DNA of 35,643 nt from Planctomycetaceae bacterium (lineage in GTDB: Bacteria; Planctomycetota; Planctomycetia; Pirellulales; Pirellulaceae): the NCBI GenBank assembly GCA_007121535.1, contig SKKK01000705.1, forward strand, positions 1 through 35,643, in the 5' to 3' direction. Of this stretch, positions 1 through 35,643 are shown piece by piece; within the stretch, counting starts at the first letter, position 1; every line of letters begins with the position of its first letter. Made by a program: the position numbers and the translations under genes. The notes under the pieces were generated by a model, which saw only the letters and a program-made list of their open reading frames with translations, did not search any database and had not been told where the DNA came from.

Positions 1-327
1 CGGTGGAAGCCGAAGCCAGCCCGGCATGAGCCGTGGGAGGCGATGCTGCGCAGGCAGGGAAAATCAGGCAATTTCAGTGGGCGCGACCGCACGAACCCAT
101 ATCGTCACCTGAGCATATCAACGAGCAAAATCCAGTTCGGACCTTGAAAACGGCACCCATTGTGAAAACGCCCCTCCCCCGACTCATGCTAGTATTTCAG
201 CAGTCTCGCAGGACCGGTGGGGAGCCAGAGGGCGAAGAGAGAGGTATTCATGGCAACCAGTCACGGAACGGCAATGGGTATGCGAGAAAACGCGAAATCA
301 GGCCAGAATGCGACAAATTGAACACCC

Positions 328-380
328 CACTCCCGATCCCTTTCCCCGATTCCAACAAAAAATATCTGGCCGGATGCTTA
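328..380. repeat. Right half of TRAGCAC-tipped inverted-repeat element (copy D)
   Basis: The sequence runs from CACTCCCGATCCC through CCCCGATTCCAACAAAAA to ATATCTGGCCGGATGCTTA. It matches, with a few substitutions, the right half of the complete copy at 34168-34340. The left half is not recognisable, so the copy is truncated or diverged. Confidence 0.7.
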
Positions 381-409
381 GAACGGAGTTTATTCCGTTG
401 TCCGTTCTA
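379..409. repeat. Small palindrome TAGAACGGA / TCCGTTCTA
   Basis: Arms 379-387 and 401-409 are perfect 9-bp reverse complements around a 13-base loop. The motif resembles the larger AACGGAAT palindrome at 30814-30859, which also ends in CCGTTCTAC. It overlaps the end of the preceding repeat by two bases. Confidence 0.5.
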
Positions 410-428
410 CTCAGGTTGCGTAATTTGG

Positions 429-492
429 TGAGCGGCAGGGCACTGAACGCCGATGGAGGGCCGAAGACCGGCGGCTAGTGCCGTGCCGCTCA
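429..492. repeat. TGAGCGG-type palindromic repeat, copy 1
   Basis: The ends TGAGCGGCAGGGCACT and AGTGCCGTGCCGCTCA are reverse complements except for one position. A second copy with the same right arm (ACCGGCGGCTAGCGCCGTGC) lies at 29879-29944. The copy sits at the 3' side of the aldo/keto reductase remnant and could form a transcript-end hairpin. Confidence 0.65.
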
Positions 493-515
493 GGAAGTTA
501 TTGCTGAACCAATCC

Positions 516-1251
516 TCACGGCGTTCCCGCACCTGCGATCCATGCCGTCTCGGCGGGCTCCAAGTGGAAGTCGAAAACATCCAGGTCCGCCCGCATCTGC
601 GCGGGGTCGGTGGTTCCCGTCAAGGGGATCATGCCGGCCTGGATTGCGAAACGGAAGATGATCTGCGGGATGGTGCGCTGGTGACGGGCGGCGATCCGGG
701 CCAATTGCTTTGCAGCCAAAATCGAGCGATTGGCGGTCAGCAACGAAAAGCCCTGGTAAACCACGTCGTGGACTCGGCAAAACTCTCGGACCTGGCCATC
801 CCAACCCAGACCGGCGTAGCAGCGGTTCTGGACGAAACGGGGACGAACGCGCGCTTTCTCACATAACTGCTGAAGTTGCTCGATCTGGAAATTACTGACT
901 CCCAACATGCGTGCCCGACCGCTATCGTGGATAGTTTCCATCGCCCGCCACGCGGCCCAATCGTCCGCGGTCAATCCGTTCGAGCTTGTCGGCCCGTGCA
1001 ACAGATAGGAATCGATTCGCTCGACGCCCAAATGTGCGAGTGAACTGGCGAACGACTGCTCGACCTGCTCGGGGATCGCTGCCTTGGGATCGTAGGGCAA
1101 CCGGTGATCCTGACCACGCCGGAAGGTGTACTTGGTTTGCAGAAACACGTCTTCGCGCAACACCACGCCCTTGGCGATCGATGCCGCAAGCCGTCCCGTA
1201 GAAAAACGCGGGAACGTCCACTCCATCGATCAGTAGCACGTGGTTGGTCAT
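516..1251 (-). pseudogene. Aldo/keto reductase remnant with internal deletion and frame change
   Basis: Two frames together make one broken aldo/keto reductase. The frame starting at ATG 1251 reads MTNHVLLIDGVDVPAFFYGTA, a typical N-terminus of the family. From about 1189 the match moves to the other frame, AASIAKGVVLREDVFLQTK, and continues to the stop at 516. The expected 30 to 40 residues between the two blocks are absent; in the family they carry the IDTAxxY stretch with the catalytic Asp and Tyr. The Lys (LQTK) and His (YLLHGP) of the tetrad are still visible in the second frame. The C-terminus is also rather short. It is most likely inactive. An independently started 236-residue product is possible, but it would lack half the active site. 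Confidence 0.75.
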
Positions 1252-1354
1252 CAGGTTGTTTTCTCCGTTGCTTTCGGGTCAATTGTGACTGAGCGTCTTC
1301 CAGGTTCTGCCGATCCATGGAAGTGAGATGGCAGTGTAACGTCCCGGAGCAACC

Positions 1355-1381
1355 TTGACATCATGCAGGGTTTGGTAGAAT
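1355..1381 (+). promoter_or_regulatory. Sigma-70-like promoter for the SGNH hydrolase gene
   Basis: A TTGACA box at 1355-1360 and a TAGAAT box at 1376-1381 are separated by 15 bases, slightly short but close to consensus. They lie about 45 bases upstream of the ATG at 1427. This is a by-eye call. Confidence 0.45.
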
Positions 1382-1426
1382 CATGGGCAGGGTGCCAAAA
1401 AACGACGACTTGAGGAGGGCCGACGA

Positions 1427-2302
1427 ATGACGTGCTTGTTTCGTTTCTGCTTGATGTCAGCGACGGCAGTGGTCTTAACGCTGATCGCCGCAGCCTCGGG
1501 AGGGTTGGCTGCCGAGGCGAAGCCCGTGCGGTCTGACGAGGCATGGGTTGCGTCGATGAAGGCGGTACATGAAGCATTCGAGGGCCAGCGGGGAACCTTC
1601 GCCCAATTCGGCGATTCGATCACCGTCTCCCGGGCCTTTTGGTTCGGGCTTCAATACGCGCCGAAGAATCTTTCCCCGAACATGGCCCGGGCTCTCGGGC
1701 TGGTGAGGGACTACATGCTGGAAGATTGCTGGGATTGGAAGGGGCCGAAATTTGGCAGTCAGGGACGGATGACCATCCGCTGGGCACATCAAAACGTGGG
1801 CCAGTGGCTTGACGACCTGAATCCCGAAGTGACTTTGATCATGTTCGGGACCAACGACCTCAACAGCCTCGACTTGGCGGAGTACGAGACGAAGACGCGG
1901 CAAGTGGTCCAGAAGTGCCTGGACAACGGCACGATCGTGATCCTCAGCACGATCCCACCCAAGCACGGGCAGGCGGATAAAGCCGCCACCTTTGCCGATG
2001 CGGTGCGCAGGATCGCTCGCGAAATGCAGCTTCCCCTGATCGATTATCACGCCGAGATCCTGAAACGCCGCCCGGATGATTGGGACGGAGCGTCGGACCA
2101 GTTCCACCAGTACCAAGGCTACGACGTGCCCACCCTGATCGCACGAGACGGCGTTCACCCGTCGAATCCCCAGCAATACGCGAACGATTATTCGGACGAA
2201 GCACTCCACAAGAACGGCTTTTCGCTCCGAAACTATCTGACGCTGATGAAGTACGCCGAAGTGATCGAGAAGGTGCTGGCCCATCGGGACGAGCCGAAAT
2301 GA
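1427..2302 (+). CDS. Exported SGNH/GDSL-family hydrolase
   Basis: The 291-residue protein starts with a Sec-type signal peptide (hydrophobic residues 5-28, likely cleavage near GLAAEA). It carries the SGNH blocks: GDSI with the nucleophile Ser64, GTND with Asn143, and DGVHPS with Asp241 and His244. It is probably an esterase or carbohydrate de-esterifying enzyme acting outside the cytoplasm; the substrate cannot be read from sequence. A GGAGG ribosome-binding site lies 9 bases before the ATG. The next gene downstream, in the same direction, is an exported Gfo/Idh/MocA oxidoreductase, but the 247-base gap argues against a tight operon. Confidence 0.85.
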   Translation: MTCLFRFCLMSATAVVLTLIAAASGGLAAEAKPVRSDEAWVASMKAVHEAFEGQRGTFAQFGDSITVSRAFWFGLQYAPKNLSPNMARALGLVRDYMLEDCWDWKGPKFGSQGRMTIRWAHQNVGQWLDDLNPEVTLIMFGTNDLNSLDLAEYETKTRQVVQKCLDNGTIVILSTIPPKHGQADKAATFADAVRRIAREMQLPLIDYHAEILKRRPDDWDGASDQFHQYQGYDVPTLIARDGVHPSNPQQYANDYSDEALHKNGFSLRNYLTLMKYAEVIEKVLAHRDEPK

Positions 2303-2549
2303 AAATAACGGCACAACGGCGAGTCTTGAGATCTTGATTATTGAATTTGATGAGGAAGTCGGATTTCGAGTTTCGAATTTGTTTCGGCCCGAGTCCGCCG
2401 TAGCTCAGGGCTGCTTCGATCGCATCTAACTTTGTGTTAAGATGAACATGTCGGGTGGCGGCGGTCGACGAAGGCCGTCGCCTCCTGAATGGCGTTACGG
2501 TTCGCCGCTGGGTATCGAGAACACTCGAAGTCACGAGGGAGGAAGAGCG

Positions 2550-3932
2550 ATGAGCAGCCGATTCGATCGTCGGGAATTCGTCAAGGGAGCCGCCTGGGGA
2601 GCCGCCGGCTGGTGGATTCTTCGCAGCAGTGGTTCTGCCAGAGCCTACCAGGCCAATGAGAAACTGAATATCGCCGTGGTCGGGGTGGGCCGTCGTGGAT
2701 CGCATCTGGCCAGAGTGATGCTCCGTCTGAACGAGAACCTGGTAGCGCTGTGTGACACGGATCGGCGGCGCGCCGAGCTGTGGCAAGAGGACGCGCCTGA
2801 GGTGCCTTGGTACGAGGACTTCCGCCGCATGCTCGATGAACAGGACGCGCAAATCGACGGTGTCGTGACGGCGTTGTCGCCGATGCATAATCACGGCGCC
2901 ATCGCGGCCGCGGCGATGCGGCGAGGCAAGCACGTGTTCGTCGAAAAGCCGATCGGACACAACGTCGGCGAACTGCGGGCCATGCGGCAGATCGCCGCTC
3001 AGCAGAACGTGGCATCGCAGATGGGAAATCAGGGAATGGCAACCGACTCGTTCCGCCGGACGGTCGAGCTGGTCCGGGACGGCGCGATCGGTGAGGTCCG
3101 CGAGGCCTATCTGTGGGCTGTCGGGGGCGGCCCCGGTCCGGGCGATCCGCCGACGGGCGAACGGCCGATCCCCGACTATCTGAACTGGGACCTGTGGCTG
3201 GGCGCGCGTCCGGCACGGCCCTTCCATCCGGCGTGGATGTCCGGTGCATGGCGCGAGTTCGGTACGGCGAGGCTTGGCGGTTGGGGCTCGCACGCGGCGA
3301 ACATGATCTTCATGGGCCTTCGTCTGGGCTCGCTGTGGGGCACCGACGGCGACGTTCCCGGTACCATCCGGATCACCGCCTCGCCATCGGACCGATGCGA
3401 GCACCGGTACCCGCGCCGGGAAACGACGCAGTTCGACATTCCCGCCCGCGGCGACTTGCCGCCGGTCCGCCTGCATTGGTATCTTGCCCCCAGGCCGGAA
3501 CTCGAAGAACGAGGCATCTGGCAGCGTCTGCAAGAGATCGCCGGCCGTCCGCCGGTCATGGAAGGCAGTTGGACGCCCGAGTGCGGGTCGATGCTGGCCG
3601 GCAGCAAGGGCGTCGTCCACACCAATTCGCATAACTCGATCTGCCACATGCTGCCCGAGGGCGAGTTCCCCGAGGCAGCCGAGCCGCCTCAGCGGCTGCC
3701 GAGCGTGCGCGGCCACGAGCCCGAGTGGCTGGCCGGCTGTCGCGGCAAGGCCACGCCGATTTCGAACCTGAACCACTCAGGCCCGATGATGGAACTGCTG
3801 TACCTGAGCCACGTGGCCGGGCTGTTTCCCGAGCAGACGATCGAGTTCGACGCGAAACAGGGCAAGATCGTCAACCTGGACGAAGCCAACCGTTGGCTGA
3901 GCTGGCCGCGCCGGGAAGGGTGGGAGTTGTAA
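2550..3932 (+). CDS. Tat-exported Gfo/Idh/MocA-family oxidoreductase
   Basis: The start at 2550 is chosen over an upstream in-frame ATG at 2442 because GAGGGAGGAAGAG lies just before it and the protein then opens with a twin-arginine signal (DRREFVKGA, then a hydrophobic stretch). The product is 460 residues. The Rossmann motif GVGRRG is at 45-50 and the family signature EKPIGHN, with its conserved Lys, is near 132. A C-terminal Gfo/Idh/MocA domain follows. The family catalyses NAD(P)-dependent oxidation or reduction of sugars and related polyols. Exported members are abundant in planctomycetes, where the source of cofactor outside the cytoplasm is unclear. The substrate is unknown. Confidence 0.88.
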   Translation: MSSRFDRREFVKGAAWGAAGWWILRSSGSARAYQANEKLNIAVVGVGRRGSHLARVMLRLNENLVALCDTDRRRAELWQEDAPEVPWYEDFRRMLDEQDAQIDGVVTALSPMHNHGAIAAAAMRRGKHVFVEKPIGHNVGELRAMRQIAAQQNVASQMGNQGMATDSFRRTVELVRDGAIGEVREAYLWAVGGGPGPGDPPTGERPIPDYLNWDLWLGARPARPFHPAWMSGAWREFGTARLGGWGSHAANMIFMGLRLGSLWGTDGDVPGTIRITASPSDRCEHRYPRRETTQFDIPARGDLPPVRLHWYLAPRPELEERGIWQRLQEIAGRPPVMEGSWTPECGSMLAGSKGVVHTNSHNSICHMLPEGEFPEAAEPPQRLPSVRGHEPEWLAGCRGKATPISNLNHSGPMMELLYLSHVAGLFPEQTIEFDAKQGKIVNLDEANRWLSWPRREGWEL

Positions 3933-3958
3933 GCCGTACGGCATCACCCCGTTCCTGT

Positions 3959-4184
3959 GAAGCGCCCGGCCATACGTTTCTTGTCATTCAAGGCAGCCTT
4001 GCATGAGTGACGCAACGGGGTCGGGAGTCGTTTTCCACCAACGACCGAGTGGGTCCCGCGCGCCGAGCGGGACCCGGCCGGGCGCCCGCTCGGCGCGCGG
4101 GGGCCACATGGGAAGCGGCTCACCCGAAAACGAATCCCGACCCCTTCCGCCCGATTCCACCCAGGAATTCCTGGCCGGGTGCTT
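3959..4184. repeat. TRAGCAC-tipped inverted-repeat element with nested hairpin (copy B)
   Basis: The left end reads GAAGCGCCCGGCC and the right end GGCCGGGTGCTT. The interior shares GTTTCTTGTCATTC, GGGGTCGGGAGTCGTTTTC, CACATGGGAAGCGG and GACCCCTTCCGCCCGATTCC with other copies. It is about 227 bases, against 173 for the copy at 34168-34340. The extra length is a strong GC hairpin at 4055-4101. No protein is encoded. The element lies between the oxidoreductase stop and the Hsp20 stop, two converging genes. Confidence 0.75.
4055..4101. repeat. 17-bp perfect GC hairpin inserted in copy B
   Basis: Arms 4055-4071 (CCCGCGCGCCGAGCGGG) and 4085-4101 are perfect reverse complements around a 13-base loop. 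The block is absent from the corresponding place in the copy at 34168-34340, so it looks like a palindrome nested within a repeat. Confidence 0.7.
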
Positions 4185-4195
4185 GGCGGGGCACA

Positions 4196-4684
4196 TCAAT
4201 TGGCCTGTACGGGGATGCGTTTCCCCCTGGCCTGTTCGGTCTTCGGCAGGTGAACCTCCAGCACGCCGTTACGGTACCGCGCATCAATGCTTCCCTCGTC
4301 GACGCCGTAGGGCAGGGTGAAGTGCTGGTGGAACGAGCCGTACCGGTAGCCGGTGCCTTGGTTGCCTTGCTCTTCCTCCTTGTGCTCGGCCCTCAGCGTG
4401 AGCGTCGTTCCACTGACCTTGAGGTCAATGTCACCGGGCTCGAAACCGGGCAGGTCGACGTGAAACAAGTACTCGTTCTCCTTGTCTTCAAGGCCGCTGC
4501 GCAAACCAAACCCGAACTCCTCGTCCGGCAGACTTAGACCACGGCCCCAGTCTCCCAGGTACCGGTTCCACAAGGCATCGAACTCATCCCGCATCCGAGC
4601 AAGTGGGAAAAAGTCATCCTCGCGTTCAGGCCGAACTGCGACGTCGGTACTGCGGTTCTTCTTCCAAGGAATCATGTTGAGCAT
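4196..4684 (-). CDS. Hsp20/alpha-crystallin small heat-shock protein
   Basis: The 162-residue cytoplasmic protein is an ATP-independent holdase that binds unfolding proteins. The alpha-crystallin domain spans roughly residues 60-155, with ENEYLFHVDLPGF at its start and NGVLEVHLPKTE near its end, both typical of the family. AGGAGG is well placed before the ATG at 4684. It is the second gene of a two-gene operon: a second Hsp20 gene, now interrupted, ends 34 bases upstream. The stop codon is 12 bases from the end of an inverted-repeat element. Confidence 0.92.
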   Translation of the reverse strand: MLNMIPWKKNRSTDVAVRPEREDDFFPLARMRDEFDALWNRYLGDWGRGLSLPDEEFGFGLRSGLEDKENEYLFHVDLPGFEPGDIDLKVSGTTLTLRAEHKEEEQGNQGTGYRYGSFHQHFTLPYGVDEGSIDARYRNGVLEVHLPKTEQARGKRIPVQAN

Positions 4685-4718
4685 TGTTTCTTCCTCCTTT
4701 CCGTTGTTTGGGACTGTC

Positions 4719-5165
4719 TCAACTCGCCTTCACCTCGATCCGTCGCGGTTTCACCGCTTCGGTCTTGGGCAGGTGCAAGGTCAAAACGCCGTTTTGCAAC
4801 TCGGCGGAAACGTTGTCGCTGTTCACGGGGCAAGGCAGCTCGATTAGACGGCTGAACGCGCCAAAGCCGCGTTCCTGCCGATGCCACGTGCCGCCCTTGC
4901 GTCCCGGAGCCCTGCGTTCGCCTTTCAGGCTGAGTTGGTTTTCGCCAGTGACATACATCTCCACATCGTCGGCCCCCATCCCCGGCAGTTCCGCCTCGAT
5001 GTAAAGGTGCTGGTCGTCTTCCTACATGTTCAGCAATGGCTGCACGCCGCGGGCAATCATTCTGGGACCGTTCGTCCCCCAACGGTCGAACAAACGGTTC
5101 ATCTCGTCGTGCAGGCGGTTCATTTCGGTGGACACATCACCCCAAGGTTGCCATCGGGTCAACAT
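4719..5165 (-). pseudogene. Hsp20 gene interrupted by one in-frame amber codon
   Basis: From the ATG at 5165 (GGAGG upstream) the frame reads MLTRWQPWGDVSTEMNRLHD and reaches PLLNM, then meets TAG at codon 48 (5022-5024). The same frame continues as EDDQHLYIEAELPGMGADD and carries the whole alpha-crystallin domain to the stop at 4719. Family members normally have Trp here (W-E-D), so a single TGG to TAG change would explain it. Everything else looks intact, so the event is recent, or the codon is read through, or it is a sequencing error. An intact product would be 148 residues. Confidence 0.8.
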
Positions 5166-5625
5166 GACTGATCCTCCATTCTTGAAAATCAGCAAAGTGT
5201 GCTCTCGGGTCGCCGTACTGACTAACTCGTTATCTGCCATCCCGGCCATCCGCGGGCCGGCAACCGTTCTATAGCTCACTGAGTGCAAGCTCCGTGCCAA
5301 TTTCCAAAGGAGACGCTTGCAGACTTCGCCCACCCTTGGCCGCCCGTGGCGATCGATCGCCGCGGTCCTCTTGATTCGCTCGTGCGAAGAAGTGATAACC
5401 CAAATTCTGACGATACGTTTATCGTCATCCCGGTGGGCATTCGACTTTCGACGATCCCAGCGGTCGCCAACCGGGAAGTTGGAATGCAAAAACGTGTCGG
5501 CCAATTTGGCATCTTACCAACGACAAAATGGCCGATCCACTGCGATGCCCAGCCCGGAAAGGCCGACGTACACGATGCGGGCAAAGTACGACCGGAGACG
5601 ACAAAGGTCCCCGTGAACATACTGC
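5166..5625. other. 460-base intergenic stretch upstream of the Hsp20 operon
   Basis: Nothing coding is supported. It separates the 3' end of the MBL-fold gene from the Hsp20 operon, both on the - strand, so the Hsp20 promoter should lie here. No clear sigma-70 or sigma-32 boxes and no CIRCE-like inverted repeat were found by eye. Confidence 0.5.
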
Positions 5626-6366
5626 TCAGAAGTCGATGGCTTGCCCGTCCCGGGCCATTTCGGTCTGAGGAAAAATGGCTCGCATTTGCTCCAGTCCCAC
5701 CGGATCCGGGGAATCGGCGGTCGGGTCGATATGCACCAGCATCAAGCGTCGGACGCCTGCGGCTCGAGCGACCTGAGCAACGGGCGTCGCACAACTGTGA
5801 CCGGTCGATTGGGCCAGTGCTTCTGCGCCATCCGCGAAATAGCATTCGTGAACCAACAAGTCGACTCCGCGAATCCTGTCCGCATATTCCGCTTGCAGGT
5901 CGGCCGTAGTGTCGGTGACATATGCCATCGATCGATCCGCCCAATCGAGTCGATAGCCGACCGATCCGCCCGGATGGTCCAGGGGAAACCAAGTCAAACG
6001 TCCGTTGGATTGCAGCGATACGTCCTCGGTCAGCGGTTGCCAGGTCATGGAGGGCATGGCGGGGAAGATGGGCGTGGCGAACAGGTGATCGCGGATGGCT
6101 TGCAGTTTGTCAGCCTGGCCGTGAACCCGCACGGCAACATGCTTGTGGCCCGCCAGTACGGAGAACAGGTAGGTCAATCCGATGACGTGGTCAAGATGCG
6201 AATGGGTCAGGAAAATATCCAGCGTGCTTGTTTCCAGAAAACGACCGACTCGAAACATGCCGGTTCCTGCATCCAGGACCACTCCGATTTCCGGCAGCAT
6301 CAAGCAGGCGGTTTGGCGGTGGTCGGTGGGATGATAGCCGGTCGTGCCGAGGAATCGCAAGTGCAT
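5626..6366 (-). CDS. MBL-fold metallo-hydrolase, RNase Z-like
   Basis: The 246-residue protein starts MHLRFLGTTGYHPTDHRQTA; a longer upstream frame exists but only this start fits the family. The metal-binding motif THSHLDH is near residue 55. A later Asp (VTDTTAD), VHECYF and a final His (LVHIDP) complete the typical two-metal set. It resembles the RNase Z/arylsulfatase branch of the superfamily, but it lacks obvious tRNase Z features such as a long exosite arm, so the substrate is left open. The leader between this start and the YidC stop contains a palindromic element. Confidence 0.85.
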   Translation of the reverse strand: MHLRFLGTTGYHPTDHRQTACLMLPEIGVVLDAGTGMFRVGRFLETSTLDIFLTHSHLDHVIGLTYLFSVLAGHKHVAVRVHGQADKLQAIRDHLFATPIFPAMPSMTWQPLTEDVSLQSNGRLTWFPLDHPGGSVGYRLDWADRSMAYVTDTTADLQAEYADRIRGVDLLVHECYFADGAEALAQSTGHSCATPVAQVARAAGVRRLMLVHIDPTADSPDPVGLEQMRAIFPQTEMARDGQAIDF

Positions 6367-6392
6367 GGGGGAACTCCGAGGCCCTGGTTGGA

Positions 6393-6493
6393 TGGTACGC
6401 AAAGGAGTCGGGAGTCGTTTTCGGCGGAAGTATGTACCATGTGGTTGGTCGTTGTCCGAAAACGACTCCCGACCCCGTTCGCGCCGGGTACCA
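6393..6493. repeat. Palindromic element with TGGTAC ends sharing the core of the TRAGCAC family (copy C)
   Basis: Inner arms GTCGGGAGTCGTTTTCGG (6407-6424) and its exact reverse complement (6456-6473) flank a 31-base loop. Outer ends are TGGTAC and GTACCA. The inner arms match the interior of the elements at 3959-4184 and 34168-34340, but the TAAGCACCCGGCC tips are absent. It lies 26 bases upstream of the MBL-fold start codon. Confidence 0.7.
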
Positions 6494-6529
6494 CTAAACG
6501 ATATCCGACAGTAATTTATTTCGCGATCC

Positions 6530-8959
6530 TTAGCGCCGTTTTTGCCGGTTCTTGATCCGCGTTCTCTTGGCTTCGGCTTCCGCTCGGCTCTTGACGTCCT
6601 TGTTGGCGAAAAGTCGGCCATTGGGTTTCTTGGATTTGGGTTTTTCGGGGACAGTCGCAGGACTTGCACTCGGTTTCTTAACCGGCGGCAGCATCTTGCG
6701 CTCGGCGATCCCCCACAGACTGGATGCGATAAAGTAAACGCATAAGCCGCTGGGCACACGGAAGAACAGGACGCACATGAATATCATCATGTATTTCATC
6801 ATCTGCTGCTGCATCCGCGTCTGGTCGTCGGTTGGGGGCGGCATGAACATCTTCTGCTGGACCAAGAACAGCACGATCGTGATGATCGGCAACACGTTCA
6901 GATAGGGGCCCAACCACCCGTCGCCCGGATCGCCCAGGATGCTGAACAAGTAGGGTTCCCAGTGCCACAGCATATCCGGCCCGGCAAGATTCGAGCACCA
7001 TTGCATGCCGCGGATCAAGGGGGCCTGCAGCAATTCGATATCGACCGACAGCGATCGATACAGGCCGATAAAGATGGGTAACTGGATCAGCATCAGAAAG
7101 CAACCGCCGAACGGATTGTAGTTGTGTTTGACGAACAACTCGCGTTGGGCTTTCCCTCGCTTTTCCATGTCGTTCTTGTACTTTTCGGCGATCCGTTTCA
7201 TCTCGGGCGCCAATTCCTGCATCATCTGCGCGTTCTTGGCCGCTTTGCGGCTGAGCGGCATCATGGCGCTGCGGACCAGCACGGTCAGCAGGATGATTGC
7301 CATGCCATAGTTCACCCACGGCAGGGATGCGAAGACGTTCAGCAACCAGGAAAGGGGCCTGGCGATCATGGCGAACCAGCCATAGGCGATGAATTCGCTC
7401 AGCCCATATCCCTCCAGCAAAGCGGGCCTCTTCGGGCCGGCGAAGATCGTGAACCTTTGCGTATAGGATTGCCCGGGTTCCAACGTGCGTTGGGAGCTGG
7501 TCAAACGGAACGTGGTATTGGTGGTCTTGATCCACTGGCCCGTCTTTTCGCCGAACGGGCCGGCTTGGATCGCGTAGCCTTCGTCGAATACGGACTTGGC
7601 CGCTTCATCCTCCGGGTCGGTCATCAGCACGACACAGAAGTACTGGGAATCGCCACCGACGTAGCGAATCACCTGCTGTTGCCCTGGCGGGAACAGAGGA
7701 ATGGGCGCGGCGGTTCCGCGCTCGATGGCACTTCGCGTCTCTCTGTAGATTTGCGGCGCGCCGATCAGGCCGTGTCCCGCACGTTCGGTCTTCCAAGCCA
7801 CGTCGCGGGCGCCGACGGCGCTGAATCGCGTCGGATGGATCTTGTTCGAATACCACCAGCCCTCCATCGGCAACCCGGTGGCGCCGTCCAGGCGGAACAC
7901 CAATTGTTTCGCGGACGGTCCATGGTTGTGGATTTCAAGGTCCAGCGTCAGATGATACGGTTCGCCGCCTGGCAGATCGCTGTCGTCGGCGCTGGCCAGC
8001 CGATAGCGTTTGACGACCTCCAGATCGCCCCGGGCATCGATCTTCGCCAAATCGGCGTCGGTCAAGCGGCGTCGAAACTCGATCGCCGGACCGTCGCCTT
8101 CGTCCGCCAGTTGTTCGACGTGCCAGTAGCCCTCGCGGAGCGAAGGCAGGCCGGTGATTTCATCGTGACCGCGCTGCGCGGATCTGTTCCCGATCTGCGT
8201 CAGGGTGAACAGAAACGATAGGGCATCGGGGCGGCTGGTCGGCGCGTGGCGATTGACTTCAGGCTGGACGATGCTCAACGGTTCTTCGGTCAATTTCGTT
8301 TCGAATACCAGGTTTGCCGAAGAGTCCGGCCGAGCGACCTCGATACGCAACGTTTGGCCGGGGCGACGACCGGCCAAGTACTGCGTGACGTCCGCAGCGC
8401 TGTGGATCGGTTGGTCGTCCAATTGCACGATGGTGTCCCCGGCGCGCAAGCCCACGTCGGTGGCAGGGTCCAGCGGCCGCGCGATCGCAGCCGGCGTTCC
8501 CGGCCCGACGATTCGAATGCGACAACCGCCGTCCGGAGCGTCCTCGCCATGCAAATGGCCCAGATAACCGGCGCGACGATCGCTGTCCCGGAATCGAAAA
8601 CCTCCCCAATCGGTCCGCTGGTTCAACTCGATGCGTTCGATCGCGGCTCCACGGTTATTCAAGGTCACCAGCAGCTTGTACGGGCTGTCGGGCGCCAGCG
8701 ACCCCAACGTCGCCAACTGCGGTTTGGCTTCGGGCTCGGGCGCGGCTGCCAATTCGGGTGGTTCGGCTTCGGGCGGGGCGTCGACCGCCTCGGCAACGTC
8801 CACGTCCTCATCGATCGGTCGTTCCACATCCTCCGGGTCGTCCGGCAGACGGTGCTCGACCGCGACATCTTCCGGTGGCACCACCGGTTGATGGGCCATC
8901 AGGTGGATCATCAAGATCAGAGACGAGAGCACCAAAAACAGGGCAAAACGTTTTTCCAC
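6530..8959 (-). CDS. yidC: Membrane protein insertase YidC with PDZ-like insertion
   Basis: The 809-residue protein inserts and folds inner-membrane proteins, alone or with Sec. It starts with GTG at 8959 and a membrane anchor (residues 5-22), followed by a long acidic, Pro-rich linker (about 27-90). The periplasmic domain carries an insertion at about 145-225 that reads like a PDZ domain (VGLRAGDTIVQLDDQPIHSA then TLRIEVARP). The conserved insertase core is at about 540-760, with the hydrophilic-groove Arg in VLVRSAMMPLSRKAAKN, NPFGGCFLMLIQLPIFIGLY, and a basic C-terminal tail. It is much longer than the E. coli protein (about 550 residues). It is followed downstream by the MBL-fold gene. 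Confidence 0.92.
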   Translation of the reverse strand: MEKRFALFLVLSSLILMIHLMAHQPVVPPEDVAVEHRLPDDPEDVERPIDEDVDVAEAVDAPPEAEPPELAAAPEPEAKPQLATLGSLAPDSPYKLLVTLNNRGAAIERIELNQRTDWGGFRFRDSDRRAGYLGHLHGEDAPDGGCRIRIVGPGTPAAIARPLDPATDVGLRAGDTIVQLDDQPIHSAADVTQYLAGRRPGQTLRIEVARPDSSANLVFETKLTEEPLSIVQPEVNRHAPTSRPDALSFLFTLTQIGNRSAQRGHDEITGLPSLREGYWHVEQLADEGDGPAIEFRRRLTDADLAKIDARGDLEVVKRYRLASADDSDLPGGEPYHLTLDLEIHNHGPSAKQLVFRLDGATGLPMEGWWYSNKIHPTRFSAVGARDVAWKTERAGHGLIGAPQIYRETRSAIERGTAAPIPLFPPGQQQVIRYVGGDSQYFCVVLMTDPEDEAAKSVFDEGYAIQAGPFGEKTGQWIKTTNTTFRLTSSQRTLEPGQSYTQRFTIFAGPKRPALLEGYGLSEFIAYGWFAMIARPLSWLLNVFASLPWVNYGMAIILLTVLVRSAMMPLSRKAAKNAQMMQELAPEMKRIAEKYKNDMEKRGKAQRELFVKHNYNPFGGCFLMLIQLPIFIGLYRSLSVDIELLQAPLIRGMQWCSNLAGPDMLWHWEPYLFSILGDPGDGWLGPYLNVLPIITIVLFLVQQKMFMPPPTDDQTRMQQQMMKYMMIFMCVLFFRVPSGLCVYFIASSLWGIAERKMLPPVKKPSASPATVPEKPKSKKPNGRLFANKDVKSRAEAEAKRTRIKNRQKRR

Positions 8960-8989
8960 GACTCGGAACCTCGGTTATGAATGTGACGC

Positions 8990-9739
8990 CTAACGTCCCT
9001 CAGCCAGACGATCGCCGAGGAAATCGTCCAGTTCAGCGATGGCGTAGATCTTTTGAGCGGTTTCGACGAACGGGTATTCCACGCGACGGAACCGGACCCG
9101 ATCATCCTCTAAAATGACATAGCACGCACGGGGATCGCCGTCACGCGGTTGCCCGACACTTCCCACGTTGATCATGCACTTTTTCTGACCCAACGAATAG
9201 CCGTCGTGCAACTGATGAGGGCGAAAAAACTTGCAGTCTTCGGTGAACACGCCCGGGACATGCGTGTGTCCCTGAAAACAATGCTGTTGGATCATGGCAA
9301 AGATCCGCTTGATCTTCTGCGGACTATGCACGTCCTCGGGAAACACATACTCGTTCAAAGGGCTTCTGGCCGATCCATGCACGAACATGGTCTTCTCTTC
9401 GCACAAGCAACGCGGCAACTCACAAAGAAAATCCCATCGAGCCAAATTGCGATCCAGACGCTCGCCACCGGCTTCCAGTTGCTGGCGAGTCCAAAAGATG
9501 GCCTTTTCGGCGCCGGACGTGAAGCCCTCCGGGTCAAATAAAGCTCCCTGGTCGTGATTGCCCAGCACCGTGGCCGTAAATCCCATGACCACGTCAATGC
9601 ACTCGCAAGGGTTAGGCCCATACCCGATAATGTCGCCCAGGCAATAGATCTGCTCGGCTCCCTGCGCCTCGATGTCCCGCAAGACTGACTGCAAGGCTTC
9701 CAGATTCGAATGGATGTCGCTGATGATCGCGCGTTTCAA
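8990..9739 (-). CDS. Calcineurin-like metallophosphoesterase, tandem copy 1
   Basis: The 249-residue protein starts with TTG at 9739 ([16 protein letters not shown]). Metal-binding motifs appear in family order: [24 protein letters not shown] and QGHTH. It is a cytoplasmic two-metal phosphoesterase; whether it acts on phosphoproteins or nucleotides cannot be told. The next gene upstream is a close paralogue with the same TTG-AAR-CGN start and the same motifs, so the two arose by tandem duplication. The YidC gene follows 30 bases downstream, so co-transcription is likely. Confidence 0.88.
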
Positions 9740-9829
9740 TCTTCGTATCCCATGGCTGGGTTCATGGTCGGACGTGACAACGTGTCCCGCTGGTTACAGT
9801 CCCGGATGGCGTGAAAACGGGAGCCTTGC

Positions 9830-10591
9830 CTAACGGCCAGCCAGCAGGCGGTCTCCCAGCATGTTGTCCAAGCTGTCCACAGCATAAATCTTATTCCTCA
9901 CCACGTCGATCGGATACTCCAATCGCCGAAAGATTACCCAGTCACCGTCCAAGATCACATAACAGCACCGCGGGTCATTGTCGCGGGGTTGCCCCACCGA
10001 CCCGACGTTGATCATCGTCTTCTCGTCGCGCAACTGGTACCGGTAACCGCAGTCTTCCGGCGTGACGAATTCCATTTGCGAGGTAAAGATACCCGGAATG
10101 TGGGTATGACCTTGGAAACAATACTTGGAAATCAAACCGAACAGAGTGTCCATCTTTCGGTGGTTATAGATATCCTCCGGAAAGACGTACTCGTTGGTTG
10201 GTTCTCGCGGCGAGCCATGGACGAAGAGGAGGTCGTCATCGTCGGGGATCAGCATCCGAGGCAGTTCGCCCAAGAAGTCCCAACGAGCAACGACGCGGTT
10301 GCGGCCACCGTGACCAGTGTCCAATTGTTCGCGAGTCCAATAGACGGCTCGCAGGGCGACCGGATTGAAACCATCGGGGTCGAACAAGGCCGCTTGATCG
10401 TGGTTGCCCAGGATGCAGCGACCATCGCAGCGCTGCATGATCTCGTCCAGACATTCGCAAGGATTGGGGCCGTACCCGACAATATCCCCCAAACAGACAA
10501 TCTCCGAAATGTCCTGGTCGCAGATGTCATCGAGCACGACGCGAAGTGCTTCCAGGTTACCGTGGATGTCACTAATCAATGCTCGCTTCAA
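9830..10591 (-). CDS. Calcineurin-like metallophosphoesterase, tandem copy 2
   Basis: The start is taken as TTG at 10591 (reading [16 protein letters not shown]), because GGAAGGG lies 8 bases upstream and the paralogue begins in the same way; a longer open frame upstream has no family match. The 253-residue product has the full motif set ([29 protein letters not shown]). Most differences from copy 1 are in the middle (the PDDDDL segment) and the C-terminal third. Ninety bases separate the two copies. Retaining both suggests divided substrates or regulation, which the sequence does not reveal. Confidence 0.87.
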
Positions 10592-10739
10592 GTCTTGAAC
10601 CCTTCCAAGATGGGGACTGCAGTCGATCGCCGAACCAATACAAAACAGGTTTTCGAACCTGCTGGTCGGATAATCCCCGCAGTATAGTGTGACGGGGCGC
10701 AGCATTGCAAGAAGTGCTGCGGGTTTCTTAGCCACTGAA

Positions 10740-12614
10740 CTATTTCGTTTCCGTCTGCCGATCCCATGCAAACCACTGGGCAACCACCGTCAGCGAATTG
10801 TTTAGGAACCCGTCGCGACAAGCGTGACGCTGAATTTTCCCGCTGGAAGTCTTCGGAATCGATCCGAAACGCACGAGAATAACTCCATCCGGTGTGACTT
10901 CGTGCTCTAGAGTAACTCTTTTTCGGATGCTTTCGATGACATCCGACCAGTCCTTTCGTCGTATTCGTTCCACTTCACTGACGACGATCAGACGTTCACG
11001 TCCACTGATATCGACCGAAAAGCAGCCGACGGCTCCGGCTTGCAGATGATGATTGCTTTGTTCGACCGTCTGTTCGATGTCCTGCGGGTATCGATTCACT
11101 CCTCGGATGATGATCAGATCCTTCAGGCGGCCAGTGACGAACAGTTCACCTTCATGCAAGAAACCAAGATCGCCCGTCCGCAGGTACGTGCCGCTGGTGC
11201 TGTCCGCCAATTTCGCCTGAAAGGTCTCTTGGGTCGCCCCGGGATTCTGCCAATAGCCCACTCCGACGCTGGGGCTGTCGACCCAGATCTCGCCAACTCG
11301 ATCTGCGTGAAGCTGCCGGCAATTGATGGGATCGACGATCCGCAGATCCTGGCCGGGCAGAACGCGTCCACAACCGACTAGCTTCCGGGCTTCCGGGTGG
11401 TCTGGCTCGACCGGGATGACTTGATGTTCGTCCAGCGACTTTCCATGAAAGGTCTGCAACACGGCAGGGTCCCTTTTTCCTCCGCCGGTGACGATCAGCG
11501 TCGCTTCGGCCATGCCGTAGCAGGGATAAAGAGCTTGCGCGCGAAAGCCGACGGGTGAAAAACGCTGGACGAACGCTTCCAAGGTGCTCGCACGAATCGG
11601 CTCGGCGCCGTTGAAGGCGATATCCCAACTGCTCAGGTCCAACCCCTCAAGTTGTTCATCGGTGACTTTTTGGATACACAACTCGTAGGCGAAATTCGGA
11701 CCACCGCTGATCGTGGACCGGTTGCTGCTAATGGTCCGCAACCAACGGATGGGCTTTTGCAGGAACGCCAACGGCGACATCAAGATGCACTTCAGCCCCG
11801 AGTATACAGGATTGAGGATTCCGCCGATCAAGCCCATATCATGGTACGTCGGCAGCCAGAAAACGCCACTGCCGATTCGACCTGGTTCGAAACCATAAGA
11901 GATCGACTCCATATTGTGCATCAGATTCCGATGAGCGAGCACAACGCCCTTGGGGGTCCCTGTTGATCCCGAAGTGTATTGCAATGCTGCGAAGGTATCG
12001 GGCTTCAGTTCCGGTGGCGTCCATTGATCGACCAGTTCATCTTCCAGCGTGTCGGTCGGAATCCAGGCAAGATTTTTCAAGTGAGGCGCTTGGTCAAGTA
12101 GGCCGCTGACACGATCGGTGACCTCATGGACGCTGAGGGCCGCCGTGGCTTCGGCGTTGTCCGAAATCGCCTGGATGCGATTCATATTGCGATTGCGTCT
12201 CGGGGGGTAAGCCGGGACGGCGATCGTGCCCGAGTACAGGCACCCGAAAAAGCCGGCCACAAAATCGAGGCCGGGAGGGTACAGCAGCAAGGCTCGTTGA
12301 CCGACCATGTTCATCGATTGCAATTTGGCTGCCACCATGCGAGCCCGACGATCCAGTTCCTCGTAAGTCCAACAGATCTCGTCCGATTCACCGTCGCGAA
12401 GAAAGCAGAACGCCGTGCTCTCCGAGCTATGCGTCGCCCAAAAGCGAAGCGAATCCATCAGGTTGGTTTTCGGTGGGACTAACGTGTCAAGGCTATTCTG
12501 AGAATGCACGATGATGTTCACTCCATGATCGTCCGTAGTCCGGTCAGTTCCGTGATGGAACGTCCCTGCTGATCTACGTGGAAGGATCTCGGTAGGCCAC
12601 GTATGCATCGTCAA
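10740..12614 (-). CDS. Fatty acyl-AMP ligase (FAAL-type adenylating enzyme)
   Basis: The protein has up to 624 residues. It activates fatty acids as acyl-adenylates, which FAALs pass to an acyl carrier protein rather than to CoA. Visible motifs are [12 protein letters not shown] (near 213), [22 protein letters not shown], the RTGDLGF loop, [20 protein letters not shown], and the catalytic Lys in [10 protein letters not shown] near the C-terminus. The VPAYPPRR segment is typical of FAALs. No carrier protein or polyketide gene is adjacent. The start is uncertain: TTG 12614, ATG 12608 and GTG 12521 are in frame and none has a strong ribosome-binding site. GTG 12521 gives the most usual N-terminus. 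Confidence 0.87.
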
Positions 12615-12734
12615 CTATCGGAGATGCAACGCGGTCTTGATTGGCACAAGTCGTGCGGGCATTGCAACCGGCACGATCATTGTAATCGGAACCGGCGGGA
12701 ATGCCGGCATCCTTTGATCGACAAGAAACGCAAA

Positions 12735-12759
12735 CTGCCCGGGAAAGAATCCCGGGCAG
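12735..12759 (-). terminator. Hairpin terminator downstream of the Cys-rich repeat gene
   Basis: CTGCCCGGGA and TCCCGGGCAG form a perfect 10-bp stem around a 5-base loop. On the - strand it is followed by TTTGCGTTTCTTG, a T-rich run. It lies about 85 bases past the stop of the repeat-protein gene and before the acyl-AMP ligase gene. Confidence 0.6.
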
Positions 12760-12844
12760 CTTGAGGTTTCCATGCTTTTCGCCGCAGTGACCCTAGTGGA
12801 CCACTTGGGCGGTGGCTTGGATCACCAAGAGTTCACCGCTTGGC

Positions 12845-13792
12845 TTAAGCATCGACGACCGGTGCCGGAGGCATCGGAGGCTCGTCCACGGCTGGACCGA
12901 GCTTCTTGTCGTCCTTGCCGTCCCAACCACCTTTGGTGCCCTTCGTGCCCTTGCCGCCCTTGGGGTCACAGCAAGCTGCCCGACGGCAGGAGAAGATGCG
13001 TTCCAGCAGAGACGGACCGCACATCGCTCGAGGAGCACAGTCGCCCTTTTGGGTGCTAACCTTGGTGCCCTTGGGATCGTGGCAGCCACGCTGAACGCAA
13101 CCGTTCAACAGGCCCAAACCCAGCCCATGACGCTGGACGTGGCAATGGCCGTTCTTGGTTCCGTTCTTAGTGCCCTTGGGATCATCGCAGCACCGGCGAG
13201 CGCAACCGTTCAACAGGCCCAGTCCCAATCCAGGACGCTGGACGTGGCAATGACCGTTCTTGGTTCCGGTCTTGGTTCCGGTCTTGGTACCCTTGGGATC
13301 ATCGCAGTGCCTCTGAACGCAACCGTTCAACAGGCCCAATCCCAGTCCGGGACGCTGGACATGGCAATGACCGTTCTTGGTTCCGTTCTTGGTGCCCTTG
13401 GGGTCATCGCAGTGCTTCTGAACGCAACCGTTCAACAGGCCCAGCCCCAGCCCGGGACGCTGGACGTGGCAATGGCCGTTCTTGGTTCCGTTCTTGGTAC
13501 CGGTCTTGGTGCCCTTGGGGTCATCGCAGCACCTGTGAGCGCAACCGCGCAGCAGGCCCAGTCCTAACCCGGGACGTTGGACGTGGCAATGACCGTTCTT
13601 TGTGCCATTCTTCTGAACGCACCTGTCGTGGCACGCTTTTTGAATGGCACCCACGTCACAGCAGCCGGCTTTCGGGCTTTTTTGCTCCGAGCCGCTGCTG
13701 CCGAGCATTCGGTTCAATAATTCGAAACCGAAGCTTTGAGTGCTCAGCCCGAGGCCAAGCACCATCGTTGCAACGAGAATGTTCCACTTCAT
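12845..13792 (-). CDS. Secreted Cys-rich tandem-repeat protein, function unknown
   Basis: The 315-residue protein begins with a Sec signal peptide (to about residue 22, TQSFGFE). Residues 62-244 are five near-identical units of 35 or 39 residues. Each contains NGHCHVQRPGLGLGLLNGC and CDDPKGTK, so three or more Cys plus His per unit. A degenerate sixth unit (CGPSLLERIFSC, CCDPKGGKGTK) and an acidic Pro-rich tail follow. Unit lengths differ by one 4-residue NGTK or TGTK step. GGAG lies upstream of the ATG, and a hairpin terminator follows the gene. It is not related to a family I recognise. Cys-based cross-linking or metal binding at the cell surface is only a guess. The long frame on the opposite strand is a shadow of the repeats. 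Confidence 0.75.
   Translation of the reverse strand: MKWNILVATMVLGLGLSTQSFGFELLNRMLGSSGSEQKSPKAGCCDVGAIQKACHDRCVQKNGTKNGHCHVQRPGLGLGLLRGCAHRCCDDPKGTKTGTKNGTKNGHCHVQRPGLGLGLLNGCVQKHCDDPKGTKNGTKNGHCHVQRPGLGLGLLNGCVQRHCDDPKGTKTGTKTGTKNGHCHVQRPGLGLGLLNGCARRCCDDPKGTKNGTKNGHCHVQRHGLGLGLLNGCVQRGCHDPKGTKVSTQKGDCAPRAMCGPSLLERIFSCRRAACCDPKGGKGTKGTKGGWDGKDDKKLGPAVDEPPMPPAPVVDA
13061..13609 (-). repeat. Coding tandem repeat, five units of 105 or 117 bp
   Basis: Five units corresponding to residues 62-244 of the Cys-rich protein are almost identical in DNA as well as protein. They are joined by a variable number of 12-bp steps of the GGNACCAAGAMC type. The identity suggests recent homogenisation, and the 12-bp steps suggest slippage. 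Confidence 0.85.
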
Positions 13793-14342
13793 CGAGCCAT
13801 GTCTCCTTTACGATGGAACAAGTGAAATCACACTGGCGCTGTTCCGCCTGAATCGTCTTGCAGTAAGATGTCGTCGGGCTCGCCGAAGGCGGGAGACGGC
13901 ATCGAACCGTGGATGGGTCCACTTGGCCAAGGGGACCGATCTGGGTCAATCTTGCGGTTGGCTGTCCGAAACACGCATCGGCGCACCACGGTTCAAACGG
14001 TAGGTTAATCGCCAGCAGCGGCAGAGTCACTCGTTGACTCTGGCAAGTCCGCCGGTTGGACTGACGCGTTGCTCGGGTGCCACCACGGCAAGCCTCTATC
14101 GCGTCAACAGCTTCGATATCGGCGTAATCTGCCGAGCCCCTTGAGAGTACCGAAGTAATTTTCAGCAAATGGTTTACGACGACAAATGTGCCGAACTTGC
14201 GGCCGGTATCGCTTGGCAAAACCGTAGCGATTGTACGGGCGTTTGGCCGCTGGCGATGCGCTCAAGAGACTCGTTTTCGAGCCGCTTGGCGTAAACTGAA
14301 TCGGTCGTGACGATCGGCCGGATGGATCGAATCTTGGCGAGT
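13793..14342. other. Divergent intergenic region of about 550 bases
   Basis: It separates the Cys-rich protein gene (-) from the RNase HII-like gene (+). Open frames here have no recognisable domain. A small perfect hairpin is present (CAGAGTCA at 14022-14029, TGACTCTG at 14035-14042). Promoters for both genes should lie here, but no convincing boxes were found. Confidence 0.5.
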
Positions 14343-15314
14343 ATGACGATGACGTATCTTTTGGGCACGGACGAAGCAGGCTACGGTCCCAAGTTGGGGC
14401 CTCTTGTGATCGCTGCCAGCTTGTGGCAGGTTCCCGATGGGCTCGGAAATACCGATATGTACCATCAGCTTGGCGATTTGGTGACGCGGCAGTCGGCCAG
14501 ATCCCGGACGTTGCTACCGGTTCCCCTGGCCGATTCCAAGACACTCTATCAATCCGGTGGCGGATTAGCCAGGCTCGAATCCGGACTGTTTCCCGCCTGG
14601 CTGGCCGCCGGAATGCACGTCGATCGCTGGCAGGAAGTGTGGACAAAGATCGCACCCGATTGCGTAGAAGAACTGCAAAGCCTCCCATGGTACCGGCAAT
14701 TCGATATCGAATTGCCGGTGGATGCCGATCCCTCTTTGCTTCAGCAATGCGGCGGGTCCCTTCGCTACGGGCTGGACCAACACGGCGTTCGTCTCGTCAG
14801 CACAAAAGCGCGCGTGGTGTTCGCGAAGCGGTTCAACCAACTGGTCGAGCATTGGGGGGGAAAGGGCGCGGTGCTTTCTCACGAAACGTTCCAGTTCATC
14901 CGCGATTTGGTCAACCCGCTCGAAGCCGATTCGGTTCTGGTCTGTTGCGACAAACATGGCGGCCGAGATCGGTATGGGGCGTTGCTGCAACACCATTTTC
15001 CCGAACGGCGACTGGCGATCGGCCGCGAAAGCCGCGAACTAAGCGTCTACCGACTGGGGTCGCCCGCGGATGGCATCGAGGTGCGTTTCGCGGCCAAGGG
15101 CGAAACGTTCCTGCCGTCCGCGCTGGCCTCGATGGTGGCGAAGTATCTGCGCGAATTGGCGATGATGGCCTTCAATCGATTCTGGCAGCAACACCTTCCC
15201 GGTTTGAAGCCCACCGCAGGTTACCCGGCCGATGCGCGCCGATTTTTCGAGCAAATCGACGCCACTCGGCAGCAGTTATCGATCCCCGTGCAAGATCTAT
15301 GGCGAATCCGCTGA
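14343..15314 (+). CDS. RNase HII-like protein (divergent RNase H fold)
   Basis: The 323-residue protein begins MTMTYLLGTDEAGYGPKLGP, close to the RNase HII opening GIDEAGRGPLAGP with its catalytic Asp-Glu (here D10, E11). Further RNase HII landmarks follow in order: ADSKTL (63-68), an Asp after a hydrophobic strand (LVCCDKHGG, D203), and PSALASMVAKYLRELAMMAFN (258-278), which mirrors the AAASIVAKVTRDRxM helix. It is over 100 residues longer than a normal RNase HII, through an insertion of about 120 residues between the DSK motif and the third acidic strand. It probably cleaves RNA in RNA-DNA hybrids or is a relative with altered specificity. The start at 14343 is preferred over an upstream one because homology begins there. 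Confidence 0.65.
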   Translation: MTMTYLLGTDEAGYGPKLGPLVIAASLWQVPDGLGNTDMYHQLGDLVTRQSARSRTLLPVPLADSKTLYQSGGGLARLESGLFPAWLAAGMHVDRWQEVWTKIAPDCVEELQSLPWYRQFDIELPVDADPSLLQQCGGSLRYGLDQHGVRLVSTKARVVFAKRFNQLVEHWGGKGAVLSHETFQFIRDLVNPLEADSVLVCCDKHGGRDRYGALLQHHFPERRLAIGRESRELSVYRLGSPADGIEVRFAAKGETFLPSALASMVAKYLRELAMMAFNRFWQQHLPGLKPTAGYPADARRFFEQIDATRQQLSIPVQDLWRIR

Positions 15315-15344
15315 TCCCGTGGATCGCACGTTTTCCACCAACGC

Positions 15345-16418
15345 TCAGCGCCCCAACACCGTGAACATCACGTGCCAGCCGCTACCGCCCACCAGCACAC
15401 CCGGAACCTGTTCCGACGGATCCAACGGTCCGACTTCCCCGGCGCAATAGAGACCGAACAGCGCCAATTCCTCGCCCAAGGCTTGTCGGATGGCGTTCCA
15501 TTCGTCTTCGGGGCGGTGCAAACGGCCTCGACGACCGGCGCAATTAAAAGCCAGTACGCCCAGCGGCTGTCCCGTCATCTCGGCCAACGCCTCCGCCGCG
15601 CCGTCTTTCGCGGTGGCGATGACCTGATCGTTTTCCATGGCTTTTTGGCCCGACATGGCGACCTCGAAATCGCCCGACAACATCAACGCAACGGCGCTGT
15701 CGGCATGAGCCTTGCCCTGATAATAAACGTAGTTCTGTCCTTCGTTCCTATTGGCGCTGCCGCCGGTGATCGGAAAGTCGGGACCAACGACCTGCTGGAC
15801 ACCTTCGACCAGATATCTGTTCTTTGGCGAATGAGCATCGGCCAGCAGGATCATCAAACGATCCCGATCGGTTCGCTGCAACTTGTCGGCCAACTGCTTC
15901 CCCGCCGCGTGCAACCGCTCTTTGATCAATGGTTCGCTTTCTTCGAAAGTCAATCGAGCGACTCCCAACTCGGTGACCAAAGCCGTGGACACCGAAATGC
16001 CGTCGCCCGCAATACCCAGCAGGCTGACCGAATCGAATCCGGCCGTGCCCTGTTGTGTAAAGGAACCGTAAGTCGAAGTGCCGAAGACGCGCTCGCTCGG
16101 GATGACCGAACCGATGCCTTGTAATAACTGCTGTTTCCAGGGCAGGTCTTCAAAGCACTCGGAAACCAGTACGGCTTGAAGCGGTGCGTCGCCGATCTTG
16201 GCCATCAGTTTCCGCGCTGCCGACTCGCCCGCCTGCAGCGGCTGGTCGTCCAAGTCCTCGACCAACACCGTGTGCATAATAATCGTGCCGATTCGCCCTT
16301 CGTCAGCAGCACCGCGGTCGGCATCGCTGGCGAGCAGGGCGCCGGTCAGCAACAGAGTCACGCCGGTCGCTAGGGCGATCCGACCCATCGAAAACGCAGG
16401 TTGAAATGGTTGTCTCAT
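15345..16418 (-). CDS. Exported FIST-domain protein
   Basis: The start at 16418 has AAGGAGAA at good spacing and opens a Sec signal peptide (hydrophobic residues 14-30, ending near LLASDADRG). The 357-residue product then has FIST N (about 55-220; AVLVSECFEDLP, VFGTSTYGSFTQQG, DSVSLLGI) and FIST C (about 240-350; LGVLAFNCAGRRGRL, LFGLYCAGEVGPLD). FIST domains are thought to sense small ligands, perhaps amino acids, usually in cytoplasmic signalling proteins, so an exported stand-alone version is unusual. The first gene of the operon, 14 bases upstream, is also exported and contains a CBM9-like domain. Confidence 0.8.
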   Translation of the reverse strand: MRQPFQPAFSMGRIALATGVTLLLTGALLASDADRGAADEGRIGTIIMHTVLVEDLDDQPLQAGESAARKLMAKIGDAPLQAVLVSECFEDLPWKQQLLQGIGSVIPSERVFGTSTYGSFTQQGTAGFDSVSLLGIAGDGISVSTALVTELGVARLTFEESEPLIKERLHAAGKQLADKLQRTDRDRLMILLADAHSPKNRYLVEGVQQVVGPDFPITGGSANRNEGQNYVYYQGKAHADSAVALMLSGDFEVAMSGQKAMENDQVIATAKDGAAEALAEMTGQPLGVLAFNCAGRRGRLHRPEDEWNAIRQALGEELALFGLYCAGEVGPLDPSEQVPGVLVGGSGWHVMFTVLGR

Positions 16419-16432
16419 GACGATCGTTCTCC

Positions 16433-17491
16433 TTAATACTTGGATGTGCAGAGTCCCCAACGGATTTTGTTGCCCAGCGGTGAAACATCGTCCCAGCAAC
16501 CACCCTCCCAACGGTTCCAGGCTTGCGGATCTTCCGGGGTGGGCCAGAGTTTCGCGTGACGTGCCAGCTCGCGCAACCCCGTGCCGTCGGGGTCGTGGAC
16601 CAGGACAGAGAAGAAGAACTCGCGGCCTGCGTCGGGCAGGATCGCATTGTCCAGCGAGCGAAATGGCACCGAGCATTCGTAGTAAGTAATCCCGTCGTTT
16701 CGCCAGACAGCCACCTCGACCTGTTCGCACACCAGCGACTCCAATGCCCGGGGACGCGTGGCTTCGTTCAGACACATATCGGGCGTGACCAATCGAAAGC
16801 ATCGGGCGCCGCCGTTCCTGGTGGCCGCCAGCAGGAACTCGAAACGTCCTGCGGTACCACTCTCGGGTGCCTGGTCTGGGGGCGGTACGGCGGCCAAAGC
16901 GAACTGGACCGCGTCGAACGATGATCGGTCAGACGCGTCCGACGGGATCAATTCCTGCTCGTCGACCGCGACCAGCAGACTGAATTGGCGGCGGCTCCAA
17001 TAGGTGCTGATCGTCGTTTCCCGCTGGCCCGTCGAAAACGAAATCGGGATCGCGTCGCCCCATTCGTCCGGCCGGCCATCCACCTGGACTCGAAAGAAGG
17101 GCGCACTGGCCACGAACGTCTCTTGCCGATGAGTCATTTCACCGTCCGGACCGATGGCGACGACTTCAAAAGGATAGCGGTTGGTCTCCAGATTGCGCCC
17201 TCGGGCGATGTTGAATGCCAGCCGCTTTGTCTGGCCGGATTCCAAGCGGACCGCCCGGGTGTCGGGTGACAATTCCCATGACGACGGCGGTCGCAGCACG
17301 ATCTGGCCCTCCCAGGACGCGCTGCCCGGATTTTGCACCATCACCATCGCCAACGGCCCCGTGGCAGGTGGAACGGTCAACGTTTCCACTCGCATTCGGA
17401 GCTGATCCTGAGCCGCACAAATGATCGGGGCGACCAAGACCGCGACGACAAGCAACCAATGACAAAAAGTCCTCAATATGCTCCAGCTCAT
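16433..17491 (-). CDS. Exported protein with CBM9-like (DOMON-type) domain
   Basis: The ATG at 17491 has AGGAGG 9 bases upstream and gives a 352-residue protein with a Sec signal peptide (residues 3-26, ending CAAQDQ). Residues 30-130 look like an Ig-like or NEW3-type beta domain (VMVQNPGSASWEGQIVL, RLESGQTKRLAFNI). From about 145 a CBM9-like domain starts with the hallmark VDGRPDEWGDA and ends with RSLDNAILPDAGREFFFSVLVHD. Such domains bind sugars or cofactors outside the cell in other proteins; here no catalytic partner is fused. It is the promoter-proximal gene of an operon with the FIST-domain protein and diverges from the helicase gene. Confidence 0.72.
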   Translation of the reverse strand: MSWSILRTFCHWLLVVAVLVAPIICAAQDQLRMRVETLTVPPATGPLAMVMVQNPGSASWEGQIVLRPPSSWELSPDTRAVRLESGQTKRLAFNIARGRNLETNRYPFEVVAIGPDGEMTHRQETFVASAPFFRVQVDGRPDEWGDAIPISFSTGQRETTISTYWSRRQFSLLVAVDEQELIPSDASDRSSFDAVQFALAAVPPPDQAPESGTAGRFEFLLAATRNGGARCFRLVTPDMCLNEATRPRALESLVCEQVEVAVWRNDGITYYECSVPFRSLDNAILPDAGREFFFSVLVHDPDGTGLRELARHAKLWPTPEDPQAWNRWEGGCWDDVSPLGNKIRWGLCTSKY

Positions 17492-17604
17492 CGGACACAA
17501 CCTCCTGGAGGGAAATTTCTGGACTACCTTGGGGGAAAGCTTCCCTGCTGATACTCCACTGATTATAATCATCGTTTCATCGAATAAAAGGTGACAGGAT
17601 CGTG

Positions 17605-19029
17605 ATGTCGGATTCACCAACGTGCCAAGCTCGATTGACGTTTTCCGGAGGGACGCTGCTGTTGACCGGTGTTTCCCAAACGATGATCCGGCGGCAGCCT
17701 GAGCTGTTGGCGACGGGCGCCGCGTGGGATCACCGCGAAGCGGCCTGGCGATTTGATGCGCTACATCACCAAGCGGTCAAGAAGTTGTTGCAGCATCTGC
17801 CCATCCCCGTCCAAGATGCGGTGCTCGAAGAAGCTTCCATCCATTGGCCCCGCGATCGAATGCCCGAGTTGCGGGACGAGCAAACACAAGCCGTCCGGTC
17901 GTGGGCGGTCGAGGGACGAGGCGTGATCGTGATGCCGACGGGCACGGGCAAGACCGAAGTGGCTTTAGCGATCATGGCACGGACCTCGGTCAGCACGCTG
18001 GTCGTCGCGCCCGTGCGCGATCTGATGTATCAGTGGCACCGTCGCATCCTTGCGCGTCTGGGCTACGATGCCGGAGTGATCGGGGACAATGTCTTCCGTG
18101 TGCGCCCCGTGTCGGTGACGACCTACGACAGCGCCTACTTGCACATGGACCGACTGGGGAACCGCTTCGCTTTGGTGATCTTCGACGAATGCCATCACCT
18201 GCCGGGGCCGCAGCGGCGGGACGCGGCACGGATGAGCGCCGCCCGCTATCGATTGGGCCTGACCGCCACCCCTCAACGGTCCGACGGACGCCATGAGGAT
18301 CTGCCCTGGCTGATCGGCCCGACCGTTTACGAATTGCCGCTGTCAGCCGCGGCCGGCAGGACGCTGGCGGATTACGACGTGGTCCGCATCCCCGTGTATC
18401 TGTCGCACGACGAACAAGCGCGATACAACCAGTACTCGGACGTCGTGCGGCGCTACGTCAATCAACAACGGAAGGACAACCCGGAATTCTCCTGGAAGGA
18501 ACTCTGCGCACAAACCGCGACCACTCCCGCAGCGAGAGCGGCCATGAAGGCCTTTCGAGCGCGCCAGGCGATCGAGGACCGGGCGGCGGAGAAGCTGCGA
18601 ATCATCGAAGATCTGTTCCGATTGCACGCGGGCGATCCGTGCCTGATCTTCGCTGGTTCCAACGCGATGGCCCGCGAGGTGTCACGCCGGTTCCTGATCC
18701 CGTGCCTGCTGAATCACTGTGGCAAGAAAGAACGAATCGATGTCCTCGAGGGCTTGGCCGACGGCACGTATCCCGCCTTGGTCGCCAATCAGGTACTGGA
18801 CGAGGGCGTCGATCTACCCGAAGTCAAAGTCGCGATGGTCATCGGAGGCACCTCGTCCAGCCGCCAAGCCAAACAACGCTTGGGGCGTATCCTGCGAAGA
18901 CAGGGCGAACGTCGAGCCCGTTTGTACGAAATCGTCTGCGTCGATACCCGGGACGAAAAGCGAAGCCGCGTCCGGCGCCGAAGCGACGCCTATTCCCGGA
19001 CCAAGCATCGCCGCAAACCCGATCCTTGA
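17605..19029 (+). CDS. XPB/Rad25-like superfamily 2 helicase
   Basis: The 474-residue protein has an N-terminal domain of about 90 residues and then the SF2 motifs in order: VIVMPTGTGKT (Walker A, near 110), VVAPVRDLMYQW, VIFDECHHL (DECH box, near 193), GLTATPQR, CLIFAGS, VANQVLDEGVDLP and QAKQRLGRILRR. The short form and the QRLGRILR box resemble XPB-type helicases, which unwind DNA in repair. The usual DEVH/DEAH box is DECH here. No partner nuclease (Bax1-like) is adjacent. ATG 17605 is preferred over the overlapping GTG 17602. The 113-base gap upstream is shared with the divergent CBM9-like operon. The basic tail is enriched in Arg and Lys. Confidence 0.8.
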   Translation: MSDSPTCQARLTFSGGTLLLTGVSQTMIRRQPELLATGAAWDHREAAWRFDALHHQAVKKLLQHLPIPVQDAVLEEASIHWPRDRMPELRDEQTQAVRSWAVEGRGVIVMPTGTGKTEVALAIMARTSVSTLVVAPVRDLMYQWHRRILARLGYDAGVIGDNVFRVRPVSVTTYDSAYLHMDRLGNRFALVIFDECHHLPGPQRRDAARMSAARYRLGLTATPQRSDGRHEDLPWLIGPTVYELPLSAAAGRTLADYDVVRIPVYLSHDEQARYNQYSDVVRRYVNQQRKDNPEFSWKELCAQTATTPAARAAMKAFRARQAIEDRAAEKLRIIEDLFRLHAGDPCLIFAGSNAMAREVSRRFLIPCLLNHCGKKERIDVLEGLADGTYPALVANQVLDEGVDLPEVKVAMVIGGTSSSRQAKQRLGRILRRQGERRARLYEIVCVDTRDEKRSRVRRRSDAYSRTKHRRKPDP

Positions 19030-19136
19030 CCCGGAGCGAGCCGCGTCGATCCTTCATGCAAACGCATCCTTCTCCAGCACATTCAGCGAGGACAACAGAT
19101 GGGATCGATTGAGAATCGAAGTGATCGAATAGAACG

Positions 19137-19158
19137 TAAGCACCCGGCCGAGTGCTTA
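19137..19158. repeat. 22-bp palindrome made of two TAAGCAC tips (copy F)
   Basis: The sequence TAAGCACCCGG followed by CCGAGTGCTTA is a near-perfect inverted repeat, consisting of both tips of the TRAGCAC element with no interior. The TTA at 19156-19158 is, on the - strand, the TAA stop codon of uup. It lies between two convergent genes and could act as a terminator. Confidence 0.75.
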
Positions 19159-20955
19159 TGCCGTTCGGGATTCCAGATGTTCCCAGCGGTGGTACAGGTT
19201 GGGCAGTTCGGCTTCCAGCTCGCGTAAGCGATTGGCATCGGCGGCCAGTTCCTCGCTCGATCTTCGATAGTACTCGGGGCGCGCCATCTCTTGGTGCAGC
19301 GTGTCGATATCCGTTTCCAAGCGTTCGATTCTCTCCGGCAATGCGGCCAATTCCTGCTGTTCTTTGAAACTCAGCCGCCGGCTGCGATCTGACGTGCGGG
19401 CCGCCGGAACTGGTTTCGATGGTTTGGCAGATTTGGCGGGGGCCTGAGTCTGTTCCCGCTGGGCTCGCTGACGCAGCCAATCGTCGTATCCGCCGACGTA
19501 CTCGACGATTCGACCGTCTTCGAAGACGATCGTGCTGGTCACCACGTTGTTCAGGAACTGGCGATCGTGGCTGACCATCAGCACGGTCCCCTGATAATCG
19601 ACCAGCAATTCTTCCAGCAGATCCAAGGTTTCGGCGTCCAAGTCGTTGGTCGGCTCGTCCAACACGACCACGTTGGCCGGTTTGGCGAACATGCGAGCCA
19701 GCAGCAACCGGTTCCGTTCGCCGCCGGACAGAAACTTGACCGGCGTCCTGGCTCGCTGGGGACTGAACAGAAAATCCTGCAAGTAGCCCAGCACGTGTTT
19801 GGCTTTGCCGCCGATCCGCACGTGATCGCTGCCTTCGGCCACGTTCTCTTCCGCCGTTTGCTCGTCGTCCAACTGAACTCGCAATTGATCGAAATAGGCG
19901 ATTTCCAAGTTCGTTCCCAAGCGGACGTTGCCTTCCTGAGGCGTCAACTGGCCCAGCAGCACCTTTAGCAAAGTCGTCTTGCCCACGCCGTTGGGGCCGA
20001 TGATGCCGATCTTGTCACCGCGTAGCACCGTGGTGGAAAAGCCGTGGAAAAGCGGACGGTCATCGTAGGCGAACGAGATCTGTTCCGCATCGATGACCAG
20101 CACCCCACCGCGAGCTGATTGCTGCAACTGCATGCGGACTTTGCCCGGAGCGTCTTGTCGCTGCTGCCGCTGGGCTCGCATGGCCTTCAAGGCGCGTACG
20201 CGGCCTTCGTTGCGAGTCCGCCGCGCCCGGATGCCTTGGCGGATCCAAGCCTCTTCCTCGGCCAATCGCTTGTCAAACAGAGCGTCCTGCTTTTCCTGCG
20301 CCGCCAGCGCCGCCTCTTTGCGGCTGAGGAACGTGTCATAATCACACGACCAATCGTACAATTGGCCGCGATCCAGTTCCAAGATCCGATCTGCCAACCG
20401 ACGCAAGAACATCCGATCGTGCGTCACGAACATCAAGGTCGACGACCAAGCGTCGAGGAAACGCTCGAGCCATTCGATCGCCTCGATGTCCAAGTGGTTC
20501 GTCGGTTCGTCCAACAACAGCAGATCCGGCTGACCGACCAACGCCCGAGCCAGCAACACGCGGCGTTTCATGCCGGATGACAGCGTTTCGAAGGTGGCTT
20601 GTCCCTGTAAACTCATCCGCGACAGGATGCGTTCGACTTGCTGCTGCCGTTGCCAGCTCGATTCCGGGTCGCGGTCTTCCGGCAAGCCGCCGGCTACGAT
20701 GTCGTGAACCTGACCGTGCAAGTCGGACGGCACCTCTTGCGTCAATCGAGCGACTGTGGCCCCCGGAGCAAAGACCACTTGGCCCGCGTCCGGTTCGACG
20801 TCCCCGGACAAGATGCGCAACAGCGTCGACTTGCCTGTCCCGTTGCGGCCCAGCAACCCGATGCGCTGCCCCCGATGGATCTGACAGTTGACCGAATCCA
20901 ACAGCACGGGACCGCGAAAGCGGATACTCAAATCTTGCAGGGTGACCAACGACAT
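19156..20955 (-). CDS. uup: ABC-F ATPase, Uup type
   Basis: The 599-residue soluble protein has two ABC cassettes and no membrane segments. Cassette 1 has GLLGRNGTGKST, LSSGMKRRVLLARAL and LLLDEPTNHLD. Cassette 2 has GIIGPNGVGKTT, LSGGERNRLLLARMF and VVVLDEPTNDLD. A linker with many Arg and Gln lies between them, as in translation-acting ABC-F proteins, and a C-terminal coiled coil of about 60 residues (ERIERLETDIDTLHQEM) is typical of Uup. ABC-F proteins act on the ribosome; Uup has also been linked to DNA transactions. The start at 20955 (MSLVTLQDLSIRF) is used because family homology begins there. The stop codon coincides with a repeat tip. Confidence 0.92.
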   Translation of the reverse strand: MSLVTLQDLSIRFRGPVLLDSVNCQIHRGQRIGLLGRNGTGKSTLLRILSGDVEPDAGQVVFAPGATVARLTQEVPSDLHGQVHDIVAGGLPEDRDPESSWQRQQQVERILSRMSLQGQATFETLSSGMKRRVLLARALVGQPDLLLLDEPTNHLDIEAIEWLERFLDAWSSTLMFVTHDRMFLRRLADRILELDRGQLYDWSCDYDTFLSRKEAALAAQEKQDALFDKRLAEEEAWIRQGIRARRTRNEGRVRALKAMRAQRQQRQDAPGKVRMQLQQSARGGVLVIDAEQISFAYDDRPLFHGFSTTVLRGDKIGIIGPNGVGKTTLLKVLLGQLTPQEGNVRLGTNLEIAYFDQLRVQLDDEQTAEENVAEGSDHVRIGGKAKHVLGYLQDFLFSPQRARTPVKFLSGGERNRLLLARMFAKPANVVVLDEPTNDLDAETLDLLEELLVDYQGTVLMVSHDRQFLNNVVTSTIVFEDGRIVEYVGGYDDWLRQRAQREQTQAPAKSAKPSKPVPAARTSDRSRRLSFKEQQELAALPERIERLETDIDTLHQEMARPEYYRRSSEELAADANRLRELEAELPNLYHRWEHLESRTA

Positions 20956-21067
20956 GGCAGGCAACTTGGCGGCAGAGGCAAAGCCGACGAGGCTACTATC
21001 CGGACGCTCGGACGTCAAGCAGCCATCACGCTCAGAATTAGCCCAAGACGCCCCTCACATCAGCCGA

Positions 21068-21183
21068 GACGCGTTAGCACCGTTCGAGAAATAACTGTCC
21101 GATGTTCCCTCGCCCCTCGTGGGAGAGGGCAGGGTGAGGGGGCAAAAAGTGCGTCAGTTATTTCTCGAACGGTGCTTAGCGTC
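21068..21183. repeat. MITE-like element with 22-bp perfect inverted ends
   Basis: Arms at 21076-21097 and 21155-21176 are perfect reverse complements beginning AGCACCGTTCGAG. They extend outward imperfectly to GACGC and GCGTC. The 57-base interior contains TTCCCTCGCCCCTCGTGGGA followed by GAGGGCAGGGTGAGGGG. No coding capacity is seen. It lies in the gap between the DUF1549 gene stop and the uup start, upstream of uup. The tip resembles TAAGCACC but the rest differs, so it is a separate family. Confidence 0.75.
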
Positions 21184-21245
21184 AGGTTGGTGCAGCCGTT
21201 TAGGGCAACCGGGACTAGCGTCCGGCGGCTGATGAATAATCCGTA

Positions 21246-23387
21246 TTAGCGTCGACTCCGTTCGGCAAACAGGATCTGCCACAATTCCCGAACGGCCAAG
21301 TGATCGTTCATGCGATCGGCCAGTACCAACTTGGCGGCGGTCGCCTCTCGGGTGGTCGGCTTGCGATCCAACACGGCGCGAAACAGATGCTCGACTTTCT
21401 TGTCCGCCGACATGTCACTGGCCGCCAAGCGATCCAGCCACAGCGGCCCGATCATGGATTCGCTGCCTTGCGTATCGATGATCTGCGGGACGGTCACCTG
21501 GGAAGGCGTCCAGGATCTTCGAGCCAGCTTACTGGCATGCAGCGTCGGTCCGGTGGGCCGCGTGCGGACCGCCACCATCAACGATCGGTGCAGATCCATC
21601 GATCGATCGGGCTCTGTGTAAAAGCGAGCGAACAGCGGCGCCCCCCCCGTCTCGGGCGAGTCCAGCCAGCTCTCCGGAGTTCGCTGATCCGACACGTCGA
21701 ACGCGCGGCTCAATACGATCCAGCGGGTCAAGCGTTTCAAGTCGAAATCATGAGCCGCCAATTGTTCGCTCAAACCTTCCAGCAATTCAGGATGCGATGG
21801 ACGGTGGTTCGGCCCGGCGCCGTCGACCGGCTCGATGAAACCGAACTTCAACAGCTTGGCCCACACCCGATTGACGGCCGCCCGACGAAAGTCAGGCGAA
21901 CGAGTCAACAATCGAGCCAATTCCTGCCTCCGATGAACGTCCGCCAACAAACCACTCTTGGGAATGCTCTCCGATTTAAATCTCGGATAAGCTGCGCGCA
22001 AGCGCCCATCCTGACCGGGATAGAAGATTTCCGCATCCTGAGCGATGCCTGTGCCTCCGTGGAAGTCGACCTCTTTCACAGCAGCAAAGGAATCCTCCGA
22101 AGCGCGATGGATCCGCATCTGCTGAAAGAATGCGTTGAGTTGCCAGAACTCTTCCTGATTCCAACCGCTGGCAGGATCATCATGGCATTGGGCACACACC
22201 AATTGTTTGCCGAGCCAGACCCGCGAAACGCGATCGGTTGCCGCGATCGAACCCTCGGTGCCCCAGGCAGCCGCCAGAAAATTTGCGGCTGGATCGTGAT
22301 CGGGCGCTTCCGGATCGCACGAACCAGATGCCGAAATCAATTCGGCCGTCCATTCGTCGTACGACTTGTTCTCCTGGATCGCAGCCGCCAGATATTGTTC
22401 GAGACCTTGCCGATCGACACCCCATTGTTCGGGTTTGTCCGCAGCGGACCCCAACAGAACATCCGACCATCGTTGCGACCAGTAACGAACATAATCGTCA
22501 CTTTCCAACAGACGGTCTACCAATGCCGCTCGACGCTGATCCGGCGCTTCGTTCAGAAACTGTCGCAATTCGTATTCGGTCGGATCTCGACCGACCAGTC
22601 GCCGATAGACACGCTGACACCATTGATCGTCCCCCGGCGATGCAGCCGGTGTGACGCCATGCTGATGCCATTGCTGCTCCAGCATCCGATCGACAAAGTC
22701 GATCATCCGAGCGTCGTCCCAGGGCTCGCTGCGAACCTGAGCGAGCGCCGGCCGATCCTCCACCGGCGTCTCCTCGATCGGTGCATCAGGCGATTCCATG
22801 GTCGATGCGATCGCTGCCGGGTCCTCTGGCGCCAAGAAGTCAGAATCAGGCTCCCACGGTGCTGGCATCTCGCGGTGCGGCAGCGCGTCGAGCTGGCTGT
22901 CCGCCTGATTCGGTTCGAGCGGAACAACGGGCGAGGGGGTTGGCGACTGGACCAACATCGGGGCGCGCGGCCCCAAACCCATGCGGCTCATATAGATCCC
23001 TGCCGCGAACAATACCAGCAAGACACCGCTCGACACGGCCGCGGTCCAGCCCATGACCCACCGTGTCGAATGGCGGCGGGCCGTCGCACTGCGGCCAATT
23101 CCCACCGCTCCACCGGTCCCGGCCGCCGCACTCTGCCGCTCTGCCCGGCGATCCGCCGCATCAACCGCAACCACCGGCGATGCAGCAGGCGGCAACGGCG
23201 AAACGGGCCAAGATACCACGGGTGACACCGTGGGTGGAGCCTCGATCCGCTCCGGCGATTCCCCAGGCGAAACGCGACGGCGATCCAGTTCCTGCAGGAT
23301 CTTGGCGCTCAGGTCCGGCGGATACTGGCCACCCAGCACCTCCTCTAATCCCGATTCCAAAATCCTGTCTTCGTAGTCGCCGTTCAT
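21246..23387 (-). CDS. Membrane protein: anti-sigma-like N-terminus plus exported DUF1549 and DUF1553
   Basis: The 713-residue protein overlaps the ECF sigma gene by ATGA, so the two are translationally coupled. Residues 1-108 are cytoplasmic and begin with LEEVLGGQYPPDLSAKIL, a motif seen in planctomycete proteins encoded next to ECF factors. One transmembrane helix spans about 110-133. Outside lie a Pro/Glu-rich linker (140-220), DUF1549 (about 225-430) with a CAQCH motif (Cys398, Cys401, His402), and DUF1553 (about 480-690). CxxCH is the pattern used for covalent haem in c-type cytochromes, but haem binding by this domain is not shown here. I infer a membrane-bound regulator of the sigma factor with an external sensory or enzymatic part. 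Confidence 0.78.
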   Translation of the reverse strand: MNGDYEDRILESGLEEVLGGQYPPDLSAKILQELDRRRVSPGESPERIEAPPTVSPVVSWPVSPLPPAASPVVAVDAADRRAERQSAAAGTGGAVGIGRSATARRHSTRWVMGWTAAVSSGVLLVLFAAGIYMSRMGLGPRAPMLVQSPTPSPVVPLEPNQADSQLDALPHREMPAPWEPDSDFLAPEDPAAIASTMESPDAPIEETPVEDRPALAQVRSEPWDDARMIDFVDRMLEQQWHQHGVTPAASPGDDQWCQRVYRRLVGRDPTEYELRQFLNEAPDQRRAALVDRLLESDDYVRYWSQRWSDVLLGSAADKPEQWGVDRQGLEQYLAAAIQENKSYDEWTAELISASGSCDPEAPDHDPAANFLAAAWGTEGSIAATDRVSRVWLGKQLVCAQCHDDPASGWNQEEFWQLNAFFQQMRIHRASEDSFAAVKEVDFHGGTGIAQDAEIFYPGQDGRLRAAYPRFKSESIPKSGLLADVHRRQELARLLTRSPDFRRAAVNRVWAKLLKFGFIEPVDGAGPNHRPSHPELLEGLSEQLAAHDFDLKRLTRWIVLSRAFDVSDQRTPESWLDSPETGGAPLFARFYTEPDRSMDLHRSLMVAVRTRPTGPTLHASKLARRSWTPSQVTVPQIIDTQGSESMIGPLWLDRLAASDMSADKKVEHLFRAVLDRKPTTREATAAKLVLADRMNDHLAVRELWQILFAERSRR

Positions 23388-23905
23388 GCCATCTTCCGTT
23401 CAATGCAGGCTCGCAACTGCTGTTTGGCTCGCTGCATCAGATTCTTCGCCCCATGTTCCGAAATCGCCAGCATTGCTGCGATCTCCGAGCGTGACGCCCG
23501 ATCGCGGAACCGCATGTCCAGCGCCATGCGGGCCCGATCGGTTAGTTGCTGAACGCACTCTCTCAATGCATCCAGCCGTGCCTCTCCTTCATCGTTTCCG
23601 GCCCAGTCATCCCAAGCCCGATCGAACTGCTCGATGTCTTCCACTGCCGTCACTTTACCCGATCGTCGACGTACCGTCACCAATTGGTTGTAGGCCACAC
23701 GCCGCAAATAAGCGGCGGTGGCTGCCGGTCCGTGGTCGACGAACGAGTGCTGCAAAACCGCCAGGAATGTTTCCTGCGTCAAGTCGTCCGCCTCGGCGGG
23801 ATCGCACCCTAAAGCCCGCAAATACCGCCAGATGCCCACCTGGTAACGCTCAATCAGCGCCGCTGGATCCAGATCAGCCCTGTCCTGGGGGATTGCAGGC
23901 TTCAT
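23384..23905 (-). CDS. ECF-type RNA polymerase sigma factor
   Basis: The 173-residue product starts at ATG 23905 (MKPAIPQDRADLDP); an upstream in-frame extension has no homology. Region 2 reads IERYQVGIWRYLRALGCDPAEADDLTQETFLAVLQ in overlapping parts, with the DDLTQETF box typical of ECF factors. Region 4 has RMALDMRFRDRASRSEIAAM followed by a recognition helix near LAISEHGAKNLMQRAKQQL. It directs RNA polymerase to an unknown set of promoters. The stop overlaps the start of the DUF1549/DUF1553 membrane protein. A DUF4129 protein gene diverges 220 bases away and is a candidate target. Confidence 0.88.
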   Translation of the reverse strand: MKPAIPQDRADLDPAALIERYQVGIWRYLRALGCDPAEADDLTQETFLAVLQHSFVDHGPAATAAYLRRVAYNQLVTVRRRSGKVTAVEDIEQFDRAWDDWAGNDEGEARLDALRECVQQLTDRARMALDMRFRDRASRSEIAAMLAISEHGAKNLMQRAKQQLRACIERKMA

Positions 23906-24125
23906 CAGTTCGCTCAAAAAGAAAAACGCGCCAAGGTTTGTAATGTACTCACATAATACGCAGATCCGGTGCCCGATTATTGCCTGAAGGCACCCGAAAG
24001 TCTGGTTACCGTTGATCTGTACGTGAATTCTAACAGTTTTCCACCGATGGTTTAGTATGGCCGACCGAGGTAAAATTGGTAGGAGTGGAAGTTGTTCCCC
24101 GTGGGATTTCGGTTGGCGAATCTTC

Positions 24126-26177
24126 ATGACTCGGCCTCAGAAAACACTGACCGATTACGCCGTGATCGCAATCAGCCCAGCGCTGATCATGGTCTTTATC
24201 GGCAGTTTGGTATTTTTCTTAATCGAGGCGTTCTACCAAGGGCAGTATGACGGTCGTATACGTTGGGCTTTCGGGTGGTTTGTTTTCGCGTCTGTGCTGA
24301 TCGGCCGGATTTCGATCGATGAAGGGCGTCAGTACGCCAGCCTGTACGCCATCCCCTTGGCCTTGGCCATGCTAGCAGTCCTGTCTCGATTCGTGGCCTT
24401 CAGTGGACCGCTGGCGGGGTTAAGTCTTCCCATCAACGCGGGGTTGGTCGTGTTGGTTCTATGGTGCGCCGATCGGCTGACTTGGGATTGCACCGTGATC
24501 GACGATCGCAAGGATGTGTCCGGCCAGGGACTGTTGCAAACGGCCGGCTTGGACCGTCATGGTGGCTCGGACCAGACGGTTCAGCCATCCCCGTCGGAAG
24601 GGTCGATGGATGTGGATACCGACGCCACGTCGTCACGGAATTCGTTGCCGGAAAAGACCCTGTGGCAGCAGTTCTGCGAACATCGACAACGGCCGCACGC
24701 CCCCGGTGTCTGGGTGATCTACATTTCACTCGGCGCCCTGCCACTGTTTGGCTTCGGTCAGCGTTTGATCCCGGCAACGGATCTCGAATCCAGACGCTAC
24801 GCGTTCTGGCTGCTCTGCTACTTCGTGGCCAGCGGCCTGGGCCTGCTGCTGAACAGCAGCTTTCTTGCCTTACGACGGTACTTGCGACAACGCCGTTTGG
24901 AGATGCCCTTGCAGATGGCGGGCGTTTGGCTGGGTACCGGGTCGGTCATCATCGTCCTGTTGCTGGTATTGTGCGCCGCTTTGCCACGCCCCCATCCAGA
25001 GTATTCGATCACCCATGTCGACTGGTCCATCGGATCCCCCGAAGGGCTTCGTCCTTCGCGTTACGGAGTGGGGGAACAAGGTGCGGAAGATCCGGATCGC
25101 CAGGAGCCAGGGCGGGATTCCCGAACGACCGCAACCGATCAAGCGACGCAAGATGCCGGATCCGGTGACGCCAAGCCGCAACGCGAAACAGGCGGCGAGG
25201 GGCCAGCGGGCGAGGGACAGGGCAGGGAAGGGCAGGGTGCTGAGAGTCAGCCCGGTGAAGGGCAGGGCGGAGACGAGCGAACCGGAGAAGGGCAGGGCGG
25301 CGAGCGGCAGACCGGCGAAAGGCAAAGTGACGAAGGGCAGGGGGGCGAAGGGCAGGGGGGCGAGCGCAAGGACCGCTCGCGAGACGGCGGCCAAGATCAG
25401 CAGCAGCGGCCGGAACGCAAGTCGGGCGCAGATCCGGGTGAGAGGCCGTCAGATAACGGTTCAAACGATCAACAGCGCGAAACCGGTCAAGCGAACGGCG
25501 AGCGTCAGGACGACCGAGGACGATCATCGGAGGATTCGCAAGCTCGATCGTCAGAGGACTCGCAGCGGACAGGGCAGGGGGGGCGGTCGCCCAGCCGATC
25601 ACCCGTCCAGCCCCGAGCGATGCTCAATTCGCTGTTCAGCGGGATGGCGCATGTCATCAAATGGTTGTACTATTTGGCGTTCTTCGCCCTCGCAGCGTAC
25701 CTGGTATGGCGATATTGGGAGTCGATTCGCACAGCGGTCGTGGGGTTCCTTCAAGCGATTCGCGAGTTGTGGGAGAGGCTTCTTGGTGGTCGTACCAGCG
25801 TCTCGAAATCCATGCCGACCCAAGCTTCGTTGCCCCCTGAACCCGCCCCCCGGCCGTTCGCTGCTTTTGCCGACCCGTTTACCACGGGGAAAGCCCGGCA
25901 TTTGGCACCACGCGAACTGGTGCTGTATACATTCCAGGCGTTGGAGGCTTGGGCTCGCGAACATCAACTACCCCGGATGGATGACCAGACACCTCATGAA
26001 TTTGCGGGCCAACTGGGGCGAATGGCTGGTGATATCGGCCGCGAGGCGAATCGATTGGCCGACCTGTATTGTGCAGCCGCGTATTCCAACGTGCCGCTGG
26101 CGTCATCCAAGGTAAGTCGCTTGGAGAAATTGTGGACAGCGATGAGAAACGCTCCTCGAGCATCGACATCACCGTAA
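24126..26177 (+). CDS. Polytopic membrane protein with Gln/Gly/Glu-rich linker and DUF4129
   Basis: The 683-residue protein starts at ATG 24126, chosen because a membrane segment begins shortly after (YAVIAISPALIMVFIGSLVF). About seven transmembrane helices lie in residues 12-300, ending at LPRPHPEYS. A strongly low-complexity region (about 355-495) is made of GEGQGG-type repeats with Glu, Gln, Arg and Asp. Another helix (about 507-530) precedes the C-terminal DUF4129 domain (APRELVLYTFQALEAWAREH to about 675). DUF4129 proteins usually sit with MoxR, DUF58 and transglutaminase genes; none is here. Function is unknown. It is transcribed away from the ECF sigma gene across a 220-base gap. Confidence 0.75.
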   Translation: MTRPQKTLTDYAVIAISPALIMVFIGSLVFFLIEAFYQGQYDGRIRWAFGWFVFASVLIGRISIDEGRQYASLYAIPLALAMLAVLSRFVAFSGPLAGLSLPINAGLVVLVLWCADRLTWDCTVIDDRKDVSGQGLLQTAGLDRHGGSDQTVQPSPSEGSMDVDTDATSSRNSLPEKTLWQQFCEHRQRPHAPGVWVIYISLGALPLFGFGQRLIPATDLESRRYAFWLLCYFVASGLGLLLNSSFLALRRYLRQRRLEMPLQMAGVWLGTGSVIIVLLLVLCAALPRPHPEYSITHVDWSIGSPEGLRPSRYGVGEQGAEDPDRQEPGRDSRTTATDQATQDAGSGDAKPQRETGGEGPAGEGQGREGQGAESQPGEGQGGDERTGEGQGGERQTGERQSDEGQGGEGQGGERKDRSRDGGQDQQQRPERKSGADPGERPSDNGSNDQQRETGQANGERQDDRGRSSEDSQARSSEDSQRTGQGGRSPSRSPVQPRAMLNSLFSGMAHVIKWLYYLAFFALAAYLVWRYWESIRTAVVGFLQAIRELWERLLGGRTSVSKSMPTQASLPPEPAPRPFAAFADPFTTGKARHLAPRELVLYTFQALEAWAREHQLPRMDDQTPHEFAGQLGRMAGDIGREANRLADLYCAAAYSNVPLASSKVSRLEKLWTAMRNAPRASTSP

Positions 26178-26248
26178 CGCGGCAGTCTGCATCAAGGGTG
26201 ATCTTCAAGATTTCAATTCGAGCAAACGATAACCTAGCCAGCAGCATC

Positions 26249-26276
26249 TTGCATTTTCTGGACGGATCGCTAGAAT
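26249..26276 (+). promoter_or_regulatory. Sigma-70-like promoter for rpsR
   Basis: TTGCAT at 26249-26254 and TAGAAT at 26271-26276 are separated by 16 bases and lie about 100 bases upstream of the rpsR ATG. The remaining intergenic sequence shows no other clear signal. By-eye call. Confidence 0.4.
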
Positions 26277-26378
26277 CTGGAGTTCTTCGCAGGTCAATCG
26301 TGCGCGGCGGTAGGCGAGTGCCGACCGTTAAGTCATTACAGCTACAAGGTTTACGGTTTTTCTTTCAACGGCGAGACC

Positions 26379-26648
26379 ATGTTTAAAAGTAGATCCCCGA
26401 AATCGAAGAAACGGATGAAGGCGCGGGCCCGCACCAAGAAAAAGGACCCGTTATTTGTCGATGGGCACCGACCTCGCCCGATGTATGTCGATTACAAGGA
26501 CATCGAACTGCTGAAAAAGCTGGTGAATCGGCACGGACGGATTGTAAGTCGCCGAAAGACGGGGTGCTCGGCCGCCAGTCAGCACGCGGTGACCGAGGCG
26601 ATCAAGCGGGCTCGATTCATGGCCCTGCTGCCGTACGTCGGCGAGTGA
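26379..26648 (+). CDS. rpsR: 30S ribosomal protein S18
   Basis: The 89-residue protein has the S18 core: [19 protein letters not shown], then [30 protein letters not shown], with a basic N-terminal arm. S18 binds the 30S platform beside S6. In many bacteria rpsR is in an operon with rpsF, ssb and rplI; here it stands alone with none of them in the window. The last bases of the gene overlap the start of a thioesterase gene (GTGA). Confidence 0.95.
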
Positions 26649-27094
26649 TCTGCCCGGTGGTGGATGACGCTGCTGTTCGCTGGTTGACTCGTCGCCGCGT
26701 CGAGTTTGTCGAGACCGATGCTGCCGGGATCGTTCATTTCTCGGCGTTCTTCGTGTACATGGAGCAGGCCGAGCACGATTTGCTCCGGCATCTTGGCTTG
26801 AACGTGTTCCAGGATGACGAGCTGGGTCGGATCAGTTGGCCGCGGGTTTCTGCCAGTTGCGATTATCACGGTCCGGCTCGTTTCGAAGATGAATTGACGA
26901 TCGAAGTTTCCATTGATCGCGTTGGTCAGAAGAGCGTCACCTACGTTCATCGGATGTTTTGCGGTGACCGGGCAGTCGCCACCGGCCGGATGACCGCCGT
27001 TTGTTGCCGTCTGCATCCCGAACAACCGCCTGAATCGATTCCCATCCCCGCACCCATCGCCGCGGTGCTCCGAGGCGAGGACCGCAAGCGTTAA
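26645..27094 (+). CDS. Hotdog-fold acyl-CoA thioesterase (4HBT/YbgC-like)
   Basis: The GTG at 26645 overlaps the rpsR stop as GTGA, and two more GTG codons follow at 26657 and 26660. The product is up to 149 residues. [20 protein letters not shown] is the 4HBT active-site helix region, with the usual Asp in the [10 protein letters not shown] motif. The beta strands that follow ([23 protein letters not shown]) fit the hotdog fold. It hydrolyses acyl-CoA or a related thioester; the substrate is unknown. The TAA stop at 27092-27094 is the first three bases of a repeat tip. Confidence 0.83.
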
Positions 27095-27134
27095 GCACGC
27101 CACCTGGAGTTTCTTGTCATTCGAGACTATTTGA
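27092..27134. repeat. Left end of a TRAGCAC-tipped element (copy E, truncated)
   Basis: The sequence TAAGCACGCCACCTGG followed by AGTTTCTTGTCATTCGAG resembles the left end of the copy at 3959 (GTTTCTTGTCATTC). The right half is absent. The leading TAA is the stop codon of the thioesterase gene, and the fragment abuts a probable promoter for the Fur-family gene. Confidence 0.6.
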
Positions 27135-27158
27135 AGATAACCCGATTGGGGATATATT
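27131..27158 (+). promoter_or_regulatory. Sigma-70-like promoter for the Fur-family gene
   Basis: TTGAAG (27131-27136) and TATATT (27153-27158) are 16 bases apart and 61 bases before the ATG. The boxes lie at the broken edge of a repeat fragment. By-eye call. Confidence 0.4.
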
Positions 27159-27218
27159 TCGGGGTAGTGCATTTATTCAAGACAGTCGGGCTGCTTGGGA
27201 GCGCGGAGGGTTGAAAGG

Positions 27219-27662
27219 ATGGCGGCAAAGGCACGAAACATCGAAGATATCCGTCATCTGCTCCGCGACAGCGGGTTACGGGCTACGCCAGCGAGGATCG
27301 CCGTGCTGAATCTGTTGGCCAGCGCCAGCCAACCCAGTTCGCATCTGGAGATCAGCGAGCGTCTGGAAAGCCGAGGGATCGACAAGTCGACCGTCTTTCG
27401 AGCGCTCAATGATCTGACCGAAGTCGGTTTGGCCCGCCGGATGGAGTTGGGCGATCACGTTTGGCGCTACGAGCCTACTCGGGCGAACGCAAGCGATGAC
27501 GAAACCCAACAGCCTCATCCCCACTTGTTGTGCATCGATTGCGGCACGATTACTTGCTTGAGCGAAAAGGATATCTCTTTGCGTGTGGCGAAATCGGTCG
27601 GCGTGATCGAAGACATTCTGCTGAAGGGGCATTGTCCCGCCTGTGTGGCCAAGAAGAAATAG
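27219..27662 (+). CDS. Fur-family transcriptional regulator
   Basis: The 147-residue protein has a winged-helix N-terminus (GLRATPARIAVLNLLASA, then DKSTVFRALNDLTEVGLARR, the family's recognition-helix region). The C-terminal dimer domain has PHPHLLCIDCG (Cys105, Cys108) and CPAC (Cys139, Cys142), the structural Cys4 zinc site. His100 and His102 could be metal ligands. Whether it senses iron, zinc or peroxide cannot be decided from sequence. GGAGGGTTGAAAGG precedes the ATG. The next gene, a ThuA protein, starts 290 bases on and is probably separate. Confidence 0.88.
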   Translation: MAAKARNIEDIRHLLRDSGLRATPARIAVLNLLASASQPSSHLEISERLESRGIDKSTVFRALNDLTEVGLARRMELGDHVWRYEPTRANASDDETQQPHPHLLCIDCGTITCLSEKDISLRVAKSVGVIEDILLKGHCPACVAKKK

Positions 27663-27952
27663 CCTGGATTTCCTTGCTTACGCTTCCGGTTACGAATAAT
27701 CCGGAATTGACGCTCGCAACGCCTTCCCAATCTCCCGATCGTGTCGGACAGGCCGTGAAGAAATCTAGAGAAATTGAAATTGGGACAGGCACTTTGCCAA
27801 TCCTTGCCTTTCCAAGGTTTTCGCAGGTTTTGCTCGGAGCCACTTTCATGTTTTCACAGCCTCGGAGCCAGCCACACGAAGCCGGGTGCTGGAAACCGGA
27901 TCGAAAATGGAGTATATTCCTTCGTTTTCACGTTGCTGCAATGGGAGAGCCT

Positions 27953-28858
27953 ATGATGACGAAGAGCCTGATTCCGATCTTGCTGACCTGCCTTTTGACC
28001 GGCATGGTCATCCCGGTGTTCTCGAATGCCGCCGATCCGATCAAGGTCATGATCGTCGGCGGGCAGAATAATCACAACTGGGAACTTTCCACTCCTTACA
28101 TGAAGGAACTGTTGGATCGCAAGCCGCAGTTCCAAGCAACCATCTGCAATGCGCCTTCGCGCGACGCCGATACGTCCGAGTGGGACGCTTGGCAGCCCAA
28201 CTTCTCGGATTTTGACGTGGTCCTGCTGGACTATAACGGCCAGATGTGGCCGGAGCGAGTCCGCGAGGATTTCGTCCGCTACGTTCGACAAGGAGGCGGT
28301 GTCATGGTGATCCATGCTGCCAACAACGCCTTCACTGGTTGGAAGGAATACGAGCAGATGGTGGGTTTGTTGTGGCGGAACCCGAAGTACGGATACAGCC
28401 TGTACGTGGATGATCAGGGAAAGGTGGTTCGCGAGGCGCCGGGCGAGGGTCGAGGCATGGGGCACGGGTCCCAGTATGATTGGATGATGACGGTGCGAGA
28501 TTCCGATCACCCGATCACCGAGGGCATGCCGAAGCATTGGATGCATAAGCACGATGAACTGTATCATGGGCAGCGCGGCCCCGCCGAGGACATCCACATC
28601 CTGCTGACCGCCTACTCCGATCCCGCGCCGAACCGTGGCGGCACCGGCAAACACGAGCCGATCGTGTGGTGGGTACCCTACGGAGAAGGCCGGGTGCTGA
28701 CCAACGTGATGGGTCACGTCGGCCAATTGGGTTGCATGCATTGCGTGGGCTTCCAGGTACTGCTTCATCGCGGTTGCGAGTGGCTGGCAACCGGCGAGAC
28801 CCAAACTCCGATCCCGGACAATTTCCCCACCGCCGAAGCAACCAGTCTGAATCCGTGA
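27953..28858 (+). CDS. Exported ThuA-domain protein
   Basis: The ATG at 27953 follows GGGAGAGCCT and opens a Sec signal peptide (hydrophobic residues 6-20, ending near SNAADP). The 301-residue product has ThuA features: VMIVGGQNNHNWELST, FDVVLLDYNGQMW, GGGVMVIHAANNAF, HPITEGMPKHWMH and EPIVWWVPYGEGRVL. ThuA is a class I glutamine-amidotransferase-like fold named after trehalose utilisation, and exported versions are abundant in planctomycetes, where they are linked to carbohydrate metabolism. Substrate unknown. The aldose 1-epimerase gene follows after 72 bases, so the two may be co-transcribed. Confidence 0.85.
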   Translation: MMTKSLIPILLTCLLTGMVIPVFSNAADPIKVMIVGGQNNHNWELSTPYMKELLDRKPQFQATICNAPSRDADTSEWDAWQPNFSDFDVVLLDYNGQMWPERVREDFVRYVRQGGGVMVIHAANNAFTGWKEYEQMVGLLWRNPKYGYSLYVDDQGKVVREAPGEGRGMGHGSQYDWMMTVRDSDHPITEGMPKHWMHKHDELYHGQRGPAEDIHILLTAYSDPAPNRGGTGKHEPIVWWVPYGEGRVLTNVMGHVGQLGCMHCVGFQVLLHRGCEWLATGETQTPIPDNFPTAEATSLNP

Positions 28859-28930
28859 CAATTTCTTACGTAGCTTACCTAGCGGGATGGGATTTCCCCG
28901 TTCCCTTGGCACCAGAAATCTGCAATTCGA

Positions 28931-29881
28931 ATGACAACACCAGAGCTGATCAAACTGACAGATCCAACCAACGGCGCCGAGGCGCTGATCCTGGCCGGCT
29001 ACGGCTTCAATTGCTTTCGTTTTCGCGCTGAACAGGAGGGGCACCCGATCGACGTGTTGTGGTCGGAGCCTGATTTCGAGCGTGGTGATAAGCGGGCCTC
29101 GGGCAGCGGCATCCCGCTGTTGTTTCCCTATCCCGGTCGACTCCGCGGCCGGACGCTGACCTGGCAATCGAAAACGTACACGTTGGAGGGCGACGACCGA
29201 TTGGGCAACGCGATTCACGGATTTGTGCTGAACCGCCCCTGGCGGGTTCTGGAGCAATCTGCGACTCGCGTCGTCGGGCAATTCCACGCGTCTCGGGACG
29301 ACGCGAGACTATTGGCTGCCTGGCCCGCCGATTTCTGCGTGACGGCCACCTACGAATTGGCTGGCAATTCTCTGCGCAGCAGTTTTCTGATCGAGAATCC
29401 GGACGATAAGCCGTTGCCTTGTGGTCTGGGAACTCACCCCTACTTCCGCCTGCCGTTGGGCGGGGCCTCAGCAGACGATTGCCTGGTCCGGCTGCCCATG
29501 CGACGGCGTTGGGAATTGGTGGACATGCTGCCCACGGGCAACGTATCGCCGGTCGAGGAGATCGAGCAGTTTCGTGCGGGATTGGTGTTCGGGCAGATGT
29601 CGTTTGACGACGTGTTCACCGACCTGGAATTCGAGTCGCATTGGTGCACGGCTCGAGTGATCGACCCCAGCAACGGCAGTCGACTGGTGGTCCAGTTCGA
29701 TGATGCGTTCCGCGAATGCGTCGTCTACACGCCACCTCACCGCCAGGCCATTTGCATCGAGCCCTATACGTGCGTGCCGAACTCGCCGGAGTTGTACGCG
29801 GCGGGCGTCGACTCCGGATTGCGCATCCTGCAGCCCGGCGAACAGTTCACGGCCGAAGCGATCTTGCGATTCACCGGCTGA
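28931..29881 (+). CDS. Aldose 1-epimerase (mutarotase family)
   Basis: The 316-residue cytoplasmic protein interconverts the alpha and beta anomers of an aldose. Catalytic motifs are visible: NAIHGFVLNRPW (His96), CGLGTHPYFRLP (His169) and, near the end, AICIEPYTCVPN with the general-base Glu. Length fits GalM-type enzymes. The substrate is not determined. It follows an exported ThuA gene, consistent with sugar catabolism. The TGA stop is the first three bases of a TGAGCGG palindrome. Confidence 0.85.
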   Translation: MTTPELIKLTDPTNGAEALILAGYGFNCFRFRAEQEGHPIDVLWSEPDFERGDKRASGSGIPLLFPYPGRLRGRTLTWQSKTYTLEGDDRLGNAIHGFVLNRPWRVLEQSATRVVGQFHASRDDARLLAAWPADFCVTATYELAGNSLRSSFLIENPDDKPLPCGLGTHPYFRLPLGGASADDCLVRLPMRRRWELVDMLPTGNVSPVEEIEQFRAGLVFGQMSFDDVFTDLEFESHWCTARVIDPSNGSRLVVQFDDAFRECVVYTPPHRQAICIEPYTCVPNSPELYAAGVDSGLRILQPGEQFTAEAILRFTG

Positions 29882-29944
29882 GCGGGCGGAACGGCGCTTG
29901 CCGCCGGTGGCATCCAGAACCGGCGGCTAGCGCCGTGCCGCTCA
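29879..29944. repeat. TGAGCGG-type palindromic repeat, copy 2
   Basis: The left arm (TGAGCGGGCGGAACGGCGCT) and the right arm (AGCGCCGTGCCGCTCA) pair around GCCGCCGGT and ACCGGCGGC, giving a stem of about 26 bp. Bases 29879-29881 are the epimerase stop codon. It lies between converging genes (epimerase + and LmbE-like -) and could terminate either. It is related to 429-492. Confidence 0.75.
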
Positions 29945-29946
29945 CG

Positions 29947-29963
29947 TAATAGCCGGATGCTTA
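29947..29963. repeat. Isolated TRAGCAC tip at the LmbE-like gene stop (copy G)
   Basis: On the - strand the sequence reads TAAGCATCCGGCTA. It matches the tip of the truncated copy ending at 380 (CCGGATGCTTA). The TAA is the stop of the deacetylase gene. Only this end is present; the adjacent sequence is the TGAGCGG palindrome. Confidence 0.55.
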
Positions 29964-30785
29964 ACGTCCAAGCGGTCGAGCGAACGCGTCGCCGCCGCTC
30001 GGGACCTCGTCCACTTCACGCCGGTGCAGGAACCGTTTCAAAGCGATGCTCAAAGGGTCATCGTCCGGATCGCAAAACCCGGCGTGCAGATGGCGACGCC
30101 AGCCTTCTGCGAATTCATAAACCCCCGACATTTCGCCTCGCTCCCGATCGGCGTCTTTCAGCGCTTGCAAATAGGAATCGACGCCCTGTGTCTGGTCCAA
30201 CCAGTCCTTCTGGCTGGCATGACAGGCCAGCATCTGCACCTTCTGCTCGATCACCGACGAAGTATCCACGAAACAGTCGGGCCAGATCAACTGTCGAAGG
30301 GGATCGCGATTGCCATAAGGTTGCGCGTGGTAGACCGTGACCTTTTGCGTGACGATGGGCCGGTCGGGATCGACGGGAAAATTCGGCATGCCGCGAGTAA
30401 AGGCCGCCGTAACCGCCAATCGGCAAGCGTTGGTGTGGTCTTCCATGTAATCGGCCGGCGAATGCGTCAGCAGGATCTCCGGGGCGACTTGCCGCACGAC
30501 CGAAGCAACTTTGGCCAACAGGGGCTTGTCGTAGAAGATTTCCAGGTCGTCACAGAGACTCTCATGATGGACGGCCCCGATCGCCGCACAGGCGGCTTGA
30601 GCCTCCTGGTGACGGACCGCCGCGATTTCGTCGCGAGGCAGAGTCATGCTGCCGCAACAGCCCGAAGCGATGTTGAGATAGTGAATCTGATAGCCCGCAT
30701 CGCGCAACAGCATCAGCGTGCCCGCCATCAGGAACTCGATGTCATCGGGATGGGCCGCAATCGCCATGGCCGTCTTTGTTGTCAT
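29961..30785 (-). CDS. LmbE/PIG-L-family deacetylase
   Basis: The ATG at 30785 has AGGAGAA 8 bases upstream; the TTG two codons earlier is less likely. The 274-residue protein starts with the zinc-binding motif AHPDDIE (11-17) and has the second metal motif HSPADYMEDH. The family removes acetyl groups from N-acetylglucosamine-containing substrates; related proteins make mycothiol and bacillithiol. The substrate is unknown. It is followed by a palindrome that also ends the aldose epimerase gene, and it diverges from the PSCyt1 gene across a repeat-rich gap. Confidence 0.85.
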   Translation of the reverse strand: MTTKTAMAIAAHPDDIEFLMAGTLMLLRDAGYQIHYLNIASGCCGSMTLPRDEIAAVRHQEAQAACAAIGAVHHESLCDDLEIFYDKPLLAKVASVVRQVAPEILLTHSPADYMEDHTNACRLAVTAAFTRGMPNFPVDPDRPIVTQKVTVYHAQPYGNRDPLRQLIWPDCFVDTSSVIEQKVQMLACHASQKDWLDQTQGVDSYLQALKDADRERGEMSGVYEFAEGWRRHLHAGFCDPDDDPLSIALKRFLHRREVDEVPSGGDAFARPLGR

Positions 30786-30813
30786 CAGCAAATTCTCCTG
30801 GTCGATGTTGTAA

Positions 30814-30859
30814 AACGGAATTCATTCCGTTTTCCGTTCCGAACGGAATGAATTCCGTT
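30814..30859. repeat. 18-bp perfect palindrome arms (AACGGAAT type)
   Basis: AACGGAATTCATTCCGTT (30814-30831) and AACGGAATGAATTCCGTT (30842-30859) are exact reverse complements around a 10-base loop. Each arm is itself partly palindromic, so alternative foldings exist. A related shorter form is at 379-409. Confidence 0.75.
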
Positions 30860-30864
30860 CTACT

Positions 30865-31008
30865 TTCGTTGCAGCCGGAAGCTGCTTTCGAGTCTTTGGA
30901 TGTAAGATGCTCGCACGGTGCGCGCATCTTTGTAGGTTGGGACTCTGTCCCGACCCGGTCGGGTCGGAGACCCAACCTACTTCGGTTGCAGCCGGAGGCT
31001 GCTTTCGG
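30865..31008. repeat. Direct-repeat-flanked palindrome cluster
   Basis: A copy of about 28 bp (TTCGTTGCAGCCGGAAGCTG with CTTTCGA) at 30865-30892 recurs with two or three changes at 30981-31008. Between them are a GATGCTCGCAC/GTGCGCGCATC palindrome (about 30906-30928) and a GTAGGTTGGG/CCCAACCTAC inverted repeat (30932-30980). Confidence 0.65.
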
Positions 31009-31149
31009 AATGATAATCGAGCTGTGCATCGGATTGTACCTTGGCAGTCGAGGTTTGACGAGCGGTGGATACGGGGTGATCGATCCGTTTTGATCGACTA
31101 TAATTGGCATCATGAAGAGCGTACGTTTCCCGTTCCTGCCGATCCTTCG

Positions 31150-34100
31150 ATGGTAAGTGTCATGTATCTGCATACGGTCTTTGTTCGATCCGCGTCCTTG
31201 TTCCTTCGTCCCGAATCGCGATCGCATGGAAGCATCATCACCTTGCTGTCGGTCGCCTTGCTGATATTCGCGGTGCTTTTTTCTTCGGAAAGGGCTCGAG
31301 CGGATGTCGATTTTCAACGCGATATCCGGCCGATCCTGTCCAATCATTGTTTTCGCTGCCACGGCCCTGACGATCAGACTCGCGAAGGCGGCCTGCGCCT
31401 GGATATGGCATCGGATGCGACGGCCGATCGGGGCGGTTATCGGGCGATTGCTGCGGGGGATGCCGCGGCCAGCGCGATCATCGACCGGATGGAGTCCGAC
31501 AATCCGTACCTGCAGATGCCGCCACCTGACAGCGGTCCCGGGCTGACCCCTGAACAGATCCGTATGGTCAGGCAATGGATTGACGACGGCGCGGTCTACG
31601 AGCCTCATTGGGCCTTCCGCCCCATCCAGCGGCCGGAGCTACCCCGGGTCCAACCCGGGGCCGATGCGGACGAGATGCCCCGGGGGCATCACCCGATCGA
31701 TGCGTTTGTACTGGACCGGCTGCAACAGGCCGGGATCGAGCCGTCGCCTCAGGCGGACCGTTCGACCTTGATCCGCCGGCTGTTCCTGGACTTGACCGGT
31801 CTGCCGCCGGAACCGGAACAAGTCCGAACGTTTCTGAACGATCGCGAGCCCGAGGCTTACGAACGAATCGTGTCGATGGCGTTGGCGAGTCCTCGTTATG
31901 GGGAACGATGGGGTCGGCATTGGTTGGACCAGGCTCGGTATGCGGACACGCATGGCTATACGATCGATTCGGAACGCTCTATCTGGCCGTACCGGGACTG
32001 GGTGATCCACGCGCTGAATCGGGATATGCCGTTCGACCAGTTCACCATCGAACAACTGGCCGGGGACCTGCTGCCCGATGCAACGGAAGATCAACGGATC
32101 GCGACGGGATTCCACCGTAATACGCTGGTCAATCAGGAGGGCGGGACGGATGCCGAACAGTTTCGCAGCGAGGCCGTGATGGATCGCGTGAATACGACGG
32201 GGGCCGTGTGGCTGGGGCTGACCTTCGCCTGTGCTCAATGCCACACCCACAAATACGATCCGATCACGTTGGACGAGTACTACCAGATGTTCGCGTTCTT
32301 CAACAACACTCGGGACGTGAACAGCGCCGCTCCGACCATCCAGGTGATCGACGATCGAACTCGGGAACGTTTGGAGGAACTGGACCGGATGATCGAAGAC
32401 GCGCGGCAGCAGTTGGCCGATTACGACCGACAGCAGGAAGCATCGACGACCGAACAACCAGAAACCGAGCGACCGGTCGAGTGGCAGGCGTTGGAGGTGG
32501 AAGAGTTTCGTTCGGCTGCCGGTGCGTCTTGGCAGCGATTGGAAGACGGGTCGATCCTGGTCAGCGGCCTTGATGGCGATCAGGATCAGTACACCGTTAC
32601 GCTCGCATCACCAGAGACTGGCGTCACCGCCATCCGACTGCTCGCGATGACGCACCCCGATTTGCCGCGAAATGGTCCCGGCCGAGCGGGCAATGGGAAT
32701 TTTGTGCTCAATGGCATCCAACTCTTTGGCGACGACAGCGATCCGGTTCCTTGGTTGCACGCCACGGCCGACCATTCACAGCGGGACTATCCGATCGAAG
32801 CGGCCATCGACGGTGATCCGGCGACCGGTTGGGCGATCAATGTCAGCAGCGGTAATATGAACGTCGACCGCACCGCGACGTTGATGCTCGCTGAACCGCT
32901 GACCGTGGCTCCCGATCGGCGCCTGGTGCTTCGGATGGAGTTCGGTCCGCGTCCGGCTCGCTACAATCTTGGCCGTTTTCGCTTGGAGGCAACCAGCGCG
33001 CCGCTGACCCGACTGGGTTTACCCGACCCGCAGCGGGCGCGATTGGCGAACGAACTGAAGCAGTGGGAAGATCAGCGGAAGCAGTTGGCTGCCGGCATTC
33101 CGACCACCTTGGTGATGCAGGAGTTGGACCGCCCGCGTCCGACCCACATGTTCATCCGAGGCGACTTTTTGCGACCGGGAGATGCGGTCCAGCCGGACGT
33201 GCCCGCGGTCTTGCCACCGTTGCCGACCGGCGATTCCCGGCCCACGCGTTTGGATTTGGCCCGATGGCTGGTCGCGCCCGACAACCCATTGACCGCGCGG
33301 GTGACGATCAATCGCATTTGGATGCGATACTTCGGGCGAGGGTTGGTCGAAACGGAAGACGATTTCGGTATGCAGGGCAGCCTGCCGACGCATCCCGAAC
33401 TGTTGGATTGGCTGGCTGCCGAGTTCATCGAGAGCGGTTGGTCGATGAAGCATATGCATCGCTTGATCGTCACCAGCGCCACGTACCGCCAGTCGTCGCA
33501 CCAGCGGCCGGATCTTGACGAGATCGACCCGCTGAACAAACTGTTGGCCCGCCAAACGCGATTGCGAGTCGAAGCCGAGATCGTTCGCGACTTGGCGTTG
33601 GCGGCCAGCGGGCTGCTGGACCACCGGATCGGCGGCCCCAGCGTCTACCCGCCACAACCTGCCGGCGTGTACGCTTTTACCCAACGTTCGGCCGCCTGGC
33701 CGACCAGCCAGGGACCCGACCGCTATCGCCGCGCTATGTATACGTTCTTCATGCGCAGCGCTCCCTATCCGTTGCTCAGCACCTTTGACACACCCGATTT
33801 CAGCACCACGTGCACGCGCCGCGAGTCCTCCAACACACCGCTGCAGTCCCTGGCGGTGGCCAACGACCAGGCCATGGTCGAGTTGACGCAGGGACTTGCT
33901 CGGCGCTTACTCCTGTCTGCCGATTCGGATCAGCAGCGTATCGAGTTGGCCTACTTGATTTGCTTTTCACGACTGCCGACGGATTTCGAACGCCAACGCG
34001 TCCGGCAGTACTTGAGCCAACAGCAAGAGCAATTCTCCGAGCATCCGGAGGATGCCGAGAAGTTGTCTGGCAGTCCGTTGCCCGATGGACTCTCCGTCGA

Positions 34101-34170
34101 GCAGGTCGCTGCCTGGACCGCCGTCGCCCGCGTACTGATCAATCTGGACGAGTTCATCACCCGCGAATGA
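31150..34170 (+). CDS. Exported PSCyt1-DUF1549-DUF1553 protein
   Basis: From ATG 31150 the protein has 1006 residues; ATG 31162 is an alternative and no strong ribosome-binding site is seen. A Sec signal or anchor covers about 28-50. The PSCyt1 domain follows with FQRDIRPILSNHCFRCHGPD (Cys67, Cys70, His71) and ends near QMPPPDSGPGLTP. DUF1549 (about 175-420) contains CAQCHTHKYDP. An inserted beta-rich, F5/8C-like segment (about 455-610) precedes DUF1553 (about 700-970). These exported proteins are a planctomycete hallmark, usually followed by a DUF1501 gene; none follows here. The CxxCH motifs suggest haem, not proven. The TGA stop is the first three bases of a repeat element. Confidence 0.87.
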   Translation: MVSVMYLHTVFVRSASLFLRPESRSHGSIITLLSVALLIFAVLFSSERARADVDFQRDIRPILSNHCFRCHGPDDQTREGGLRLDMASDATADRGGYRAIAAGDAAASAIIDRMESDNPYLQMPPPDSGPGLTPEQIRMVRQWIDDGAVYEPHWAFRPIQRPELPRVQPGADADEMPRGHHPIDAFVLDRLQQAGIEPSPQADRSTLIRRLFLDLTGLPPEPEQVRTFLNDREPEAYERIVSMALASPRYGERWGRHWLDQARYADTHGYTIDSERSIWPYRDWVIHALNRDMPFDQFTIEQLAGDLLPDATEDQRIATGFHRNTLVNQEGGTDAEQFRSEAVMDRVNTTGAVWLGLTFACAQCHTHKYDPITLDEYYQMFAFFNNTRDVNSAAPTIQVIDDRTRERLEELDRMIEDARQQLADYDRQQEASTTEQPETERPVEWQALEVEEFRSAAGASWQRLEDGSILVSGLDGDQDQYTVTLASPETGVTAIRLLAMTHPDLPRNGPGRAGNGNFVLNGIQLFGDDSDPVPWLHATADHSQRDYPIEAAIDGDPATGWAINVSSGNMNVDRTATLMLAEPLTVAPDRRLVLRMEFGPRPARYNLGRFRLEATSAPLTRLGLPDPQRARLANELKQWEDQRKQLAAGIPTTLVMQELDRPRPTHMFIRGDFLRPGDAVQPDVPAVLPPLPTGDSRPTRLDLARWLVAPDNPLTARVTINRIWMRYFGRGLVETEDDFGMQGSLPTHPELLDWLAAEFIESGWSMKHMHRLIVTSATYRQSSHQRPDLDEIDPLNKLLARQTRLRVEAEIVRDLALAASGLLDHRIGGPSVYPPQPAGVYAFTQRSAAWPTSQGPDRYRRAMYTFFMRSAPYPLLSTFDTPDFSTTCTRRESSNTPLQSLAVANDQAMVELTQGLARRLLLSADSDQQRIELAYLICFSRLPTDFERQRVRQYLSQQQEQFSEHPEDAEKLSGSPLPDGLSVEQVAAWTAVARVLINLDEFITRE

Positions 34171-34340
34171 GCACCCGGCCGAGAGTTTTTTGTCAATTAA
34201 GGTAACCTTGCATAGGGGACGCAGCGGGGGTCGGGAATCTTTTTCGGCCAACGATCTACCACATGGGAAGCGGGTCACCCGAAAACGACTCCCGACCCCT
34301 TCCGCCCGATTCCACCAAGAAATATCTGGCCGGGTGCTTA
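34168..34340. repeat. Complete TRAGCAC-tipped inverted-repeat element (copy A)
   Basis: The left end is TGAGCACCCGGCCGAGAG and the right end ATATCTGGCCGGGTGCTTA, which pair over about 12 bp with weaker pairing beyond. An inner inverted repeat, GGTCGGGAATC with AACGACTCCCGACC, surrounds CACATGGGAAGCGGG. It is 173 bp with no coding capacity, like a MITE. The first three bases are the stop codon of the PSCyt1 gene. Confidence 0.8.
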
Positions 34341-34436
34341 TCGAGGTGAAGTCTTGAGCCGCCGAGGAAGTGTGGAGCCCGGCACGCCACCTGCGCGCCT
34401 TGCCCCGCCGGAGCGGTGGTCAATGGCTACGACAAT

Positions 34437-34592
34437 CTGATGAATCACCGAGGCGTCCGGCATGCCTGTTGGAAAGGCTTGGCTCTGGCACGACTCCAGG
34501 CGGATTTGGCGGTCCTCCTGCTGAACACCCTGAAATGGCACAAGATCCTTCATGGCCAGCTTCAGCCGATGGCGCCGAGGTCGGCAGCGTGA
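34437..34592 (+). pseudogene. C-terminal remnant of a transposase
   Basis: The frame reads LMNHRGVRHACWKGLALARL and continues with QADLAVLLLNTLKWHKILHG to a TGA at 34590-34592. The pattern HRGxRxxxxxGLAxxRLQxxxxxLxxNxxK resembles the C-terminal end of IS1182- or IS5-type DDE transposases. Upstream codons (from about 34345) are open but do not match. No ends or other transposase part are seen, so this is a decayed fragment. Family assignment is by eye only. Confidence 0.4.
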
Positions 34593-34691
34593 TTTGAAAA
34601 AAAGCACGAGGTCGCCTGAGCGCCACCGTACCCCGTACGCCGAATCTCAATTTCGCCGGGCTTCCTCAAGACCTGACCCCATTCTCCTGCA
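34593..34691. other. Junction sequence between transposase remnant and PHP fragment
   Basis: A stretch with GACCTGACCCCATTCTCCTG before the breakpoint at about 34691. No gene is seen. Confidence 0.4.
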
Positions 34692-34952
34692 ACCGTAGTC
34701 GGACCAGGGCCAGGTGGGACTGGCGGGAAAATTTTCCGGGCGAGGTTCGACCGGGTAGGGGCTGGCCGCATTCGGCCGGTTCCAGTCGTGTTCGGCCAAA
34801 GACAGAATCGTGAATCCGGCTTGACGATAGGCGGCCACCACGTCGGCTACTGAGTGGCTTCCATCGCTCTGCAAGGTGTGCGCATGCAGCGCCGCCCGAT
34901 GATGCTCGACCTTCTGCCAGTCGACTCCCGCATAGGGATTCAGTACGACCAC
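34692..34952 (-). pseudogene. Truncated PHP-domain protein (N-terminal part only)
   Basis: The frame reads NPYAGVDWQKVEHHRAALHA followed by HTLQSDGSHSVADVVAAYRQ, the first metal-binding motif (HxH) of a PHP phosphoesterase, then ILSLAEHDWNRPNA. Homology-like sequence stops near SPTWPWSDYG at about 34692, after which unrelated residues run to a stop at 34647. The start is unclear: GTG 34952 opens the frame, but upstream codons (AAEPPAP) also read like the end of a signal peptide. With only the first motif left, it is inactive. Confidence 0.7.
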
Positions 34953-35072
34953 TGGCGCCGGAGGTTCCGCCGCGGAGCGAAAGCGAAAAGGACAGGCATT
35001 ATTTGCTTGCGTTCTTTTCTAATGACAGAAGAATTTAATGACAGAAAAATGGGGGGGAGGGCGGACTGAGCG

Positions 35073-35552
35073 TCACGCGATCAGTTCGTCCCAGCTCGAT
35101 ACGATCAGCAGGCGTTCGGTCAGGTCTTCGAGCCGATCGATATCACGCATTGCCTTGATCTGCTGCCGAGTCGCCTCGTCCGCTTCCCCAAACTGCACAC
35201 GCCCCAGCCGTAGAATCATGCGGTGGAGTTCCCGAATCCGCCCTCTTCTCCACCCCATCTTTTCTCCTATCTTCTCGCCTTCTTGCAAAATCGCTTGGTA
35301 CGTCACTGATTCTCGCATGGCTATCGATGCTCCTTGAAAGAGTTGTTTTACTTCGTCCGGGGTCTTCAATCGCAGCCCTGTCAAAACGTACGCCGCCACC
35401 AGCAGCCGATCCGCCTGGTCCCCAGTTGCTTCGCGCTCGAGCCGCTCTGCCAACTGCCGGACCACCGCTGCTAAGCCGTCCTTCAATCCAAGCGTCTCGG
35501 GCAGCTTGCCCAGAACGGCCAACGGCGCCGTCGCCAGCGAGTGTACCCACAC
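35073..35552 (-). pseudogene. C-terminal fragment of an Rpn-family nuclease/transposase-like protein
   Basis: The 159 residues include SVTYQAILQEGEKIGEKMGW, then RRGRIRELHRMILRLGRVQF, and end RLLIVSSWDELIA. That is the characteristic C-terminal half (Gln/Glu/Gly-Arg linker and WDELxA end) of Rpn-type PD-(D/E)XK proteins, which are usually near 300 residues. The catalytic N-terminal half is missing. The frame opens with GTG at 35552, exactly where an inverted repeat begins, so the break coincides with the repeat. It may be expressed as a short protein but would lack the nuclease centre. Confidence 0.65.
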
Positions 35553-35624
35553 CTAATCTTTCACCTAATCTAACGGGTGCTGCGCGGAATTGCGGTAAGA
35601 TTAGGTGAAAGATTAAGTGAAAGA
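35552..35624. repeat. Inverted repeat built from 12-bp GATTAGGTGAAA units
   Basis: The left arm 35552-35571 (CCTAATCTTTCACCTAATCT) pairs with 35598-35617 (18 contiguous bp, then one mismatch), with a 26-base loop. The right side continues as a tandem of GATTAGGTGAAA, GATTAAGTGAAA and GATTAGG. It abuts the opening of the Rpn fragment and runs to near the window end, so the full element may extend beyond it. Confidence 0.7.
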
Positions 35625-35643
35625 TTAGGGGCCTCGGGTTGCA

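Follow-up and report, generated by a model that had tools for sequence, protein, structure and literature searches.

A predicted autoregulated ECF sigma/anti-sigma switch with a DUF1549/DUF1553 ectodomain in Planctomycetota

The window, a stretch of 35,643 nucleotides from an assembly of a Planctomycetaceae bacterium (9.3 Mb in 706 contigs, 95.3% complete), contained an ECF sigma factor gene whose stop codon overlapped the start of a gene for a membrane protein, referred to below as the partner (Table 1). Matches to both Pfam domains of the sigma factor were clear (Sigma70_r2, E 1.6e-10; Sigma70_r4_2, E 2.4e-9), only regions 2 and 4 being present, and the best match in NCBIfam, TIGR02989, was below its cut-off: 77.4 and 124.55 bits, respectively. 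The sigma reading frame was open upstream to position 24127; a true start at position 23905, or no more than 12 bases from it, is favoured because of the promoter-like site in front of it and the starts in relatives. On the other side of the sigma gene lay a divergent DUF4129 gene. Among the three relatives compared, a DUF4129-like gene adjoined sigma in G001 and G003, and none did so in G002. An ABC-F-like gene followed the partner gene of the window within 230 bases.

Table 1. Features of the locus; positions are those of the window.
Feature	Position	Strand	Evidence
ECF sigma factor, 173 aa	23384..23905	minus	Pfam Sigma70_r2 and Sigma70_r4_2 above cut-off; 21-row alignment
ATGA overlap of sigma stop and predicted anti-sigma start	23384..23387	minus	sequence
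Predicted ECF promoter GAGTAC-N16-CGTT, upstream of sigma	23925..23950	minus	sole exact match in the window
DUF4129 gene, divergent	24126-26177	plus	PF13559, E 1.1e-10
Predicted membrane anti-sigma factor (partner), 713 aa	21246..23387	minus	Pfam; conserved pairing
N-terminal two-helix motif, residues 5-39, predicted minimal anti-sigma domain	23271..23375	minus	alignments; own-genome and phylum searches; model
Membrane helix, residues 114-136	22980..23048	minus	AlphaFold helix and hydropathy
DUF1549 (PSCyt2) part of ectodomain, residues 232-425	22113..22694	minus	Pfam
Partial DUF1553 (PSD1) match, residues 486-575	21663..21932	minus	Pfam
CAQCH motif, residues 398-402	22182..22196	minus	sequence; alignment

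The partner carried the LGGQYPPDLSAKIL motif within its N-terminal two-helix segment and had a single membrane helix, with the N-terminus predicted to be cytoplasmic and the ectodomain to lie outside. DUF1549 was matched with an E value of 8e-38 (130.9 bits; cut-off, 29.8) and DUF1553 with 3.3e-22 (79.5 bits; cut-off, 28.5), the latter over profile positions 1-93 of 244 only. A sequence-only reading of this DNA had proposed this architecture, including a CxxCH motif, together with the shared ATGA and the divergent DUF4129 gene, and each of these points was borne out by the sequence, Pfam, hydropathy or the structural model. Cysteine occurred only at positions 257, 357, 398, and 401 of the partner; C398, C401, and H402 were invariant in 50 aligned sequences, while no second His or Met was found in those columns of the same alignment that were invariant or nearly so.

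The AlphaFold model of the partner, built from 50 sequences (mean pLDDT 78, pTM 0.65), contained N-terminal helices at residues 5-19 and 27-39, in addition to the membrane helix. Successive blocks of residues 1-40 had pLDDT values of 57, 75, 77, and 81, and in the ectodomain most values between residue 221 and about residue 590 exceeded 90. A model of the exported DUF1549/DUF1553 protein encoded at the corresponding locus of Roseimaritima sediminicola (the "exported copy"; see below) had a mean pLDDT of 84 and a pTM of 0.80. Foldseek returned no match at E ≤0.001 for either model; P450 and catalase-peroxidase chains appeared only at E >1 and were rejected. In a second look by structural alignment, phycobilisome linker domains ranked top for both models with Z <6, the best rows for the partner having Z 5.7, rmsd 3.2, and 119 aligned residues. 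A Pfam match below cut-off (PF00427, E 0.0014) and a weak PDB profile match (E 8.7e-4) pointed to the same linkers, but these signals were too weak to build on, and the likeness may be only a common arrangement. No cytochrome c was present among the structural matches listed for the two models, all of which were weak.

Sigma was found beside the membrane protein repeatedly, both in 40 genomes searched with the partner (the window's own included) and in 39 wider stretches searched with sigma and partner. When sigma alone was used to scan contigs of 84,980 species, 144 relatives, named as Planctomycetota, were obtained; the best 80 of the 144 were kept, and this set therefore leans to close kin. 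Named members included Blastopirellula marina (L199) and R. sediminicola (L146). A partner ORF lay beside sigma in 75 of the best 80 loci; four others ended at contig ends, and the fifth exception (L129) had been missed by the start limit, its partner being found with a wider one. Of these 75 partners, several of them cut at contig ends, 56 matched both the motif and DUF1549, 10 matched DUF1549 but not the motif, and 5 matched the motif but not DUF1549; the remaining 4 matched neither model but still had a membrane helix and CxxCH. Inspection by eye showed that most partners without a motif match had an N-terminus of similar type that had diverged; at L151, the downstream DUF1549 ORF had neither the motif nor a membrane helix. 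Since the pair recurs in so many relatives, it is not due to chance, and the conserved pairing, a lack of which would have counted against the sequence-only reading, was found in other genomes.

The N-terminal motif may be written as LEExLGGxxPPDLSxxIL, with L14, E16, P24, and D25 invariant in a 16-row alignment of N-termini. A search with this alignment gave one convincing gene in the own genome (E 1e-18; the next, 0.8) and, at E 0.01, matches in 28 of 40 genomes, the own one included. With 19 rows, at least 97 matches were obtained in at least 41 of 392 genomes of the phylum, with up to at least 12 per genome. Sixty of the 97 were examined: 59 of the best 61 (the window and G020 being left aside) and one weak match. 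An ECF sigma gene was located directly upstream of the motif ORF on the same strand in all 60 loci, within 400 bases in 57 of them; in the other three, the open frame extended far upstream of the motif, across the sigma gene. As a background, five further sigma ORFs were present among 1032 genes of the sigma-scan and phylum motif loci. A membrane helix was detected by hydropathy in 59 of the 60 proteins, and their ectodomains were diverse in Pfam: vWF_A in 15, YfbK_C in 14, DUF1549 in 6, FecR in 5, LRR in 3, and EF-hand in 2. The view that the motif is specific to a single-copy DUF1549 family was overturned by the loci with VWA ectodomains and by this phylum search. At the motif itself, Pfam gave no domain in the 60 proteins except for one stray match (E 0.03). 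The motif of each protein covaried with its own sigma (rho 0.28, compared with ≤0.19 in 1000 within-genome paralogue shuffles), which shows joint inheritance, not contact. These results suggested that the motif is probably a minimal, sigma-binding anti-sigma domain.

An ECF sigma factor with a membrane anti-sigma factor is an already known arrangement, and the window pair may be compared with three systems of this type. Class I anti-sigma domains (NCBIfam NF052375, PRK13920) average about 101 aa (PMC7406223), and NF052375 gave weak matches in 28 of the 60 phylum proteins; where listed, these covered the motif and the membrane helix and were below the cut-off (best 32 bits, 100 needed). The window partner, on the other hand, lacks the class I zinc motif HxxxCxxC in its N-terminal domain and matched no anti-sigma model in Pfam or NCBIfam, NF052375 included. 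In the CnrH/CnrY system (class II), the anti-sigma factor has a two-helix cytoplasmic domain (PMC7406223, PMC4598750), as does the model of the window partner; however, the motif profile found no PDB chain up to E 10. FecI and FecR are likewise encoded by a sigma gene followed by that of a membrane regulator, but Pfam detected no FecR in the window partner.

The gene order around the pair was compared in 88 loci, pooled from the relatives and the named loci, with distinct sigmas, each with a partner. In 47 of these, the order was exported DUF1549/DUF1553 protein, DUF1501 protein (identified by Pfam, E 2e-102), sigma, and membrane anti-sigma. DUF1501 directly followed the anti-sigma gene in the absence of an exported copy in nine loci, and the pair stood alone in 12; the window is one of these, as are its two closest relatives, and two others are VWA-type systems. 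Eight loci had a truncated partner, and a further 12 were cut or unclear. DUF1501 was absent at the locus in the window and in two close relatives (G001 and G003, where the locus only was inspected). The sister species of the window (G002) still had the DUF1501 gene after the anti-sigma gene. In the window's assembly, no close DUF1501 copy was found, the best candidate scoring 247 bits at 37% identity, compared with 608 to 794 bits for the proteins of the nine loci mentioned above. Because G002 keeps DUF1501, no close copy was found in the window's assembly, and an ABC-F-like gene follows the anti-sigma gene, the DUF1549-DUF1501 operon was probably lost in the window's clade, as far as these incomplete assemblies show.

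A promoter-like motif was common to sigma and this operon. In an unbiased count of pairs of four-base words about 14-19 bases apart, GAGT, AGTA, or GTAC with CGTT or CGCT ranked top upstream of sigma (30 of 97 loci at best; up to 11 in three shuffles), and the same words ranked top in front of the gene for the exported DUF1549 protein (19 of 53; up to 7 in shuffles). The pattern GAGTA(C/T)-N15-17-CG(T/C)T, derived from the same loci on which it was counted, preceded sigma in 56/97 loci and the DUF1549-DUF1501 operon in 28/53; it occurred in either place in 72/97 and in both in 12/53, and 25/97 loci were without it. In the culturable relative B. marina DSM 3645 (L199), it preceded sigma, and DUF1501 followed the anti-sigma gene, whereas R. 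sediminicola (L146) had the operon without this promoter motif. The strict pattern was found in none of 88 stretches inside the anti-sigma gene and on the reverse strand in 0/97 and 0/53, and 200 shuffles gave means of 0.14 (sigma) and 0.09 (operon). A looser pattern gave 58/97 and 31/53, respectively, but also 5/88 in the intragenic controls. Among the phylum motif loci, the pattern preceded five of the eight DUF1549-type sigmas and none of the 52 others. Seven of these eight loci were outside the derivation set and contained all five matches, four of them in one genus. A common promoter for the 52 non-DUF1549 systems was not found: GAGTAC was present in 0/52, and the best two-word patterns barely exceeded one shuffle. 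In the own genome (G000), a tight pattern gave three sites (reversed control, 0): that of the window, one before a NusG-like gene, with a similar site in G001, and one on C56. The looser pattern gave 23 sites there (reversed control, 4), and no regulon is claimed from this search. From the motif shared by both upstream regions, we infer that sigma is autoregulated and controls the DUF1549-DUF1501 operon.

The relationship between the ectodomain-bearing partner (the "sensor") and the exported copy was analyzed in a tree restricted to full-length proteins, of which 64 were sensors, 46 were exported copies, and 8 were further DUF1549 proteins; the tree search was a quick one that gave a single support value. 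All exported copies except L169 formed one clade with support of 100. Two sensors from loci without an exported copy joined this clade with support of 84, and further such sensors were nearby; L169_SHORT and several sensors had long branches. By this tree, the exported protein and the sensor are shown to be paralogues. When the 34 loci with both proteins were compared with each other, the sensors were more diverged than the exported copies for every one of the 561 pairs, and the median changes per column were 4.47 and 0.79, respectively. CxxCH was retained in 62 of 64 full-length sensors and in all 46 exported copies, whereas CxxCHxHP was kept in 23/64 and 46/46, respectively; the window sensor, with CHDDP, is of the changed kind. 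The sensor kept CHxHP in 8 of 9 loci where it was the sole companion of DUF1501 but in only 14 of the 47 that also had an exported copy (Fisher p 0.0015, a test that ignores kinship, with only 2 independent pairs). L047, counted among these 14, has DUF1501 after its sensor and no DUF1549 pair before it other than a distant one; this locus would join the first group. In our reading, the ancestral membrane protein would have been both anti-sigma factor and DUF1501 partner, and the exported copy would have arisen later, freeing the sensor to change.

We consider it likely, with a probability of roughly 0.8, that the locus encodes an autoregulated ECF sigma/anti-sigma switch, in which a two-helix N-terminal domain holds sigma and the ectodomain is paralogous to the exported DUF1549/DUF1553 protein of a probable target operon. 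The sequence-only reading had predicted a sigma/anti-sigma pair with a DUF1549/DUF1553 sensor, a proposal that is now well supported at the sequence level by the conserved pairing, the translational coupling, the recurring motif, and the promoter-like motif. The anti-sigma factor would hold sigma at the membrane through its short N-terminal domain. Its ectodomain is a paralogue of the exported protein that, in most relatives, forms the probable target operon together with DUF1501. Most likely, the ectodomain would respond to how the DUF1501/DUF1549 process stands, to the substrate of this process, or to its redox state, and sigma would be released by proteolysis or a conformational change. Once freed, sigma would start transcription from GAGTAC-N16-CG(T/C)T promoters, both of the sigma gene and, at loci that have it, of the DUF1549-DUF1501 operon; the operon is proposed as the target because the promoter motif is common to both. 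Since DUF1501 is absent at the locus in the window and its two close relatives, the switch retained there probably serves another, small regulon.

That the sensor responds to haem or to a substrate, as the sequence-only reading suggested, is possible. What the ectodomain senses may be specified further in two versions of this switch. A tentative one is a sensor that keeps track of its partner, the exported and sensor copies dividing between them the free DUF1501 protein or its substrate complex. The paralogy of these copies, the nature of the presumed target operon (DUF1549-DUF1501), and the nine of 88 loci with DUF1501 directly after the sensor are consistent with this version, but the window has retained its sensor although no close DUF1501 copy was found in its assembly. 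Slightly more doubtful, and compatible with the switch, is an ectodomain that gates sigma as a covalent haem-c sensor of redox state or gas. The CxxCH motif lies on the side of the membrane predicted to be outside, and its near-universal retention with invariant C398, C401, and H402 points in this direction; however, a disulphide or metal site would likewise be conserved, the alignment offers no second His or Met among its invariant or nearly invariant columns, and the weak structural matches listed include no cytochrome c. A rival reading is improbable, in which the true regulator is elsewhere and the partner, a redox or cytochrome-like protein anchored in the membrane, is simply transcribed together with sigma and under its control. 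In its favour, membrane proteins alone with DUF1501 keep CHxHP in 8 of 9 loci, as exported copies do, and may still act as DUF1501 partners, and a pair in Rhodopirellula baltica is described as regulator and target (PMC2754498). Against it, the N-terminal motif also precedes unrelated ectodomains, beside sigma in every one of the 60 loci examined, and the sensors, which have often lost CHxHP, change at a much higher rate than the exported copies.

In R. baltica, a link between ECF sigma factors and DUF1549 had already been suggested (Studholme 2004, as cited in PMC2754498); in this species, 41 DUF1549 genes are reported (PMC2754498); the window's assembly gave 16 DUF1549 matches. The R. baltica genes RB10049 (ECF sigma) and RB10051 (PSD1 and PSC2) likewise link sigma to a DUF1549/DUF1553 protein and are possibly the same system, although RB10051 appears in PMC2754498 as a regulated protein, whereas the window partner is a predicted anti-sigma factor. 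The planctomycete-specific cytochrome-like DUF1549/DUF1553 proteins have the same Pfam domains, with a DUF1501 neighbour in the window's relatives, but here they make up the ectodomain of a membrane protein that is linked to sigma. In the literature searched, which covers the main ECF and planctomycete works in part, no earlier description was found of the motif, the promoter, or the kinship of sensor and product.

A wider and speculative possibility is that a two-helix anti-sigma domain, so far unrecognised, serves in Planctomycetota as a plug for many ectodomains. Within the DUF1549 branch, a single ancestral membrane protein, at once anti-sigma factor and DUF1501 partner, would then have given rise to both the sensor and the exported protein under its control, and the switch would sense the partner of its own product, or a haem-bound form of it. 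Planctomycete genomes contain many DUF1549/DUF1553 genes of unknown function and many ECF sigma factors. Here, the motif points to the anti-sigma factor, the promoter points to the targets, and the sensor copies a probable target protein, so that both questions would be testable in one genetic system; together, the motif, the promoter, and the sensor kinship may serve as a signature by which switches of this type can be annotated across the phylum.

The predicted two-helix segment at the N-terminus of the predicted anti-sigma protein (residues 5-39) was also present in VWA/YfbK proteins encoded beside ECF sigma genes in 14 of the 60 Planctomycetota motif loci fetched, and these proteins probably represent another large anti-sigma family. 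Such proteins adjoined ECF sigma genes at L114 (G010) and L119 (G030). In some anti-sigma candidates (L050, L054, and L260), the segment occurred in two or three copies per protein.

In the window's sigma, Cys 117 and Cys 167 were invariant (21/21 aligned sigmas). A DUF4129 membrane protein gene diverges from the sigma gene; a similar sigma-adjoining gene was present in the two closest relatives, G001 and G003, and absent in the sister species G002. Directly past the anti-sigma gene lies a MITE-like element with inverted ends perfect over 22 nt, in the place occupied by DUF1501 in G002; all 40 candidates scored (of 136), including the window copy, were near-full-length copies (94-100%). A second, large DUF1549 protein (PSCyt2, E 2e-90) is encoded 7 kb from the sigma/anti-sigma pair.

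Positions of the features described
Feature	Sequence	Positions	Locus
Sigma gene	window	23384-23905 (-)	
MITE-like element	window	21076-21176	
DUF4129 gene	window	24126-26177	
Second DUF1549 protein	window	30907-34170	
Promoter-like motif before NusG-like gene	G000:C568	41881-41907	L300
Promoter-like motif before NusG-like gene	G001:C548	2982-3007	L296

The promoter-like motif upstream of the sigma gene also preceded a NusG-like gene in two species, the window's own (G000) and G001, which makes this gene a candidate member of the sigma regulon.
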